Source: Terriglobia bacterium (GTDB lineage Bacteria; Acidobacteriota; Terriglobia; Terriglobales; Acidobacteriaceae). From it: 64,000 nucleotides of DNA. Positions within the stretch are counted from its first letter, which is position 1. Each line of letters opens with the position of its first letter. The translations under genes were made by a program, and so were the position numbers. This document shows, piece by piece, positions 1-64,000 of this stretch. Below the pieces are notes generated by a model, which saw only the letters and a list, made by a program, of their open reading frames with translations, was not told the origin of the DNA and did not search any database. The stretch covers positions 124,001 through 188,000 of the forward strand of contig JAIQEU010000003.1 of the NCBI GenBank assembly GCA_020073665.1. The letters run 5' to 3'.

Positions 1-405
1 TCGCTGGGTTCGCGAAAATTCAACCTGATACTGATCGGATTCTTCGGAATCACTGCGCTGCTGCTGGCGACCGCCGGAGTGTTTGGCGTGATGGCGTATT
101 CGGTGAGCCGGCGCACGCGCGAATTCGGCGTGCGCGTCGCGCTTGGCGCCACATCCGGGGACGTGCTGCGCATGGTTCTGGGGCAAGGAATGCGCACCAT
201 CTTGATCGGCGTGGCGATTGGAATCGTGGGATCGTTCGCGCTGACGCAGACGGTGTCGTCGCTGCTGTTCGGCGTGACGGCAACAGATCCGGTCACATTC
301 GGGGGAGTGACGCTTTTGTTGGTCGCAGTGGCGCTGCTGGCTTGTTACATTCCGGCGAGGCGGGTGACGAAAGTGGATCCGATGGTGGCGTTGCGCTACG
401 AGTAG
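1..405 (+). CDS. ABC transporter permease, C-terminal fragment (FtsX/MacB type, ADOP-like)
   Basis: The reading frame is open from the first base, so the start lies outside the window; 134 residues are visible. Hydrophobic stretches near visible residues 9-30, 70-92 and 100-123 fit the last transmembrane helices of an FtsX/MacB-type permease. Between the first two is the cytoplasmic turn with [14 protein letters not shown], and the end reads [17 protein letters not shown]; both are hallmark motifs of the duplicated permeases common in Acidobacteria (ADOP). Such proteins usually act in export or lipoprotein-release-like systems, but the substrate cannot be deduced. The family and C-terminus are clear; the rest of the protein is not visible. 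Confidence 0.9.
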
Positions 406-687
406 CGGGCAATTGCGTTAATTCCCACTCATTGGCAGACGATGCGAATGAAGGGGGCACGCGGCAAACTCGTTGTCGAGAATTTTCCGTGAGGATCAAA
501 GTTCCAATTGAAATGGGGCGCCACCGATCCACCGAACCGGTGGGGCGTCCCGGATTAAGCACGTAATAAATGCCGAAACTCTGCCCGCCATTGGCCGTTT
601 GTGCAGACAAACTGGGGCCGGTTTGTTCTCACAATCGCGCTCCAGCGATACACTCAGACCTGGCGCTCGATTCGCCCTTGACGACTT

Positions 688-2106
688 ATGACACCTGAAG
701 AATTTCGCAAGACTGGGCACCAATTGATTGATTGGATCGCCGACTACCGTGCCCGGGTAGAGCAACTGCCGGTGATGGCCCGCACCGCGCCGGGTGAGAT
801 CAAAGCTCAGCTCCCGGACGCACCTCCGCAAGCTCCCGAGCCATTCGACGCCATCATTCACGATCTTGACCGGATTATTCTGCCGGGGTTATCGCACTGG
901 CAGCATCCCCGGTTCTTCGGATACTTTCCGTCGAATGGCCTGCTGGCCAGTGTACTCGGGGACTACGTCAGCACCGGCCTGGGCGTGCTTGGCATCTCCT
1001 GGCAGTCGAGCCCGGCCCTCACCGAGCTTGAGGAAGTAGTCACCGACTGGATGCGGCAGATGGTGGGCCTTTCCAGCGCGTGGAGCGGAGTCATTCAGGA
1101 CACGGCTTCCACCAGCAGCCTGGTGGCGCTGCTGTGTGCCCGCGAGAGAACAACCAACTACGGACTGAGCCGCGGCGGTCTGCAGGCCGAAGCGAAGCCG
1201 CTGGTGGTGTATGTCTCCGCTTACAGCCACAGCTCGGTTGACAAGGCCGCCCTGCTGGCAGGCTTCGGCCGTCACAACGTGCGGCTAGTGCCTCATGACC
1301 AAAACTACGCCATGCGGGCGGATGTGCTCGAAGAACTGGTTGAGCTTGATCTCGCCGCCAGCCTGCGGCCATGTGCCGTGGTGGCCACCACCGGCACCAC
1401 CACATCCACCGCGCTCGATCCCATCGAAGCCATCGCACGTGTTACCCAGAAGCACCGGCTCTGGCTGCACGTGGACGCGGCCATGGCGGGATCCGCCATG
1501 ATCCTTCCGGAGTGCCGCTGGATGTGGCAGGGAATTGAGGGAGCCGACTCCCTCATACTCAACGCTCACAAATGGTTAGGGGCGGCCTTCGATTGCTCCT
1601 TGTACTACGTCCGGGATTCCGAGCATCTGGTGCGGGTGATGTCCATCAACCCCAGCTACCTGCGCTCGGCCGCCGACAGCCAAGTGAAGAACCTGCGCGA
1701 TTGGGGGCTTCCGCTGGGACGCCGATTCCGCGCGCTGAAGCTCTGGTTCCTGATCCGCGAACAGGGTATAGAGGGTCTGCAGGCTCGTCTTCGCCGTGAC
1801 CTGGCCAACGCGCAGTGGTTGGCGGAGCAGGTGCGAAGCACGCCGAATTGGCGGGTACTGGCGCCGGTACCCTTGCAAACTGTCTGCGTACGCCACGAGC
1901 CGCCGGGATTGGAAGGAGACGCTCTGGACCGCCATACCCAAGCCTGGGCGGACCGGATCAATCGCTCGGGTCTTGCCTATCTCACGCCCTCGGTTCTGGA
2001 CGGCCGTTGGGTGGTGCGCATCTCGATTGGGACCGCGTCGACGGAGCGCGAGCATCTGCAGGCCTTGTGGCAAGCCATGCGCGAAGAGGCGGAGCGGCAG
2101 ACTTGA
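688..2106 (+). CDS. PLP-dependent group II decarboxylase (aromatic-L-amino-acid decarboxylase type)
   Basis: A 472-residue protein of full length for the group II amino acid decarboxylase family. The PLP lysine is Lys295 in LNAHKWLG, and the pyridine-nitrogen aspartate is Asp263 in HVDAAMAG. The N-terminus carries the family pattern around HWQHPRFFGYFPS. These enzymes convert an aromatic L-amino acid (Phe, Tyr, Trp or DOPA) to its amine and CO2 in the cytoplasm. Spacing and motifs resemble the DOPA/tyrosine/tryptophan decarboxylase branch more than glutamate decarboxylase, but the substrate is not fixed by what is visible. The gene stands alone and converges on the membrane protein gene that ends 15 bases downstream. 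Start ATG 688 has only a weak ribosome binding site. Confidence 0.93.
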   Translation: MTPEEFRKTGHQLIDWIADYRARVEQLPVMARTAPGEIKAQLPDAPPQAPEPFDAIIHDLDRIILPGLSHWQHPRFFGYFPSNGLLASVLGDYVSTGLGVLGISWQSSPALTELEEVVTDWMRQMVGLSSAWSGVIQDTASTSSLVALLCARERTTNYGLSRGGLQAEAKPLVVYVSAYSHSSVDKAALLAGFGRHNVRLVPHDQNYAMRADVLEELVELDLAASLRPCAVVATTGTTTSTALDPIEAIARVTQKHRLWLHVDAAMAGSAMILPECRWMWQGIEGADSLILNAHKWLGAAFDCSLYYVRDSEHLVRVMSINPSYLRSAADSQVKNLRDWGLPLGRRFRALKLWFLIREQGIEGLQARLRRDLANAQWLAEQVRSTPNWRVLAPVPLQTVCVRHEPPGLEGDALDRHTQAWADRINRSGLAYLTPSVLDGRWVVRISIGTASTEREHLQALWQAMREEAERQT

Positions 2107-2120
2107 TTCGGCCCCGAGCG

Positions 2121-3671
2121 TCAGCCGACGGAAGACGATACCGCGCGGGGCGGCGGATTTGATGCGCGGTAGACACGTGCCAGTCCCCAGGTGGCTGCGG
2201 CCAGGAACAAAAGCAGCGGACCCAGACTTGCCAACCCGCGTAACCCCGCGAGTTGTCCCAGGTTGAACGCACCATGGGCGTGGGTTAGACCTTCTTCGGC
2301 GGGAGTTAGCACCGATGTGGTAGTCAACGAAAGCTGCCCAGTGAAGAAGGACGGGCCGATCAGTTGCCACAGCGGACAAGAAATGGTTTCACCGGGGTGG
2401 GGCGTGGTCGCCGCGGCCATCAGGGAGAAGAGAGCTCCGCAGCCGGCGAGCACCGCCAGGAGCAGCCGCAGCCTGTGCTGTGCCCGGTCCCACACCGGCG
2501 CCAGCGCGACGCACAATACCGGTACACAAGCTCCCATATAACGTGGTCCGTAGGATGCGCTCCCTGTCCACACGGCAAACGAGGCATTGAACAACAGGAA
2601 GTAGACGGCGATTGCGCCCGCAGCCAGCGCAGCGCTCCGGCTTGCTGGATTTCTCGCCAGCATTCGCAAGCCGAAGGGAGCAGCACCTAGAACCGGCGCG
2701 GCGAGGATGAGCCCGCGCTTGCAGCCGAATAAGAGCTTAAAGGCCACATCAATCCTGGGGTAGGTCAGGCCCATGTAGCCGCGCTGCATCCAGGGAAATG
2801 CTCCCTGCCCGTAATAGGAATAGCTGGGGCGCAAGGCGGAGCCGAACGCGAGCCGCTGGTACCCCAGCAGGACGGAGAGGCAAATCGCGGCGCCCAGCGC
2901 AATTCCAGCCGCCGTTTGCCATGGTGCAACGCGATGATCGCGCCAGACCTGGGCTAAACCGAATAGCGCGAGAATCGCGGCTGCGGGCGCAGCCGGATAC
3001 TCGGTGACCGTGGCCCATCCGGCAGCCAGACCGAGCGCCAGTCCCCACAGGGCTCTGCCTCGTGGACTGGCTGCATCGGGAAGCATTACCGCACAACCAA
3101 AACCGAACAGCAGCAATGCTCCTGACAACGCGTGGCTCCACAACAACGTGGCCCAGGGCCACACCGGTGTGGCCAGGCCCATAGCGAGGGCGGCGAAGAC
3201 AGCTCCACTCAGCCCGCTTCCAAGTTTCCAGGCAATCAGAAAAAGTGCGATGCAGGCTAACGAGGTTGGCAACGCCACGACAACAACAGTTGCCAGGTAG
3301 GCTGTGGCCACCAATCCGTCGAGCGATTGCGGATCCAGGCCCGGGACGCGCAGCAACGGTCGAAGCGCGGCCGCGACGGGAACCGCCATCAAGACCAGCC
3401 CCGGTGCCTTGTCGGAATAGTAGTGTCCCTGATAGACGGCCTTGTCCTGGGTATTTTCGTGATACGCGTCGATGCGCAGGGTGTGCTGGTCGAGAATGGC
3501 TCGCAGCAGGTCAAACCGCGAGTTGGGGTTCCAACCTCCGCCCTGGTAAAAATAGCCGAAGCAAACCAGGGTGATGCTGCCGATGAGAAGTGCGATGATG
3601 CGGATCGAGCTCTTTGCGGGCGCTGCGCCAATCGCGGCGACACGTACGGGGGCTGCAGAATCGGTTGCCAC
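2121..3671 (-). CDS. polytopic membrane protein, possibly GT-C glycosyltransferase-like
   Basis: A 516-residue protein with about ten hydrophobic segments starting near residue 23 and running to the C-terminus. After the first helix comes a polar loop (residues about 42-90) with NSRFDLLRAIL and YYSDKAPG. A periplasmic loop of this kind with an acidic residue between the first two helices is typical of GT-C glycosyltransferases and related Acidobacterial membrane proteins, so a glycosyl- or mannosyltransferase-like role is possible but unproven. The start appears to be GTG at 3671. The gene converges on the decarboxylase gene and shares no operon with visible neighbours. I do not recognise a specific function. 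Confidence 0.8.
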   Translation of the reverse strand: MATDSAAPVRVAAIGAAPAKSSIRIIALLIGSITLVCFGYFYQGGGWNPNSRFDLLRAILDQHTLRIDAYHENTQDKAVYQGHYYSDKAPGLVLMAVPVAAALRPLLRVPGLDPQSLDGLVATAYLATVVVVALPTSLACIALFLIAWKLGSGLSGAVFAALAMGLATPVWPWATLLWSHALSGALLLFGFGCAVMLPDAASPRGRALWGLALGLAAGWATVTEYPAAPAAAILALFGLAQVWRDHRVAPWQTAAGIALGAAICLSVLLGYQRLAFGSALRPSYSYYGQGAFPWMQRGYMGLTYPRIDVAFKLLFGCKRGLILAAPVLGAAPFGLRMLARNPASRSAALAAGAIAVYFLLFNASFAVWTGSASYGPRYMGACVPVLCVALAPVWDRAQHRLRLLLAVLAGCGALFSLMAAATTPHPGETISCPLWQLIGPSFFTGQLSLTTTSVLTPAEEGLTHAHGAFNLGQLAGLRGLASLGPLLLFLAAATWGLARVYRASNPPPRAVSSSVG

Positions 3672-3916
3672 GGATGCGCCGGATTATAGCGGATAAGGGC
3701 GGCGCGCGGATAACAGATCCTGGTACAGGTCTCCGCCATCACCGGGACTCCAACGAGCTCCCATGAGGTTACAGGAAACTCGGAAGCCACATTAGGCTCG
3801 ATATTCTCCGCTTGACGGCAGTTCGGGATGAACTGACAGAAACAAGCTGCAGACGGCGATTCCGCCACTGGTTTCGGAGCCGGGAAATCAGGCCGTCCAA
3901 GGTACACTGTTCCAAC

Positions 3917-5086
3917 ATGAATCTCCTGATCAGCAATGCCAATGGGACGGGGCGCGAGCCAACCCGATGGAAAACCGTGGCGAAGTGGCTGAAGCTGGAG
4001 GCCATCTCGTTCCTGGTGTGGGGGCTACTGTCGATCGGCTACGCCTTCCAGCAGGCTCACATGGATTGGGTCCTGCAACATCGGCATACCTCGGTTTACC
4101 AGATGCTGATCATTGGCCTCAAGAACTATGAGATCATCGCCTTCCTCACGCCATTCGTGATCTGGATCACCGGGAAAGCGGATTTCCGTCGCACGCGTGT
4201 GTTGTCGTCTGCCCTGATTCATGTTTGTGGTTTCTTCTGTTTTGTGGCAGTCCAGTCCTCGCTGAGGGTGGGGTTGTTTGCGGTGCATGATCCCACAACG
4301 TTCGCCGTCATTCCGCGTAGCTTTTCCCTGATGGAATCGATGTTCTGGTTCTTCTTGAATGACGATGTCTTCATTTACTTTCCGATCGTGGGCATGACCA
4401 TTGGGTACCAGTATCATCGCCAGTCGCAAGACCGTGAACTGGCGGAGTCGAAGCTGCAGGCACAACTGGCCAGAGCACAACTGCAAATTCTCAAGATGCA
4501 GCTGCACCCTCATTTCCTGTTCAATACGCTGCACGCTATTTCCACACTGGTGGGAAAGGATCCGAAGCAGGCCAAGAAAATGATTGCCTTGCTCAGCGAC
4601 CTGTTGCGAATGGCGATTGACTACGGCAGCACCCAGGAAGTTCCGTTGAAGGAAGAAGTGGAATTCGTCGCCAAGTACCTGGAGATTGAGAACGTTCGCT
4701 TCCAGGAAAACCTGACCACCAGCTTCGAAATCCCACCGGACACGTTAAGCGCGTTGGTGCCAAACCTGCTGCTGCAACCGCTGGTCGAGAATGCAGTGAA
4801 GCACGGTGTCTGTGCCCTGGCGCGCGGCGGACGGGTCGAGGTATCGGCTGAGCATCGGGGCGGCCAACTGGTGTTACGCGTGCGTGACAATGGTCCCGGC
4901 ATACCTGCCACCGCCCGCAACGGGAGCAATGGGCTGGGATTGAAAATTACCCGCGCCCGGCTGGAACAGCTTTACGGCAGCAACCAGTCGTTGCGGCTGG
5001 AGAATCTGAGTTCCGGCGGCCTGAGCGTTTCCATTCAGATTCCCTTCCGCACGGCGAGCCCGGAACTTGAGGAAGCCCAAGCATGA
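3917..5086 (+). CDS. LytS-family sensor histidine kinase
   Basis: Reading from ATG 3917 gives 389 residues; the frame is open upstream to a TTG at 3812, but the 35 extra residues are Arg-rich and look non-coding. Four or five membrane segments lie near residues 27-46, 65-86, 97-121 and 137-163. The His_kinase (PF06580) core follows, with phosphoacceptor His199 in HPHFLFNTL, then an HATPase domain with N box LLLQPLVENAVKHG, DNGPGI and GLGLKI. It should phosphorylate the LytTR regulator encoded next: the stop overlaps that gene's ATG by four bases. The input signal is unknown; membrane sensor kinases of this class often sense envelope state. Confidence 0.93.
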   Translation: MNLLISNANGTGREPTRWKTVAKWLKLEAISFLVWGLLSIGYAFQQAHMDWVLQHRHTSVYQMLIIGLKNYEIIAFLTPFVIWITGKADFRRTRVLSSALIHVCGFFCFVAVQSSLRVGLFAVHDPTTFAVIPRSFSLMESMFWFFLNDDVFIYFPIVGMTIGYQYHRQSQDRELAESKLQAQLARAQLQILKMQLHPHFLFNTLHAISTLVGKDPKQAKKMIALLSDLLRMAIDYGSTQEVPLKEEVEFVAKYLEIENVRFQENLTTSFEIPPDTLSALVPNLLLQPLVENAVKHGVCALARGGRVEVSAEHRGGQLVLRVRDNGPGIPATARNGSNGLGLKITRARLEQLYGSNQSLRLENLSSGGLSVSIQIPFRTASPELEEAQA

Positions 5087-5895
5087 TTCGAGCCCTGATA
5101 GTGGATGACGAAGCTTTGGCACGAGAAGCGCTGCGTGAGATTCTGCAGGACGATGCGTCCTTCGAAGTGGTGAAGGAGTGCAAGAACGGCAAGGAGGCGG
5201 TGCAGGCAATCCAGAAAGAAAAGCTGGATGTGGTTTTTCTTGACGTCCGCATGCCCCTGCTGGACGGCTTCGAGGTGATCGAGCAAGTAGGCGTGGACAA
5301 GATGCCCCTTACGATTTTTGTCACTGCCTATGACTCGTTTGCGATCAAGGCTTTTGAGGCGCAGGCCCTGGATTATGTGCTTAAACCCTTTGACGAGGAG
5401 CGTTTCCGTAAGACCATTGAGCGCATCAAGCGGCAGTTAAGCCGGGACTCGGCCGAGGGTGTGACTCGCAAGACAGAGTCGGCGGCGCCTGAGGGTTTGG
5501 AAGACAAACTACGCGCCGTTCTGGATGCCTACAAACCGGGGTACCTGGACCGCCTGCCGGTGCGCACTTCAGGGCGGGTCGTCTTCCTGCAGATGGCGGA
5601 GATCCGCTGGATCGAGTCGGCGGGAAATTACGTGCAGATCTTTACCGGGGAAGAACCCGTCATTATGAGGGAAACGCTCAGCAACCTGGAGCAGCGGCTC
5701 GATCCCAACCGTTTCATTCGCATCCATCGCTCGACCATCGTGAATGTGGAGCATGTCAAAGAACTGCGGCCGTGGTACACGGGGGAATACATCGTGATCA
5801 TGAACGGGGGCAAGGAACTCACCCTCGCCAGACGTTACCGCCACCTGTTGAAGCGCCTTTTGAACGAACCCGTGGAGGAAGCCAGCGGCGAGTGA
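5083..5895 (+). CDS. LytTR-type response regulator
   Basis: A 270-residue protein with an N-terminal receiver domain (residues 1-120) and a C-terminal LytTR DNA-binding domain (about 165-265). The receiver has the acidic pair VDDE at 8-10, phosphoacceptor Asp54 in FLDVRMP, Thr81 and Lys101 in VLKPF. The LytTR part contains RIHRSTIVNVEHV, the typical core. A Ser/Thr/Glu-rich linker separates the domains. The start codon overlaps the end of the LytS-like kinase gene, so the two form a classical two-component operon. Target genes are not evident. No LytTR direct-repeat site was found with confidence upstream of the pair. Confidence 0.95.
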   Translation: MIRALIVDDEALAREALREILQDDASFEVVKECKNGKEAVQAIQKEKLDVVFLDVRMPLLDGFEVIEQVGVDKMPLTIFVTAYDSFAIKAFEAQALDYVLKPFDEERFRKTIERIKRQLSRDSAEGVTRKTESAAPEGLEDKLRAVLDAYKPGYLDRLPVRTSGRVVFLQMAEIRWIESAGNYVQIFTGEEPVIMRETLSNLEQRLDPNRFIRIHRSTIVNVEHVKELRPWYTGEYIVIMNGGKELTLARRYRHLLKRLLNEPVEEASGE

Positions 5896-5968
5896 GTGCA
5901 CCGCCGGTCCAAGGCTATAATCCAGGTAGCACGCCAAGATGCTGTTGGCAGTGGCAAAGGAGGGCGGC

Positions 5969-6163
5969 ATGCAACCCGCAAGCGAATCGAAACCCAAGCC
6001 AAGCCCCGAGCCGTCCCCGGCAGTCGAGCATGTGGAAGGCGCCCATCAACTGCTCAAGGCGCTGCAAGAGAGGATCGGGAAACATCCCGAGCTTGGCGAA
6101 GCGATCCTCAAGCTGGAGATGGCGCTGAATACTCTTACCATCAAGACCGGTGCCATGCTATAG
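5969..6163 (+). CDS. small protein of unknown function (64 aa)
   Basis: The open frame starts upstream, but ATG 5969 has a strong ribosome binding site (AAGGAGGG at 5957-5964) and gives a 64-residue protein. The N-terminus is Pro/Ser/Lys-rich and probably disordered; the remainder (HQLLKALQERIGKHPELGEAILKLEMALNTLTIKTG) is predicted to be helical. It follows the LytTR regulator by about 70 bases on the same strand and could be cotranscribed with it. The function is unknown. The good ribosome binding site argues that it is a real gene. Confidence 0.55.
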   Translation: MQPASESKPKPSPEPSPAVEHVEGAHQLLKALQERIGKHPELGEAILKLEMALNTLTIKTGAML

Positions 6164-6190
6164 CGGGCCGCGCCCTCGCGAGCACGGGTA

Positions 6191-7999
6191 TCAGCTGCTT
6201 TTTTCGGTCAACTCCGCCCAGCGCGTGTACAGCTCATCCACGATTTTCTGGGCCTGCTCCAGTTCAGCATTGGCGTCAATCAGCCGAGCAGCATCGCTGA
6301 CGATCGCCGGATCATCGAAAGCAGCGCGTTTTTCCTGCAACAGTTTCTCCGCTTCCGCGATCCGCTGCTCGATGGTGGCAAACTCGCGGGCTTCCAGGTA
6401 GGAGAGTTTTTTCTTTCCAGGAAATGACGCTGCCTCTCGCGGCGAGCCTGCGTTCCTCTCCTGGCGTGCAACTCTGGTGGGCTGTTCCCGCCGGGCCTGC
6501 CAGGCTTCCCACTGCGAATAGTCTGCAAACGTGGAAGCGCCGCCTTGGCCATCCAGCCCCAAAACGACGGTTGAAATCCGATCCAACATGTAGCGATCAT
6601 GTGTCACCAGGACCAAGGCTCCGCGGTACTCGAGCAGGCTTTCTTCGAGAATCTCGAGCGTGGGTATGTCGAGGTCGTTAGTCGGCTCGTCCAGCAGCAG
6701 CACATCCGCCGGCTGAAGCATGAGCTGCGCGATCAACACGCGGGCCCGCTCGCCGCCCGACAGGCGGCTTAAGGGCTGGTTGAGTTGCTCCCCAGTAAAC
6801 AGGAATCGCGCCGCCCAGGAGGCGACGTGGACGACCCGGTCCTGATACACCACGGAGTCACTCTCGGGCGCCAGCGCCCGGCGGAGCGTCAATTCCGGAT
6901 CAAGCTCCCGCGTCTGATCGAAATACACCACCCGCAAGAAATCGGCACGACGAATCTCTCCGGTGCGGGGAGAAATCTCGCCGCGCAGCAGGCGAAGCAG
7001 CGTGGTCTTCCCGCTGCCGTTCGGCCCCACCAGGCCCACCCGTATGCCCGCGGTGACGGCAAAATCGAGGCCGTCAAACAGCGTGCGACCCCCAATGGCG
7101 TAGCCGATTTGATCGAGCTCGATCAACCGCTTGGTCTTGCGGTCGGTGGCGGAGAAATCGATTTGCGCCGTCGCCGTGCGCGTTCTGGCGTTCAGGTCTG
7201 CCAGCTCGCTGATCATCTCGTTGGCCTGGTTGATCCGAGCTTTGGCCTTGGTGGCGCGGGCCTTGGGGCCGCGGCGCAGCCATTCAATTTCTGTGCGTAC
7301 CCGGTTCTCCAGGGCTTCCTGATGCTTGGCCTGGGCGTGGAGGTATTCCTCCTTCTTCTCCAGGAAAGTGCTGTAGTTTCCGTGGACACGCAGAATCCCG
7401 TCCGGGTAGGCACGGTTGAGTTCGGCCATTTCCGTGGCTACATTCTCCAGAAAATAGCGATCGTGACTGACCACGACACAGGCAAAGGCCGCGTTCTCCA
7501 GGAGAGCTTCGAGCCACTCAATGCCCGCGAGATCCAGATGGTTGGTGGGTTCGTCGAGCAGAAGGATGTCAGGATGCTGCACCAACGCCTCCGCGATGGC
7601 CAGGCGTTTCTGCCAGCCTCCGGACAGCTTCGCAGCTTCTGCCTCGAAGTCCTCGAAGCCGGTGCGGCCCAGAGTCTCTGCCAACCGGGCCTCCTGCTCG
7701 GCTTGCGGAACTGCCGCCCGCTGCAGGGCCTGACCGATGACTGAGCGAATCGAATCGCCCGGGGCGAAGCGCGAGTCCTGCTTCACGTAGCTGAGCTTGG
7801 TGTGCTTACGAATGGCTACGTCACCGCCGTCGGCATGGATATGGCCAGCCAGGATTCCCAGCAGCGTGGATTTCCCCGAGCCGTTGGGTCCGATCAGTCC
7901 AATCCGGTCACCTTCCGAGACCGTGAACGAAACGTCCTGGAACAGCGGGGCGGCTCCGTAGGCCATGGCAAGGCCTTGTGCATTGATGATCGGGGGCAA
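6191..7999 (-). CDS. uup: ABC-F family ATPase Uup
   Basis: A 602-residue soluble protein with two ABC ATPase domains and no membrane segments. Walker A motifs read GPNGSGKST and GPNGSGKTT, signature motifs LSGGWQKR and LSGGERAR, and Walker B is followed by DEPTNHLD and DEPTNDLD. The linker between them is rich in charged helices (the ABC-F P-site tRNA-interaction motif). The last 70 residues are a charged coiled coil, which is characteristic of Uup rather than EttA. ABC-F proteins act on stalled ribosomes; Uup also influences precise excision of transposons. The start is TTG at 7999 immediately after an in-frame stop, with GAGGAGAG upstream. Confidence 0.93.
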   Translation of the reverse strand: MPPIINAQGLAMAYGAAPLFQDVSFTVSEGDRIGLIGPNGSGKSTLLGILAGHIHADGGDVAIRKHTKLSYVKQDSRFAPGDSIRSVIGQALQRAAVPQAEQEARLAETLGRTGFEDFEAEAAKLSGGWQKRLAIAEALVQHPDILLLDEPTNHLDLAGIEWLEALLENAAFACVVVSHDRYFLENVATEMAELNRAYPDGILRVHGNYSTFLEKKEEYLHAQAKHQEALENRVRTEIEWLRRGPKARATKAKARINQANEMISELADLNARTRTATAQIDFSATDRKTKRLIELDQIGYAIGGRTLFDGLDFAVTAGIRVGLVGPNGSGKTTLLRLLRGEISPRTGEIRRADFLRVVYFDQTRELDPELTLRRALAPESDSVVYQDRVVHVASWAARFLFTGEQLNQPLSRLSGGERARVLIAQLMLQPADVLLLDEPTNDLDIPTLEILEESLLEYRGALVLVTHDRYMLDRISTVVLGLDGQGGASTFADYSQWEAWQARREQPTRVARQERNAGSPREAASFPGKKKLSYLEAREFATIEQRIAEAEKLLQEKRAAFDDPAIVSDAARLIDANAELEQAQKIVDELYTRWAELTEKSS

Positions 8000-8246
8000 T
8001 TATGCGGTTCTCTCCTCGAATGGCATGCATTGAGAATATCAGGACAGTAAGCTGGGGAACGAACCCGAGCCGGAACGGATCCGGCACAGGTCACCGAAAA
8101 CGACCGCGGCGTCTACCACACCGCCCCCCGGAAAGAAGGCCCGGGTGTGCTCCATCACCAGACAGGGAAGAGGTGTGTAGTGACTCGCCCTGAGAGCACC
8201 ACCTACTACCAGAGTTCGTTGTTATAACGCCCACCCCTACGCAATG

Positions 8247-8278
8247 ATTTGCACATAGACGTACGTATATATGCAAAT
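8247..8278. promoter_or_regulatory. 32-bp palindrome, probable operator
   Basis: The left half reads ATTTGCACATAGACGT, and the right half read on the opposite strand is ATTTGCATATATACGT: 14 of 16 positions match, with ACGTACGT at the exact centre. The 3' edge is nine bases upstream of a -35-like hexamer. The centre lies about 60 bases upstream of the inferred transcription start, where class I activators bind. Basis: the palindrome is seen directly; the role is inferred. Confidence 0.6.
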
Positions 8279-8287
8279 TCATTCATC

Positions 8288-8316
8288 TTGACGGACATCG
8301 GGGGGCACTGCAGAAT
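8288..8316 (+). promoter_or_regulatory. sigma70-like promoter of the EXORDIUM-like gene
   Basis: TTGACG at 8288-8293 and CAGAAT at 8311-8316 are separated by exactly 17 bases, about 85 bases upstream of the ATG. This agrees well with the -35/-10 consensus and gives a leader of roughly 75 bases. Confidence 0.5.
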
Positions 8317-8399
8317 AACCGGGCGTCAGCAGCGAAGGTTTGCTCGTGTGGGGCAGCGACTTCGTTTCCGTTCCCAATCCTGTGAGGAGAATCCTGTAA

Positions 8400-9326
8400 A
8401 TGAAAAAGCTTTTGGTTCTGTGTGCGATCCTGGCTCTTGCCTCCTGCATGTTCGCGCAGGAAAACAATCGAATCCACATTACGCATATGTATGGTCTGGA
8501 CCCGCTGGCCGGGCAGCCGGCATCGACCATCACCTACAACGGAGGGCCGATCCTGAACGCGGGTGGCACATCCATCTACATCGTTTACTACGGAAAATTC
8601 ACTGCCAAAGATACCCAGATCATCAATTTCTGGGCCCAGAACATCGGCGCGTCGCAGCTCTACGCGATCAACACCACTTATTTCGACAGCACGTTCCTGC
8701 ACATTCCCGCGGGCCTCAACTTCAATCCGACGACCAACACCTTCAATGACAACTACTCGATGGGCAAGAACATCACCGATGCTCAAACCCAGGCGATCGT
8801 TGCCAACGCCATCAGCGGTGGACACCTGCCCAATGATCAGAATGGCGTCTACTTCGTGCTGACGGCGCAGGACGTCAAGCAGAGCTCCTCTTTCGGCACT
8901 TTCTGCGGGGTGTACTGTGGATACCATGGTCCTTCCACTTCCATCGTCGCGGGCGAAACTATCAAGTATTCGTTCGTGGGCAACGCGGCCACGCAGTGCC
9001 CCACCGGTTGCATCGGCAACGCGGCCGTTTTCGGGGATAGCACTAGCCCGAACAACGATCTCGGTGCCGATGGCCTGGTCAGCATCATGTTCCACGAGCT
9101 CTCGGAGAGCATGACTGATCCGGAAGTGAACCTGAAGACCGCATGGGCCGGCTCCTGCGGCGAAAACGGCGACTGCTGCAACTTCGTGTTCGGCTCGACC
9201 AAGATCGTGAAGAACGGCTCGCACGCGAACGTGAAGATCGGCAACAAGGCGTTCCTGCTGCAGGAAATGTTCAAGCTGACCCAGATGCAGCTGCCTACCG
9301 ACACCGGCACCTGCGCCCAGAAGTAA
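8400..9326 (+). CDS. secreted EXORDIUM-like (phosphate-induced protein 1 family) protein
   Basis: A 308-residue protein with a signal peptide (MKKLLVLCAILALASCMFAQ). The mature part follows the plant EXORDIUM / Phi-1 pattern (PF04674): an early YNGGPIL segment followed by a YIVYYGKF strand, a central YFVLTAQDV, a Cys-containing FCGVYCGYHG, SFVGNA, then DLGADGLVSIMFHELSE and TDPE. The segment His232-Glu233-x-x-Glu236 followed by TDP recurs in the second copy at 25.3 kb and could be a metal site (inference). Eight or more cysteines suggest disulfides and an extracytoplasmic location. Plant members are apoplastic and growth-related; the bacterial role is unknown. A strong terminator follows. Confidence 0.85.
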   Translation: MKKLLVLCAILALASCMFAQENNRIHITHMYGLDPLAGQPASTITYNGGPILNAGGTSIYIVYYGKFTAKDTQIINFWAQNIGASQLYAINTTYFDSTFLHIPAGLNFNPTTNTFNDNYSMGKNITDAQTQAIVANAISGGHLPNDQNGVYFVLTAQDVKQSSSFGTFCGVYCGYHGPSTSIVAGETIKYSFVGNAATQCPTGCIGNAAVFGDSTSPNNDLGADGLVSIMFHELSESMTDPEVNLKTAWAGSCGENGDCCNFVFGSTKIVKNGSHANVKIGNKAFLLQEMFKLTQMQLPTDTGTCAQK

Positions 9327-9345
9327 AACAGCTGTTCGCCACAAG

Positions 9346-9373
9346 AAAGCCCGGCTTGGTGCCGGGCTTTTTT
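9346..9373 (+). terminator. Rho-independent terminator
   Basis: A perfect ten-base stem (AAAGCCCGGC at 9346-9355, GCCGGGCTTT at 9361-9370) with a five-base loop ends in a run of six T. It lies 19 bases after the EXORDIUM-like stop. On the other strand it also follows the epoxide hydrolase stop and may work in both directions. Confidence 0.9.
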
Positions 9374-9378
9374 CATGC

Positions 9379-10527
9379 CTAGCGAAGGGGCCGGAAGAAC
9401 TCGCGGACATCGTTCACCAGCAGTTCCGGTTCCTCGCAGGCCGCAAAGTGGCCCCCACTGGGCATCTCGGCCCAGTGCTGGATGTTGTATCCGCGCTCGA
9501 TCCAGCATCGCGGAGGGAAAGGGTCTTCCTTGGGAAAATGCGCGATGCCGCACGGGACGCTCACGTACTCGCCTTTCTGGAAGTGCAGCGGGGCCCTCTC
9601 CACCTCGTAATAGAGGCGGCAAGAAGAGTGGATGGTCTGCGTCATCCAATAAAGCGTCACATTGCTCAATAGCTCATTGTCAGTAAATCTTCGCCGCAGG
9701 TCTCCGCCGCAGTCGGCCCAGTCGCGAAATTTCTCCAGGATCCACGCTGCCAGCCCGGCCGGGGAATCGTTCAAAGCGTAGGCCACCGTCTGCGGCTCGG
9801 TTGCCTGGACGTGCCCGTAGGCCCCAAAGTCCTGCTCCCAGCGGTTGGCGTCCTTGAGAAAGGCCTGCTCGTCCTGCGAGATGGCTGTTCCGGGACCAAG
9901 GTAGGGCAGGTACGAGCCCGGGATGTAGTTGAGATGAACTCCTACGATGTGCTCACGGTGACGCAGCCCGAGGACGCTGGAAACATTGGCCCCCCAGTCG
10001 CCGCCCTGCGCTCCAAAACGTCGGTATCCGAGCTCAGCCATAAGCCCAACCCACAGCTCGGCGATGCGAAATGTGTTCATCCCGCGCTGCGCTGGTCGAT
10101 CGGAAAAGCCGTATCCCGGAAGCGATGGCACGACGACATCGAACGAGTCTGCAGGGTCACCGCCATGCGCGGCGGGGTCGGTCAGCATGGGGATGATCTT
10201 CAACATCTCGAGAAACGATCCCGGCCAGCCATGAGTAATGACCAGAGGCAGCGCCGAGGGCCCTTTTCCCCGCTCGTGAATAAAGTGGATGCCAACACCC
10301 CCGTCCGTGTAGCGGAAATGGTGAAAGCGCGACATCTGTTCCACCTGGGCTTTCCAGTCGAACTGGTCCTTCCAGTAGGCGCAGATTCGCCGCATGTATT
10401 TGAGTTCGGCGCCGTACTCCCAGCCTGAGCTGGGAATTTCGTCGGGCCAGCGGGTCTGGGCGAGGCGGGCGCGAAGGTCCTCGACCGCGGCCTGCGAGTA
10501 GGGGAGGGAGAATGGTTGGACACTCAT
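9379..10527 (-). CDS. epoxide hydrolase (alpha/beta hydrolase with EHN domain)
   Basis: A 382-residue protein with an N-terminal EHN domain (residues about 4-115, beginning PFSLPYSQAAVEDLRARL) joined to an alpha/beta hydrolase fold. The oxyanion-hole motif is HGWPG at 99-103, the nucleophile is Asp177 in GGDWGA, and the C-terminal catalytic His is in GGHFAACEEPE. This is the microsomal/juvenile-hormone epoxide hydrolase type, which converts epoxides to diols. It is transcribed divergently from the CGNR regulator. Its promoter and ribosome binding site are embedded in a duplicated inverted-repeat element, so it is probably inducible. The natural substrate is unknown. Confidence 0.92.
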   Translation of the reverse strand: MSVQPFSLPYSQAAVEDLRARLAQTRWPDEIPSSGWEYGAELKYMRRICAYWKDQFDWKAQVEQMSRFHHFRYTDGGVGIHFIHERGKGPSALPLVITHGWPGSFLEMLKIIPMLTDPAAHGGDPADSFDVVVPSLPGYGFSDRPAQRGMNTFRIAELWVGLMAELGYRRFGAQGGDWGANVSSVLGLRHREHIVGVHLNYIPGSYLPYLGPGTAISQDEQAFLKDANRWEQDFGAYGHVQATEPQTVAYALNDSPAGLAAWILEKFRDWADCGGDLRRRFTDNELLSNVTLYWMTQTIHSSCRLYYEVERAPLHFQKGEYVSVPCGIAHFPKEDPFPPRCWIERGYNIQHWAEMPSGGHFAACEEPELLVNDVREFFRPLR

Positions 10528-10530
10528 GGA

Positions 10531-10562
10531 TGTAACCTCTTAAAATAATCTAGACGGTTACA
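10531..10562. promoter_or_regulatory. operator copy 1 (TGTAAC-N20-GTTACA)
   Basis: An inverted repeat with half-sites TGTAACC and GGTTACA. It begins three bases upstream of the hydrolase ATG and covers its AGAGG ribosome binding site. It matches copy 2 at 24 of 32 positions and has identical half-site spacing. Confidence 0.75.
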
Positions 10563-10589
10563 CTAGCGGAGTCGCCTGTAACCTGTCAA
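10560..10589 (-). promoter_or_regulatory. promoter of the epoxide hydrolase gene
   Basis: On the minus strand a perfect TTGACA (10589-10584) is followed after 18 bases by TAGTGT (10565-10560). The -35 lies inside operator copy 2, and the -10 touches the edge of copy 1, which would also cover the transcription start. This architecture suggests repression by occlusion. Confidence 0.5.
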
Positions 10590-10608
10590 GATGTACTAAA
10601 CAGTTACA
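10577..10608. promoter_or_regulatory. operator copy 2 (TGTAAC-N20-GTTACA)
   Basis: The second copy of the inverted repeat, 46 bases after the first and ending 20 bases before the CGNR regulator ATG. It has the same outer half-sites TGTAACC and GTTACA with the same 20-base gap as copy 1. Confidence 0.75.
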
Positions 10609-10628
10609 TCGGATCGTGGAAGCCCACC

Positions 10629-11231
10629 ATGTACTTTGAGTTTGTCGGCGGCAATCTGGCGCTTGACTTTGCCAACACCGTGCATAGCCACGGGCTTGCC
10701 GACCCGCGCGACGATCTGAAGACCGGACCCGACTTGATGGCCTGGGGCGCACAGGCGGGACTGGTGGGAGAACGCGACCGTGAGGGGCTATGGCGTCGGG
10801 CCCGCTCTCAGGCAGGTACAACTGAGCTGCAGCGGGCGCGAAAGCTGCGGGAAGTGATCTACCAGCTCTTCGCCGGAGTCGCTCGTGCCGGCCGTCCGGC
10901 TCCGGAAATGCTGGACGCATTCAACCCATTTGTACGCGAGGCCATGACCCGAGCCCGTATTCAGAAATCGGGGGAGAAATACGAGCTGGGTTGCGACCAC
11001 CGCGTCCGTCCGCTGGACCGGCTCCGGTTCGAAGTTACGCGGGCCGCCATGGAACTGCTGACTTCGGGAAAACTGGATAGGGTTCGGCAGTGCAGCGGAG
11101 AGACCTGTTCCTGGCTGTTCCTCGACACCAGCCGCAACGGCACGCGGCGCTGGTGCGATATGCAGGCGTGTGGGAACCGGGCCAAGGTCCGCAGGTTCCG
11201 GCAGCACCAGTCATCCGATCGAAAAGCTTGA
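10629..11231 (+). CDS. ABATE/CGNR zinc-finger regulator
   Basis: A 200-residue protein whose N-terminus (FEFVGGNLALDFANTV) is the start of the ABATE domain (PF07336). Its C-terminus is a CGNR zinc finger (PF11706): CSGETCSWLFLDTSRNGTRRWC, then ACGNR with the defining Cys-Gly-Asn-Arg and a basic tail. These proteins are thought to be transcription regulators combining stress-ligand sensing (ABATE) with zinc-finger DNA binding. Divergence from the epoxide hydrolase over paired operators makes it the leading candidate to control that gene. A TetR-like regulator elsewhere is the alternative, because two-fold sites of this length are more typical of HTH dimers. Confidence 0.9.
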   Translation: MYFEFVGGNLALDFANTVHSHGLADPRDDLKTGPDLMAWGAQAGLVGERDREGLWRRARSQAGTTELQRARKLREVIYQLFAGVARAGRPAPEMLDAFNPFVREAMTRARIQKSGEKYELGCDHRVRPLDRLRFEVTRAAMELLTSGKLDRVRQCSGETCSWLFLDTSRNGTRRWCDMQACGNRAKVRRFRQHQSSDRKA

Positions 11232-11305
11232 CTGCAAGTGAACTGCGCTCCCGGAGCCTCCTCCGGCGCTTCGCAATTCTTCCGCCGCATGTTTAGCATG
11301 GGATT

Positions 11306-12070
11306 GTGACGTCCGCAAAAATCTCCCGCAAAGTCGGCCTGGCGCGCGCCCTGTCAAAACTGGGCTACTGCTCGCGTTCAAAGGCGTGTGAACTGATCCG
11401 TGCAGGCCACGTCAGTCTCAATGGACGCGTCCGCCGGGACGTGGAGACGCCTGTCGATCTGCAAAAAGACCAGATCGCGGTGAACAATTCCCCCGTTGTA
11501 TCGCAGGCCAAGGTCTACCTCATGCTGAATAAGCCGCGGGGTGTTCTGACAACCGCTGCCGACGACAAAGGCCGCCAGACTGTCTATGCCTATCTGGGGG
11601 AAGGCTTACCCTTTGTCGCGCCCGTGGGCCGCCTGGACAAGGCCAGCGAAGGACTGCTGCTTCTGACCAACGACTCGGAGTGGTCGGGGCGGGTACTGGC
11701 GCCGGAAACGCATCTGGACAAGACTTATCACGTCCAAGTGGGAGTGGTCGCTGACGCCGCCTTGCTGCGGTCTCTGCTTCAGGGGGTCACCGACGGCGGC
11801 GAGTTCCTTCGAGCCAAGGCCGCACGCATCCTGCGGGGAGGCGAACGCAACACCTGGCTGGAAGTCGTACTGGACGAGGGCAAGAACCGCCATATCCGAC
11901 GCATGCTGGCGCAACTCGGGGTCGAGGTCCTGCGTCTGGTCCGAGTCGCCATTGGGCCTCTGGCGCTGGGCCAACTCCCCAAGGGCGCAGTCCGCCCGCT
12001 CACGCCTCCCGAGAAGCAGGCCATGGACCGGGCTATGCAGAGTGGGCGCCGCCGATCATCCCTTGGTTAA
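11306..12070 (+). CDS. pseudouridine synthase, RsuA/RluB/E/F family
   Basis: A 254-residue protein with an N-terminal S4 RNA-binding domain (RALSKLGYCSRSKACELIRAGHVSLNG) and a pseudouridine synthase domain carrying GRLDKASEGLLLLTND; the Asp of GRLD is the catalytic nucleophile. Such enzymes modify one uridine of 16S or 23S rRNA. The family subtype (RluB, RluE or RluF versus RsuA) is not decided by what I can see. The start is GTG 11306. The stop overlaps the rhodanese gene on the other strand by 15 bases (convergent overlap). Confidence 0.93.
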   Translation: MTSAKISRKVGLARALSKLGYCSRSKACELIRAGHVSLNGRVRRDVETPVDLQKDQIAVNNSPVVSQAKVYLMLNKPRGVLTTAADDKGRQTVYAYLGEGLPFVAPVGRLDKASEGLLLLTNDSEWSGRVLAPETHLDKTYHVQVGVVADAALLRSLLQGVTDGGEFLRAKAARILRGGERNTWLEVVLDEGKNRHIRRMLAQLGVEVLRLVRVAIGPLALGQLPKGAVRPLTPPEKQAMDRAMQSGRRRSSLG

Positions 12071-12427
12071 CGGGTAGTTCTTCTCTCGCCAGCCGCGAAT
12101 GCCGCCGTCCATGGAAATCACGTTGGTGTATCCCATCTTCTGCAGATTATCGGCAGCCATGGCGGAGCGATAGCCGCCACCGCAATAGAGAACCATGGGA
12201 GTGTCGAGCGCGGGGACGCGTTCCTCGACGTCGCGCTCGATGATGCCTTTGCCCAGGTGAATCGCGCCCGGGAGGTGGTCCTTGGCCCACTCGTTGTCCT
12301 CGCGCACGTCGATGAGGAGAAATTTCTGTCCCTGGTCCAGCTTGTTCTTCACGTCGTCGACGCTGCACTCACGTACGCGCCGCCGGGCATCATCAACGAT
12401 CTTAAGAAAGCGGGGAGAATGCTGCAT
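12056..12427 (-). CDS. rhodanese-domain protein
   Basis: From ATG 12427 the protein has 123 residues; an upstream in-frame ATG at 12517 would add 30 basic residues with no family resemblance. One rhodanese domain spans most of the length: FLLIDVREDNEWAKDHLPGAIHL, then the active-site Cys in VLYCGGGYRSAM, ending MDGGIRGWREKNYPL. It is a probable cytoplasmic sulfurtransferase or persulfide carrier. It overlaps the pseudouridine synthase stop tail to tail and is divergent from the NTF2-like gene. Confidence 0.9.
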   Translation of the reverse strand: MQHSPRFLKIVDDARRRVRECSVDDVKNKLDQGQKFLLIDVREDNEWAKDHLPGAIHLGKGIIERDVEERVPALDTPMVLYCGGGYRSAMAADNLQKMGYTNVISMDGGIRGWREKNYPLTKG

Positions 12428-12587
12428 GGCTATCAACCTCTCGTCTGAAGATTTTGCGAGTTGACCAGAACGGTTCCGAGACCGCGAAAGGTACACGCGG
12501 CCCAACCCGCCAAGCATATTCTATCGGTATTTCGCGAGCATCGATCCCTGGCCGGTTACGAGACAGTCAGCGTTGGGGAGCTGTTTC

Positions 12588-13016
12588 ATGAAACCCGCAT
12601 TTATCATCGCGCTCTTTTGCCTGATGATCTCGCCTATGGCGGCTGCACAGGATTCTGATGTCATCGTCGCCATGGAGAACGCCTGGAACCAGGCTGAGCT
12701 GCACAATGACGCGACTGCCGTGGAACTGTTGCTGACCGACGATTTCGTCATGACCGTAGCCGAGGGTACGCTCTATAACAAAGCTCAGATCCTGGCGTCG
12801 GTGAGGGACAAGTCCTACCATCCCGACATTCTGCAGTCCACCGGCATGGTGGTACACGCGTATGGCAACACTGCTGTAGTGACGGGCGCCTATTACGAGA
12901 AGGGCGTGGATAAAGGCAAACCGTGGGAGCGCCGCGGGCGCTTCACCGATACCTGGATCTACCTGAACGGCAGGTGGCAGTGTGCGGCCAGCCACTTCAG
13001 CGTGAAGCCCAAGTAA
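12588..13016 (+). CDS. secreted SnoaL/DUF4440-type (NTF2-like) protein
   Basis: The ATG at 12588 follows GGGGAG at a good distance and opens with a signal peptide (MKPAFIIALFCLMISPMAAAQ). The mature domain (about 120 residues) has the cone-shaped NTF2-like pattern: VIVAMENAWNQAELHNDATAVELLLTDDFVMT, then Val/Tyr-rich strands and WIYLNGRWQCAASHFS at the end. Members of DUF4440/SnoaL bind or transform small ligands. No catalytic set is recognisable, so no function is assigned. It is most likely periplasmic. Confidence 0.85.
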   Translation: MKPAFIIALFCLMISPMAAAQDSDVIVAMENAWNQAELHNDATAVELLLTDDFVMTVAEGTLYNKAQILASVRDKSYHPDILQSTGMVVHAYGNTAVVTGAYYEKGVDKGKPWERRGRFTDTWIYLNGRWQCAASHFSVKPK

Positions 13017-13027
13017 TCGCCCCAGGG

Positions 13028-13390
13028 TTAGGGGTTCGGGCTGGCCTCTGCCGGGGCCAGAAACTTGCCCAGGTTCTGCTCCAACTGGCGACGCTCTTCC
13101 TCCCCAAGATCGCTGAATTGGAAGGGTTGCAAGCAGCCTTGGGTCGCCCACATGGGAAACAGCATGCGGGCCTGGCTTCGCACCGTGGTGCCCACATGAA
13201 AAATTACCTCTACCTTGATGCCCTCATCCAAGGGCTTCTGCAAGTGCACTAGCCCTCCGGTGATCGAGAGCTGGTGCAGCTTGCCGGTTACCTGGCGGTT
13301 GTTTTCCATGCGCAGCAGCACCAGAACGGACCCGGCTAGCTTGACTCGCCGAGGGCGGTCCAAGGCATGAGATTGGACAGGCTTGGGCAT
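13028..13390 (-). CDS. PilZ-domain protein
   Basis: From ATG 13390 the protein has 120 residues; the frame is open for another 61 codons upstream, but that part is low-complexity and probably untranslated. The core RPRRVKLAGSVLVLLRM followed by HQLSITGGLV matches the PilZ pattern of a basic N-terminal motif plus (D/N)xSxxG, here Q-L-S-x-x-G-G. That suggests c-di-GMP binding, or a relic of it. The tail LGEEERRQLEQNLGKFL is helical. It is convergent with the NTF2-like gene, and the next PilZ protein is encoded 1.1 kb away beyond the Crp/Fnr gene. Confidence 0.72.
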   Translation of the reverse strand: MPKPVQSHALDRPRRVKLAGSVLVLLRMENNRQVTGKLHQLSITGGLVHLQKPLDEGIKVEVIFHVGTTVRSQARMLFPMWATQGCLQPFQFSDLGEEERRQLEQNLGKFLAPAEASPNP

Positions 13391-13568
13391 GCGCGTCTTA
13401 ACTATGCCAGCGGATGAGCCGGCGGGGGAGATTACCAAAGAGCTAAACCCGAATGGTGTGCCGCCCCAGCCGGGCTGTCGCCAAGTACCTGAAGTTGGGC
13501 TTCCAAGACCCTCAGCACCCAGCCCGCCAGGGGCGGAGTTATTGCCGATTCCAGCCCCTGTGCTGCAA

Positions 13569-13586
13569 ATCACAACCCAAAGTGAT
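13569..13586. promoter_or_regulatory. inverted repeat ATCAC-N8-GTGAT upstream of the Crp/Fnr-family gene
   Basis: A perfect five-base inverted repeat 50 bases before the regulator's ATG, adjoining TATAGT at 13586-13591, which could be a -10. Its two-fold form fits a Crp/Fnr-family site, so autoregulation is plausible but unproven. Confidence 0.35.
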
Positions 13587-13636
13587 ATAGTCCCGGAAGC
13601 AGCAGGAATCAGGAAGGTGGAGGGCCGCGGCCCCTC

Positions 13637-14353
13637 ATGAGTTCACCCTACGGACTGCAAATCACGGAAAATTGCCTGATCTGCAAGCTGCGGAATGCTG
13701 GCTTTTTCTGCGACCTCCCCAAGAACTCCCTGGAAGACCTCGAGAAAGTGAAGTACGCCAGCGCCTATCCTCAAGGTGCAGTTCTGTTCGTGGAGGCCCA
13801 GTCCGCGCGTGGTATTTACATCCTCTGCAGCGGACGGGTGAAACTGTCGACCACTTCCCGCGATGGCAAGACGCTGATCCTGCGCATCGCCCAGGCGGGT
13901 GAAGTGCTGGGGCTGCACGCCACCGTGTCGGGCAAACCCTACGAACTCACCGCCGAGACTCTGCAACCCTGCCAGTTGGATTTCATCAAGCGGGATGACT
14001 TTCTGCGCTTCCTGCAGAATCATGCCGATGCGTGCCTGCATGCCGCTCAACATCTCAGCCAGAATTGCCAGAGCGCCTATGAGATGATCCGCTCGCTTGG
14101 ACTTTCTCATTCGGTCTCGGAGAAGCTGGCGCGCCTGCTGCTGGAATGGGCGACCGACGGCGACGAAACCAAAGACGGGATTCGCATCAAAGTTTCGCTC
14201 ACTCACGAGGAGATCGCGCAGTTGATCGGCACCTCCCGCGAAACTGTCACCCGCGTGCTCGGCGAATTTCGCGACAAACAGCTGGCCCAGCTGCATGGCT
14301 CCACTCTGCTTATCCGCAACCGGGCGGGGTTGGAAAGACTGATCGGCACCTAA
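13637..14353 (+). CDS. Crp/Fnr-family transcriptional regulator with N-terminal cysteines
   Basis: A 238-residue protein with a cyclic-nucleotide-binding-like beta-roll (residues about 35-125), a dimer helix and a winged HTH reading LTHEEIAQLIGTSRETVTRVLGEF, in which the Ser-Arg of TSRETVTR is the Fnr/Crp recognition pattern. Cys13, Cys16 and Cys25 lie at the N-terminus and Cys112 in the beta-roll. This resembles the four-cysteine layout of Fnr, with different spacing between the second and third cysteines, so an oxygen- or redox-sensitive Fe-S cluster is plausible (inference). It is flanked by two PilZ-domain genes, suggesting a regulatory neighbourhood. Confidence 0.93.
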   Translation: MSSPYGLQITENCLICKLRNAGFFCDLPKNSLEDLEKVKYASAYPQGAVLFVEAQSARGIYILCSGRVKLSTTSRDGKTLILRIAQAGEVLGLHATVSGKPYELTAETLQPCQLDFIKRDDFLRFLQNHADACLHAAQHLSQNCQSAYEMIRSLGLSHSVSEKLARLLLEWATDGDETKDGIRIKVSLTHEEIAQLIGTSRETVTRVLGEFRDKQLAQLHGSTLLIRNRAGLERLIGT

Positions 14354-14490
14354 GACCGAAGCGGGAACGTGCGCCGATCCCTCTGCATCGAAAGCCCTTC
14401 TACTCTCTCCGAAGCGGTTCTTCCGTAAGCCATCTGCGATTACTGGGGTTACTTTACGGCCTCCGTCCGCAGCCGTACCCTGCGGTTGTC

Positions 14491-15225
14491 ATGAGGCTGA
14501 ACGCCCTGCTGCTGTGCCGGGACCAACAATCGCTGCGAACGCTGGCCGCGGCGCTGGACGAATTCGAGATTGAACAGGAAACTTGCCTGTCGTCCACGGA
14601 GGCGATGGCGCTGCTGGCGCAGGGACACTACTCGGCCCTGATTCTAGATTTTGAGCTGGCCGGAGCCCCACAAGTGGCCCGCATGGCACGCCTGGCGCCA
14701 CCGCAGCGCCGGCCGGTGGTCTTCGCCATGATCGGCGCCTTGACCGGTATCGCCAACGTCTTGCAGGCTGGCGCCAACTTCGTCTTGTACAAACCTCTGG
14801 CCTTCGAACAAGTGATGCGATCGCTGCGTGCCGGGCGTGGTTTCATGCGGCCCGACCGGAGGCGTCTCCCGCGCCAGAAGCTCGAAACCCTGGTCTATCT
14901 CCAGTTCGGTGTAGCCGCGTTGCCGGCAATCGTTCTGGATGTAAACGAACGGGGTATTGCCTTGCAGGCGCCGGAACCTTTGCCGCTGGTCGAAAAGGTT
15001 CCACTGCGCTTCGTCCTGCCCGGAACTGGCTGCATGGTGGAAGCCACCGGAGACATGATCTGGGCGGACGACGAAGGACGAGTGGGTATGTTGTTCGCTC
15101 ACCTGCCGGCTACTGCGAAGAAACACCTGCGGCAATGGCTGGCCAAGAAGAGCCCCAAGAAAAGACCCGCACGCCGGGTTGCGCACTCCGAGAAACCCCG
15201 GACCTGGGTGCACGTCTCTCACTAG
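14491..15225 (+). CDS. receiver-like plus PilZ domain protein
   Basis: The frame is open from 14146, but the plausible start is ATG 14491, since the earlier part overlaps the Crp/Fnr gene in another frame. The 244 residues comprise a receiver-like domain (1-115) with Asp53 in LILDFEL and Lys101 in LYKPLAF, then a PilZ domain starting at RRRLPRQ and running through DVNERGIAL to GMLF, and a Lys/Arg-rich tail. The usual acidic pair near residue 10 is reduced to one Asp, so phosphorylation may be impaired. It is a likely c-di-GMP-linked signalling protein. Confidence 0.8.
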   Translation: MRLNALLLCRDQQSLRTLAAALDEFEIEQETCLSSTEAMALLAQGHYSALILDFELAGAPQVARMARLAPPQRRPVVFAMIGALTGIANVLQAGANFVLYKPLAFEQVMRSLRAGRGFMRPDRRRLPRQKLETLVYLQFGVAALPAIVLDVNERGIALQAPEPLPLVEKVPLRFVLPGTGCMVEATGDMIWADDEGRVGMLFAHLPATAKKHLRQWLAKKSPKKRPARRVAHSEKPRTWVHVSH

Positions 15226-15235
15226 AAGGGCCTTG

Positions 15236-15257
15236 GTAGCGCCGGCGTCCTGCCGGC
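15236..15257. repeat. dispersed palindromic repeat GTAGCGCCGGCGTCCTGCCGGC, copy 1
   Basis: A 22-base GC-rich element containing GCCGGC inverted repeats, 10 bases after the receiver-PilZ stop. It is identical at 21 of 22 positions to 42585-42606. It behaves like a small dispersed extragenic palindrome. Confidence 0.6.
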
Positions 15258-15354
15258 TGTCCGGTAGGCGTCTTCGCCCGCCGCAGTATCCGCAGCGCGA
15301 AATTCTCCGCATGCTAGACTCACCTTCTCGCTTTTTTCCGGGTGACCATCAGGC

Positions 15355-16767
15355 ATGCCAGAGCTGACTTTCCGTCCGGCCACGTGGATGGCCGAGCAAA
15401 TCCGCCAACGACAGCTCTCACCGTCCGAGCTGGTGGAAGCGCACCTGGCGCGAATTGCGGCGCTGAATCCCAAGCTGAATGCCTTTGTTCAAGTCGACGC
15501 CGAGGGTGTGCGTCGCCAGGCGCATGCCGCCGAGCTGGCGCTCGCGGACAAGCAGAAGCTCGGACCGCTGCACGGGGTTCCCATCAGCATCAAGAGTTCG
15601 ATTGAAGTTGCCGGGCTAAGTTGGGAGGCGGGCACGCGGCTGCGCAAGGGGATGGTAGCCACGCAGAACGCGCCGCTGGTTACGCGCTTGTGCGCCGCTG
15701 GCGCCATCATCCTGGGCGTCACCAACACTCCTGAACTCCTGATGGCCTGGGAGACCGACAACCTTCTCTACGGACGCACCAACAGCCCCTGGGACCTCTC
15801 CCGTACTCCGGGAGGCTCGAGCGGCGGGGAAGCCGCGGCCATCGCTTCCGGATGCTCCGCCGGAGGTGTGGGCAGCGACGGTGGAGGATCCATCCGCGTG
15901 CCTGCACATTTCAGCGGCATTTGCGGGCTGAAGCCGACGCCGGGGCGCGTCCCGGCCACCGGACATTTTCCCCAATCGGTGGGACCGTTCGCCTTGCTCG
16001 GAGTGGTAGGGCCGATGGCTCGCACCATGGCTGACTTGAAGGTGCTGTTCGAAGTGATGCAGGGGCCCGACGATGGCGACCCTTCCGCCGCCCCGGTTCC
16101 CGTGCGCTGGCCTTTGCCGGACGAACTTAAGAAGATTCGAATTGGCTATTTCGAAGATGACGGGCGCACGCCGGTCACGCCCGAGACCCGCGCGGCAGTG
16201 CGAACCGCGGTGGAGGCGTTGAAGCGGGCAGGATTCCAAGTGACGCCCTTCCGGCCCGAGGGACTGGAACTGGCGCGGCAACTGTGGTGGCAATTCTTTG
16301 GAGTCGCTGGCGGCATGCTGCTCGGCCCCATGCTGCAGGGGCACGAATCTGACTTGAGCCCGATACTGAAAGAATTCTGCCGCGGGGTCGCGGCCGAAAC
16401 ACCTCACACTGCACAAACGTTGCTCGATACCTGGATCCAGCGCGATGTAGTGCGCATGCAGATTTTCGCGCAGATGCGCGAGTGCCCAGTTCTGCTGTGC
16501 CCAGTGGCCTCGATTCCCGCATTTCGCCACGGCGAGCGCAGCTGGAACGTCGAAGGAAAGACGGTGAATTATCTGGACGCCTGGAGCTACAGCGAGTGGT
16601 TCAACCTGCTGGGCATGCCGGGAGCAGTGGTACCAGTGGGCAAGTCGCCCGAGGGCCTGCCGATCGGCGTGCAGATTGTGGCGCAGCCGTGGCAGGAGGA
16701 ATTGGTGTTGGCGGTGGGCGAGGCAGTGGAGAGAGAGCGTGGGGGCTGGCGGGAACCCCCGTTGTAG
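15355..16767 (+). CDS. amidase (amidase signature family)
   Basis: A 470-residue protein with the complete amidase-signature catalytic set: Lys80 in GVPISIKSS, the cis-Ser in GGSSGGEAAA (Ser155/156), and nucleophile Ser179 in GGGSIRVPAHFSGICGLKP. Family members hydrolyse amides, or act as GatA in Glu-tRNA amidotransferase. There is no gatB or gatC nearby, and the length and middle region (insert around 300-380) look like stand-alone amidases close to fatty-acid-amide hydrolases. The substrate is unknown; it is probably cytoplasmic, as no signal peptide is seen. Confidence 0.92.
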   Translation: MPELTFRPATWMAEQIRQRQLSPSELVEAHLARIAALNPKLNAFVQVDAEGVRRQAHAAELALADKQKLGPLHGVPISIKSSIEVAGLSWEAGTRLRKGMVATQNAPLVTRLCAAGAIILGVTNTPELLMAWETDNLLYGRTNSPWDLSRTPGGSSGGEAAAIASGCSAGGVGSDGGGSIRVPAHFSGICGLKPTPGRVPATGHFPQSVGPFALLGVVGPMARTMADLKVLFEVMQGPDDGDPSAAPVPVRWPLPDELKKIRIGYFEDDGRTPVTPETRAAVRTAVEALKRAGFQVTPFRPEGLELARQLWWQFFGVAGGMLLGPMLQGHESDLSPILKEFCRGVAAETPHTAQTLLDTWIQRDVVRMQIFAQMRECPVLLCPVASIPAFRHGERSWNVEGKTVNYLDAWSYSEWFNLLGMPGAVVPVGKSPEGLPIGVQIVAQPWQEELVLAVGEAVERERGGWREPPL

Positions 16768-16919
16768 TGGGCATATTCTCGGTGCCGCAAGATACCAGCG
16801 CCGTAACGCTCCGATGCTTTTATACTGTTCTTCTGTATTCTTGAATCAGCTAGGACGGGGTTATCTCCCAACATCAGCCGCACCGTGGGGTTGGTCAGCT
16901 TTAGGTTCTTGGTATCGGA

Positions 16920-19790
16920 ATGTCAACGCTTCAGGGTTCCTCCAGTCATCGCCTCCTTGCCCGGTTGGTTATTTTCCTGACCATCTCCGCGGGATACTTG
17001 TATGCCTTCCCGCAACCCAACGTGTTCTACGCTGGCGTGGTCCTGTTGCATGCCGTAGCCGGTGCGGTGGCGACGATCTGGATCATCGCGTTGCTATACC
17101 GGACTCTGCGCGAAGGAAATCTCGGAACTCGCGTGGGCTGGGTACTTCTGACTGCGGGCGGGATACTGGGCCTTGTCCTGATCAAGACAGGCACTCCGCG
17201 GGCCGAGTGGAACTGGCTCTATGCCCACATCGTTTTGTGTCTGGCGGGCGTGGGCTTCCTCGTTTCCGAGAGAGTGGGGAAACGCGGGTGGCTGGCAGGT
17301 TCCGGCGCGGTTCGAACCGCAGTCTGCCTACTGGCCATCGCCGTAGTAGCTTTCGGCGCATGGTATTCGCGTTCGGGCTGGCAGAACCGCGGGCGGATTG
17401 AGAATCCCTCTATGCCACCGGCCAGCATGAATGACGAGGGCGACGGCGCCAAGGGACCGTTCTTTCCCAGTTCCGCCCAGGTCTACGGCGGAGAGAAAAT
17501 TCCCAGCAAGTTTTTCATGGAGTCGGATTCCTGCAAGCGCTGCCACGAAGACACCTACAAGCAGTGGTTCAGCTCAGCCCACCATTTCTCGTCGTTCAAC
17601 AACCAGTGGTATCGCAAGAGCGTTGAATATATGCAGGACACCGTGGGCACGCAGCCCTCGAAGTGGTGCGGCGGCTGCCACGATCCGGCGGTGCTCTACA
17701 GCGGGCTGATGGATACGCCCATCAAGCAGATCGTGCACCGTCCCGAGGCCCAGGCCGGCCTTGGCTGCATGATGTGCCACTCCATTGCGAACGTGAAAAG
17801 CACCATGGGGCAGGGCGATTTCTATCTGGAGTATCCCAAGCTGCACGAACTGGCGGCCAGCCAGAATCCGGTGGTGCGCACGCTGCACGATTTTCTGGTC
17901 AAGCTGAATCCCGAGCCCCACCGCCGTGCGTTCCTAAAGCCTTTCATGCGCAACCAGACAGCCGAATTCTGCTCCAGCTGTCACAAGGTTCACCTCGATG
18001 TGCCGGTGAACCACTACCGCTGGATTCGCGGCTTTAACGAGTACGACAACTGGCAGGCTAGTGGCGTTTCCGGGCAGGGTGCGCGGTCGTTCTACTACCC
18101 GCCGAAATCCGCGCAGTGCGCGGATTGCCACATGCCGCTGACCGCCTCCAAGGATTCTGGCAACGTCAACGGCTTTGTGCACTCGCATCGTTTTCCCGCG
18201 GCCAACACGGCCCTGCCCACTGCCAATGAAGACTCGGAGCAGCTGAAAATTACCGAAGACTTCCTCAAGAACAAGGTTCTGAGCGTGGACATATTCGCGC
18301 TCTCGCCCGCGCAGCCCGCGCTGAAAACGAGTGCGACGGCCCAGGCCGAAACGTCCACCACCTTTGCCGTGGGTGAAGAAGCGGAGACCAGGATCACACC
18401 CACGGAACTAAGCGAAGCCACACCGGTGACGGCGCCGCTGAATCGGGTTCAGCCGGTGGTTCGTCGTGGCGATACGGTGCGAGTGGATGTGATTGTCCGC
18501 ACCAAGGGTGTCGGCCACTTCTTTCCCGGAGGTACCGTAGACGCCTACGATACCTGGCTCGAACTGAAAGGGACTGACGACCGCGGCCAGATCATTTTCT
18601 GGAGTGGGATGGTCGAGGACAATGGCAAAGGTCCGGTCGAACCCGGCGCGCACTTCTATCGCTCGCTGCAAGTGGATGCGCACGGCAATCGCATCAACAA
18701 GCGCAATGCCTGGGCCACGCGCGCTGTGGTCTATGTGCACCTGATTCCGCCCGGCGCCGCCGACACCGTCCACTACCGCCTCCACGTTCCGGAAAGCGCC
18801 GGCAACAAGATCACGCTGCACGCCCGCCTCTGCTATCGCAAGTTCGCCTGGTGGAACACACAGTTCTCATTCGCCGGTGCGCCGGATCCCAAGCAGCCCG
18901 CGGCCGCAGTCACGCCCGAATACGACGACCGCAAGTTCACTTTCGACGGGCCGCTGAAGGGTGTGTCGGCAAAAGAAGAAAAAATCCCGGACCTTCCTAT
19001 CGTCGCCATTGCGGAAGATGAAGTAACCCTCAACGTGGCACCGCACTCCGCGCCGGAGGCAAAGCCGCAAACTATACTGCAGGCCGCTGACTGGCAGCGC
19101 TGGAATGACTACGGGATTGGGCTGCTGCTGCAGGGAGATCTGAAGGGCGCGCAGGCCGCCTTCCAGAAAGTGACTGAGATCGATCCCAGCAATCCTGACG
19201 GCTGGGTGAACATTGGCCGCGCCGCCGTCCAGGAGGGCGACATGGAGCGCGCGCGCACGGTTCTGGAGAAGGCCCTCGCCGTGAGTCCGGACCTGGCCCG
19301 AGCGCATTTCTTCTATGCCAAAGTGCTGCGCAGCGACGGCCGCTACGACGAGGCTGCCGACCATCTGCGCAAGGTCCTGGCCCAGTACCCGCGGGACCGC
19401 GTGGCGTTGAACGATCTGGGGCGAATTTTGTTCCTCGAACGAAAATATGCAGATGCGGTGAAGGTGCTGGAGTCAGTGCTGAAGGTCGATCCCGAAGACT
19501 TGCAGGCGCACTACAACCTGATGCTCTGCTACAACGGCCTGGGCGACGAAAAGCAGGCTCGCGAGCACCAGGTGCGCTACCTGCGGTTCAAGGCTGACGA
19601 AGCGTCGCAGGCGATTACCGGCCCATATCGCCAGCTCAACCCTGAAGACAACAACGAGCGGCAAGCGATACACGAACACGTTTCCGTTGCGCTAGGTGAA
19701 AAACGGGGAGGGACGACCGTCCCCGGCCGTCCAGCCGTGCGAAGCTCGACACCTGCAAGGATCGTCACTGCTCCCGAGGCTTCTCGATAA
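16920..19790 (+). CDS. membrane-anchored pentaheme cytochrome c with C-terminal TPRs
   Basis: A 956-residue protein in three parts. Residues 1-165 hold four hydrophobic segments. The periplasmic part has five CxxCH heme motifs: CKRCH (about 205), CGGCH (250), CMMCH (283), CSSCH (351) and CADCH (400), spaced as in cytochrome c554-like multiheme proteins. After a beta-rich region (about 440-660), residues 720-890 form four or five TPRs (NYG/GxxLxxxGDxxxA patterns). The stop TAA overlaps the ATG of the next ASPIC/UnbV gene by one base, so the genes are translationally coupled. It is probably an electron-transfer scaffold. Partner and substrate are unknown. Confidence 0.88.
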   Translation: MSTLQGSSSHRLLARLVIFLTISAGYLYAFPQPNVFYAGVVLLHAVAGAVATIWIIALLYRTLREGNLGTRVGWVLLTAGGILGLVLIKTGTPRAEWNWLYAHIVLCLAGVGFLVSERVGKRGWLAGSGAVRTAVCLLAIAVVAFGAWYSRSGWQNRGRIENPSMPPASMNDEGDGAKGPFFPSSAQVYGGEKIPSKFFMESDSCKRCHEDTYKQWFSSAHHFSSFNNQWYRKSVEYMQDTVGTQPSKWCGGCHDPAVLYSGLMDTPIKQIVHRPEAQAGLGCMMCHSIANVKSTMGQGDFYLEYPKLHELAASQNPVVRTLHDFLVKLNPEPHRRAFLKPFMRNQTAEFCSSCHKVHLDVPVNHYRWIRGFNEYDNWQASGVSGQGARSFYYPPKSAQCADCHMPLTASKDSGNVNGFVHSHRFPAANTALPTANEDSEQLKITEDFLKNKVLSVDIFALSPAQPALKTSATAQAETSTTFAVGEEAETRITPTELSEATPVTAPLNRVQPVVRRGDTVRVDVIVRTKGVGHFFPGGTVDAYDTWLELKGTDDRGQIIFWSGMVEDNGKGPVEPGAHFYRSLQVDAHGNRINKRNAWATRAVVYVHLIPPGAADTVHYRLHVPESAGNKITLHARLCYRKFAWWNTQFSFAGAPDPKQPAAAVTPEYDDRKFTFDGPLKGVSAKEEKIPDLPIVAIAEDEVTLNVAPHSAPEAKPQTILQAADWQRWNDYGIGLLLQGDLKGAQAAFQKVTEIDPSNPDGWVNIGRAAVQEGDMERARTVLEKALAVSPDLARAHFFYAKVLRSDGRYDEAADHLRKVLAQYPRDRVALNDLGRILFLERKYADAVKVLESVLKVDPEDLQAHYNLMLCYNGLGDEKQAREHQVRYLRFKADEASQAITGPYRQLNPEDNNERQAIHEHVSVALGEKRGGTTVPGRPAVRSSTPARIVTAPEASR

Positions 19791-21568
19791 TGCCTACGTC
19801 TCTGACATCCACCACGGAGACACGGAGGCACGGAGAAGTGTTGGGACAAGAAAGCCCGAAAAATCTCCGTGTCTCAGTGACTCCGTGGTGGGTGTTGCTG
19901 TTGTTTCTGTCGCCACTCTTCACTCACGCCCAATCCATTACCTTCCGCGACATCACTGCCCATGCCGGAATCCATTTCGTCCACAACAACGCTGCCTTCG
20001 GAAAAAAATATCTCCCCGAAACCATGGGCCCCGGCTGTGCCTTCATTGACTATGACAACGACGGCTGGCCCGACATCCTGCTGGTCAACGGACAGGACTG
20101 GCCCGGCCACACGCACGCCGCGTCTACGCTGAAGCTTTACCACAACAACCACGACGGAACTTTCACCGACGTCACCCGCAAAGCGGGACTCGCCGTCTCC
20201 ATGTTCGGCCTGGGCGTGGCTGTGGGCGACTACGACAACGATGGCTACGACGATCTGTTCATCAGCGCGCTGGGCCAGAGCCATCTGTTCCACAACAACG
20301 GCAACGGCACTTTCACCGATGTGACCAACGCCTCCGGATTGTGGGGGCCGAACGAGTTCTCCACCAGCGCCGCCTGGGTTGACTATGATCGCGACGGCAA
20401 ACTCGACCTGGTAGTTGCCAACTACGTGCAGTGGACGCCACAGAACGATCTCTATTGCACGCTCGACGGTGCGCACAAATCCTATTGCACACCCGAATCG
20501 TACAAGGGCGCGTCGGCGCGGCTGTGGCATAACCTGGGCAACGGCAAGTTTGAGGACGCCACGCAGAAAGCCGGCTTCTACGACCCAACATCGAAAAGCC
20601 TGGGCGTCGCCATTCTCGACTACAACAACGACGGCTGGCCCGACGTTCTGCTCGCTAACGACACCCAACCAAACAAGCTTTACCTGAACAAGCGCGACGG
20701 CACCTTTGAAGAGAAGGGGGTCTCGGCGGGCATCGCGTTCAGCGAAGACGGGGTGGCCCGCGCCGGCATGGGCGTTGACGCCGCCGACTACGACCGCAGC
20801 GGGCATGCGAGCATCATCATCACCAATTTCGCCAACCAGATGCTGTCGCTCTATCACAACGAAGGCAACGGCCTTTTCGTGGACGAAGCGCCGCGCTCGG
20901 AAGTTGGACGTGCGACCCTGGTGACGCTCGGGTTCGGCTGTTTCTTTTTTGACTACGACAACGATGGCTGGCCCGACATTTTCGTCGCTGACGGTCACAT
21001 AGAAGACGCGATTGAGCAGGTGCAGAAGCGCGTGACGTACGCTGAGCCGCCCCATCTGTTTCGCAACCTGGGAGCGGGCAAGTTTCAGGAGGTCACGTCG
21101 TCGCTGGGCACGGCTTTTGCCAGCCCGAAAGTCGCCCGCGGAGCCGCCTACGCCGACATCGACAACGACGGCGCGCTCGACGTGCTGGTCACCACCAACG
21201 GCGGGCGAGCGTACCTGTTTCACAACGAAGGTGGAAGCAATCGCAGCCTGCGGGTGAAGCTTGTGGGGACGAAATCGAATCGCGACGGCATCGGCGCGGT
21301 TGTTCGCGTAACCTCCGGCAAGGACCAGCAATGGCAGATGCTGCGTAGCGGATCGAGCTACTTGTCGCAAAGCGAGTTGGTGTTGACCTTCGGCCTGGGC
21401 AGCGGCGCGAAAGCCGATGCCGTGGAAGTGCAGTGGCCCAGCGGACAGGTGGATAAGCTGACGAACATTGGAGCTGGGCAGACGGTGACGGTGCAGGAAG
21501 GGAAGGGCGTGGTGGGGGCGCGCGCTTACCAACTGCCGGTGCGCAAAGCAGCCATCAAAACAAAATAA
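19790..21568 (+). CDS. secreted ASPIC/UnbV (CRTAC1-like) beta-propeller protein
   Basis: A 592-residue protein with repeated FG-GAP/VCBS calcium loops (DYDNDGWPD, DYDNDGYDD, DYDRDGKLD, DYNNDGWPD, DIDNDGALD) forming a probable seven-bladed propeller. It ends with an ASPIC/UnbV domain (residues about 500-575: SNRDGIGAVVRV, GSSYLSQSE, VEVQWPSGQVDKL). The mature protein starts near FTHAQSITF after a hydrophobic segment. The first 29 codons from ATG 19790 lie inside an extragenic CACGGAG-type repeat, so the true start may be GTG 19877. Coupling (TAATG) with the cytochrome gene is seen. An extracytoplasmic, calcium-bound scaffold is inferred. Confidence 0.88.
   Translation: MPTSLTSTTETRRHGEVLGQESPKNLRVSVTPWWVLLLFLSPLFTHAQSITFRDITAHAGIHFVHNNAAFGKKYLPETMGPGCAFIDYDNDGWPDILLVNGQDWPGHTHAASTLKLYHNNHDGTFTDVTRKAGLAVSMFGLGVAVGDYDNDGYDDLFISALGQSHLFHNNGNGTFTDVTNASGLWGPNEFSTSAAWVDYDRDGKLDLVVANYVQWTPQNDLYCTLDGAHKSYCTPESYKGASARLWHNLGNGKFEDATQKAGFYDPTSKSLGVAILDYNNDGWPDVLLANDTQPNKLYLNKRDGTFEEKGVSAGIAFSEDGVARAGMGVDAADYDRSGHASIIITNFANQMLSLYHNEGNGLFVDEAPRSEVGRATLVTLGFGCFFFDYDNDGWPDIFVADGHIEDAIEQVQKRVTYAEPPHLFRNLGAGKFQEVTSSLGTAFASPKVARGAAYADIDNDGALDVLVTTNGGRAYLFHNEGGSNRSLRVKLVGTKSNRDGIGAVVRVTSGKDQQWQMLRSGSSYLSQSELVLTFGLGSGAKADAVEVQWPSGQVDKLTNIGAGQTVTVQEGKGVVGARAYQLPVRKAAIKTK
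19809..19892. repeat. CACGGAG-type inverted repeat, copy 1
   Basis: The left arm at 19809-19836 carries the words CACGGAGACACGGAGGCACG. The right arm at 19864-19892 is its imperfect reverse complement ending in CTCCGTGGTGGG. The element lies within the annotated N-terminus of the ASPIC/UnbV gene. The same left arm recurs at 42653-42678. Confidence 0.75.
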
Positions 21569-21570
21569 GA

Positions 21571-21638
21571 TTTGTCATCCTGAGCGGGGCGCAGGACCCG
21601 CTGTTCTTGTTCAGGGTCAGGATGACAAAGTGTTTTTT
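21571..21638 (+). terminator. hairpin repeat acting as terminator
   Basis: A perfect 13-base inverted repeat (TTTGTCATCCTGA at 21571-21583 and TCAGGATGACAAA at 21617-21629) is followed by GTG and six T. It sits directly after the ASPIC/UnbV stop. The words GTCATCCTGAGCG are also a dispersed repeat type; degenerate copies occur at 39834 and 52455. Confidence 0.7.
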
Positions 21639-21687
21639 GGTTTACCCTGTGCACACAAGCGTCCGCTGTGGTTAACTTCCATATCGC

Positions 21688-24600
21688 ATGACCCGACGCA
21701 CTTCCATCCCTTGTATTTGTTTGGCGGCAATCGCTTTGCTCGCCGCCGCTCCGGAAAACACGCCCAATCCCCCCGAGGCCGGCCGCCGCAATAATCTGGG
21801 CGCGGCTTACATGAACCAGCAGTTCTTTGAAAAAGCCCTGAAGGCTTTTCAAGAGGCAGCCGCGCTCGATCCCAAGCTGCAGATCGCGCGCCTGAACCAG
21901 GGCATCGCGCTGCTCAATATGGGGCACGTCGGTCCTGCGCAGGAGATTCTCGAAGAATCCGTCAAGCACGATCCCGGCGATGCGCACGCCTGGTACAACC
22001 TGGGCCTGCTCAAAAAGAATTCAGAAAATCCCCAGTCCGCAGTCGATGCCTTTCGCCGCGTGACCGAGATCGATCCCAATGATGCCGACACCTGGTATTT
22101 TCTCGGTGCCGCACACGCCCAGATCAAACAATACCCGCAGGCAATCGACGCCTTCCAGCGTGCCCTCAAGCTGAACCCGCTGCACGCCTCAGCGCAGTTC
22201 GGGCTGGCGCGAGCGCTGCAGCAGTCCGGCGACGCAGCGGGCGCGCGGGAGCACTTGGCGCGGTTCCAGTACATCACACAGAACAAACTGGGGGCAGCGA
22301 TCAGTCTGGCGTACGGCGAGCAGGGGAGGTATTCGCTGGCCGAGGAAGCGGCGGGCGCGCCCGAGAAAGTGCCTGCGCAGATTGCGGTGAAGTTTGTGGA
22401 TGTGACCGAGAAGGCTGGACTCAAGGCGAAGCCTGATCCGGATGATCATGTTCTTAAGTTCGCAGCTTCATTCGGCCCGGGCGCTTGCTTCTTGGACTAT
22501 GACGGCGATGGCCAGATTGATATTTTCCTCCCTGACAACGGTGCGCAGGGCGGCATGAGCCTTTATCGGAACCTCGGCACCAGCAGATTTGAAGATGTGA
22601 CGAAGAAGGCCGGACTCGACCCAAGTGCCCACGGCATCGGTTGCACGGCCGGTGACTACGACAATGACGGCAGGGAAGACCTAGCTGTCGGAGTCGAGAA
22701 TGGCGTCCTTCTGCTCCACAACGAGAAGAGTGGAACCTTCAAGGATGTGACGCAGGCGGCCGGTATCAAGGCAAGTAGTGAAGTCCTCAGTTTGCTTTTC
22801 ATCGACTATGACCACGATGGTGATCTCGATCTATACCTTACGGAAGGCACATTGGCACTCCTTGCGGATAGTTTCGATATGGAGGGAGTACCGCTGATCG
22901 GGGAGGCGAAAAGCGTAGCGCCCACCTCGGAGCCAAGAGGAACAAACCAGCTTTGGCGCAACAACGGAAACGGCACATTTACAGATGTGACCGACCAGAC
23001 AGGAGTCTCGGCGCCTACTTCCTACACCGCAGCGATTGGCACGGACTATAACAATGATCGCGCTGCGGACATAGTTGCCACTGGCTGGCGCGGTGAAACC
23101 ACTATTCTTGAGAATCCCCGAGAGGGAAAATTTATTCGACGGGAGCCAATACCGACCACGGCTGAAGGGGGCGCAGTCACAGTTCTCGATTTCGACCACG
23201 ACGGCTGGATGGATCTTGCGTTTGCACCTGGCCCGACCCTGTGGCGCAACAAGGAAGGAGATGGTTTCAAGAAGGTTGAGCTGCCGAAGACTAATTGGAT
23301 CGATGGTGGCAGTGTCGCTGCTATCGACTACGACAACGATGGCTGGATTGACCTTGTTGCAGTCGGATACACGGTTGCTCACAAAGGCGAAGTAAAGCTC
23401 TTCCACAACCTTGGCCCCGACGGCTTCAAAGATGTCACCGCCGACGTCGGCCTCGACAAAATCCAGCTCAAAGATCCGCGCGCCATCATCGCCGGCGACT
23501 ACGACAACGACGGCGCTACCGACCTGCTCATCACCCAGAACCACGGGCCTGCCGTCCTGCTGCGCAATGAAGGCGGCAATCAAAACCACTGGCTGCGGCT
23601 CAACCTGAAAGGCCTTAACGACAACAAGAGCGCCATCGGCACCAAGGTCGAAGTCTTTGCCGGAGGCGTGCGCCAGAAGTTTGAGATCGCGGGTTCATCG
23701 GGATACCTCGGCCAGAACTCTCCTTACCTGACGGTTGGGCTAGGCGCGGCCAAACAAGCCGACGTAGTGCGCATGCTCTGGCCGACAGGAGTTTTGCAGG
23801 ATGAAATCGAAGTCGCCGGCGACCGCGAACAGAAGTTTACCGAGATTGATCGGCGGGGCAGTTCGTGTCCTACGCTGTTTGTCTGGGACGGTAAGCACTA
23901 CCAACTTGTTGGGGACATGCTGGGGGCGGGCGTGGTCGGGCACTGGGTTGCGCCTGGTGAGCGCAATATTCCTCGGCCCACCGAGTACATCAAGATTGAC
24001 CGCGAGGCCGTGCGCGAGAAAGACGGCAAGCTCAGCTTCCGCTTCATGGAGCCGCTGGAAGAGTCGGTCTATCTCGACCAGGTGAAGCTGCTAGCGGTCG
24101 ACCATCCCGCTGCCCTCGACGTGTATCCCAACGAATATTTCGCCAGCAATCCGCCGTATCCGCAATTCAAGGTGGTAGCCAGCAAGGACGCGCGTCCGCC
24201 CGTCGCAGCCAATGATGAGCACGGCCACAACGTGCTTCCCGACCTGCTGGCGCACCGCTACCTCGGCGACTTTAAGGTGCTGCCTTTCCTCGGCTTTGCC
24301 GAAATGCATTCGCTCGAACTCGATCTGGGCAAGGACTATCGCGGCGGCCCGCTGTGGCTGCTGATGCATGGCGAGATCGAATACTTCTCTGCCAACAGCA
24401 TGTACGCGGCCGACCAGGCTGGCCTCAAACCGGTGTCGCCCTACGTGGAAGCGCTCGGCGTGGACGGCAAATGGACGCGCGTGATCGACGACATCGGCTT
24501 CCCCGCCGGCGGCGCGCGCACTATGACCGCCGATCTTACCGGCAAGCTGCCGTTGGGCACCGAGCGCATCCGCATCTCGACCAACCTGCAGATCTACTGG

Positions 24601-25149
24601 GACAGCATCCTGATCAACCGTACCAGCCAGGATCAGAGCGTGCGTCTGACGCCGGTGCCGCTGGTGCGCGCCGATCTCAGGTTCCACGGATTTCCGCTGA
24701 AGATCGAGAACCAGCCTCCGGGCAACGTTGAGTACATTTACGAGAAAGCCAGTGCCACGGGGCCGTACACGCGTCCTGCAGGTGCCTATACGCGCTACGG
24801 CGACGTGTTGCCGCTGCTGACCTCGCTTGATGACCGGCTGGCGGTGTTTGGCTCCGGGGACGAAGTGGCTCTCGATTTCGATCCTGCCAAGCTGCCGCCG
24901 CTGCCCGCGGGCTGGGCCCGCGACTACTTCTTCGTGGCCAACGGCTACGAGAAAGACATGGACTTCTACGCTTACGACGGCAACTACGTCGCCCCGCTGC
25001 CGTTCCACGCCATGGGCACGTATCCGTATCCCGATAAGTCGTTCCCGCTGGATGAAACCCATCTCGACGACCTGCTGAACTACGACACCCGATTCATGTC
25101 GGGGAACGAAAACCGCGCCTATTCCTTCCACTACCCTCCCGAAAGGTAA
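21688..25149 (+). CDS. secreted TPR plus ASPIC/UnbV protein with large C-terminal domain
   Basis: A 1153-residue protein. A signal peptide is followed by TPRs (residues about 30-215, for example NNLGAAYMNQQFFEKALKAF and WYNLGLLKKN), then a VCBS/FG-GAP propeller with DYDGDGQID, DYDNDGRED, DYDHDGDLD, DFDHDGWMD and DYDNDGWID loops. An ASPIC/UnbV domain follows (about 610-720: NDNKSAIGTKVEVF, GSSGYLGQNS, LWPTGVLQDEIEV). The last ~430 residues (from SSCPTLFVWDGKHYQLVGDM) form another domain I do not recognise. The gene follows the other ASPIC/UnbV gene after a hairpin. The segment 22440-23400 is poorer in G+C than the flanks. Function unknown; probably extracytoplasmic. Confidence 0.87.
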   Translation: MTRRTSIPCICLAAIALLAAAPENTPNPPEAGRRNNLGAAYMNQQFFEKALKAFQEAAALDPKLQIARLNQGIALLNMGHVGPAQEILEESVKHDPGDAHAWYNLGLLKKNSENPQSAVDAFRRVTEIDPNDADTWYFLGAAHAQIKQYPQAIDAFQRALKLNPLHASAQFGLARALQQSGDAAGAREHLARFQYITQNKLGAAISLAYGEQGRYSLAEEAAGAPEKVPAQIAVKFVDVTEKAGLKAKPDPDDHVLKFAASFGPGACFLDYDGDGQIDIFLPDNGAQGGMSLYRNLGTSRFEDVTKKAGLDPSAHGIGCTAGDYDNDGREDLAVGVENGVLLLHNEKSGTFKDVTQAAGIKASSEVLSLLFIDYDHDGDLDLYLTEGTLALLADSFDMEGVPLIGEAKSVAPTSEPRGTNQLWRNNGNGTFTDVTDQTGVSAPTSYTAAIGTDYNNDRAADIVATGWRGETTILENPREGKFIRREPIPTTAEGGAVTVLDFDHDGWMDLAFAPGPTLWRNKEGDGFKKVELPKTNWIDGGSVAAIDYDNDGWIDLVAVGYTVAHKGEVKLFHNLGPDGFKDVTADVGLDKIQLKDPRAIIAGDYDNDGATDLLITQNHGPAVLLRNEGGNQNHWLRLNLKGLNDNKSAIGTKVEVFAGGVRQKFEIAGSSGYLGQNSPYLTVGLGAAKQADVVRMLWPTGVLQDEIEVAGDREQKFTEIDRRGSSCPTLFVWDGKHYQLVGDMLGAGVVGHWVAPGERNIPRPTEYIKIDREAVREKDGKLSFRFMEPLEESVYLDQVKLLAVDHPAALDVYPNEYFASNPPYPQFKVVASKDARPPVAANDEHGHNVLPDLLAHRYLGDFKVLPFLGFAEMHSLELDLGKDYRGGPLWLLMHGEIEYFSANSMYAADQAGLKPVSPYVEALGVDGKWTRVIDDIGFPAGGARTMTADLTGKLPLGTERIRISTNLQIYWDSILINRTSQDQSVRLTPVPLVRADLRFHGFPLKIENQPPGNVEYIYEKASATGPYTRPAGAYTRYGDVLPLLTSLDDRLAVFGSGDEVALDFDPAKLPPLPAGWARDYFFVANGYEKDMDFYAYDGNYVAPLPFHAMGTYPYPDKSFPLDETHLDDLLNYDTRFMSGNENRAYSFHYPPER

Positions 25150-25274
25150 CCTGGCGGGTAATGTTTGATGTCCCGGGAAGGTGGTCGGGCGGGTCCTGTC
25201 CAAAGGGGTTGCACGTGCGCATAACCCCGAAGGGGCATGGGGTCGCGGCCGCTTGGTAATCACACGTCCGTAAG

Positions 25275-25303
25275 TTGTTTATTATCAGCATTTTACTTAT
25301 AAC
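25275..25303 (+). promoter_or_regulatory. sigma70-like promoter of the second EXORDIUM-like gene
   Basis: TTGTTT (25275-25280) and TATAAC (25298-25303) are separated by 17 bases in an AT-rich stretch. The inferred transcript start near 25310 gives a 33-base leader ending at the ribosome binding site, which supports the ATG at 25343 as start. Confidence 0.55.
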
Positions 25304-25342
25304 TAATACATGAAATCCAAACGGCTCGGACAGGGAGGGACG

Positions 25343-26290
25343 ATGCGAAAGGCAATCTTAACCCTGATTTTGGCGGTTGGCAGTCTGAACAACCTGAACG
25401 CACAGGACGTCCGAGGCGCAGAGGATGTGGCGCCGAGCGCAACGGGCTGGGGTATGGAGTCGGCCAACGTCGTCAGCGCCGCAAAGCCCGCGGCCACAAA
25501 GAATGGGATCATCTACCACGGTGGCCCAGTGATGCGCGGCAATTCGGTCAACGTCTACTTCATCTGGTACGGAGACTGGATGAGCGGTCCGCTGGATTCC
25601 GACAGCCAGAGCACAGTTGACCTGATCAGCGCCCTGTTCGCTCGGGTCGGCGGGATTGGCGGGTCCGGATACTTTCGTATCAACACTACCTACAGCGGTG
25701 TCAGCGGCAGCGTGACCGGGAACGTCGGGCTGGCAGCCTCCACCACCGATTACTACAGCAAAGGGAAACGGCTGACCGATGCTTCGGTGAAGAGCATCGT
25801 GAGCAAAGCGATCACCACCAAGGCCCTGCCCAAGGACAGCAATGCAATCTACTTCGTTCTGAGCACTTCGGATGTGGACGAGACTTCAGGTTTCTGCACC
25901 AAGTATTGCGGCTGGCATAACCATGCGACGATTTCCGGGTCTGATATCAAGTTTGCCTTCGTGGGCAACAGCGACCGGTGTCGGTCGGCGTGCGAAGCCC
26001 AGCAATTTAGCCCCAACGGCAACAGTGGGGCCGACGCGATGGCCTCGGTGATGGCGCACGAAGCCGCAGAAATCGTGACCGATCCGCAGTTGAATGCCTG
26101 GTACGACGCTAAAGGCAACGGGAACGCCGACAAGTGCGGGTGGAGCTACGGTCCGGTCAAGGGCGTGATGGGCAAGGGCGCCTACAACCAGACTTTTAGC
26201 GGCTACAACTGGCTGCTCCAGATGATCTGGGAAAACACCCGCGGCGGCGGTTGCGTCCAGACCGTGGGCGGACAGTTCTACGCGCACTAG
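25343..26290 (+). CDS. secreted EXORDIUM-like protein, second copy
   Basis: From ATG 25343, preceded by AGGGAGGGA, the protein has 315 residues; an in-frame ATG at 25310 coincides with the inferred transcription start and is less likely. A signal peptide (MRKAILTLILAVGSLNNLNAQ) precedes a full EXORDIUM/Phi-1 domain: IIYHGGPVM, YFIWYGDW, IYFVLSTSDVDET, FCTKYCGWHN, FAFVGNS, SGADAMASVMAHEAAE, TDPQLNAWYD, ADKCGWSYG and WLLQMIWEN. His239-Glu-x-x-Glu243 with TDP aligns with the first copy at 8.4 kb. It is closer to plant EXORDIUM than the first copy. The bacterial function is not established. Confidence 0.87.
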   Translation: MRKAILTLILAVGSLNNLNAQDVRGAEDVAPSATGWGMESANVVSAAKPAATKNGIIYHGGPVMRGNSVNVYFIWYGDWMSGPLDSDSQSTVDLISALFARVGGIGGSGYFRINTTYSGVSGSVTGNVGLAASTTDYYSKGKRLTDASVKSIVSKAITTKALPKDSNAIYFVLSTSDVDETSGFCTKYCGWHNHATISGSDIKFAFVGNSDRCRSACEAQQFSPNGNSGADAMASVMAHEAAEIVTDPQLNAWYDAKGNGNADKCGWSYGPVKGVMGKGAYNQTFSGYNWLLQMIWENTRGGGCVQTVGGQFYAH

Positions 26291-26407
26291 TGAGTTAATC
26301 ATCTGCGCAAATCCTGAACCGCAGAGAAGGGGGAGTTCGGTCTTCTTCCCTACGAAATCGTTTTAGTGTTGACATTCCCCATGGCCGCATAATCCAATAC
26401 CCGACGA

Positions 26408-27778
26408 ATGTCTTCCTCCACAACCGGTACTTCCTCCTCGGCCCCGCGCCTCCGACGCACCTTAACCCTTTGGGACCTGATTCTCTACGGCGTGATCGTG
26501 ATCCAGCCGGTGGCGCCCATGTCGGTATTCGGGGTGCTGAGCGATCGCGGCCGCGGGCACGTGGTCACCACCATTCTGATTGCCATGGTCGGCATGCTGT
26601 TTACCGCCATCAGCTACGGACGCATGGCGCGGGCCTATCCCAGCGCCGGCTCGGCGTTCACCTATGTCGGCCAGGAGATCAATCCCGCGCTGGGCTACGT
26701 GACCGGCTGGAGCATGGTGATGGACTACATGCTCAATCCCATGATCTGCATCATCTGGATCAGCCAGCAGGCGCATGTTTTCGCTCCGGGCGTGGCTTAC
26801 TGGGTATGGACGATCATTTTCGCCGCGGTGCTCACCCTGCTGAATGTCCAGGGAATCAAGACTTCGGCGCGGGTGAACTCTGCATTGGCGGCGGGGATGG
26901 GTGTGGTCATCGTGATCTTCTTCGTGGCGGCGGCGAGGTATATTTTCGGACATCCCCATGACGGCGCGGGCTTCTTCACCCGCCCGTTTTACGATCCGGA
27001 GATGTTCAACGCCAAAGCGGTGCTGGGCGGGACTTCCATCGCGGTGCTGACCTACATTGGTTTCGACGGCATCTCGACGCTTTCCGAGGAAGCCGAGAAC
27101 CCGCGGCGCAACATCCTGCTGGCCACGGTGCTGACCTGCCTGGTGATCGGCATTCTTTCAGCCATCGAAGTCTATGCCGCGCAACTGGTGTGGCCGGCGT
27201 CGCGGCCATTTCCAGATGTGGATACCGCGTTCGTGCATGTGGCAGGGCAGGCGTGGCTACCGCTATTCGCGATTGTTGGCTTTACCCTGCTGGTGGCCAA
27301 CTTTGGCTCCGGCATGGGCGCCCAGATTGGCGCCGCCCGCCTGCTTTACGGCATGGGACGCAGCAGCGCGCTGCCCAAGTCATTTTTCGGGGCCGTCGAT
27401 CCCCATCGCCATGTGCCGCGCAACAACGTGATTTTCGTCGCGGCCATAGCACTAGCCGGTGCCCTCTTGGTCAGCGCAGGCGTGTTCAGCTATGGCTTGG
27501 GTGCGGAGATGCTCAATTTCGGCGCCCTGATCGCCTTCATGGGCGTGAACGTCGCCGCCTTCCTGCGTTATTTCGTGAAGGGTGACAGGAAGTTCTCCAA
27601 CTTCTTTCCCCCGGTGGCGGGATTTCTCATCTGCCTGCTGTTGTGGCTGAATCTTAGCAGGCAGGCATGGATTGCGGGCTCCATCTGGATGGCAGTGGGT
27701 ATCGCATTCGGCGCCTGGAAGACGCGGGGATTCAAGGGAAACTTGATTGACTTCGAACTGCCGCCGGAAGAAGCGTAG
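26408..27778 (+). CDS. APC-superfamily amino acid permease
   Basis: A 456-residue inner-membrane protein with about 12 hydrophobic segments. The first helix carries LTLWDLILYGVIVIQPVAP, the unwound TM1 region of APC transporters. YPSAGSAFTYVGQEINPALGYVTGW is typical of TM3, and the loop EEAENPRRNILLATVL follows TM6, a signature of amino acid permeases of the YhdG/PuuP type. It probably imports an amino acid or amine by proton symport. A TTGACA at 26369 with TAATCC at 26390 (15-base spacing) could be a weak promoter. The gene is convergent with the GH2 gene across a repeat that fills the gap. Confidence 0.92.
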   Translation: MSSSTTGTSSSAPRLRRTLTLWDLILYGVIVIQPVAPMSVFGVLSDRGRGHVVTTILIAMVGMLFTAISYGRMARAYPSAGSAFTYVGQEINPALGYVTGWSMVMDYMLNPMICIIWISQQAHVFAPGVAYWVWTIIFAAVLTLLNVQGIKTSARVNSALAAGMGVVIVIFFVAAARYIFGHPHDGAGFFTRPFYDPEMFNAKAVLGGTSIAVLTYIGFDGISTLSEEAENPRRNILLATVLTCLVIGILSAIEVYAAQLVWPASRPFPDVDTAFVHVAGQAWLPLFAIVGFTLLVANFGSGMGAQIGAARLLYGMGRSSALPKSFFGAVDPHRHVPRNNVIFVAAIALAGALLVSAGVFSYGLGAEMLNFGALIAFMGVNVAAFLRYFVKGDRKFSNFFPPVAGFLICLLLWLNLSRQAWIAGSIWMAVGIAFGAWKTRGFKGNLIDFELPPEEA

Positions 27779-27779
27779 G

Positions 27780-27870
27780 CGATTTCAGAATTGTGGAATC
27801 GACGATTTTGGAATTTGCCGCATACGCCTTAACGATTTTTCGATTCGACAATCCGAAAATTCTGCAATCG
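27780..27870. repeat. quasi-palindrome filling a convergent gap
   Basis: The left arm (GATTTCAGAATTGTGGAATC at 27781-27800 and onward) and the right arm (GACAATCCGAAAATTCTGC at 27847-27865) are imperfect inverted copies made of short recurring words (GAATCGACGATT, CGATTCGACAAT). The element occupies nearly all of the 97 bases between the permease and GH2 stop codons and may terminate transcription from both sides. Confidence 0.6.
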
Positions 27871-27875
27871 CTCAA

Positions 27876-30551
27876 TCATTCCACGTTCCACCCGCTCACT
27901 TCCAATACCGGCTTGGCCGTGCCCAACTCTGCCGCACGGTAGGTGGCGCTGATCTCGCGCTTCTCGCCCGGCAGCAGCGAGACATAGTTGTCCTGCCACA
28001 ATACCGGCAGGATTTCCTTTCCCTTAGGGCCCTTGTTCACTTTCAGCCGCAAGAAAAACGCCAGACTCTTGCTGGGATTCTCGACGGTCACATGGGTGAT
28101 AGCGTCCTCGCCCTTGTGTTCGGTATTACTCGATACCTGCAGCTTTACCTTGGGCAGTTGCGACAGCGCAGTGTAGTCGGCGAACGATGCCGTCGGCGTG
28201 GTGTACCAGTTGGATTTTTCCCAATCAAGCGTTTCCGGTTTTGTTGACAGCCAGTAGAAGTTCGATCCCACCAGCTGGCCGCTGGCATCTTCCACCCTCA
28301 GCACCAAGAAGTAGGTCGGGCTCAGGTCCGCGATCTCCGGGAGCGTCAACACTTTGTTGGTGCTGTCGGCGGCGGCGTCCAGTGTCACTTGCTGCGAATA
28401 TTTCTCCGACATGTCCAGATTGAGGACTTTCGCCGTCAGCTTCAGCCCCTTGGCGTCTTGGTACTCGCTGCTGACCACCCAAACGCTGTGGTCGTCGTAG
28501 CCGTATACCGGGTGCAGCGCCTCCATTGCCTTCTTGGCGCCGAAGTAGCCTCCGCCGGGACGCAGGTAAAAGTCGTACAGATGCCAGATGATCGAGGGCC
28601 AGGCGTTGTTCAGCATCCACTGGATAACCCCGGTCGAGGTGTACTTGTTGCGGCTGTAGGCCTCGTACATGGCGCGAACGCCTTCGTAGGTCTGCAGCTG
28701 CGATTTGTAGGTGAAGTCTGCGGCGCTGGTGGCGGTCCCGTAGCGCGCATTCAGGGAGTCGGCGAACACATGAATGTCTTTGAAATTCTCACCACCAGCG
28801 TGGAAGTTCCACCAGTCGTCGATCGGCCACAGGTGATCTTTGCCAACCATGGTGAGCATGCTCTCGATGGGAGGCACCGCCGGACCCATGCTGGTTTCGG
28901 TATTGAAGCCGTAAGCACCGCCGCAGCCGCCGGGATTACAGTTGCGAGGATGCTGGCCAACTGCGTCCTGTAGCCAATATCCCGGGGCCACGTATTCGTA
29001 GGGACCGCTCATTTTCCCACCACTGTCTCCGCTCACCGGACTGGTCTTTGCGATGGCGGAGGACACGATCGGGTTCGGCCACAGCAGCCGCTTTTCCACG
29101 TCGAGATACATCTGCTCTACATCCGGCGGAGGAGGATTGTCGCTGCCGTTCAGCCACATCACCAGGCTGGGATGGCTGCGCAGCCGGTACATCTGGTCGA
29201 CGAGTGAGGCCTTGGCAATGTCGAAATCCTCCGGCTGCCACTTAGGCCATTTCTCCCAGTAATCACAGCAGCACCAGCCGGCCATCACCAGGATCCCCTT
29301 GCGGTCGGCGAGGTCGAAAAACTCTTTGGTTTCGAGCTTGCCTTCCAGGCGGATGGTATTCAGGCCCATGTCCTGCACGTAGCGGAATTCGTCTTCCAGC
29401 CGCTGTGAGTTTTCGCGCAGCATCATGTCGGGAGACCAACCCCCACCGCGAATCAGGATCTTTTTTCCGTTGACGGTGAAAACGCGGGCATTGCTGGCAA
29501 CCACTTCTGAGTTGATCTCACGAATGCCGAAGTGAGCCTCGGCACGATCCGAAGTTTTTCCCCTAACATCGAACTCCATGCTCAGGGGGTAAAGGTTCGG
29601 CGTGCCCATCTGCGCCGGCCACCACAGGCGCGGGCTCGACACGTTGAGCTGGGGGAAGGCGTCAGGAGTAAAGGTGACATCCTTCACTTGGCCCGCAGCA
29701 AGTTCCACATCCTGGGAAAACTCGATGCTCTTGATCTTGCCCTTAAGTGTGCCCTTTACTGGCTGGTTGGTCGCATTCTTCACCAGCGCACTAACCGTCA
29801 GGTGCGCTTTGTCATTTGTCGGCGAGTCCACCTTCGAGACCACGGTTGGATAGCGCACCGCCACCGGGCCGCTGGCAGCGATGTCGACGCCGCGCCACAG
29901 CCCCATGTTCTTGTCTGGCGGGGCAGGGTTCCAGTCCACAAAAGTGATGGCCAGGTCGTTCTCAGTCGGCGCGAATACCTGGACCGCCAGCACGTTCGGC
30001 TTCGCCAGTTGCGCGGCCTCGCTAATGTTGAACTCGTAGGTCCGCCACGCCCCGGCGACGTCGGTCTGCTTGGCAATCTGCTTCCCGTTCAGCCAAACAT
30101 TGGCCCGGTAGTTGATTCCGCCGAACTGCAGCCAGATAGTCTTTCCCTTGTAGTTGTCCGGAACCGTGAACTGCTTGCGATACCACCAGGACACGGCAAA
30201 CGGGCTGTCGGGCTGCATGGGGATGTTGGAGAAATTCGCCCCGATGGGATAGGTGACCCCCGGAATCGTACGCAGGTTCATACCGAAGCCGGGGTCGGGA
30301 TAGACCTTCTGCTTCACCATGGCCGCCACGACCGTTGTCGGCACAGTCACCGTGTACCAGCCCTTGGGAACGAACTCTAAGGTGGAAAGCACGTCGCCGC
30401 CTTCAGTCAGCCTGGCCGAGGATTGCAGCGCCCACCCTTCGCTCAAGGAGAGCTTCGCTTGCGGCTGCTCTGCGTGAGACGGCGACGGCTGCGCCAGCAG
30501 AAGGCAGGATGAGAACATCAGTGACAGGCATAGCAGGCTGCGCATCCTCAT
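27876..30551 (-). CDS. secreted GH2 exo-beta-D-glucosaminidase-like enzyme
   Basis: An 891-residue protein with a signal peptide (MRMRSLLCLSLMFSSCLLLAQPSPSHA). The architecture is GH2: a sugar-binding jelly roll (about 30-220), an Ig-like domain, a TIM barrel (about 340-650) and further Ig-like domains. The acid/base position reads WLNGSDNPPPPDVE, with Asp where most GH2 enzymes have Asn-Glu; the nucleophile Glu is in GFNTETSMG. The Asp variant is known from exo-beta-D-glucosaminidases (CsxA type), so chitosan oligomers are the likely substrate. Mannosidase-like GH2 enzymes are the alternative. The enzyme should act in the periplasm or outside. Confidence 0.88.
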   Translation of the reverse strand: MRMRSLLCLSLMFSSCLLLAQPSPSHAEQPQAKLSLSEGWALQSSARLTEGGDVLSTLEFVPKGWYTVTVPTTVVAAMVKQKVYPDPGFGMNLRTIPGVTYPIGANFSNIPMQPDSPFAVSWWYRKQFTVPDNYKGKTIWLQFGGINYRANVWLNGKQIAKQTDVAGAWRTYEFNISEAAQLAKPNVLAVQVFAPTENDLAITFVDWNPAPPDKNMGLWRGVDIAASGPVAVRYPTVVSKVDSPTNDKAHLTVSALVKNATNQPVKGTLKGKIKSIEFSQDVELAAGQVKDVTFTPDAFPQLNVSSPRLWWPAQMGTPNLYPLSMEFDVRGKTSDRAEAHFGIREINSEVVASNARVFTVNGKKILIRGGGWSPDMMLRENSQRLEDEFRYVQDMGLNTIRLEGKLETKEFFDLADRKGILVMAGWCCCDYWEKWPKWQPEDFDIAKASLVDQMYRLRSHPSLVMWLNGSDNPPPPDVEQMYLDVEKRLLWPNPIVSSAIAKTSPVSGDSGGKMSGPYEYVAPGYWLQDAVGQHPRNCNPGGCGGAYGFNTETSMGPAVPPIESMLTMVGKDHLWPIDDWWNFHAGGENFKDIHVFADSLNARYGTATSAADFTYKSQLQTYEGVRAMYEAYSRNKYTSTGVIQWMLNNAWPSIIWHLYDFYLRPGGGYFGAKKAMEALHPVYGYDDHSVWVVSSEYQDAKGLKLTAKVLNLDMSEKYSQQVTLDAAADSTNKVLTLPEIADLSPTYFLVLRVEDASGQLVGSNFYWLSTKPETLDWEKSNWYTTPTASFADYTALSQLPKVKLQVSSNTEHKGEDAITHVTVENPSKSLAFFLRLKVNKGPKGKEILPVLWQDNYVSLLPGEKREISATYRAAELGTAKPVLEVSGWNVE

Positions 30552-30882
30552 GACGGGGATCCCCTGGCGAGAAGTGGAATTAAATTTGATGGCGTCCCAT
30601 TATCCCGGAAGCGTCAGCCGCCGGACAGTGACAGGTGCATGGAATGAAAACGACATCTAAGGTAATAACACGTTTTATTGATTCGTTTCAATAGATCGAA
30701 TAGGTGACAGGCCGCAGGTGGGGCGGGCGGAAGGGGTATGAGGGGGCGCGCAGTGACCAGACCGTCCGACGTAGAGATTGAAATCAAGCTAAGTCTCGGC
30801 GAAGCCTTTCCCCAGCGACCTCCGACCTGCGACAGTAGTTTATAATGACAAATTCTGCCTCAACTTCTGGAGCGATAAGAAA
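30552..30882. other. 331-bp divergent intergenic region
   Basis: It lies between the divergent GH2 and foldase genes. A TATAAT hexamer at 30841-30846 precedes the foldase ATG by 37 bases, but no good -35 was found. A 30-codon frame from GTG 30753 reads VEIEIKLSLG, which resembles the ExExK start of CYTH domains, and then stops; it may be a remnant or chance. Otherwise nothing is recognised. Confidence 0.5.
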
Positions 30883-32868
30883 ATGATCCGATTTCTGCAA
30901 ACCCCGGGCCCGGTCAAGAAAGTCATTCTCAGCGGCATCTTGCTGGTCTTCTGCGGCGCCATGGTGATCACGCTGATCCCCGGCGGCCTCGGCAGCAACA
31001 TTGGTTTCGGTGGACCGGAAAAGGGTGTAGTGGCCACGGTCTCGGGTGAGCCCATCACCAGCCTGGAGGTACAGAAACAGGCCCGGAACATGCTGAAGCG
31101 CCAGTTTCCCCGGGGATCGGAACAAGCCGCCATGCTGTTGCCGTTCTTCGCTTCGCAGGCCGCCGAGACTCTGATCAGCGAAAAAGCCATTCTGGTCGAA
31201 GCCGCCAACCTGGGTCTGCGCGTTTCCGATGACGAATTGAAAGATGAGCTGCAACATGGCCGCTACGCGGCGACGTTCTTCCCCGGGGGCAAGTTCATTG
31301 GCCAGGACGCGTACGAAAACCTGTTGCAGCAGAACGACGTTACCGTCCCCGTGTTCGAGCAGAGCGTGAAGGATGAGATCCTGTACGGCAAGTTGCGCAA
31401 CCTGATCGCGGGCAGTGCCCTGGTCACCGACGCGGAAATCCGCCAGGAATTCCAGCAGCGCAATGCCAAAGTCAAGTTCGACTACGCGGTGCTCAGCAAG
31501 GACGATATCCAGAAGGGGCTGCATCCCAGCGATGCCGAGCTGAAAGCCTTCTACGAGAGCCACAAGGCCGCGTACAACAACTCTGTTCCTGAGAAGCGGA
31601 AGGTACGCTACGCGGTTGTAGATACGACCAAAATCCAGGCCCAGACGGCGGTCTCGCGGGACGAGCTGCAGGCCTACTACGATCAGCATCGCGATGAATA
31701 CCGCATGCCCGAGCAGGTGAACGTTCGCCAGATCCTGCTGAAGACGCCGCTTCCCGGGCCCGACGGCAAAGTCGATCCCAAGGGCATTGAAGCAACCCGC
31801 AAGAAGGCCGAGGACGTACTCAAACAGCTTAAAGCCGGGGCCAAGTTCGAGGACATGGCCAAGAAATATTCCGAGGACCCCAGCGCCAAGAATGGAGGCT
31901 CCGCAGGCTGGGTCAAAAGAGGAGGCTTCCCAAATCCTGATGTGGACAAGGCCGTTTTCTCGCTGGCCAAGGGTGCGACCAGCGACTTGATCAACGCCGG
32001 CTACGCCTTCGTCATCCTGCACATCGACGACAAGCAGGAAGCGCACTTGAAGACCGTTGACGAGGTAAAAGATCAGATCGAGCCCATCCTGAAGCAGCAG
32101 AAGGCTGCCCGCGTGGCCGACGCCCAGGCCAGCGCGCTGCTGGCCCAGGCCCGTACCGCCGGTATCGAGAAAGCCGCTGCCGACAAGGGCCTGCAGGTGG
32201 TCAACACTGATTTCGTGGGCCGCACCGACTCGCTGCCGGGCATCGGGAATTCGCCCTCGTTCACGGATGCCGTATTCAACGCCGCCGAGAAAGCTCCCCC
32301 GGACCAGGTGCAGTTGCCGACCGGCTATGCGGTATTCGAAGTGGCTGCCATCAAGCCTCCGGCTACGCCTACCTTCGAGGAGATTCGCAGCCGGGTGGAG
32401 ACCGAGTTTAAGAACGAGCGCACCGCCACCCTGCTCTCGCAGAAGACGCAGGAACTCTCCGACCGCGCCAAGGCCGGGCACGACCTGAAGAAAGCTGCCA
32501 AGGAGCTGGGCGCAGCCGTAAAGACCAGCGATTTGGTGCTGCCCGACGGACAGGTGCCCGAGGTCGGTTCCATGGCGGGAGGGGCTTCGGTAGCATTTAC
32601 CCTGAAGCCCGGCGAAATCAGTGGCCCGATTGAATCCGGCAACAACGGCATCGTGCTGTCCGTGCTGGAGAAGCAGCAACCAACGGACCAGGATTTCGCG
32701 GCCAAGAAGGACCAGATCCGCGATTCTCTGCTGCAGGCCAAGCAGGGCCAGTTGTTCGGCCTGTTCGTGACCAACCTGCGCGAGCAGATGGAGAAATCCG
32801 GGAAGATCAAGATCAACCAGGAAGAGCTGAAAGCGTTGACCAAGTCGCAGAGCGAGGAAGGCGAATAG
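30883..32868 (+). CDS. membrane-anchored PpiD/SurA-like peptidyl-prolyl isomerase
   Basis: A 661-residue protein with one N-terminal transmembrane helix (VKKVILSGILLVFCGAMVITLIP) and a periplasmic SurA_N-like region (about 50-250) beginning with VSGEPITSLEVQKQARNML. A parvulin-type rotamase domain (about 280-395) follows, with VNVRQILLKT, AKKYSEDPSAKNGGSAGWVKRGG and AFVILHIDDK. A second, degenerate rotamase-like segment near 500-620 (GGASVAFTLKPGEISGPIESGNN) matches PpiD layout. It assists folding of exported proteins. A long open frame on the opposite strand is a codon-usage shadow. The gene lies 160 bases upstream of malQ. Confidence 0.93.
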   Translation: MIRFLQTPGPVKKVILSGILLVFCGAMVITLIPGGLGSNIGFGGPEKGVVATVSGEPITSLEVQKQARNMLKRQFPRGSEQAAMLLPFFASQAAETLISEKAILVEAANLGLRVSDDELKDELQHGRYAATFFPGGKFIGQDAYENLLQQNDVTVPVFEQSVKDEILYGKLRNLIAGSALVTDAEIRQEFQQRNAKVKFDYAVLSKDDIQKGLHPSDAELKAFYESHKAAYNNSVPEKRKVRYAVVDTTKIQAQTAVSRDELQAYYDQHRDEYRMPEQVNVRQILLKTPLPGPDGKVDPKGIEATRKKAEDVLKQLKAGAKFEDMAKKYSEDPSAKNGGSAGWVKRGGFPNPDVDKAVFSLAKGATSDLINAGYAFVILHIDDKQEAHLKTVDEVKDQIEPILKQQKAARVADAQASALLAQARTAGIEKAAADKGLQVVNTDFVGRTDSLPGIGNSPSFTDAVFNAAEKAPPDQVQLPTGYAVFEVAAIKPPATPTFEEIRSRVETEFKNERTATLLSQKTQELSDRAKAGHDLKKAAKELGAAVKTSDLVLPDGQVPEVGSMAGGASVAFTLKPGEISGPIESGNNGIVLSVLEKQQPTDQDFAAKKDQIRDSLLQAKQGQLFGLFVTNLREQMEKSGKIKINQEELKALTKSQSEEGE

Positions 32869-33028
32869 CCGATCAACGCGAACCCGCGTGCCATGGTAGC
32901 CGGCTTGTCATGACTGGAAGCGACACGGCCGTGGATGCGACGCACCGCTTCCGTACTACTGCATTTCCAAGCTGCCTGCAGGCGGCGCGGAAATCTACTT
33001 TCGAAATCAGCCCACATAAGTAGAGATC

Positions 33029-34561
33029 ATGGCATTTCCTCGCTCCACCGGAATACTGCTGCATCCGACCTCACTGCCGGCGCGCGGCGGCATCGGTGAT
33101 CTTGGCCCGGCGGCCTATGGCTTCATTGACTTCCTCAGCGCGGCACGCCAGGGGCTATGGCAGGTGTTGCCGCTGGGGCCTCCGGCGAACGGGGATTCTC
33201 CCTATTCCTCGACTTCGGCGTTTGCCGGCAACCCGCTGCTCATCAGCCTGGAGCGCCTGGCGGAGCGCGGATGGATCGACGGTTCGCATCTAGCCAGTCT
33301 GGAACAAGAAATTGGAAACATCGACTACGCAGAGGTCAAGCAGCGCAAGCTGCCGCTGCTCACCCAGGCTGCAGGCAACTTTCTGGCCCGCGCTCCGATC
33401 CCCGCGCTCGGACGCTTTGAGCGGTTCTGCGCAGAAAATGCCTGGTGGCTGGAGGATTTCGTCCTTTTCGATGCGCTGCGCGACCGCTATTCACAGCAAT
33501 GCTGGAACGAATGGCCGAACCCGCTGGCTCGGTGCGAACCGGCAGCGTTAGAAACCGCCCGCCAGGAGCTCGCTTCCGAAATGGCGGTGCGCCGCGCCAT
33601 CCAGTTCGCCTTCTGGGAGCAATGGCATGCGCTGCGGCGTCGCTGTGCTGAGCGTTCCATCCGCGTGGTGGGGGACGTCGCCATTTTTCTGGATTATGAC
33701 AGTGCCGACGTCTGGGCCCAACGGCACCTGTTCCGCTTAAGGGATGACTTGCAGCCCGAGGTGGTCTCAGGCGTGCCTCCGGATGCCTTCAGCGCCACTG
33801 GCCAGCGCTGGGGCAATCCGCTTTACAACTGGGACGTGATGCGCGCGCGCGGGTACCGTTGGTGGATCCATCGGCTCCGCTGGGCCACCCAGACCTGTGA
33901 CTACATCCGGCTCGATCACTTTCGCGGCTTTGAGCAGTTCTGGGAGATCCCCGCGCACGAGCCCACGGCTATCCACGGGCGCTGGGTAGACGGGCCCAAG
34001 GACGATCTCTTCCACAAGCTCCGCGAAGCGCTCGGCGGACTGCCGTTCTTCGCGGAAGATCTGGGCTACATCACGCCTGAAGTGCATGCCTTGCGCGAGC
34101 GCCACCAAATTCCCGGCCTGGCAGTGCTGCAGTTCGGATTTGGCGACACCGGCTCGCACATCTACTTGCCGCACCGCTTAACTCCGGATCGAGTGGTCTA
34201 CACTGGCACTCACGACAACGACACGACCTTGGGCTGGTGGCATTCCGGCGCCAGCGAACACGAGCGCCGTGCCGCCCAAGCGTATGTTGGCCAGTGCGAA
34301 GACGGCATGAACTGGGCGCTGATCCGGCTGGCGCAAAACTCGGTGGCCAGCCTATCGGTGGTTCCGCTGCAGGATGTACTCGGCCTGGGCAGCGAGGCCC
34401 GCTTGAACACTCCCAGCGTCAAGGCCGGCAATTTCCGCTGGCGTTACCGTCCAGAGATGTTGACTCGTGAGGTGGCAGAAAAGCTGGCGAGATTGGCCGA
34501 GGTCACCGATCGCGTGCCGCAGCCGCTTCCGGTCCCGCCGCTGGAAGACTTCGCCGCGTAA
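33029..34561 (+). CDS. malQ: 4-alpha-glucanotransferase (GH77)
   Basis: A 510-residue protein of normal length for amylomaltase. The N-terminus STGILLHPTSLPARGGIGDLGP and the catalytic residues are all present: Asp nucleophile in YIRLDHFRGF, Glu acid/base in FFAEDLGYI, and Asp stabiliser in TGTHDNDTTLGWW. It transfers alpha-1,4-glucan segments between maltodextrins in glycogen or maltose metabolism in the cytoplasm. No other glycogen gene is in the window. The ATG 33029 start has only a weak ribosome binding site. Confidence 0.96.
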   Translation: MAFPRSTGILLHPTSLPARGGIGDLGPAAYGFIDFLSAARQGLWQVLPLGPPANGDSPYSSTSAFAGNPLLISLERLAERGWIDGSHLASLEQEIGNIDYAEVKQRKLPLLTQAAGNFLARAPIPALGRFERFCAENAWWLEDFVLFDALRDRYSQQCWNEWPNPLARCEPAALETARQELASEMAVRRAIQFAFWEQWHALRRRCAERSIRVVGDVAIFLDYDSADVWAQRHLFRLRDDLQPEVVSGVPPDAFSATGQRWGNPLYNWDVMRARGYRWWIHRLRWATQTCDYIRLDHFRGFEQFWEIPAHEPTAIHGRWVDGPKDDLFHKLREALGGLPFFAEDLGYITPEVHALRERHQIPGLAVLQFGFGDTGSHIYLPHRLTPDRVVYTGTHDNDTTLGWWHSGASEHERRAAQAYVGQCEDGMNWALIRLAQNSVASLSVVPLQDVLGLGSEARLNTPSVKAGNFRWRYRPEMLTREVAEKLARLAEVTDRVPQPLPVPPLEDFAA

Positions 34562-34584
34562 GCCGCCCCCTTCGCTATGCCGAC

Positions 34585-34612
34585 AAAAAAGCCGGGATCC
34601 GAAGATCCCGGC
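34585..34612 (-). terminator. Rho-independent terminator (minus strand)
   Basis: A nine-base perfect stem (GCCGGGATC at 34591-34599, GATCCCGGC at 34604-34612) with a four-base loop is followed on the minus strand by six T. It lies about 105 bases after the XRE regulator stop. On the plus strand there is no T run, so it is not a malQ terminator. Confidence 0.75.
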
Positions 34613-34716
34613 TGCAGTTGGTGGTTGCCCGGATAAAATCCGTGTTGATGTGGCCGCGGGCGACTCGCCTGCGGCGTCTTGCACTTAAACTTATATCGGC
34701 GGTAGCAGCTTGAACT

Positions 34717-35256
34717 TTAGGCGCTGCGCCGCGGACGCACCGTCAAATCCCGCACCTGCGCCAGAATGCTCGACATCTGCATCCCGTTCAGCTGCGCCAC
34801 GAACGGCAAAATGTCCGCGATAAACTGGTCCTGGATCAGCTCCCGCACCTCTTCCTGGCGGTTGCGCTCGCCCCCGGAGAGCAGATCGGGTACCGTGACT
34901 TCCAGCGCCTTGGCCAGCCGTTCCAGCGAGGAAAGGGTCGGGGTAGCCTTCTCGTTTTCGATCTTGGACACGTAGGTCCGCGGCACCGACATGCGCGTAG
35001 CCAGTTGCCGCTGGCTGAGCCCGTTGCGCAGGCGCAGGGAACGGATGGACGCGGCCAGGTTCAGATGCCCACGGCCGTTGCCGTTGCTGGGCATGATTTG
35101 CGGCGCCGGCGCGGCTGCGACGATTTCGGGCTCATCCTCGTCTAACGAGGTGTGGCAGCGACGGCACAGATTGTTGGTGGTACGGAATTGAACCAGGAGA
35201 CAACGGTCGCAGCGGACAACTTCCCTGGAATCTACCGGGGCAAGTGTTGTAGCCAT
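34717..35256 (-). CDS. XRE-family regulator with N-terminal zinc knuckle
   Basis: A 179-residue protein. Residues about 16-34 hold CDRC and CRRC separated by 11 residues, a probable treble-clef or ribbon zinc site. A Pro/Ala-rich linker precedes an HTH_3 domain (residues about 65-125) with LRLRNGLSQRQLATRMSVPRTYVSKIENEKATPTLSSLERLAKAL. The C-terminal 50 residues are helical and of unknown role. It is likely a DNA-binding repressor. A perfect inverted repeat lies 33 bases upstream of its start and may be its own operator. Confidence 0.9.
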   Translation of the reverse strand: MATTLAPVDSREVVRCDRCLLVQFRTTNNLCRRCHTSLDEDEPEIVAAAPAPQIMPSNGNGRGHLNLAASIRSLRLRNGLSQRQLATRMSVPRTYVSKIENEKATPTLSSLERLAKALEVTVPDLLSGGERNRQEEVRELIQDQFIADILPFVAQLNGMQMSSILAQVRDLTVRPRRSA

Positions 35257-35288
35257 TTAGGTTGGGAGCTGCCAGAGCAGGCAGGTCC

Positions 35289-35311
35289 TGGAATCTGAAC
35301 GCCAGATTCCA
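35289..35311. promoter_or_regulatory. perfect inverted repeat TGGAATCTG-N5-CAGATTCCA
   Basis: Nine-base arms with a five-base gap, located 33-55 bases upstream of the XRE regulator start in its leader or promoter. It is a candidate autoregulatory operator; an mRNA hairpin is also possible. Confidence 0.55.
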
Positions 35312-35436
35312 AACTGATGCGTAATCTGAGGTATGAGCCCTGTGCATGTCAAGGGAAATGTGGGGTCAAACCCAAAGTATCTTGCTGAAAAAACAAAATA
35401 AGCCGGAGAAAACCGGGAGAAAACAGGTAAGAAACC

Positions 35437-36027
35437 ATGATTGATCGCGCGGCCACGTGGTGTTTACTAACTGAGTTCACTCAATCGGAGAGTTTGCGCA
35501 AGCATGCCCTCGCCGTGGAGGCGTGCATGCGCGCCTACGCTCGCAAACTGGCGCCGGATTCGCCTGAGCAGGAAGACCTCTGGGGCGTGGTCGGTCTGGT
35601 CCACGATTTCGACTACGAGAAGTGGCCAAGCGCCGAAGACCATCCGTACAAGGGTAACGAAATCCTTAAAGAACGCGGCTACTCGGATGAAATCCGCCGC
35701 GCCATCATGTCGCACGCCCAGTATTCGGGAGTGCCGCGTGTGACGCCGATGGAAAAGGCCCTGTTCGCCTGCGACGAACTCGCCGGATTCATCACCGCCT
35801 GCGCGCTGGTGAAACCGGGGAAATCGCTGGCGGAGGTGGAGGCCAGTTCGGTGCGAAAAAAGATGAAAGACAAAGCCTTCGCCCGCAGCGTAAACCGTCA
35901 GGACATCATCGAAGGTGCCGCTGACCTGGGAGTGGACTTGGAAACGCACATCGCATTCTGCATCGAGGCCATGAAGGGAATCGCCGGGGAATTAGGATTG
36001 GATGGAAGCGCCGCGAAGACGGCCTAG
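35437..36027 (+). CDS. HD-domain hydrolase
   Basis: A 196-residue protein with an HD metal-dependent phosphohydrolase fold. The first His is in RKHALAVEACM, the HD pair in GLVHDFDYEKWP, a further His in HPYKGNEIL and MSHAQYSG, and an Asp in FACDELAGF. HD proteins of this size hydrolyse phosphoester bonds in nucleotides or related compounds; the exact substrate is unknown. It is a stand-alone gene divergent from the XRE regulator. GGTAAGAA lies just before the ATG as a modest ribosome binding site. Confidence 0.88.
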   Translation: MIDRAATWCLLTEFTQSESLRKHALAVEACMRAYARKLAPDSPEQEDLWGVVGLVHDFDYEKWPSAEDHPYKGNEILKERGYSDEIRRAIMSHAQYSGVPRVTPMEKALFACDELAGFITACALVKPGKSLAEVEASSVRKKMKDKAFARSVNRQDIIEGAADLGVDLETHIAFCIEAMKGIAGELGLDGSAAKTA

Positions 36028-36207
36028 CGATGCTCACGTAGGGACACCTGCCCTCGGCTCCCCAGCCGGGCGTAGCCCGGAAGGGGAAGCTTCCATCTGG
36101 ATTTCGCCTTTCCGGTTACGACCTTTGGAAGATCGAAGCGCCGCTTGCCCTGATCTGTTCAAGAGAAGATCCGCGAAGAACCATAAAATCAAGCGATCGG
36201 CCCGGCC

Positions 36208-36960
36208 TCAGCTTGGCCTGTACACATTCTCCGAGGGCTCTCGCAATCTCTGCTTCCCGCTCTCGGGCAACGCCTTACTCAACTGTATGCCGATTACAGT
36301 GTGGCTGGATCCGGCCTGAGTGGCCATCTGAAACAAGTAGAGTGCGTCGATTTCTGAGAACCCGGAGGCCTTGCTCCGAAGCAGTTCCTCTATTTCGGCG
36401 CTAGGGCGTTCGGACGGGAGACCAATCGCCACCTTTTCATTCGCCTTGATCTGAAATTCGACGCCTTTGGGACCAATTCGGCTCGGTATGACGCCTTTGG
36501 AGAGGAAATCCAGTTCCGCGCGCGTGATCCGCCCTCCTGGCCGAATCATTTTTCGAATGGGATCGAACGGGTTGACAACTATTTCTTGAATATCCGTTCC
36601 CATAACAAAACGAAAGAGGTCCTGCGCCTTGAGTCCGAGATACGGTGTATTCGGATCCCAGTTTCGAAGCGCTTCAATATCGGTGAAAGCCGCCGTGACT
36701 CGCCTTTCGTTACGGTCAAGCACTGTCGTCAATTGGAGCTCTACATTAGTTTTCGTGGTCTGTAGTCCGGGGGTGAGGCCAGGCGGAATCTCGGGAACCG
36801 GAACTAGCAGCATCGACCCAAGGAATGCGTCATAGAGCTGCTTACGATTTTCGGAACTGTCATTCAAGGCAAGTTGGTGCATCGCTTGCACCAGGACGGG
36901 ATTGCCCTCTTCAGGACGAACTTCTTTGTTCTTTCCAAATAGTGAATCAAGGAATCTCAT
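36208..36960 (-). CDS. SseB-like protein
   Basis: From ATG 36960 the protein has 250 residues; an upstream in-frame start at 37065 would overlap hutH and is unlikely. The N-terminal half (NPVLVQAMHQLALNDSSENRKQLYDAFLGSMLLVPVPE, then TAAFTDIEALRNW and ALxxFxxxxGxDIQEIVVNPFDP) matches the SseB domain (PF07179). The C-terminal part matches SseB_C, with STxxIGxQL reading SHTVIGIQLSKAL. Its role is unclear even in E. coli. It starts eight bases after the hutH stop and is probably cotranscribed, but it is poorer in G+C than its neighbours, which suggests a later acquisition. Confidence 0.82.
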   Translation of the reverse strand: MRFLDSLFGKNKEVRPEEGNPVLVQAMHQLALNDSSENRKQLYDAFLGSMLLVPVPEIPPGLTPGLQTTKTNVELQLTTVLDRNERRVTAAFTDIEALRNWDPNTPYLGLKAQDLFRFVMGTDIQEIVVNPFDPIRKMIRPGGRITRAELDFLSKGVIPSRIGPKGVEFQIKANEKVAIGLPSERPSAEIEELLRSKASGFSEIDALYLFQMATQAGSSHTVIGIQLSKALPESGKQRLREPSENVYRPS

Positions 36961-36968
36961 TTCCAGCC

Positions 36969-38540
36969 TTACCTCACCGCTTCCGCCACCTTCCCACTGG
37001 CAATCAGTTCCGAGATCCGCGCGAAGTCCTGATACATCACCCGATCTTTGTCCATGGTGGGACACACCGACCGAATCGCCGCATGCGCCTGTTGCAGGCG
37101 TTTGGAGGTCTTGAGCGGTGCCAGAAAATCCAGCGCCTGCGCCGCCGCCATGGCCTCGATCGCCATCGCATTGCGCGTGTTCTCCACCACCCGCTTCAGC
37201 TTCATCGACGCGCCCATGCCCATCGAAACGTAATCTTCCTTGTTGCCCGAGGTCGTGATCGAGTCCACCGACGCCGGATGCGCCAGCACCTTGTTCTCGC
37301 TGACCAGTGCCGCCGCCGTCACTTGAGGCATCATGAAACCTGAGTTCAGGCCGGCGCCGGGGGCCAGGAATGGTGGCAAGCCTTCGCTCAGCGCGGGATT
37401 TACCAGGCGCTCTAGGCGGCGCTCGGAAATGCCCGCCAGCGCGCTTAGCGCGATGGCGAGAAAATCCAGCGCAAAGGCCACCGGCTGGCCATGAAAATTG
37501 CCTCCGGAAAGGATGTCGCCCTCGTCTGCTGCGGAGCTTTGCTCCGGACGGGCGAGGTCGCTCGTCCCCACATGAGCAGGGATGAGGAATACCAGCGGAT
37601 TATCTACGGCAGAATTGGTTTCGGTTTCCATCACCTCGCGGCAGTGGGCGAGCGTGTCGCGCACCGCGCCGTGGACCTGGGGCATGCAGCGCAGGGAGTA
37701 GGCGTCCTGCACCCGGTCACAATCGCGATGCGATTCGCGTATCTGGCTGCCTTCGAGCATCCGGCGCAGGTTCTCGGCGGTCTTGAGCTGGCCCGCATGC
37801 GGACGAGCCTGGTGGATACGCTGGTCAAACGCCACGTCGGTGCCGCGCAGCGCGTCTAGGGTCATGGCGCCGATCACGTCGGCGGTATCCGCCAGCGTTT
37901 CGGCGGCCAGCAGCGCCAGGATGCCGACGGCCAGCATGCCCTGGGTGCCATTGATCAGCGAAACCGCTTCTTTGGCTTCCAGCACCAGCGGTTTCACGCC
38001 AGCTTTTTTCAAGGCCTCGGCGCTGGGAATGCGTGCGCCCTTTTCGTCCAGACACTCGCCCTCGCCGATCAGCGCGAGCGCCAGGTGCGCCAGCGGCGCC
38101 AAGTCCCCACTTGCGCCCACGCTGCCTTGCGACGGCACCATAGGCGTCACGCTGTGGTTCAGCATCTCGCAGAGCGTGTCGATGATGGCGGCGCGCACGC
38201 CAGAGTATCCCCGCGACAGGGAATTGGCGCGCAGCAGCATCATCGCCCGGGTCTCGGCGACCGACAGCGGTTCCCCCACGCCCACGGCGTGTGAACGCAC
38301 CAGGTTGACCTGCAGTTCGCGAATCTGATCGCCGGCGATGCGGACGTCGCTCAGTTTGCCGACGCCCGTAGTAATGGCGTACGACACTTTGTTGTTCGCG
38401 ACCAGCGCGTCCACCACGGCACGCGCCCGGTTCACCGCCTCGCGCGCATCGGGGTCAAGCAGGACAGGGCGCCGTTCCGCCGCCACTTCCCGCACTGCTT
38501 CGAGAGTTAAGTCGTTACCGTTGATGTGAAGCGCTTTCAT
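36969..38540 (-). CDS. hutH: histidine ammonia-lyase
   Basis: From ATG 38540 the protein has 523 residues; an in-frame upstream start at 38594 falls in an intergenic repeat. The MIO cofactor triad Ala-Ser-Gly is in GSVGASGDLAPLAHLALALIGEG, and the N-terminal catalytic Tyr is in SYAITTGVGKLSDV. It converts histidine to urocanate and ammonia, the first step of histidine use. No other hut gene is in the window; upstream genes on the strand degrade leucine. The length and all motifs are normal. Confidence 0.95.
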   Translation of the reverse strand: MKALHINGNDLTLEAVREVAAERRPVLLDPDAREAVNRARAVVDALVANNKVSYAITTGVGKLSDVRIAGDQIRELQVNLVRSHAVGVGEPLSVAETRAMMLLRANSLSRGYSGVRAAIIDTLCEMLNHSVTPMVPSQGSVGASGDLAPLAHLALALIGEGECLDEKGARIPSAEALKKAGVKPLVLEAKEAVSLINGTQGMLAVGILALLAAETLADTADVIGAMTLDALRGTDVAFDQRIHQARPHAGQLKTAENLRRMLEGSQIRESHRDCDRVQDAYSLRCMPQVHGAVRDTLAHCREVMETETNSAVDNPLVFLIPAHVGTSDLARPEQSSAADEGDILSGGNFHGQPVAFALDFLAIALSALAGISERRLERLVNPALSEGLPPFLAPGAGLNSGFMMPQVTAAALVSENKVLAHPASVDSITTSGNKEDYVSMGMGASMKLKRVVENTRNAMAIEAMAAAQALDFLAPLKTSKRLQQAHAAIRSVCPTMDKDRVMYQDFARISELIASGKVAEAVR

Positions 38541-38547
38541 GGAATTC

Positions 38548-38604
38548 AGGTCGCAGGTCGCGGGTCGCAGGAACTCCAATTTGCGACCTGCCACCTGCCA
38601 CCTG
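38548..38604. repeat. quasi-palindrome between hutH and the thioesterase gene
   Basis: The left arm CAGGTCGCAGGTCGCGGGTC (38548-38567) and the right arm GCGACCTGCCACCTGCCACC (38583-38602) are inverted word arrays of CAGGTSGC. The element fills the 69-base gap almost completely. Confidence 0.6.
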
Positions 38605-38609
38605 TGCCC

Positions 38610-39041
38610 CTACTTCCCCATCGCCGCCCGGAATACGGCCAGGTATTTCTCGGGGATGGGGGTAATCCTCATTTCCTTGTCGATCACGATGTGCGTGGTT
38701 TCGCCTTCGGCCAGCAAGGCGCCGTCTTCGGCTCGCAGCAGTTCGTATCCGAAGTGTACCAAGGACTCGCGAACATTCTTCATGTGGGTGCGCACGATGA
38801 TCTCTTCGTCGTAGCGCGCAGGAGCCTTGTAGCGGCAGCGTGCATCCACCACGGCGATATGGCAGCTGTACTCTCGTTCCAGGTCGCGATAGGTGAATCC
38901 CAGTTCCCGCATGAACTCCACGCGCCCCACTTCAAACCAGATGAAGTGGTTGGAATGATAGACCACGCCCATCTGGTCGGTCTCGGCGTAGCGCACCCGC
39001 AGCCGGCTCTCGCAAACGATGGGAGGATGCTTGTCGCTCAC
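38610..39041 (-). CDS. YbgC-type acyl-CoA thioesterase (4HBT fold)
   Basis: A 143-residue hotdog-fold protein with VRYAETDQMGVVYHSNHFIWFE, the YbgC/4HBT signature including the conserved Asp, and a C-terminal VIDKEMRITPIPEKY. It hydrolyses short- or medium-chain acyl-CoA. The start is GTG 39041, overlapping the stop of the upstream hydratase gene by four bases (GTGA), so the two are translationally coupled. The setting in a leucine catabolic run suggests a role in relieving acyl-CoA build-up (inference). Confidence 0.9.
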   Translation of the reverse strand: MSDKHPPIVCESRLRVRYAETDQMGVVYHSNHFIWFEVGRVEFMRELGFTYRDLEREYSCHIAVVDARCRYKAPARYDEEIIVRTHMKNVRESLVHFGYELLRAEDGALLAEGETTHIVIDKEMRITPIPEKYLAVFRAAMGK

Positions 39042-39820
39042 TTGCCGCTCCAGCGCGGTTTGCGCTTCTCCAGAAACGAAGTAACTCCCTCGCGAAAATC
39101 GGCGGTGGTGCGGATGCGTGCGTTTTCTTCGACCGCTTCCGCGATCTGGTCATCCAGTTGTCGAGCGATGAAGTTGTTGATCAGTCGCTTGGTGGCGCGC
39201 ACCGACGATGGGCTGTTCTCGCCAAGCTGGGCTGCAAGTTCGCGCGCCCGGGTCAGCAACTGCTCCGCGGCCACCACTTCATTCACCAGGCCGTAGCTAT
39301 ACGCCTCGTTCGCGTCGAACAGGCGCCCAGTGAGCAGAAGATCACGAGCAATCTTGTGTCCGACTTGCCAAACCAGAATGGACGAGACGATCGCGGGCAG
39401 GAACCCGATTCGTACCTCGGTGTAGCCGAACTTGGCTTCGGGAGCAGCCAGAGTGAAATCGCACATGGTGGCCAGTCCGGTGCCGCCCGCGACGGCGGCC
39501 CCGTTCACCGCGGCGATGGTGGGCAAAGGGAATTCGTACAGGCGGCGAAACATTTCCGCCATGCGCGCCGAATCTTTAACATTCTGCTCCTGAGTTTTGC
39601 CCACCAGCGACTTCAGTTCGTCGAGGTCCATGCCCGCGCAGAATGCCTTCCCCGTGCCTGTCAGGATGGCCGCGTGTGCCGGCGACTTCTCAATCGCATC
39701 GAGCGCCGCCATCAGTTCATCGACTAGCTGAAAGCTGATGGCGTTGCGCTTGTCAGGGCGGTTGAGGGTGATGGTGGCGACGCCGGCGTCGTGTGCGAGT
39801 TGTAGCGTCTGGTAATTCAT
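39038..39820 (-). CDS. liuC: enoyl-CoA hydratase family, probably methylglutaconyl-CoA hydratase
   Basis: A 260-residue crotonase with both oxyanion-hole segments (GTGKAFCAGMDLDELK and AAVNGAAVAGGTGLATMCDF) and a complete C-terminal helix bundle. The nearby HMG-CoA lyase and carboxyltransferase genes on the same strand point to 3-methylglutaconyl-CoA hydratase of leucine degradation. Sequence alone cannot separate this from other crotonases. The stop overlaps the thioesterase start. Confidence 0.85.
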   Translation of the reverse strand: MNYQTLQLAHDAGVATITLNRPDKRNAISFQLVDELMAALDAIEKSPAHAAILTGTGKAFCAGMDLDELKSLVGKTQEQNVKDSARMAEMFRRLYEFPLPTIAAVNGAAVAGGTGLATMCDFTLAAPEAKFGYTEVRIGFLPAIVSSILVWQVGHKIARDLLLTGRLFDANEAYSYGLVNEVVAAEQLLTRARELAAQLGENSPSSVRATKRLINNFIARQLDDQIAEAVEENARIRTTADFREGVTSFLEKRKPRWSGK

Positions 39821-39833
39821 ATCATTCTTGAAC

Positions 39834-39864
39834 TTGTCATCAAGAGCGAAGCGAAGGACCTGCT
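39834..39864. repeat. GTCATC...GAGCGAAGCGAAGGACC repeat, copy 2
   Basis: A degenerate copy of the dispersed word GTCATCCTGAGCG plus GAAGCGAAGGACC. It lies in the 55-base gap between the HMG-CoA lyase and hydratase genes, with one end about 13 bases upstream of the hydratase start. Confidence 0.5.
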
Positions 39865-39875
39865 TTCTGCGACAG

Positions 39876-40754
39876 CTAATCTGCTGCCGACGAATCCGCG
39901 TACCGCGCCCCGATCTCGGTCGATATCTTCAGCAGCGTCTCCAGCGGCTTGAGCGCAGGCAGGGCAGCGCCGCGCTGCGCCAACGCTTCTACAATTTTTT
40001 CGGTGGGAATATTTCCCACCAAAGCATCCTGCGCAAACGGACACCCACCGAGCCCTCCGAGCGCCGAATCAAACCGCCGGCAACCGGCATCATACGCGGC
40101 CTGGACCTTCTCCACGGCTTCATCGGTTCGGCTGTGCAGATGCATTCCAATTTCCATGTAGTCGTACTTGGAAATCACCGCTGTAACCAAGTCGCGAATC
40201 TGTTCCGGCCCGGCCATGCCGACGGTATCGGCCAGCGAAATCATTTTCACACCGTAGGACTCCAGCAGATCGACCGCGTCCACGACCTCGCCGACATTCC
40301 ACGGGTCGCCATAGGGATTGCCGAAGGCCATGGAAATGTACACGACAGTGTCGAGCCCGGCCGTATCGCCTTTCTGCTTGATCTTCTCCAGTTCGTCGAT
40401 GGCCTCGTCAAGCGTCTGGTGCTGGTTGTTGCGCAAGAAGGTCGGCGAAACCGAGTAGGGAAATCCCAGCGTGCTCACCGCCTGCGTATTGATCGCCCGC
40501 TGCGCTCCTTTTTCGTTCACCACGATGCCGATGATTTCGACGTCATCGGGAGGATCGAGTTCTTTGAGCACATCTTCTGAGTCGGCCATCTGCGGCACGG
40601 CCTTGGGAGAAACGAACGACGCCGCATCAATATGCTTGAAGCCCGCGGCAATCAGGGCCTTCAGGTACTCGGTCTTCAGGTAGGACGGAACCTGCGCCTT
40701 CAGCCCTTGCCAGGCATCGCGGGGACACTCGATGAGTTTCAAGGATTGATTCAT
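39876..40754 (-). CDS. liuE: hydroxymethylglutaryl-CoA lyase
   Basis: A 292-residue TIM-barrel lyase of the HMGL family. The N-terminal motif is IECPRDAWQG (the Arg-Asp that binds substrate and metal), the metal His pair is in GMHLHSR, and the catalytic Cys is in GLGGCPFAQDALVGN. It splits HMG-CoA to acetyl-CoA and acetoacetate, the last step of leucine degradation. It sits between the carboxyltransferase and hydratase genes. Its ATG abuts a quasi-palindrome. Confidence 0.93.
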   Translation of the reverse strand: MNQSLKLIECPRDAWQGLKAQVPSYLKTEYLKALIAAGFKHIDAASFVSPKAVPQMADSEDVLKELDPPDDVEIIGIVVNEKGAQRAINTQAVSTLGFPYSVSPTFLRNNQHQTLDEAIDELEKIKQKGDTAGLDTVVYISMAFGNPYGDPWNVGEVVDAVDLLESYGVKMISLADTVGMAGPEQIRDLVTAVISKYDYMEIGMHLHSRTDEAVEKVQAAYDAGCRRFDSALGGLGGCPFAQDALVGNIPTEKIVEALAQRGAALPALKPLETLLKISTEIGARYADSSAAD

Positions 40755-40824
40755 TGAATCATTGAGTCATTGAGTCAATCGCTTGTTCCGCAATGATTCA
40801 ATGACTCAATCACACAATGATTCG
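40753..40824. repeat. quasi-palindrome of ATTGAGTC/ATTGAATC words
   Basis: The left arm ATTGAATCATTGAGTCATTG (40753-40772) and onward and the right arm GCAATGATTCAATGACTCAA (40790-40809) and onward are inverted arrays of an eight- to ten-base word. It spans the whole gap between the lyase start and the carboxyltransferase stop, touching the lyase ATG. Confidence 0.65.
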
Positions 40825-40828
40825 ATTT

Positions 40829-42529
40829 CTACGTCTGCAGCACTCCCACCTTAAACTCCGCCACGTCGGGATTCAGCGATGCCGCCTCCAGCGCTTGCGT
40901 AATCGCTTCGCGCGTCTCGACGGGATCAATGATCTTGTCGATCCACAAGCGTGCCGCTCCATAGCGGGGATCGGTCTGCTCGTCGTAGGTCCTCTTCGTG
41001 GACTCGAACAGCTCTTTGCGTTCTTCATCGCTCAGCTTTTTGCCGCTGCGTTCCAGTTGCTTGATCTTGATTTCCACCAGCGTGCCCGCTGCCGAGTCGC
41101 CACTCATCACCGCATAGCGGGCAGTGGGCCAGGCAAATACCAGTCGCGGATCGTAGGCTTTGCCGCACATGGCGTAGTGCCCGGCGCCGAACGAGCCGCC
41201 AACGATCACGGTGATCTTCGGCACCACCGAGTTTGACACCGCGTTCACCATCTTCGCGCCGGCTTTGATAATGCCGCTCCACTCCGCATCGCGTCCCACC
41301 ATAAAGCCGTTCACGTCGTGGAAGAACACCAGCGGAATCAGGTTCTGGTTGCAGTCCATGATGAAGCGCGCGGCTTTCTCCGCGGACTCGGTATAGATGA
41401 CGCCGCCGAACTCGATGCGCTTGTGACCCTCGTGGTCAATCTGATGGGCGTGGAGTTTCTGGTTGGCGACAATGCCGACGGCGAATCCGCCGATGCGCGC
41501 GTAACCACAAATCAAGGTCTTGCCGTACTCAGGCTTGTACTCGTCGAATCGGCTGCCGTCGATGACTCGCGCCAACACTTCCTTCATGTCGTAAGGACGC
41601 GCGGGTGACGAGTCGTACAGGCCGTAAATTTCTTCCGCCGCCAGCTTCGGAGCTTCCGGCTGCCTGCGGTCCCATGGAGACTGACGGCGGTAGCCCCACT
41701 TCTCGATGATGGAACGAATGCGAGCCAGGCAGGCTTCATCGTTGGGCTCGTGGAAGTCGACCGTGCCGCTGATGGCCGAGTGCATGGCTGCGCCGCCCAG
41801 TTCTTCGGCGGAAACCTTTTGCCCGATGGCCGCCTGCACCAGAGCCGGCCCAGCCAGGAAGAGTCCGCTACCGTCGGTCATGAGCACGTGATCGCACATG
41901 ACAGGAAGGTAACCGCCGCCGGCCACGCACATGCCCATGATGGCGGCGATCTGGGGAATGCCCATGGCCGACATCACGGCGTTGTTGCGGAACACGCGGC
42001 CAAAGTCATCGGTGTCCGGGAATACATCTTCTTGCAAGGGCAGGAACACGCCTGCGGAATCTACGAGGTAGATCGTGGGAACGCGATTCTCGATGGCGAT
42101 GTTCTGGGCGCGGATGACTTTTTTCGAAGTCATGGGAAAAAACGCACCGGCCTTCACCGTGGCGTCGTTGGCGATGATCATGACCAGCCGGGTGTGAATG
42201 CGGGCCAGCCCGGTAACTACGCCCGCGGCAGGGGCGCCACCCCATTCCTCGTACATGCCGTAGGCGGCGTAGGCGCCCAGCTCGAAAAACGTTCCGGGAT
42301 CGATCAGCAAATTGATGCGTTCGCGCGCTGTCAGCCGGCCCTTGGCGTGCTGGCTCTCGACAGCTTTCGGCCCGCCACCTTCGCGGATCTTTTCTTCTTC
42401 ATTGCGCGCCTGCGAAACCAGGTCGGCCATGAAGCGCATGTTGGCTTCATAACGCGCGGAAGTCGGGTCCACGCGGGTTTCAAGGACCGGGGAGGTGGAA
42501 GGCGTGCTGGAAGTGATACGGTCGGCCAT
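40829..42529 (-). CDS. liuB: acyl-CoA carboxylase carboxyltransferase, methylcrotonyl-CoA carboxylase beta type
   Basis: From ATG 42529 the protein has 566 residues; the longer frame to 42664 runs through a repeat. It has the two crotonase-like carboxyltransferase domains with GRLTARERINLLIDPGTFFE, IYLVDSAGVFLPLQEDVFPD, MGMCVAGGGYLPVMCD and VSAEELGGAAMHS. FPDTDDFGRVF and the SAG/VFLPLQ loop are like methylcrotonyl-CoA carboxylase beta. The C-terminal half has IVGGSFGAGHYAMCGKAYDPR. Biotin would be supplied by an alpha subunit not in the window. HMG-CoA lyase and methylglutaconyl-CoA hydratase genes follow, giving a leucine degradation operon. Confidence 0.9.
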   Translation of the reverse strand: MADRITSSTPSTSPVLETRVDPTSARYEANMRFMADLVSQARNEEEKIREGGGPKAVESQHAKGRLTARERINLLIDPGTFFELGAYAAYGMYEEWGGAPAAGVVTGLARIHTRLVMIIANDATVKAGAFFPMTSKKVIRAQNIAIENRVPTIYLVDSAGVFLPLQEDVFPDTDDFGRVFRNNAVMSAMGIPQIAAIMGMCVAGGGYLPVMCDHVLMTDGSGLFLAGPALVQAAIGQKVSAEELGGAAMHSAISGTVDFHEPNDEACLARIRSIIEKWGYRRQSPWDRRQPEAPKLAAEEIYGLYDSSPARPYDMKEVLARVIDGSRFDEYKPEYGKTLICGYARIGGFAVGIVANQKLHAHQIDHEGHKRIEFGGVIYTESAEKAARFIMDCNQNLIPLVFFHDVNGFMVGRDAEWSGIIKAGAKMVNAVSNSVVPKITVIVGGSFGAGHYAMCGKAYDPRLVFAWPTARYAVMSGDSAAGTLVEIKIKQLERSGKKLSDEERKELFESTKRTYDEQTDPRYGAARLWIDKIIDPVETREAITQALEAASLNPDVAEFKVGVLQT

Positions 42530-42584
42530 AGCGGGTGAGCCCGAAACTAAATACCGTATACCAGCGGAGCGGGGAAGGGCAAAC

Positions 42585-42606
42585 GTAGCGCCGGCGTCCC
42601 GCCGGC
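42585..42606. repeat. dispersed palindromic repeat GTAGCGCCGGCGTCCCGCCGGC, copy 2
   Basis: It matches the copy at 15236-15257 in 21 of 22 positions. It lies in the intergenic space upstream of the carboxyltransferase gene, next to two further repeats. Confidence 0.6.
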
Positions 42607-42652
42607 CCGAAAGGCGGGCGAAGCCCCCCAGGCTACCAGAGACCCAAACCTG

Positions 42653-42678
42653 CCACGGAGACACGGAGGCACGGAGAA
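42653..42678. repeat. CACGGAG-type repeat, copy 2
   Basis: Contains CACGGAGACACGGAGGCACG, the same words as the left arm of the element at 19809-19836. Here no clear right arm remains; a second quasi-palindrome is nested next to it. Confidence 0.7.
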
Positions 42679-42681
42679 GAC

Positions 42682-42766
42682 AATTTCAGATTGCAGATTT
42701 TCTTTCGGGCTAACTTCGCGGTGTCCCTTTGTCAAAATCTGATACTAAAATCTGCGATCTGAAATT
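42682..42766. repeat. inverted repeat that ends the crotonase frame
   Basis: Arms AATTTCAGATTGCAGATTTT (42682-42701) and AAAATCTGCGATCTGAAATT (42747-42766) match at 19 of 20 positions as an inverted pair. The right arm contains the last codons and touches the stop codon of the truncated crotonase gene. Confidence 0.75.
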
Positions 42767-43329
42767 CTTCGCCCTGCTTCCGCCAGCGGATCCTCCACCA
42801 CCGCACTTACCAGCCCGATCTGCAGCGCCTGGCCGGAGTGGAGTTTTTCTGCGGCAACAAACATCTCCAGCGCCTTCGCCTTGCCCACCAGCCGGGGCAG
42901 GCGCTGCGTACCTCCCCAGCCAGTGATCAGGCCCAAGGCGGCGCCGCGATGGCCGAAGAGGGCATGCGGCGAAGCGATCCTGCGATGGCAGGCCAGGGCC
43001 AGGTCAAGCCCTCCGCCCATGCAGTAACCCTGAATCGCGGCGTACACGGGAGCAGGGAATTGTTCGATCGTCGTCATGAGGGCTTGCCCCATTTTAGAGA
43101 ATTCGTATGCAGACGGTCCGGTCAGTGCGGCTATTTCTGATAAGTCCGCTCCCGCCGAGAAGAACCTGGCGTTGCCCGTGATGACAAGCGGTTGCGGCTG
43201 GCGTGCCAGTTGGCACAGCGTTTCAGTCAACTCAATCACACAGGCACGAGTCAGCCGGTTCGTGCCGTCGTCGCTCGTAAGACGCACCAAAATCCACGCA
43301 CCGGACTGTACAACTTCAATGCGAGTCAT
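42745..43329 (-). CDS. enoyl-CoA hydratase/isomerase-family protein, C-terminally truncated
   Basis: From ATG 43329 the protein has 194 residues, against about 255-265 for a full crotonase. The oxyanion-hole segments GNARFFSAGADLSEIAAL and AAIQGYCMGGGLDLALACHRRIA are intact, and GLVSAVV follows as usual. Then the frame enters an inverted repeat, and the final residues (RRISDRRF) and stop are encoded by repeat DNA. The C-terminal helical region needed for oligomer contacts is missing, so the protein may be inactive or a pseudogene in progress. An internal deletion or repeat insertion is the likely cause. Confidence 0.75.
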   Translation of the reverse strand: MTRIEVVQSGAWILVRLTSDDGTNRLTRACVIELTETLCQLARQPQPLVITGNARFFSAGADLSEIAALTGPSAYEFSKMGQALMTTIEQFPAPVYAAIQGYCMGGGLDLALACHRRIASPHALFGHRGAALGLITGWGGTQRLPRLVGKAKALEMFVAAEKLHSGQALQIGLVSAVVEDPLAEAGRRISDRRF

Positions 43330-43452
43330 CAGAAGCGCCGCCGGAGTCGCATTGTATCCCGCTCGCCGCCATTTTCCGTCCACTCATCACCGCGCCGATG
43401 ACACTTCTGTGTGGCTGCCGTCCAACGCACAGCAATCTCGGGAGGGAATTCT

Positions 43453-44232
43453 ATGCGGCGTCCCCTAGTTTTGGTCTTCGTCCTGTTCGCGCTGGTTGCA
43501 TGCACAGCCGCCGAGGAGAGCGCACCTGTGCAAGTACATGTGGGCGACTCCATGGTGAACGGCGCCGTGCTAAAGCCCTACAAGAACCAGTGGCAAGTCT
43601 CGGTGACGACACCCGCCGGAAAAGAGAACCCTGACGCTGCCTTATGGACTGACGAATTGTCATTTGTCAAAGTTGACGGCCACCAGTGCTTGCAACGCAC
43701 CCAGGTGGCGACTTTCAAGCAGAACGGCCAAGTGGTGGGAAAAACCACCACCATCAATGTTTTCGATCCCAAAACCATGGCCCCCAAGTTGCGGTCGTTC
43801 ACTCGCCATGTCGAAAAGACCGGAGCCGACGATTCCACGCACATCGAATTTCACGATCTCGAAGTGCACTTCGAACATAGCGGCGACGGCAAGATCGATA
43901 CCGAGGAAGTGAAGCTTGAAACTCCAGCCTTCGATTTCTACGGCGGCCTCTACGGCCTGCTGCTTTCGACGCTGCCGCTGAAGCCTGGCTTTTCAGCGAC
44001 CCTGCCCTCAGTGGACGAAGACGCGCCCACCGTCAGTTGGGTGACATTTAAAGTGACGGGTGAAGATTCCGCCGATGCCGGCCCGAAAGGCAAAGTAAAA
44101 GTCTGGGTGGTGGAAGCCGACAGCAGACTTGGCCCGATGAAATTCTGGTTAAGCCTGGACGCGCCTTACATCATTCGCCTGGAATACACCGCGAAAGACA
44201 ACGGCTACACCTGGAAGTACCAGATGGTTTAA
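43453..44232 (+). CDS. DUF3108-like secreted lipoprotein
   Basis: From ATG 43453, after the strong ribosome binding site GGGAGGGA, the protein has 259 residues. The signal peptide ends in the lipobox LVAC with Cys17. The mature part is beta-rich (VKVDGHQCLQRTQVATF, PAFDFYGGLYGLLLSTLPLKPGFSATLP, KVKVWVVEADSRLGPMKFWLS). The pattern of a FDFYGGLYGLLLSTLPL stretch followed by long strands resembles DUF3108-type periplasmic proteins, but this is tentative. The stop (TAA at 44230-44232) overlaps the stop of the convergent gene in a shared TTAA. Confidence 0.8.
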   Translation: MRRPLVLVFVLFALVACTAAEESAPVQVHVGDSMVNGAVLKPYKNQWQVSVTTPAGKENPDAALWTDELSFVKVDGHQCLQRTQVATFKQNGQVVGKTTTINVFDPKTMAPKLRSFTRHVEKTGADDSTHIEFHDLEVHFEHSGDGKIDTEEVKLETPAFDFYGGLYGLLLSTLPLKPGFSATLPSVDEDAPTVSWVTFKVTGEDSADAGPKGKVKVWVVEADSRLGPMKFWLSLDAPYIIRLEYTAKDNGYTWKYQMV

Positions 44233-44948
44233 GTCTTCTCGATCCACTCGTCCACGCCGCGCCCGTCTTCACTGAGGACGAACTTGCCCAGGCGGACGCC
44301 TTCGCCGATCAGCCGGTGAGAGGCGGGATCGCGCACCAGCCGCGCGATCCACTGCCGTCCGACCTCAAATTGATTGGCGGTGAACCAGCGTTGCGGCAAC
44401 ACCTCGACCAGCCCGGCCTGCGGATAGAGAACGTAAACATTGCAGGCGGCATCATCGCGAGTCTTGGCCGGGCGCGGACCTACCAGCAGCAACTCGTCGA
44501 GCGCTCGAAATTCTTCGGGGACATCGATTTTCTGCGTCCCGTCGGCCAGGCGGGCGCTCAACTCAAACTCGGCGAGCGGGGCCGTCGCCGCGTACACCTT
44601 GTCGTTGGATTGCTTGAACCAGCCAACGATCTCGGCGAAGGAAAATCCCGCGAGCTGGTCAGCCTCAAAGCACAGGATGCGGAGCGCCCCGGGCTCGGGA
44701 CACCAAATCCCCAGCCGGTCCGGTGGAATCAGAAACGGCGTGCAGTGCGTGTTCAGCGCCAGCCGCGGCGTCGAGGGCTCCTGCTCCAGCCCGAGCGTCA
44801 CCAGGTAGGCGAGCTCGCCCTCATTGCCATGAAAGGTCCAGGTAAAGCGCTGGCCGGAGTGGCCGAGAACGGTGGGGAAACTCTTCCAGTACCAGGGTGA
44901 GGGGCCGGCCGTTTTTTCGAGGAGAGCCAGGCGTTTATCGGACGTCAT
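44229..44948 (-). CDS. uncharacterised protein (239 aa)
   Basis: A soluble 239-residue protein without a signal peptide or transmembrane helix. Visible features are a Trp/Tyr-rich N-terminus (PSPWYWKSFPTVLGHSGQRFTW), a middle strand region, and a C-terminus with NVYVLYPQAGLVEVLPQRWFTANQFEVGRQWI. The start overlaps the stop of the B12-binding subunit gene by one base (TGATG), which implies coexpression with it. I do not recognise the family. Confidence 0.75.
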   Translation of the reverse strand: MTSDKRLALLEKTAGPSPWYWKSFPTVLGHSGQRFTWTFHGNEGELAYLVTLGLEQEPSTPRLALNTHCTPFLIPPDRLGIWCPEPGALRILCFEADQLAGFSFAEIVGWFKQSNDKVYAATAPLAEFELSARLADGTQKIDVPEEFRALDELLLVGPRPAKTRDDAACNVYVLYPQAGLVEVLPQRWFTANQFEVGRQWIARLVRDPASHRLIGEGVRLGKFVLSEDGRGVDEWIEKT

Positions 44949-45376
44949 CAGCCGGCTGCCGGCACGCCGCGCGGTTTTACGTTGGCGCGGATGAATTGGA
45001 CGATGCTGTCCATCGCTGTCCCGGGTTGAAAAATAGCGGCGACGCCGGCATTCTTGAGCGCCTCGATGTCCTGATCGGGAATGATTCCGCCGACCAGAAG
45101 CAGCACATCGTCCATCTTGTTCTGTTTGAGCAGGTCGAGCACGCGCGGCACGATGGCGTTGTGCGCGCCGGAGAGAATCGACAGCCCGATGACGTGGACG
45201 TCTTCCTGCAGCGCCGCGTTGACGATCATCTCCGGAGTCTGGCGCAGCCCGGTGTAGATGACTTCCATGCCGGCGTCACGCAACGCCCGGGCAATCACCT
45301 TGGCGCCGCGGTCGTGGCCATCCAGGCCGGGCTTAGCCACCAGCACGCGGATTTTCTGCTCAGCCATCATATTCAT
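44948..45376 (-). CDS. B12-binding subunit of an acyl-CoA mutase
   Basis: A 142-residue cobalamin-binding domain with the base-off motif [10 protein letters not shown] (DxHxxG) and [12 protein letters not shown] and [18 protein letters not shown], typical of the small subunit of methylmalonyl- or isobutyryl-CoA mutase. The His of the motif ligates cobalt. The matching large subunit is encoded separately at 52.6 kb in the opposite direction. It should assemble with the large subunit to isomerise a branched acyl-CoA. The gene is coupled to an uncharacterised downstream gene. Confidence 0.9.
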
Positions 45377-45403
45377 TTAAACACACAGGGCGCTGGGGAG
45401 CAC

Positions 45404-45466
45404 AGGGGAATGCAGAAGTGGGTGGCTGGTGGCTGGGAGGTACCCAGCTACCAGCTACGAGCTACA
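45404..45466. repeat. quasi-palindrome of GCTAC/GGTAGC words overlapping the glycosylase stop
   Basis: The left arm GGGTGGCTGGTGGCTGGGAG (45419-45438) and the right arm CCCAGCTACCAGCTACGAGC (45443-45462) are imperfect inverted copies. The right arm continues into CTA at 45462-45464, which is the stop codon of the minus-strand glycosylase gene. Confidence 0.6.
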
Positions 45467-46061
45467 GTGTTTTTATGTCCAGGCTCCGCCACAAATACCA
45501 GCAAGCCACGCTTCGAAAAGGCTCCCACGGCTTCGCGATCTTCTCCATTTGCGCGGGTTTGGGCAGTTTGCGTTTGCGGTAATGTTTGCGGATCGCCATC
45601 TGGATACCGAGATCGCCGGTCGGCAGGATATTCGGGCGGCGCAGCGAGAACATCAGGAACATATGCGCGGTCCAGACGCCGATGCCTTTGATCTGGGTGA
45701 GATGCTTGACGACTTCTTCGTCGGGAAGTTCGGGCAAGCGGGCGAAATCGACTTCGCCGTTGTGCGACTTCGCCGCCAGGTCGCGCAGGTAACTGAGCTT
45801 TTGTTTGGAGAGGCCGGCGGAGCGCATCTGAACTTCCGAGAGCTTCAGAATTCCTGGGGGCGCGAGCGGCAGACCGGTGAGATCAGTGAGCCGATTGAAG
45901 ATCGTGGCCGCCGCTTTGCCGTGGAGCTGCTGGTAGACGATCGATTCCGCCAGGCTGGCAAACGCCGGGTCGGCGTAGTCGATGCGGCACGGTCCCACTT
46001 GTTCAATAATTCCGCACAGCACGGGATCGGACTTCTTGAGATGGTGGATGGCTTTGCGCAT
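45462..46061 (-). CDS. DNA-3-methyladenine glycosylase (HhH-GPD, AlkA-like)
   Basis: A 199-residue helix-hairpin-helix glycosylase: the hairpin LTQIKGIGVWTAHMFLMFSLRRPNILPTGDLG ends in the catalytic Asp of PTGDLG. The preceding YQQLHGKAAATIFNRL and SKQKLSYLRDLA are typical of the short AlkA/Mag1 type that excises alkylated purines. It has no iron-sulfur cysteines, so it is not a MutY or endonuclease III relative. The stop codon lies in an intergenic quasi-palindrome. Confidence 0.92.
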   Translation of the reverse strand: MRKAIHHLKKSDPVLCGIIEQVGPCRIDYADPAFASLAESIVYQQLHGKAAATIFNRLTDLTGLPLAPPGILKLSEVQMRSAGLSKQKLSYLRDLAAKSHNGEVDFARLPELPDEEVVKHLTQIKGIGVWTAHMFLMFSLRRPNILPTGDLGIQMAIRKHYRKRKLPKPAQMEKIAKPWEPFRSVACWYLWRSLDIKTL

Positions 46062-46352
46062 TTGCTTGTACGTGGGCGCGAGCGATTCGCCCGCGCAGTG
46101 TAGCGTAAACTCTTGAGTCGGAAACTATTATCTCAAAGCTACCATCAAAAGGCCGGGCGAGCTGCCTGGCCACCCAAAATACCAGTCCGAGCATCGCGTA
46201 GAATGCCATTTAAATGCCCCTGGGAGCCTCCTGGGTCGCGAGCCGGAGTCCAGAGCACCCTGAAGTCATCGAAGCGGAAGCGACGGGCCAGCGAGCCTCT
46301 AATTAGTAAAATAACTAAAAGATATAATAACGTCAGTGTTGGAACGCCAGTC
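46062..46352. other. 291-bp intergenic stretch between glycosylase and cysE genes
   Basis: No gene is supported here. The right end is unusually AT-rich for this window (46303-46335, with a TATAAT-like hexamer on the plus strand), and CCTGGGAGCCTCCTGGG near 46220 is a small hairpin. The AT-rich part may carry the glycosylase promoter; I could not place it firmly. Confidence 0.4.
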
Positions 46353-47105
46353 TCAAATCTGGTAGTCGTAATACACCGCCACCCCCGGCGCGCCTTTCTT
46401 CTCCCCCTCTTGCTCGGTCGCCTCCATTGACATCCCAACCTCTACGTCCGGTTCGTTGCACGGTTCGTGGGTGTACTCCACCAGCTTCTGGCGCAGTTCC
46501 TTCACTTCCCGCGCCAGCGCGATCAGCACCTCCGACAGCGGATCGCGAATGTCCTTGGGATCGGTGATGACCACGCGCTTGCCGTCGCGCAGCACCACGT
46601 GTCCAGGCACGCCCACCACAGTGGAGTTTGGCGGGACGTTGTTCAGCACTACCGACCCCGCGCCCACCCGGCAATTTTCGCCGATGGTGATGTTGCCCAG
46701 GATCCTGGCCCCAGCGCCGATGAACACGTTGTTGCCCAGCGTGGGATGCCGCTTGCCGTGCTCCTTGCCGGTGCCGCCCAGGGTGACACCCTGGTACAAG
46801 GTGCAGTCGTCGCCGATGATGGCGGTCTCACCGATGACCACCCCCATGCCGTGATCAATGAAAAAACGGCGTCCGATCTGCGCCGCCGGATGAATCTCAA
46901 TGCCGGTAAGGAAGCGCACCCACTGGGAATGGAAGCGCGCCAGGAAATGCATGCCATGGTTCCACAGCCAGTGGTTGATGCGATGCGCCCACAGCGCCTG
47001 CAAGCCGGGATAGCAGATCACCACCCCGAACCACGACGTGGCCGCCGGGTCGCGCTCCAGCACCGTGGCTACATCTTCCCGCACCGACTTGAGAAAGTTC
47101 ACCAT
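46353..47105 (-). CDS. cysE: serine O-acetyltransferase
   Basis: A 250-residue protein with an N-terminal helical region ([21 protein letters not shown]) and a left-handed hexapeptide beta-helix ([33 protein letters not shown]), in which the catalytic His is in FIDHGMG. It forms O-acetylserine for cysteine synthesis. It lies directly upstream of cysK's stop on the same strand, though reading order places cysK first. A Glu/Gly-rich tail of about 45 residues follows the core, longer than in many homologues. Confidence 0.95.
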
Positions 47106-47106
47106 G

Positions 47107-47206
47107 CATTAGTACCTAGTAGCGAGTAGTTGCGATTAGCGAATGCCGAGCTGCCAGCGGCGCATCGTTCTTGCCCTGTACCCGGTACTAGGTACTCGGT
47201 ACTGGT
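47107..47206. repeat. GTACC-word quasi-palindrome that ends cysK
   Basis: The left arm AGTACCTAGTAGCGAGTAG (47111-47129) and the right arm CCCGGTACTAGGTACTCGG (47181-47199) share inverted GTACC/TAGTA words. CTA at 47188-47190 within the right arm is the cysK stop codon. The element fills the cysK-cysE gap. Confidence 0.6.
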
Positions 47207-48162
47207 TGCGTCGGCAGTTGCTGGGCCTGATTCCGCAATCCTTCAAAAAGTATAGTGCTCAAGTAGCGTTCGCCAAAGCTGGGAATCACTACTACCACCA
47301 GCTTGCCGGCGTTCTCACGACGCTTAGCCACCTCCACGGCAGCAACCACGGCGGCGCCCGAGGAAATGCCCACCAGCAGTCCCTCCTCGCGCGCCAGGCG
47401 GCGGGCCATGTTCACCGAATCGTCGGTCGAGACCGCAATCACTTCGTCAATGAAATCCTGGCGTAGAATCTGGGGCACAAAGCCCGCTCCAATGCCCTGA
47501 ATCTTGTGCGGACCGGGCTGCCCGCCGGACAGCACCGGGCTGTCTTTCGGCTCCACGGCGACGACCTTGAAATCTTTTTTCCTGGGGCGGATGTACTCGG
47601 TCACGCCGGTCAGAGTTCCTCCAGTACCGACCCCGGAGACCAGAAAATCGATCTTGCCCTCAGTGTCTTCCCAGATTTCCGGCCCGGTGGTTTCGAAATG
47701 AATCTTGGGATTGGCGGCGTTGGCGAATTGCTGCAGGATGTATCCGTTTGGAGTCTTCGCCAGAATCTCTTCCGCTTTGGCCATGGCGCCTTTCATGCCG
47801 TTAGGCCCCGGAGTCAGCACGATTTCCGCGCCAAACGCCATGAGCAGGACTCGCCGTTCCATGCTCATGGTTTCGGGCATGGTCAGGATGAGGCGATAGC
47901 CTTTCACCGCTGCTACGAATGCCAGTCCGATGCCGGTATTCCCGCTGGTGGGCTCGATCAGCACGGTCTTGCCGGGATGGATCTTGCCGGCGCGCTCCGC
48001 CTCGGCAATCATGCTGACGCCAATGCGGTCTTTGACACTGTTGCAGGGATTGAAACTCTCCAGCTTGGCCGCAACTTTGGCCTGGCAGCCGGCAGTGACC
48101 TTCTGCAGATAAACCAGCGGGGTACGGCCGATCAGTTCGGTGACGTCGTGGGCGATTCTCAC
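47188..48162 (-). CDS. cysK: cysteine synthase A
   Basis: A 324-residue PLP enzyme of fold type II: the N-terminal [18 protein letters not shown] Lys in [11 protein letters not shown], phosphate loop [11 protein letters not shown], and substrate loop TSGNTG are all present. It makes cysteine from O-acetylserine and sulfide. The start is GTG 48162 after AAGGAG. The last residues (PTQPVPST) and the stop come from an intergenic quasi-palindrome rather than from conserved sequence. cysE follows, giving a cysteine synthesis pair. Confidence 0.95.
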
Positions 48163-48221
48163 AGGGGCTCCTTCAGGGTGCTATTTGACTATGGATTCGC
48201 ATGGACCGGGTCGCGCTGCAA

Positions 48222-48259
48222 AGAAAAATGCCCTGCCGCCCGACGGGCAGGCAGGGCAT
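48222..48259 (-). terminator. Rho-independent terminator after the TolC-like gene
   Basis: On the minus strand ATGCCCTGCC and GGCAGGGCAT pair around a GCCCG-CGGGC tip, followed by TTTTTCTTT. It lies 16 bases after the TolC-like stop and separates that gene from cysK. Confidence 0.8.
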
Positions 48260-48274
48260 GAGCCGTAGGACCGC

Positions 48275-50365
48275 CTAGTTTCCCGGCGGCTGGTCGGCTG
48301 GAGGTTGCGCGGTCTGCGGTGCGGCCGGCGGCATAGTTTGCGGCTGCACTTCCGGCCGCGGGGCCGCGTAGGGCACGTTGGGCATCTGGGTGACCTGGCC
48401 GTTCACCGCATCGGACATCAGGATGCCGTTGTGAGTGAGGGTCAGGCCGATGGAACGGTCAAGTTCGACCCGCGACTTCTCATAGGCGGCCTTGGCCGAA
48501 ACCAGGCTCGACTGGGCCTGGGTCAGGTCGCGCTGCGCTTGCAGCACCAGGGTCGTGGTGGAGGCCCCGAGAGCGTATTTCTTCTGCTCCGCGTCCAGCG
48601 ACTGTTTTGCCAGTTCGACCGCAGCCTGGGCCGCGGCCACGCTAGCGCGGTTCTGCTGCACCGAGAAGCTGGCGTTGCGCACCTCGATACGCACCTGGTT
48701 TTCCAGTTGCTGCAAGCGCATCTGGGCCTGGCGGTATTCCAGTTCGGAGCGCACCTGGGTAGCTTGCGCGGCCCTGTTGCGAAGCGGAATGTTCAGCTGC
48801 AGCCCGACACCTTTGTCGGGAGCCGTGGAATCGAACAACTGCCCCACCGTCCCGCCATAACTAGTGCTGGATGTGACGTCAGTTAGTAGCGTACAACCGA
48901 TGGCATTGCCATTGTTCACGCATAGGTTTGCGGGATTCTGCGCTCCACCGAGCCCCGATCCCCCGTAGTAAGCGAACGCACTCAGGGTCGGCAGCAGTGC
49001 GTTCTTCGCCGATTTGTTGGTCAGGTCACGATTAGCCAGGTCAATGCGCGACTCGGCCAATTCCGCGCGGTGGCTGAGCGCGTCGTTGATCAGGTCCTGG
49101 ACCGGTACCACCGGCTCATTAGCGGGAACCTGCATGGTGGAGGTGGGAATCACCTCAGCCTCCGCCATGGTGGGATCCACCAGGGTACGGCTGAGCGCGT
49201 TCTTCATCAGCAGTTGCTGCAACTGGAGGTTGGTCTGGGCCACGATCAGGGCCTGCTGGTCGGTGGCCACCACGCTCTGCGCGCGTACGATTTCGATGGG
49301 CGCCAGGGTGCCGATCTCCACTTGTTTCTTATTGTCGCCGAGCGTCTTCTGCGCCAGGGCCAGTGAATCCTCCTGCACCCTCACGTTTTCGTAAGCGTTG
49401 ACCAGGTCCCAGTAAATGTTCTCGATCTGGTCTACCGTCGTGATGACTTGCAGGCGGAAGGCGACATCGGAAATCTCGCGGTTGTTCTTGGCAATGCGGA
49501 TGAAACGGGTGTTCGGCAAAAAGCCGAACCCCTGCAACAGCGGCTGGCTCAGGCTAAAGCGGAAATTTGAGTTCAACAGCGGACTACGCGTGCTGAACCG
49601 CGAACTCGTCGTAGTGCGCGTGTTGTTAAACCCCACCGAGAGATTCGTGCCCCAGTGGAACCCTTGCGCATATCCGAAGTCGACTGTCGATGTGTTCACG
49701 TTAGCGGGTACGGCGAACGAGCTGGCACTAAGAATATTGTTGCGATCGAGCTGCAATGTGCCAGTCAGGATGGGATCAAAGGACGGAATGGCTGAACCTG
49801 CGCCCTGGGTGGAAGTCACCAGGCCGGAAGTGCCGGCGCCGGCGCCGCCCGCTCCCGCGGTGGTGCCGCCGGCTCCTCCGCCTTGCGAACCGGTCGTGGA
49901 GGTTCCACCGATGCCCCCGACGCCGCCGCCGGGCGTGCCTTGGACCACGCCGGTATTGACGCCGCGCGTGCCTTGGCCGGAATTGGCCAGCGTGATGTCG
50001 GTGTCGGCGATGGGCAGGTTGTAGCGGGCGATGGCGATATCCAGATTATTCTCAAGCGCCAGCGCAATCGCGTCGTCGAGTGACAGCATCAGCTTGCCGT
50101 TTTGCATCAGCCTGTCGACTCGTGGCGTGTTAGTCAGGTTCGGCGAGGGCACGTCACGCGGCACATACGGCCCGATGGGGTTGGGAAAATGGGTGCGCGG
50201 CTTGGCGTAATCGCTGAATTGAAACGGCGCCGGAGTTTGCGGAGCCGGGGCCGAGGGCTGCGGGGCCGACGGCGCGTTCTGCGCCCAGCCCAACGTGCCA
50301 AGCAAGCAGACCAGGGCCAATCCTAAGGCCCGCCGAACGGGGGAATTCAAACGAGGCAAATGCAT
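48275..50365 (-). CDS. TolC-family outer membrane protein with Gly-rich insert
   Basis: A 696-residue protein, longer than usual TolC (about 450-500), with a signal peptide (ALGLALVCLLGTLGWAQ) and a Pro/Ala-rich linker. TolC-type repeats are visible in the coiled-coil helices: QIENIYWDLVNAYENVRVQEDSLALAQKTL, ALSHRAELAESRIDLANRDL, ARNRAAQ..RSELEYRQAQMRLQQLENQVRIEVRNA and YEKSRVELDRSIGLTL. A Gly/Thr/Ala-rich insert (about residues 130-190) separates the N-terminal domain from the barrel region. It should form the outer-membrane exit of an efflux or secretion system; no partner gene is next to it. Confidence 0.9.
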   Translation of the reverse strand: MHLPRLNSPVRRALGLALVCLLGTLGWAQNAPSAPQPSAPAPQTPAPFQFSDYAKPRTHFPNPIGPYVPRDVPSPNLTNTPRVDRLMQNGKLMLSLDDAIALALENNLDIAIARYNLPIADTDITLANSGQGTRGVNTGVVQGTPGGGVGGIGGTSTTGSQGGGAGGTTAGAGGAGAGTSGLVTSTQGAGSAIPSFDPILTGTLQLDRNNILSASSFAVPANVNTSTVDFGYAQGFHWGTNLSVGFNNTRTTTSSRFSTRSPLLNSNFRFSLSQPLLQGFGFLPNTRFIRIAKNNREISDVAFRLQVITTVDQIENIYWDLVNAYENVRVQEDSLALAQKTLGDNKKQVEIGTLAPIEIVRAQSVVATDQQALIVAQTNLQLQQLLMKNALSRTLVDPTMAEAEVIPTSTMQVPANEPVVPVQDLINDALSHRAELAESRIDLANRDLTNKSAKNALLPTLSAFAYYGGSGLGGAQNPANLCVNNGNAIGCTLLTDVTSSTSYGGTVGQLFDSTAPDKGVGLQLNIPLRNRAAQATQVRSELEYRQAQMRLQQLENQVRIEVRNASFSVQQNRASVAAAQAAVELAKQSLDAEQKKYALGASTTTLVLQAQRDLTQAQSSLVSAKAAYEKSRVELDRSIGLTLTHNGILMSDAVNGQVTQMPNVPYAAPRPEVQPQTMPPAAPQTAQPPADQPPGN

Positions 50366-50653
50366 TCGCTCATCTCCATGTAGAAGGGCTTGGTCTCAAC
50401 CAAAGACCGCGAAAGCTCCTGGGTCACCACCGTGTTACGCAGAAAACACGGGCCAAGTTTCACTTTTCTGGCGCATGCGCGGCCGCGCCACTGATGGTCG
50501 AATCAGTTCCGACAGGGAAGTAAATTAGTATAGCTGACACGCCGCTTGCTTTTCTTGCCGCACGCCCGGCAAACGAAGTAAAAGTTTGTAAAGTTCGCAA
50601 GTACGTTAGATGAAGTGCGGCTCTCCGAGGACTCTAAAGGAGTGGGCTTGGTT

Positions 50654-51406
50654 ATGCGCAATCTCAAATTGACCGTGGCCTACGACGGCTCCGATTTCTC
50701 CGGCTGGCAGGTGCAGCCTGATGCCGCCACCATCCAGGGCACGCTGGCCTCGGCTATTGGACGGCTTACCGGCGAAAAAGTCCGCCCCCAGGGCTCGGGA
50801 CGCACCGACGCGGGAGTGCATGCGCTCGCCCAGGTGGCTACGTTCGCCACCGAGTCGCCCATCCCCGCGGAAAACCTGGTCATCGCGCTGAACGACATCC
50901 TACCGGCCTCCATCCGCGTGCTGCAGGTGACAGAGGTGCCGGTCGAGTTCCATGCCCGCAAGTCGGCCCGGGCGAAGACCTACCGCTACCGCATCTATCG
51001 CGCCGCCATCTGCCCGCCTTTCCTGGCGCACTACGTCTGGCATTACCCCTACCCGCTGGACGAAGATGCGATGCAGCAGGCGGCGCCTCTGGTTGTCGGG
51101 GAACATGACTTTACTTCTTTCGCTGCCGTTGACCCGGAACGCGGCAGCGAGGAAGAACCGGTGTCGAACGTGCGGCGAGTTTTTGCTTCCACCTGGGAGC
51201 GGAAGGAAGATGAGTTGATCTATGCCGTCCGCGGCAGCGGGTTTCTGCACCACATGGTACGCAACCTGGTGGGGACGTTCATTCTGGTGGGGAAGGGGAC
51301 GTTGAAGGTTGAGGATGTGAGCAGAATTCTGGAGGCGCGGAGTAGGGCGGCAGCGGGGGCTACGGCTCCGGCTGGAGGGCTTTATTTGGTGGGCGTGGAG
51401 TACTAG
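50654..51406 (+). CDS. truA: tRNA pseudouridine synthase A
   Basis: From ATG 50654, with AAAGGAG upstream, the protein has 250 residues. The catalytic Asp52 is in GSGRTDAGVHALAQVATF, the family hallmark. KTYRYRIYR and SGFLHHMVRNLVGTFILVGKG complete the signature. It makes pseudouridine at positions 38-40 of tRNA anticodon arms. It is a single gene without an evident operon. Confidence 0.96.
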   Translation: MRNLKLTVAYDGSDFSGWQVQPDAATIQGTLASAIGRLTGEKVRPQGSGRTDAGVHALAQVATFATESPIPAENLVIALNDILPASIRVLQVTEVPVEFHARKSARAKTYRYRIYRAAICPPFLAHYVWHYPYPLDEDAMQQAAPLVVGEHDFTSFAAVDPERGSEEEPVSNVRRVFASTWERKEDELIYAVRGSGFLHHMVRNLVGTFILVGKGTLKVEDVSRILEARSRAAAGATAPAGGLYLVGVEY

Positions 51407-51470
51407 AGACACCAGGCGCCTCGTGAGGGCTGACCCAGCGGGATGCCGGTGTAACGATGTTTCTCGCCTG

Positions 51471-52082
51471 CTATTGAACCAAGTCGCGAGCCTGTGGTTC
51501 GTCGCTGATGACCTGAATCTCTGGTGGCTCCTCAGATGCCACATCGATGAGGTGGTTAAGGCAAATCAACTTGTAATGTTGGAGTGGGCGTATGTAACCG
51601 CCCGTGTCGCGGGCGAGGTGTTCAAGGAAGTGTGATTTTGAATAGCACCGCAAGAGTTTGCCTGTGTAGACCTCGTCGCGGTATTCACCGCACGACCCAA
51701 CGCACTCCTCGGTGACCAGATATGCCACGTAGTGTTTCCAGCACAGTTCGAACGTTCTGCAAGTGTCGGTCGATTCTATTGGGTGGGCATTCTCTAGAAT
51801 GCCGGTCTCTCGGAGAAGCCGCGACGGATAACTCTCACCTTCCAGCTGTGACCCAGCCTTCGCGTAGTTCACGACTGCTTCTTGTACGACAAGGCGAAGG
51901 CAGTTGTCACGTGGCTCACTGATTTCGCGCAGATACAGGTATCCGGCCTCTTTCAGCAGAGACGGGCTCTTATCATCCTCAAGCAAGAACTTCGCTCCGA
52001 TTTGGGCTGCGCCCTTGCGGTCATAATAGCTGATTGTTGACGAAGTGCGGGCACTCGCCCCTTCAGCCTGCCCTGGTTCCAT
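51471..52082 (-). CDS. uncharacterised protein, low-GC gene
   Basis: From ATG 52082 the protein has 203 residues; the frame extends upstream into the CsaA-like gene, where the translation is an out-of-frame shadow. No signal peptide is seen. Helix-rich segments are SLLKEAGYLYLREISEPRDN and FLEHLARDTGGYIRPLQHYKLICLNHL, and there are several Cys (ECVGSCGEY). The DNA is less GC-rich than the surroundings, hinting at transfer. The family is not recognised. The N-terminal 20 bases overlap the preceding gene's end. Confidence 0.6.
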   Translation of the reverse strand: MEPGQAEGASARTSSTISYYDRKGAAQIGAKFLLEDDKSPSLLKEAGYLYLREISEPRDNCLRLVVQEAVVNYAKAGSQLEGESYPSRLLRETGILENAHPIESTDTCRTFELCWKHYVAYLVTEECVGSCGEYRDEVYTGKLLRCYSKSHFLEHLARDTGGYIRPLQHYKLICLNHLIDVASEEPPEIQVISDEPQARDLVQ

Positions 52083-52416
52083 CCGGCACCGGCGCTTCCG
52101 GCACCGCCAACACCGGGCGCACGCCATCCGCATAGCCGATGTCGAACAGCATTCCCTCCGATACCACTCCCCTCATCTTACGCGGCTCCAGATTGACAGC
52201 AAACAGCGCCTGCCGGCCTTCGATCTCGCGCGGGTTGGCGCGTTCCTGTTTCATGCCGGCGACAATCGTCCGCTCATGATCGCCGAAGCTGACCCGGAGT
52301 TGGACCAGTTTGTCGGAACCGGGCACGTCCGCGACCGAGAGAATCGTGCCTACGCGGATGTCGATCTGGTTGAGAACGTCGAGGGATATGGCGGGTTTGA
52401 TGGCGGCAGGCGTCAT
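52063..52416 (-). CDS. CsaA-like tRNA-binding domain protein
   Basis: A 117-residue single OB-fold tRNA-binding domain: IDIRVGTILSVADVPGSDKLVQLRVSFGDHERTIVAGMKQ, then VNLEPRKMRGVVSEGMLF. This matches CsaA, an export-related chaperone, and the C-terminal domain of bacterial MetRS. It stands alone, as in CsaA. The last 20 bases overlap the next minus-strand gene. A repeat of the GTCATC type lies upstream. Confidence 0.9.
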   Translation of the reverse strand: MTPAAIKPAISLDVLNQIDIRVGTILSVADVPGSDKLVQLRVSFGDHERTIVAGMKQERANPREIEGRQALFAVNLEPRKMRGVVSEGMLFDIGYADGVRPVLAVPEAPVPDGTRAG

Positions 52417-52454
52417 GAGCGCATTTTAGCCATCCTGCGCAAATTGTTGCCATC

Positions 52455-52488
52455 CCTCCCCTTCGACTTGGCTCAAGGTCGAGATGAC
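52455..52488. repeat. GTCATC...GAGC repeat, copy 3 (reverse orientation)
   Basis: Contains CCCCTTCGACTTGGCTCAAG and GAGATGAC, the reverse complement form of the word family at 21571 and 39834. It lies between divergent genes. Confidence 0.45.
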
Positions 52489-52569
52489 GCCGCTTAAGAT
52501 TTTACAAACCTCGACGCACCTTGCGAGTTCTTAACCGGGTCTTCTATCATCCAAAGTAGTGGGGTGAGC

Positions 52570-54363
52570 ATGGCCGAGAAGAAACCGCCGCAGGTCGCAG
52601 ACAGCCCGATTGCCGACGTGTTTGAGGGGCGGCATCCGTCCGAGAGCGAAAAAGAGTGGGCGGAGAAGACGCTCGCGCCGACTTTGGAGAAAGCCCCGGA
52701 GAAACCTATCGGCGCGGCTACCGGCGTCAACGTCGACGAGCACGGCCAGGCCCGCTACACCACGCTTTCCGGCGTCCCCATTCGCCGCCTTTACACCCAG
52801 GCCGACCTGCCAGAAGACTGGAATTACGACCAGTACCTGGGCTATCCCGGACAGCCTCCATTTACGCGCGGCATTCACTCCACCGGGTATCGCGGCAAGC
52901 TTTTTACCATGCGGCAGTTTTCCGGCTTCGCTTCGCCCGAGGAAACCAACCAGCGCTACAAATATTTGCTCGAGCATGGCGGCGGCGGGTTGTCGGTGGC
53001 GTTCGATCTGCCAACGCTGATGGGCTACGACTCTGACCACGCGGCCAGCGAAGGCGAAGTCGGTAAGTGTGGCGTGGCCATTGACTCGCTTGAGGACATG
53101 GAAATCCTGTTCGACGGCATCGACCTGGAGAAGACCACCACATCGATGACCATCAATTCTCCGGCGTCAGTGCTGTGGGCCATGTACCTGGTGGTGGCGG
53201 AGAAGCAGGGCGCGGACTGGAAGAAGGTTTCCGGCACCATTCAAAACGACATTCTGAAGGAATACATCGCGCAGAAGGAGTACATCTATCCGCCGGGGCC
53301 GAGCATGCGGCTGGTGATTGACACCTTCGAGTTCGGGTCTCTGTTCACGCCGCGATTCAATACCATTTCGATCAGCGGATACCATATTCGCGAAGCTGGT
53401 TCGACGGCGCTGCAGGAGTTGGCGTTCACCCTGTACGACGGCGTGGAGTACGTGGAGTGGGCGCGCCGACGCGGTCTCGATGTGGATGAGTTCGGTCCGC
53501 GTCTGAGTTTCTTCTTCAACGCGCACAACGACTTTTTCGAAGAAATCGCTAAGTACCGCGCGGCCCGCAAAATCTGGTACCAGACGATGAAAGAGCGCTT
53601 CGGCGCCAAGAACCAGCGCAGTGCGCTGCTGCGTTTCCATTCGCAGACGGCGGGCGTGTCACTGCCGGCCCAGCAGCCCATGAACAACATTGCCCGGGTG
53701 GCGATCCAGGCGCTGGCCGCGGTGCTGGGCGGAACCCAATCGCTGCACTGCGACTCCTACGATGAAGCACTCGCTTTGCCCACCGAAGAGGCAGCACGGA
53801 TCGCGCTGCGCACCCAGCAGATCATTGGGTATGAGTCTGGTGTGGCACAGACGGTTGACCCGCTGGGCGGTTCGTATTTCCTGGAGAACCTGACGCTCGA
53901 AATGGAAAAGGGCGCCTTCGATTACTTCGGCAAGCTCGACGCCATGGGTGGCATGGTGAAAGCCATTGAGCGCGGATATCCGCAGAAGGAAATCGCCGAA
54001 GCGTCATACCAATACCAGCGCGCGGCCGAAGCCAACGAAAAGATCACGGTGGGCGTGAACGATTTTGTGATCGAAGAAGAATCGCCGCACATTCTGTATA
54101 TCGACGAGACCGTGGCGCGCCAGCAGTCGGCAAAGCTGAAGGCGCTGCGGGCGCGGAGATCAAACGACGAGGTCCGCCGCTCGCTCGACGCGCTGAAGAA
54201 GGCCGCCGCCCAGGAACCGCGTGCGGGCACCAACGGCAATATCTCCGGAGCGAACACCATGCCGTACATTGTGGACGCGGTGCGGGCTTACGCGACCGTG
54301 GGGGAGATTTGCGAGGCGCTGCGCGAGGTGTATGGGACTTATACGGAAGTGAGTATTACGTAA
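52570..54363 (+). CDS. acyl-CoA mutase large subunit, isobutyryl-CoA mutase type (methylmalonyl-CoA mutase family)
   Basis: From ATG 52570 (GTG 52564 is the alternative) the protein has about 597 residues: a catalytic TIM barrel without the B12 domain. [22 protein letters not shown] and [14 protein letters not shown] are hallmark segments. At the position of Tyr89 of Propionibacterium methylmalonyl-CoA mutase is Phe (LFTMRQF), and at Arg207 is Gln (KEYIAQ). Both assignments were checked by counting residues to the conserved Thr195, Gln197 and His244. Phe plus Gln is the known isobutyryl-CoA mutase pair, so interconversion of isobutyryl- and n-butyryl-CoA is favoured. The B12 subunit is encoded at 45 kb. 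Confidence 0.9.
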
Positions 54364-54375
54364 GAACCGAGAGCT

Positions 54376-54693
54376 TTAGAGTTCCAATCCGTGTCTTGCC
54401 AATTCCGCCGCAAGTCGCTCCTTTGTCTTTTTGTCGAGATACCCTTTGTCAATTAGATGCTTAAGCGAGACGTAATAGTCTTCAGCCATCAGAATATCCG
54501 GTTCTATTTTTCCGCTTGTCTTCATCAATGTTGCGACTCTGTTCGTCGCCATCTCGGTGGCCTTTGAAAGGACTAGCTCTTCTCTGCGGGACTTTCGCTC
54601 GCGCCACTGGGCAATCACCGTGATGACGCTGGAGACCAAAGCGCCGACCGCAGCTGAGGTAAGGACAGCGAATATGATTTCTCCTCGATCCAT
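54376..54693 (-). CDS. small single-pass membrane protein (105 aa)
   Basis: ATG 54693 follows AGGAG at good spacing and gives 105 residues. One N-terminal transmembrane helix (IIFAVLTSAAVGALVSSVITVIAQW) is followed by a charged helix (RERKSRREELVLSKATEMATNRVATLM) and a short helical C-terminus. The gene is less GC-rich than its neighbours. The function is unknown; it converges on the mutase gene and follows the sulfotransferase-like gene on the same strand. Confidence 0.72.
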   Translation of the reverse strand: MDRGEIIFAVLTSAAVGALVSSVITVIAQWRERKSRREELVLSKATEMATNRVATLMKTSGKIEPDILMAEDYYVSLKHLIDKGYLDKKTKERLAAELARHGLEL

Positions 54694-54758
54694 AGCTACT
54701 CCTATGCCACCTTCATCTCCGAGAATACACAGGATCGCTTGCCGGGAGCATGCCGGCG

Positions 54759-55337
54759 CTACGCATGCTCCTGCTGCTTCTGCCGCTGCCGGTACAACGT
54801 GTCGTCCACTTGCCCCGCCATGGCATCGGTATTCAAGACCACTCCCAGGAACTGCGCAATCTTCTCTGCGGTCGCTTTCGGCTCTCGCAGGACGTCGTGA
54901 TACGGCAAACGCAGCACCTTCACGTTGGGCTGGCTGTTGAGGCGGACGTGGACTTCGTACAGGTGGTCGCGGAAGGCGCTGATTACCGCGGAGGTGTCTA
55001 CTTTGGGATCGTAGGTTCCGCGGCGGCGGAGCATTTCGTCCTGTGAGGCCATGACTTCGGGCAGCGGGCGCTGCATGAAGATGACGCGATACTCGTGGTC
55101 GGCGGGCAGCGAGAGCAGCAGTTGCGAGATGACTTTTACTACCTTGCCTTCGGCTTCGGCGATGAGGGCCGGTTCTTTGGGGAGTTGCTTGATGCGCTCC
55201 CACTCGAGATAGCCCTTGGGATTGTCGGCGTCGGCGCGGCGCTCGCCGTCGGCGAGGATGGTCATGCCGCCGGCGGCCAGCATCTGCATCATCAGGGAAG
55301 TGCCGGAGCGGGGGAGGCCGGAAACGATTGCGATCAT
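54759..55337 (-). CDS. sulfotransferase-like P-loop protein
   Basis: From ATG 55337 the protein has 192 residues. The N-terminal [14 protein letters not shown] is the 5'-phosphosulfate-binding loop of PAPS-dependent sulfotransferases (PF13469-like). [21 protein letters not shown] resembles the 3'-phosphate-binding region (RDP-type, here RPL). The C-terminal end is charged. It may transfer sulfate to an unknown acceptor; a kinase-like P-loop protein is the alternative. It is divergent from the ORF6N gene. Confidence 0.83.
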
Positions 55338-55409
55338 GAGTGCCTTTACTTGAAGTTGAGGAGCTATCGAGTTAAACACAAACTTCTGTGGAGAATCCAG
55401 AGCATGCGT

Positions 55410-55436
55410 TTTGAGGTCGCAAATTGCAACCTCAAA
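55410..55436. promoter_or_regulatory. ORF6N palindrome, copy 1
   Basis: The left arm TTTGAGGTCGCAA (55410-55422) and the right arm TTGCAACCTCAAA (55424-55436) match as an inverted pair at 12 of 13 positions around a single central A. It lies in the promoter region shared with the divergent sulfotransferase-like gene. Confidence 0.7.
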
Positions 55437-55446
55437 TCACTCTATA

Positions 55447-55473
55447 TTTGAGGTCACAAATTGTGATCTCAAA
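55447..55473. promoter_or_regulatory. ORF6N palindrome, copy 2
   Basis: Arms TTTGAGGTCACAA and TTGTGATCTCAAA match at 12 of 13 positions, and the centre is 37 bases from the centre of copy 1. TATATT (55443-55448), a possible -10, lies at its left edge, so binding here would block transcription of the ORF6N gene. Confidence 0.7.
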
Positions 55474-55500
55474 ATCAATGCCACAAAGTAAACTCAACTC

Positions 55501-56043
55501 ATGCCCGCGAAAAAAACAACCCTCACCCTTCCCGTCGAGTCGCGCATTCTGGTACTGCGCCATCAAAAGGTCATTCTCGATACCGACCTCGCGACACTGT
55601 ACGGCGTGCCGCTCAAGCGATTGAATGAGCAGGTAAAACGGAATCTAGAACGGTTTCCCTCGGATTTCATGTTCCGGCTGACGGCCAAAGAAGCCGAATC
55701 TTTGAGGTCGCAAATTGCGACCTCAAAACAGGGCCGTGGTGGCAGGCGTTATCTGCCCTATGCCTTCACCGAGCATGGCGCAATCATGGCGGCTAGCGTG
55801 CTCAACTCGGAGCGGGCGGTCGAGATGAGCGTGTTCGTGGTGCGGGCGTTCGTGCGGCTGCGCGAGATGCTGTCTTCTAACCGGCAGCTGGCCTCCAAGA
55901 TCGAGGAACTTGAGCGGCGGCTGGAAACCCATGACACTACCATTCAGGAGATTCTGGATGCGATCAAGGAACTCATGATCCCAGAACAACCTTCGGGGCG
56001 AAGGATTGGATATCAGCTTCCAGCGGCGAACAAGAGCGCTTAG
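55501..56043 (+). CDS. ORF6N-domain DNA-binding protein
   Basis: A 180-residue protein with an N-terminal ORF6N domain (PF10543): [58 protein letters not shown] and GRRYLPYAFTEHGAIMAASVLNS. The C-terminus holds a coiled coil (RLREMLSSNRQLASKIEELERRLETHDTTI). ORF6N/KilA-N proteins of phages and plasmids are DNA-binding antirepressors or regulators. Codons 67-76 are encoded by a perfect 27-bp palindrome, and two near copies lie upstream. No ribosome binding site is evident. This may be a mobile-element relic kept as a regulator. Confidence 0.9.
   Translation: MPAKKTTLTLPVESRILVLRHQKVILDTDLATLYGVPLKRLNEQVKRNLERFPSDFMFRLTAKEAESLRSQIATSKQGRGGRRYLPYAFTEHGAIMAASVLNSERAVEMSVFVVRAFVRLREMLSSNRQLASKIEELERRLETHDTTIQEILDAIKELMIPEQPSGRRIGYQLPAANKSA
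55701..55727. promoter_or_regulatory. ORF6N palindrome, copy 3 (inside the gene)
   Basis: Arms TTTGAGGTCGCAA (55701-55713) and TTGCGACCTCAAA (55715-55727) match perfectly around one central base. It encodes [10 protein letters not shown] of the ORF6N domain. Flanks outside the 27 bases do not resemble those of copies 1 and 2. Confidence 0.7.
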
Positions 56044-56078
56044 GAATCCCTCAGAAATGAAGGCTGCCCCCTGGCTTT

Positions 56079-56098
56079 CGCGGACAGGAGTGTCCGCG
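56079..56098. repeat. small hairpin repeat CGCGGACA-GGAG-TGTCCGCG
   Basis: A perfect eight-base inverted repeat with a four-base loop between the ORF6N stop and the aldehyde dehydrogenase start. There is no T run after it. I recall similar GCGGACA...TGTCCGC words between genes of other Acidobacteria; this could not be checked. Confidence 0.5.
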
Positions 56099-56126
56099 CC
56101 ACACGTTCTGTTCTAGACTGGCAGTG

Positions 56127-57701
56127 ATGGCTACCGATATCGGCGTCGCCATGCGGACCGTGGTCTCGGTCAACCCCGCAACCGGCGAGACTCTGCGCGA
56201 GCTTCCGTGCGCCTCGGATGCCGAGGTTCGTGCCGCGGTGGAGCGCGCCCGCCTGGCTCAGCCAACATGGAACGAACTCGGCGTGCAGAAGCGCGTAGCT
56301 ATCCTGCGCAAATTTCAGGGGCTGCTTTATGACCGCAAGTCCGATGTTGCCCGGCTGATCACCCGCGAAGCCGGCAAGCCCTACGTCGAGGCGTTGCTCA
56401 CGGAAGTTATGGTCGTGCTCGATGCGGCGCGCTTCTGCATCGAGAACGCCTACGGATTTCTCCGCGAGCAGAACCTTCCGCACCGCAACCTGGCGATGAA
56501 AGCCAAAGCTGGACGCATCCTGCGCGAGCCCTATGGAGTCATCGGAATCGTTTCTCCGTGGAACTATCCGTTTTCCATTCCGGCGACCGAAACCATGGCG
56601 GCGCTGGTGACGGGTGGTACGGTGGTGTTGAAGCCTTCGGAATTTACTTCGTTGGTGGCTCTGGAATTGGCATCACTGCTGCATCAGGCAGGAGTCCCGG
56701 CCGACGTGTTACAGGTAGTGGTCGGCGACGGCGCGACTGGGGCCGCGCTTACGGGCGCCGCCATCGACAAGCTTGTGTTTACCGGGAGCGTGCCTACGGG
56801 CAAGCGTATCGCGCAAGCCGCGGCGGCGCGGCTGCTTCCGGTGGTGCTGGAGTTGGGCGGCAAGGATCCCATGCTGGTGCTCGACGATGCCGACATCGAC
56901 GTGGCCTCGAGCGGCGCGGTGTGGGGAGCGTTCGTCAACGCCGGGCAGGCTTGCCTGTCGGTCGAACGCTGCTACGTGCATCGCAAAATCTATGAGCCCT
57001 TCCTCGATGCCTGCGTGCGCAAGACGAAGCAACTACGAGTTGGCAATGGCATGGACAAGAACACCGACGTCGGGCCGATGATTCACGAACGGCAGTTGCA
57101 CAACGTCGAGGCGCAGGTCGAGGATGCCCGGGCGCAGGGGGCCCGGCTGTTGACCGGTGGCGTGCGGTTGACCGAACTAGGGCCAAATTTTTACCAACCA
57201 ACGGTGCTGGCCGACGTCCAACACAGTATGCGTGTCATGCGGGAAGAGACGTTTGGCCCGGTGCTTCCCATCATGGCGTTTGATTCCGACGAAGAAGCGT
57301 TGCGGCTGGCGAATGATTCCGAATATGGACTGGCCGCCAGCGTGTGGACACGCGATCGCGATCGCGGCGAGGCCATGGCGCGGCGCCTGCAAGTGGGCAC
57401 GGTCATGGTGAACGACGCGATCGCCTGCTTCGGCATCAGCGAGGCGCCGCACGGCGGCGTGAAAGCCAGCGGCATCGGCCGCACGCACGGGCGCTTTGGA
57501 CTGGAAGAGATGGTCCGCGTCAAGTATGTGGATTCCGATCGCCTTCCCGGCATGAAGCAACCCTGGTGGTACGGCTACGGAGACGCGTTCGCGCGACAGA
57601 TGGAAGGATTCATCGACCTGCAGTTCGCGCGTGGACTGGGGCGGCGGCTGAGCGGCGCGCTGCGCTCGGCGGGAACGTATGTTCGCAAGGGGAGGCTGTA
57701 A
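56127..57701 (+). CDS. aldehyde dehydrogenase
   Basis: From ATG 56127 (GTG 56124 is possible) the protein has 524 residues. The catalytic Cys is in NAGQACLSVERCYV, and the general-base Glu is in LELGGKDPMLVL. The NAD site has GIVSPWNYPFSIPATE and FTGSVPTGKRIA. The C-terminus has TMVNDAIACFGISEAPHGGVKASGIGRTHG. It oxidises an aldehyde to an acid with NAD(P); the C-terminal 40 residues (FARQMEGFIDLQFARGLGRRL) exceed the usual ALDH end. It is cotranscribed with the methyltransferase and DinB-like genes that follow (gap 5 bases). Confidence 0.94.
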   Translation: MATDIGVAMRTVVSVNPATGETLRELPCASDAEVRAAVERARLAQPTWNELGVQKRVAILRKFQGLLYDRKSDVARLITREAGKPYVEALLTEVMVVLDAARFCIENAYGFLREQNLPHRNLAMKAKAGRILREPYGVIGIVSPWNYPFSIPATETMAALVTGGTVVLKPSEFTSLVALELASLLHQAGVPADVLQVVVGDGATGAALTGAAIDKLVFTGSVPTGKRIAQAAAARLLPVVLELGGKDPMLVLDDADIDVASSGAVWGAFVNAGQACLSVERCYVHRKIYEPFLDACVRKTKQLRVGNGMDKNTDVGPMIHERQLHNVEAQVEDARAQGARLLTGGVRLTELGPNFYQPTVLADVQHSMRVMREETFGPVLPIMAFDSDEEALRLANDSEYGLAASVWTRDRDRGEAMARRLQVGTVMVNDAIACFGISEAPHGGVKASGIGRTHGRFGLEEMVRVKYVDSDRLPGMKQPWWYGYGDAFARQMEGFIDLQFARGLGRRLSGALRSAGTYVRKGRL

Positions 57702-57706
57702 GCCGC

Positions 57707-58354
57707 GTGGCCTCGAGTTTTCAGTACGACGTGGATTTCATCCGGCGTCGCTACAATCGGCTGGCAACGATCTATCCGCTGTTTGAGCTGGCTTTTCTTC
57801 TCCCTCCGGGCATTCGAGCAAAAGCGGTCGCACGGCTGGAACTGCAGCCCGGGGACAGCGTGCTGGAAGTCGGGTGCGGGACTGGACGAAACCTTAAGCA
57901 CCTGGTGAAAGCGGTTGGACCCAGTGGCGCCGTGTACGGCGTCGACTACTCGGAAGGAATGCTGGCCAAGGCGCGGGAGCGATGCGCTCGCCACCAGTGG
58001 TCGAACGTCCACCTGGTGCGGCAGGACGCGGCGCAGATGACGTTGCCAGGCCCGGTTGATGGAGTCCTGTTTTCGCTTTCCTACGCGGTGATGCCCGCGC
58101 CGCGCAAAGCATTGGCCCGGGCCTGGGAGTACCTGCGTCCCGGCAAGTTCGCCGCCATCATGGATGCAAAACTCAACGGCGTTCCGCTGGGCAGGTTCAT
58201 GCGCCTGCCGGTGATCTGGGTGAGCAAGGCCAGTGTTCTGGGGGATCCCGATGTATTGCCGTGGGAAGATCTGAAAATGTCTACTGCCGACGTTGAGATG
58301 GAAGAGATCAACTGGGGGACGTACTACATCTGCCGGGGAAGAAAGCATGAGTGA
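57707..58354 (+). CDS. class I SAM-dependent methyltransferase
   Basis: The probable start is GTG 57707, five bases after the aldehyde dehydrogenase stop, with GGGGAGG upstream; a longer open frame reaches into that gene but is a shadow there. The 215 residues contain SAM motif I VLEVGCGTGRNLKHL, motif II VYGVDYSEGML, VRQDAAQMTLP and a C-terminal beta-hairpin. The opening SSFQYDVDFIRRRYNRLATIYPLFE is UbiE-like. The substrate is unknown. The stop overlaps the DinB-like ATG by eight bases. Confidence 0.88.
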   Translation: MASSFQYDVDFIRRRYNRLATIYPLFELAFLLPPGIRAKAVARLELQPGDSVLEVGCGTGRNLKHLVKAVGPSGAVYGVDYSEGMLAKARERCARHQWSNVHLVRQDAAQMTLPGPVDGVLFSLSYAVMPAPRKALARAWEYLRPGKFAAIMDAKLNGVPLGRFMRLPVIWVSKASVLGDPDVLPWEDLKMSTADVEMEEINWGTYYICRGRKHE

Positions 58355-58829
58355 CGATCCGAAACGCGAATTGCTGCGCCACACCTTGGCCACTCTGGCT
58401 TACCGGGGCGGGAAAGCGGTCCGCAATGCGCCCGGCGCCTTCGCCGACTTTTCCGGTGGAGAAGGCTTGCGAACTCCGGGGAAGATACTGGCTCACATCG
58501 GGGACCTGCTGGATTGGGGTTTGTCCATCGCCAAGGGCCAACAGACGTGGCATGACTCAACGCCGTTACCGTGGAACCAGGAGGTGGGCCGGTTCTTCGC
58601 GGCGCTGAAGAAGTTCGATGACTTCCTGGCATCAAGCGGGCCCTTGCAGGCGCCAGCCGAGAAACTGTTTCAGGGCCCGATTGCCGACGCTCTGACCCAC
58701 GTCGGCCAGATTGCGATGCTACGGCGGAAAGCGGGAGTGCCCATCCGCGGCGAGAGCTACTACGCCGCCGAGATGGTGGCCGGACGCGTCGGACCGGAAC
58801 AAGCGCCGCCCAGGAAAGAATTTGGCTGA
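58347..58829 (+). CDS. DinB-like four-helix protein
   Basis: From ATG 58347, overlapping the methyltransferase stop, the protein has 160 residues. ILAHIGDLLDWGLSIAKGQQTWHDS and DALTHVGQIAMLRRKAGVPI are the two DinB motifs, with His residues at the metal positions (HIGDLLDW and HVGQ). DinB/YfiT proteins bind a divalent metal and often act as thiol transferases or in stress. The role here is unknown; the coupling suggests a joint function with the methyltransferase. Confidence 0.8.
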   Translation: MSDDPKRELLRHTLATLAYRGGKAVRNAPGAFADFSGGEGLRTPGKILAHIGDLLDWGLSIAKGQQTWHDSTPLPWNQEVGRFFAALKKFDDFLASSGPLQAPAEKLFQGPIADALTHVGQIAMLRRKAGVPIRGESYYAAEMVAGRVGPEQAPPRKEFG

Positions 58830-58922
58830 ATGTTGGCTTTCTGGCTCCGCGATGAGGCTTCGAGTAAAATGATGCTTCGTAATCCGGCGGCGCCGCGGCC
58901 GTAACCAGCGAGGACATTTGCC

Positions 58923-59249
58923 TTGGCCACAACCAACACGGTAGCTCTCCAGCAGTTGTCGCATCACAAAGTGAAAATCAAGAAAGTGGGGCAGCGGTCC
59001 TGCAACGAGAAGGACGAGAAGGGCAAGTTCTGCGGCGGACATTTGAAGCGTTGGTTCTACATGACCGACGCGGTCGAGCAGGAGTGCGGTGACGTGGCCA
59101 AGGCCTGGGGACCGAACGCCGAAGTCTACCGCTGCGAATTCTGCCGGACGCTCTACCTGCCCAACCCGGAAGATGCGGGTACGCTCAATGTGGCAGGACG
59201 GGGACAAGTCTCGGTATTCGGATTGACCTTGCCACCTAAGGAGAAGTAG
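58923..59249 (+). CDS. small Cys-rich protein, putative zinc binder
   Basis: A 108-residue protein starting at TTG 58923 with GAGG upstream. Cys positions fall in SCNEKDEKGKFCGGH, ECGDVA and YRCEFCRTLYLP, giving a possible CxxC and a CGGH zinc site. The N-terminus is basic (HHKVKIKKVGQ). A strand-rich end (VSVFGLTLP) follows. I recognise no family. It may be a ribbon-fold nucleic-acid or iron-sulfur helper. It has no signal peptide. Confidence 0.62.
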   Translation: MATTNTVALQQLSHHKVKIKKVGQRSCNEKDEKGKFCGGHLKRWFYMTDAVEQECGDVAKAWGPNAEVYRCEFCRTLYLPNPEDAGTLNVAGRGQVSVFGLTLPPKEK

Positions 59250-59292
59250 TGGGGATCTCCTGGGCTTCCTAGTAGTTTGATCACATGTCTTC

Positions 59293-60543
59293 GTGAAAAC
59301 TTCTGATCTCATTTACGACTGGAACCGGATCCATCCCGCTTCGCTGCGGCCGGTGGGCCAGGTGCTGCTCAACGACGAGACTCTGCGGGATGGCCTGCAG
59401 TCTCCCTCGGTGCGCGATCCCTCGATTCACGAAAAGATCGAGATCCTCCACCTGATGGATGCCCTGGGCATCAACTCCCTGGACCTGGGATTGCCCGGAG
59501 CCGGCCCCCGCGCAGCGGAGCACGTGGAAGCGCTGGCGCGCGAGATTGTTGCCCATCGCATGAAGATCAAGGCCAACTGCGCCGCTCGCACCCACCAGAA
59601 CGACATCCGGCCGATTGCCGACATCGTGCAGAAGACCGGCCTGCGGATTGAAGCGGCGACCTTTCTGGGATCCAGTCCCATCCGCCGCTACACCGAAGGC
59701 TGGACCGACGACTTCCTGCTCGAGACTACCGAGAAGGCGGTCAAGTACGCAGTGTCGCTGGGGCTTGATGTGATGTACGTCACCGAGGACACCACGCGTT
59801 GCGATCCGGAGATGGTGAAGCGGCTTTATTCCGCCGCGATCCGCTGCGGGGCACGGGCGATCGTGCTCTGCGACACTGCCGGACACGCCACGCCGATGGG
59901 CACCTTCGCCCTGGTGCACTTCGTTCTGGAAGAGGTGGTGAAACCTTCGGGCGAGAAGGTGCGCGTGGACTGGCACGGGCACTGCGATCGTGGCCTGGCT
60001 ATCGCGAACTCAATGGCGGCCCTCGTCGCCGGCGCCGACTGCGTGCATGCCTGCGCCCTGGGCCTGGGCGAACGCGTGGGCAACACCCAGATGGACCAGA
60101 TGCTGGTCAACCTGAAGCTGATGGGGACTCCGCCGTGGAAAGACCAGGACCTCACCAAGCTCAAGGAGTATTGCCAGGCGGTCTCGCGGGCCACGGGCGT
60201 GCCGATTCCGGCGAACTATCCGGTGGTTGGGGAAGACGCCTTCCGCACCGCCACCGGTGTGCATGCCGCAGCGGTGATCAAGGCCTACCGGAAAAATGAT
60301 ATCGAACTGGCGAACACCGTGTATTCAGGGGTGCCTTCGCATGTGTTTGGATTGCAGCAGGTGATTGATATTGGTCCTATGAGCGGGAAATCCAACGTGC
60401 ACTTCTGGCTGGAGCGGCACGGCTTCACCATCAGCGACGATCTGGTAGAGCGTATCTACAAACGCGCCAAAGCGTCGGACCACACCCTGAGCGAAGCGGA
60501 GATCCTGGAGTGTGTGCAGACCGCGAAGACTTCCTCCCATTGA
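59293..60543 (+). CDS. HMGL-family acyltransferase (isopropylmalate/homocitrate synthase-like)
   Basis: A 416-residue protein starting at GTG 59293 with an HMGL-like TIM barrel (PF00682): LLNDETLRDGLQSPSV, the Arg-Asp of substrate binding, then RVDWHGHCDRGLAIANSMAALVAGADCVHACALGLGERVGN with the metal His-x-His and the GLGERVGN loop. The barrel matches 2-isopropylmalate/homocitrate/citramalate synthases. The C-terminal 60-130 residues form a linker with GPMSGKSNVHFWL, but the LeuA regulatory dimer domain is absent, as in NifV/CimA-like short forms. The acceptor acid is unknown. Confidence 0.85.
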   Translation: MKTSDLIYDWNRIHPASLRPVGQVLLNDETLRDGLQSPSVRDPSIHEKIEILHLMDALGINSLDLGLPGAGPRAAEHVEALAREIVAHRMKIKANCAARTHQNDIRPIADIVQKTGLRIEAATFLGSSPIRRYTEGWTDDFLLETTEKAVKYAVSLGLDVMYVTEDTTRCDPEMVKRLYSAAIRCGARAIVLCDTAGHATPMGTFALVHFVLEEVVKPSGEKVRVDWHGHCDRGLAIANSMAALVAGADCVHACALGLGERVGNTQMDQMLVNLKLMGTPPWKDQDLTKLKEYCQAVSRATGVPIPANYPVVGEDAFRTATGVHAAAVIKAYRKNDIELANTVYSGVPSHVFGLQQVIDIGPMSGKSNVHFWLERHGFTISDDLVERIYKRAKASDHTLSEAEILECVQTAKTSSH

Positions 60544-60658
60544 AGGCTCAGCCCCATCCGATTTCGCGGTAACCGTTACCGTCCTCTGGTAATCCTGTAG
60601 TCCCGTCTAAGCCAACCCCAAGTTTGGCGATTGCGTTGTAATATGACGGATTAACTCC

Positions 60659-61921
60659 ATGGCCCATAGTTCCCGTGCCCAGATGCCTGAAGCGCTCCCC
60701 AACGTACAGCAGGAAGTGGCCCGCTTGGCTGCGCTTCCGGAAATTCGCTCGGCCTACAACTGGTTGCGCGCACAAGAACCGCAGTTTGTGCACTGGCAGA
60801 TGGAACTGGCGCGCATTGCGGCGCCACCGTTCGGAGAAGCCGCGCGCAGCACCTGGCTGGCGGAGAAGTTCCAGGAAATCGGGCTGGATGACGTCCACAG
60901 CGACGAAGTGGGGAACGTTTTTGCCACCCATCCCGGGCACGGGCGGACTTTCGTGTCGCTCAGCGCCCACATGGACACGGTTTTCCCGGCGGGCACCCCC
61001 CTGAATATTCGCCAGCAGGGCAGCCGGGTGTACGGGCCGGGAGTGTCGGACAACGGCGCCGGCGTGGCGGCGATGCTGGCGATCGCGGCGCTGTTCCGCG
61101 CGGTGCGAATTCGTCATGCGCTACCCTTGGTCTTCATCGGAAACGTGGGCGAGGAAGGCGAAGGCGACCTGCGCGGCATGCGGCACATTTTCTCCACGCC
61201 ACGCTGGAAAGACTCGATCAGCCACAGCCTGGTGCTCGATGGCGCTGGGGCGGACACGATTGTGGCCGAGGCCTTGGGTAGCCGGCGGTTTGAAGTGATT
61301 GTGCGCGGCCCGGGCGGGCATTCCTGGAGCGACTTCGGCGCGCCCAATCCCATCCTGGTGCTGACCCGCGCCATCAACACCTTTACCCAGACGCCAGTAC
61401 CCGCATCTCCTAAAACCACATTCAACATCGGCGTGATTCGCGGGGGCACTTCGGTGAACTCGATTCCGGAGTCGGCCAGCATGCGCGTGGATATCCGCTC
61501 CACTTCGATGGCAGAGATGGAGCGCCTGGAACGGGCTTTACGGCTGGCGCTCGAGTTGGCGGTGGAAGCAGAGTCGCTGGCCACGGAAAAGCACACCACG
61601 ACCCAACGGCGTTCGCTCGGGCTGAGCTGCGAGGTTCTGGTGATCGGTGACCGGCCCGCCGGCGAACTGAACGGGGATGCCCGCATCCTACAGGTGATTC
61701 GTGCCGTGGACGCGAACCTGGGAATCGTGGCGCAGGTTCAGCGCGCTTCCACCGACGCCAACATCCCGTTATCGCTGGGCCGCGAAGCCATCGCCATTGG
61801 CGGCGGAGGCACGGGCGGCGGAGCTCATACCCTGCAAGAGTGGTTCGACTGTAGCGGACGCGAGATGGGGCTTAAGCGCATCTTGCTGACCCTGCTCGCG
61901 CTCGCAGGAGTGCGTGCATGA
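60659..61921 (+). CDS. M20-family metallopeptidase
   Basis: A 420-residue protein with the zinc ligands of M20 peptidases: His in LSAHMDTVF, the bridging Asp in GPGVSDNGAG, Glu-Glu in NVGEEGEGD, and a distal His near GGGAHTLQEWFD. The lid domain (about 210-330) has the RGPGGHSWSDFGAPNPI pattern of dipeptidase/peptidase-T-like members. It probably cleaves small peptides or acyl amino acids. It has no signal peptide. Its stop overlaps the amidohydrolase start by four bases (ATGA), so the two are coupled. Confidence 0.92.
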   Translation: MAHSSRAQMPEALPNVQQEVARLAALPEIRSAYNWLRAQEPQFVHWQMELARIAAPPFGEAARSTWLAEKFQEIGLDDVHSDEVGNVFATHPGHGRTFVSLSAHMDTVFPAGTPLNIRQQGSRVYGPGVSDNGAGVAAMLAIAALFRAVRIRHALPLVFIGNVGEEGEGDLRGMRHIFSTPRWKDSISHSLVLDGAGADTIVAEALGSRRFEVIVRGPGGHSWSDFGAPNPILVLTRAINTFTQTPVPASPKTTFNIGVIRGGTSVNSIPESASMRVDIRSTSMAEMERLERALRLALELAVEAESLATEKHTTTQRRSLGLSCEVLVIGDRPAGELNGDARILQVIRAVDANLGIVAQVQRASTDANIPLSLGREAIAIGGGGTGGGAHTLQEWFDCSGREMGLKRILLTLLALAGVRA

Positions 61922-63624
61922 TCCTGAGGAACGTCTGCTTTGTGTTGTGCACCATGGCCCTGAGTCAGGCACAAGACGCGCCAGCCCAGCCGAAGGCGGA
62001 CGTGATTTTCACCCACGGCAACATCTACACCGGCATCGCGGCCAATTCGTCATTTGCCGGGGTCAAGCGGGAGCACGCCCTGGCGATTCGCGGCGACCGC
62101 ATCGAGGCCCTGGGCGAGGAGAGCGAGATCCTCAAGCTAAAGGGGACAGAAACCCAGGTAGTCGACTTGGGTGGCCACTTCCTGATGCCGGGTCTCAACG
62201 ATGCCCACCTGCACCTGGCCGACGGCGGCTTTGAGCGGCTGACGGTGGACCTGGTAGGAGTGAAGTCGCTGACCGAATTCCGCGAGCGCATCCGGGCGCG
62301 CGTGCAAACAGCCGCTCCAGGCGAATGGATTGTGGGCGGGGGCTGGGACCAGACCCTGTGGCCAGTGAAGGAACTGCCCACCCGCTGGGACATTGATGAG
62401 GTCGCTTCCGATCATCCCGTGTTTGTACAGCGCGTGGACGGCCACATCGGCGTAGCCAACACCCGCGCCCTACAACTGGCCAGCATCACCTTGGCCAGCA
62501 AGAATCCCGAGGGCGGCGAGATCGATCGCGACTCGACCGGTCAGCCCAATGGCATTTTGCGCGAAACCGCGCGGGCTGCGGTTTTCGCGGTCATTCCCAA
62601 GCCGACGCATGACCAGCGCCGGCAGGCCATTGAAGCGTCGCTGCAGGCGCTGGCGCGGTTGGGGATCACTTCGGTCCAGGACAATTCCACCTGGGACGAT
62701 TTTCTGGTCTACGAAGAGATGGAGCGGGAAGGCAAGTTGACCGCGCGTATCACCGAGTGGCTGCCGTTTAACGATTCGCTGGATACGCTCCAGGCCCACC
62801 GCTCGGCGCACTCGCAGTCCGACCTCATGCTGCATACCGGCATGCTGAAAGGCTTCATGGATGGCTCGCTGGGATCGCGGACCGCGGCGCTGCTGGCACC
62901 TTATGCCGATGATCCCAAGAACTCAGGACTGCCCCAGTACGAACCCGCCAAGTTGACCGAGATGGCTAAGGAGCGCACTCAGGCAGGGTTTCAGCTGGGC
63001 TTCCATGCCATCGGCGACAAAGGAGTGCAGACGGCGCTGGACGCTTTTGCCGATGCGGAGAAAGCAGGCCGCGAGAAAAAAGCCAAGGCGGCAAACGGTG
63101 GCGAAGACTACCGCCTGCGCATCGAGCACGCGCAAGTCACGACTCCCGCGCAGATTGCCCGATTCAAGGAATTGAAGGTGATTGCCTCCATGCAGCCGGC
63201 CCACGTGCTGAGCGACATGCCCTGGGCGACCGAGCGGCTGGGGCCCCAGCGCGCGGCGCATTCCTACGCCTGGGCGGAGTTTCTGAAAAAAGGCGTTACG
63301 CTGGCGTTTGGCAGCGACTATCCCTTTGACCAACTGTCGCCCTTCCGCGGTTTGTACGCCGCGGTCACACGTCGGAGTGAAGATGGCAAACGCGAATACT
63401 TCCCGGAACAGAAGCTGAGCATGGAGCAGGCCATCGCCGCCTACACCACGGGATCGGCGTTTGCCGAGTTTGCCGAGAAGGAAAAAGGGACACTGGCTCC
63501 CGGGATGCTGGCCGATTTCATGGTGCTGGACCGCGACATCACCGCGGTGGAACCGGCAAAAGTTCTCGGCACCAAGGTGCTGCGGACAGTGGTGGGCGGC
63601 AAGACCGTCTACGAAGCCAAGTAG
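61918..63624 (+). CDS. secreted amidohydrolase (Amidohydro_3 / YtcJ-like)
   Basis: A 568-residue protein with a probable signal peptide (MILRNVCFVLCTMALSQAQ). The metal ligands are in NDAHLHLADGG (His-x-His), HAIGDKGVQTALDAF, RIEHAQV and FGSDYPFD. The product is a YtcJ-type amidohydrolase acting on an amide-, imide- or ring-containing substrate in the periplasm; the substrate is unknown. The preceding M20 gene is coupled by overlap, and the next gene starts one base after this stop. Confidence 0.9.
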   Translation: MILRNVCFVLCTMALSQAQDAPAQPKADVIFTHGNIYTGIAANSSFAGVKREHALAIRGDRIEALGEESEILKLKGTETQVVDLGGHFLMPGLNDAHLHLADGGFERLTVDLVGVKSLTEFRERIRARVQTAAPGEWIVGGGWDQTLWPVKELPTRWDIDEVASDHPVFVQRVDGHIGVANTRALQLASITLASKNPEGGEIDRDSTGQPNGILRETARAAVFAVIPKPTHDQRRQAIEASLQALARLGITSVQDNSTWDDFLVYEEMEREGKLTARITEWLPFNDSLDTLQAHRSAHSQSDLMLHTGMLKGFMDGSLGSRTAALLAPYADDPKNSGLPQYEPAKLTEMAKERTQAGFQLGFHAIGDKGVQTALDAFADAEKAGREKKAKAANGGEDYRLRIEHAQVTTPAQIARFKELKVIASMQPAHVLSDMPWATERLGPQRAAHSYAWAEFLKKGVTLAFGSDYPFDQLSPFRGLYAAVTRRSEDGKREYFPEQKLSMEQAIAAYTTGSAFAEFAEKEKGTLAPGMLADFMVLDRDITAVEPAKVLGTKVLRTVVGGKTVYEAK

Positions 63625-63625
63625 A

Positions 63626-64000
63626 ATGGGTCGGCATCTTATCTCGCTAATCGTTGCCGCGGCTGTGTCCGCGGCGTTGTTTTATTTCGGCACCGGGCTG
63701 CATCCTGCCTGGTGGATCACGTGGTTCGCACCGCTTCCCGTACTTTTGGCCGCGCCCCAGGTCTCGCGCCGAAGCGCGCTCGCGGCCGCAGTCCTGGCGT
63801 GGGCCGTGGGCGGGCTGAACATGTGGCGCTACGAACATGATCTGCTCAGCATGCCGGTGGGTATTTGCCTGGCGATTCTCCTGATGCCGTCCTTGTTCTT
63901 CGCACTCGCGGTCTTGTTATTCCGCTGGCTGGTCCGCCGCGGCGCCGTGTGGCAGGCAGCGCTGGCGTTTCCCGCAGCCTGGGTCAGCTACGAATATCTG
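63626..64000 (+). CDS. lnt: apolipoprotein N-acyltransferase-like protein, N-terminal part
   Basis: An open frame from ATG 63626 to the window end gives 125 residues. At least three hydrophobic helices (SLIVAAAVSAALFYFG, ITWFAPLPVLLAAP, ICLAILLMPSLFFALAVLLF) and FPAAWVSYEYL near the end match the membrane part of Lnt/nitrilase-linked N-acyltransferases, where PLP and P(A/W)xWxxxEwL recur. The catalytic Glu-Lys-Cys domain lies beyond the window. It would acylate lipoproteins in the inner membrane. It starts one base after the amidohydrolase stop, so the M20, amidohydrolase and lnt-like genes may form one operon. Confidence 0.75.
   Translation, partial: MGRHLISLIVAAAVSAALFYFGTGLHPAWWITWFAPLPVLLAAPQVSRRSALAAAVLAWAVGGLNMWRYEHDLLSMPVGICLAILLMPSLFFALAVLLFRWLVRRGAVWQAALAFPAAWVSYEYL

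Follow-up and report, generated by a model that had tools for sequence, protein, structure and literature searches.

Divergent, autoregulated repressor-detoxification pairs, of the TetR type and similar, combine a regulator gene and an enzyme gene that face away from each other, with dyad operators lying over both promoters. The pair analyzed here is likewise divergent, but its regulator, a CGNR protein, has a DNA-binding fold other than that of TetR-type regulators, and the half-sites found before CGNR genes have their centres 25-26 bp apart, the dyads mostly coming as a tandem of two. The enzyme carries an EHN domain (E 5.9e-34) and an Abhydrolase_1 domain, both above the Pfam cut-off, which is the same pair as in the EHN epoxide hydrolases; none of the NCBIfam models scored above its own cut-off, and by domain content we take the enzyme to be a putative member of the EHN-type epoxide hydrolase family.

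On the side of the regulator, the sole solved relative found by sequence and fold comparison is 3h0n (Jann_2411), for which the authors proposed in 2009 a dimer with a DNA-binding treble-clef zinc finger and the sensing of a ligand that was unknown to them (PMC2954205). DNA binding was thus proposed there, with no DNA site given in the parts of that report covered here, whereas we predict both a site and a rule for its gap. Among the matches listed in the open-licence literature, no DNA site was found for any CGNR protein.

The gene pair and its intergenic dyads

The features of the locus, numbered within the window (the whole stretch of 64,000 nt that was analyzed), are as follows.

9379 to 10527, minus strand: epoxide hydrolase family gene, EHN and Abhydrolase_1 domains, 382 aa
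10517 to 10546, plus strand: alternative CGNR promoter, TGGACA, spacer 18, TAAAAT, 10/12 matches, with its -10 inside copy 1
10531 to 10562, no strand assigned: putative operator copy 1, TGTAACC-N18-GGTTACA, distal to the CGNR gene
10531 to 10537, plus strand: half-site TGTAACC, from inverted-pair detection
10536 to 10541, minus strand: AAGAGG, an SD-like word within copy 1, 8 bases ahead of the hydrolase ATG
10556 to 10562, minus strand: half-site, TGTAACC on that strand, from inverted-pair detection
10560 to 10565, minus strand: likely hydrolase -10, TAGTGT, spacer 18, 3/6 to TATAAT, straddling the edge of copy 1
10577 to 10608, no strand assigned: putative operator copy 2, TGTAACC-N18-AGTTACA, proximal to the CGNR gene
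10577 to 10583, plus strand: half-site TGTAACC, from inverted-pair detection
10583 to 10610, plus strand: weak candidate CGNR promoter, CTGTCA, spacer 16, TACATC, proposed by analogy with the family
10584 to 10589, minus strand: hydrolase -35, perfect TTGACA, read from the sequence, inside copy 2, at a position kept in the proximal copies of the family
10603 to 10608, minus strand: half-site, TGTAAC on that strand, from inverted-pair detection
10629 to 11231, plus strand: CGNR regulator gene, ABATE and zf-CGNR domains, 200 aa

The regulator, which a preliminary description of this DNA had rightly placed divergent from the hydrolase, has an ABATE domain (PF07336; 70.9 bits, cut-off 24.4, residues 8-147) followed by a zf-CGNR domain (PF11706; 72 bits, cut-off 24), and the zinc-finger cysteines C155, C160, C176 and C181 are invariant across 7 aligned relatives. 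What it has in common with Jann_2411 are both Pfam domains, an alignment over the zinc finger (residues 151-194 with 3h0n, E 6.1e-6) and a fold match: Foldseek matched the structure model of the regulator (pLDDT 77.5, built from 7 sequences, with the zinc-finger part below pLDDT 50) to 3h0n with E 3.0e-6, TM 0.54 and rmsd 8.1, the sole fold match at E <= 0.001. Judged by this model, the regulator has the ABATE fold. Beyond the hydrolase gene, the window encodes at 8400-9326 on the plus strand a protein whose domain, Phi_1 (phosphate-induced protein 1), belongs to a family known mainly from plants.

The duplicated 32-bp element of the preliminary description was recovered in full, as two perfect matches to TGTAAC-N20-GTTACA that start 46 bases apart and agree at 24/32 positions (75%). 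The 20-base gap ascribed to it is correct between the 6-mers and shrinks to 19 once the left half-site is extended to TGTAACC; in the core notation used below, copy 1 is TAACC-N18-GGTTA and copy 2 is TAACC-N18-AGTTA. At up to two mismatches these are the only such sites in the window, while window shuffles gave a mean of 0.47 and 2 at most, with at least two sites in 7/100, and these shuffle counts tolerate mismatches where both real sites are perfect. The genome search that had been suggested for this pattern returned, at up to one mismatch in 5,422,947 bases, the two copies and no further site, against 3 for the reversed control. Because the 55 sites obtained in the genome at up to two mismatches fall below the 85 in the control, no wider regulon is visible with the exact pattern. 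The same pattern with a 21-base gap gave no perfect site.

Distribution of the dyad among CGNR genes

Absence of the motif beside orthologous gene pairs had been named beforehand as an observation that would count against an operator. The motif is present in L003 (a Terriglobia MAG; 54% identity, offset 46), L004 (an Acidobacteria MAG; 55% identity, offset 48) and L010 (54% identity, offset 46), each with a divergent hydrolase gene and two copies at gap 18, and the CGNR protein of the window forms a single clade with those of these three loci (SH-aLRT 99). A hydrolase-CGNR pair of another family (L080, EHN by Pfam) has a gap-18 dyad with one mismatch and a second dyad with two, and a Rhodococcus opacus plasmid (L170) carries a CGNR frame that faces away from a gene annotated as epoxide hydrolase, together with one exact dyad, GAACC-N10-GGTTC, and another that is nearly exact, at gap 9.

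CGNR homologues occur in 23/100 relatives, and zf-CGNR in 66/396 genomes of the phylum. From a set of 113 CGNR loci, nine were dropped (duplicate, truncated, masked or weak), and the 104 that were left came down to 89 after near-copy removal. When the 330 bp upstream of each CGNR gene were scanned for TAACC-Nk-GGTTA with up to one mismatch, 37/89 genes had a dyad at k=18 (shuffle mean 0.6) and 18/89 at k=19 (shuffle mean 0.55), with no shuffle above 2. Together, gap 18 or 19 precedes 54/89 non-redundant CGNR genes, split into 36/54 among loci known before the motif was set down and 18/35 among those fetched afterwards. Two other gaps rose above the shuffles at the same tolerance, 10 (10/89) and 8 (6/89), the remaining gaps giving 0 to 5; the control gaps 22/23 gave 0/89 and 13/14 gave 3/89. 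In the same loci, 91 dyads lie in 29,370 bases upstream as against 8 in 265,701 bases elsewhere, that is 3.1 versus 0.03 per kb. For eight half-site kinds, picked after the loci had been inspected, exactly symmetric pairs were found at gap 18 in 37/89 and at gap 19 in 13/89, with no more than 2 at any one of the remaining gaps from 4 to 30. Motif-free inverted 6-mers, a weaker test than the motif-based one, peak at gaps 16, 18, 19 and 20 (20 or 21, 15 and 21 out of 89, where shuffles give roughly 6). At up to two mismatches 69/89 CGNR loci score, a figure that we set aside as evidence because shuffles then give about 7 loci per gap.

The TAACC dyad at gap 18/19 and up to one mismatch is absent from 35/89 CGNR genes, many of which bear half-sites of another kind, AACACC/GGTGTT, with an unchanged gap. 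Nothing clear was seen upstream of some of these CGNR genes, for example those of L045, L051, L061, L062 and L088. Loci L118 and L129 have no clear element. The upstream region has GACACC-N9-GGTGTC in L056 and an inverted repeat, TATGTAATGG...TATTACATAA, in L103.

The genes adjoining CGNR vary and include EamA, SDR, DinB_2, glyoxalase, CAAX protease and alpha/beta hydrolase genes. As a control from the side of the hydrolase, 49 places yielded 30 loci, the window's own and 29 others, and no dyad was found in 29/29 of these hydrolase relatives without a detected CGNR gene in the locus, such absence being judged by a regular expression applied to the locus only. The dyad thus tracks the CGNR/ABATE regulator whatever the neighbour gene, and not the hydrolase; the preliminary description's operator reading, with the CGNR protein as probable binder, gains support, as a prediction, from this comparison across loci.

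In the genome of the window, a second CGNR gene (G000:C6:87946-88524, L032) lies divergent to an EamA transporter gene, and its dyad has a half-site variant of its own, TCACCATC / GATGGT, at gap 18; differing half-sites could keep the CGNR paralogues of this genome apart. An isolated dyad of the CGNR-operator type, TATAACCATCA-N10-TGATGGTTATA with a core gap of 18, occurs at G000:C10:417765-417796 (L171:2266-2297), 23 bases ahead of an ORF whose product resembles, as read by eye, an arginase-family protein. The ORFs listed in its surroundings (L171 1200-3400) include no CGNR-like one, and the dyad is possibly a distant target of a CGNR paralogue.

Judged by its named relatives, the genome of the window is probably that of an acidobacterium. 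Outside that phylum, 25 plasmid CGNR loci were hand-picked from two spread listings, one of 260 records and one of 234. Exact symmetric dyads precede 17/25 CGNR genes on these named plasmids from three other phyla, with gap 9 in 5 loci, gap 10 in 2, gap 18 in 8 and gap 19 in 3 (one locus counted twice; shuffle means no higher than 0.07 for each gap). Gap 18 occurs in Rhizobiaceae, Mycolicibacterium and one Streptomyces, gap 19 in Pantoea, Planococcus and Paraburkholderia, and gap 9 in other Streptomycetaceae, gaps of 9-10 being about one helical turn shorter than those of 18-19. Two loci not counted among the 17, from Cupriavidus (L126) and Sodalis (L169), each show a TAACT-GGTTA dyad with one mismatch at gap 19, and the weakest group, Bacteroidota L005-L008, has TTACC/GGTAA-like pairs at gap 18, labelled at up to one mismatch. 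It seems likely that the CGNR family uses one ancient code across phyla, in which TAACC-type half-sites, separated by 18-19 or 9-10 bases as set by the protein, usually lie in tandem over divergent regulator-detoxification promoters; the half-site types of this proposed code would be TAACC, but also TAACG, TCACC, AACACC and others.

Gap rule and promoter overlap

Among the 41 loci whose two copies lie 30-60 apart, the gap is equal within the locus in 40, 29 at gap 18 and 11 at gap 19, which 0/20000 permutations reached, and 56/99 dyads have symmetric bases beside the core (expected 30.3, maximum 47 over 10000), neither statistic being corrected for common descent. Mapped on the CGNR protein tree, which lacks L128 and L164 (no protein obtained), the gap classes require 13 changes against a shuffled mean of 25.0, with 0/200 shuffles as low, a few of the gap labels being chance matches (e.g. 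L026, L028, L115). This suggests that the gap is a property of the CGNR protein, the excess at gaps 8 and 10 being left unexplained by a simple gap rule. With half-sites 25 bp apart, or some 16 bp apart in the case of gap 9, the helical phase would stay nearly the same.

The dyads overlap both divergent promoters, of which the one on the CGNR side is weakly defined in the window. A perfect hydrolase -35 had been described inside copy 2, and TTGACA indeed reads there on the minus strand from 10589 to 10584. The companion statement, that the -10 and the ribosome binding site fall on copy 1, holds for the SD-like AAGAGG; the best -10 straddles the edge of that copy, and the hydrolase transcription start would probably lie on copy 1. 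The -10 hexamers of the hydrolase promoter and of the CGNR promoter proposed by family analogy are weak, with 3/6 matches each, and the promoter-like site at 10517-10546 looks better for the CGNR gene, which counts somewhat against the placement by analogy.

Across the family, the strict word TAAC[CT]TGTCA occurs in 32/41 proximal versus 2/41 distal copies of two-copy loci. Of 34 proximal copies selected because they contain a -35-like word, 22 have a -10-like hexamer (at least 4/6) on the plus strand, a signal partly due to the half-site itself, and 19 have one on the minus strand, whereas a shifted position gave 2 and 6. One dyad thus spans back-to-back -35 elements.

Proposed operator function and its meaning

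We are reasonably confident that the element represents tandem operators of the adjacent CGNR/ABATE protein, dimers of which would keep the two divergent promoters repressed and be released by a small molecule. Each operator would be a dyad whose half-sites, of core TAACC / GGTTA, keep a constant gap of 18, and each half-site would receive one zinc finger of a CGNR dimer. Copy 2 would mask the hydrolase -35 and, by family analogy, the CGNR promoter, while copy 1 would mask the edge of the hydrolase -10, the likely start region and the SD. Without inducer, RNA polymerase would be blocked both ways, amounting to autorepression together with hydrolase repression, and the regulator would then be released once its ABATE domain had bound a small compound, reactive or xenobiotic. 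That this compound is an epoxide is a guess from the neighbour gene.

Three other readings have to be weighed against these tandem CGNR operators. The proximal dyad spans the spacer between -35 and -10, as is the case in MerR systems, and a ligand-bound CGNR protein might accordingly activate the hydrolase promoter from the dyads instead of simply repressing it; however, the spacers are near normal (16-18) and copy 1 sits over the -10 edge and the SD, where a bound protein blocks, and we consider such activation unlikely. Dyad operators are also common to many regulator families, and those described here might serve another regulator, for example of the TetR type, that merely co-regulates the pair. 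This we judge to be quite improbable, given that the dyad accompanies CGNR genes with varied neighbours in several phyla, that its gap tracks the CGNR protein tree and that it is missing from the hydrolase relatives without a detected CGNR gene.

Nor does it seem at all probable that the pattern is mere shared promoter architecture, two divergent -35/-10 sets with no protein-binding dyad. Such an origin would agree with the TTGTCA/TTGACA borne by the proximal copies and with the -10-like hexamers at promoter spacing on either strand, but the distal copies retain the dyad with hardly any -35, the outer bases co-vary and the gap is equal in nearly all two-copy loci.

For tandem CGNR operators, then, the analysis predicts from sequence a DNA-binding site for a little-studied regulator family. 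The predicted site and gap rule would make the proposed DNA binding of the CGNR/ABATE family directly testable and CGNR regulons predictable from sequence, and the divergent genes examined, which are largely those of transporters and small-molecule-handling enzymes, may offer a pointer to the ligands of CGNR proteins.
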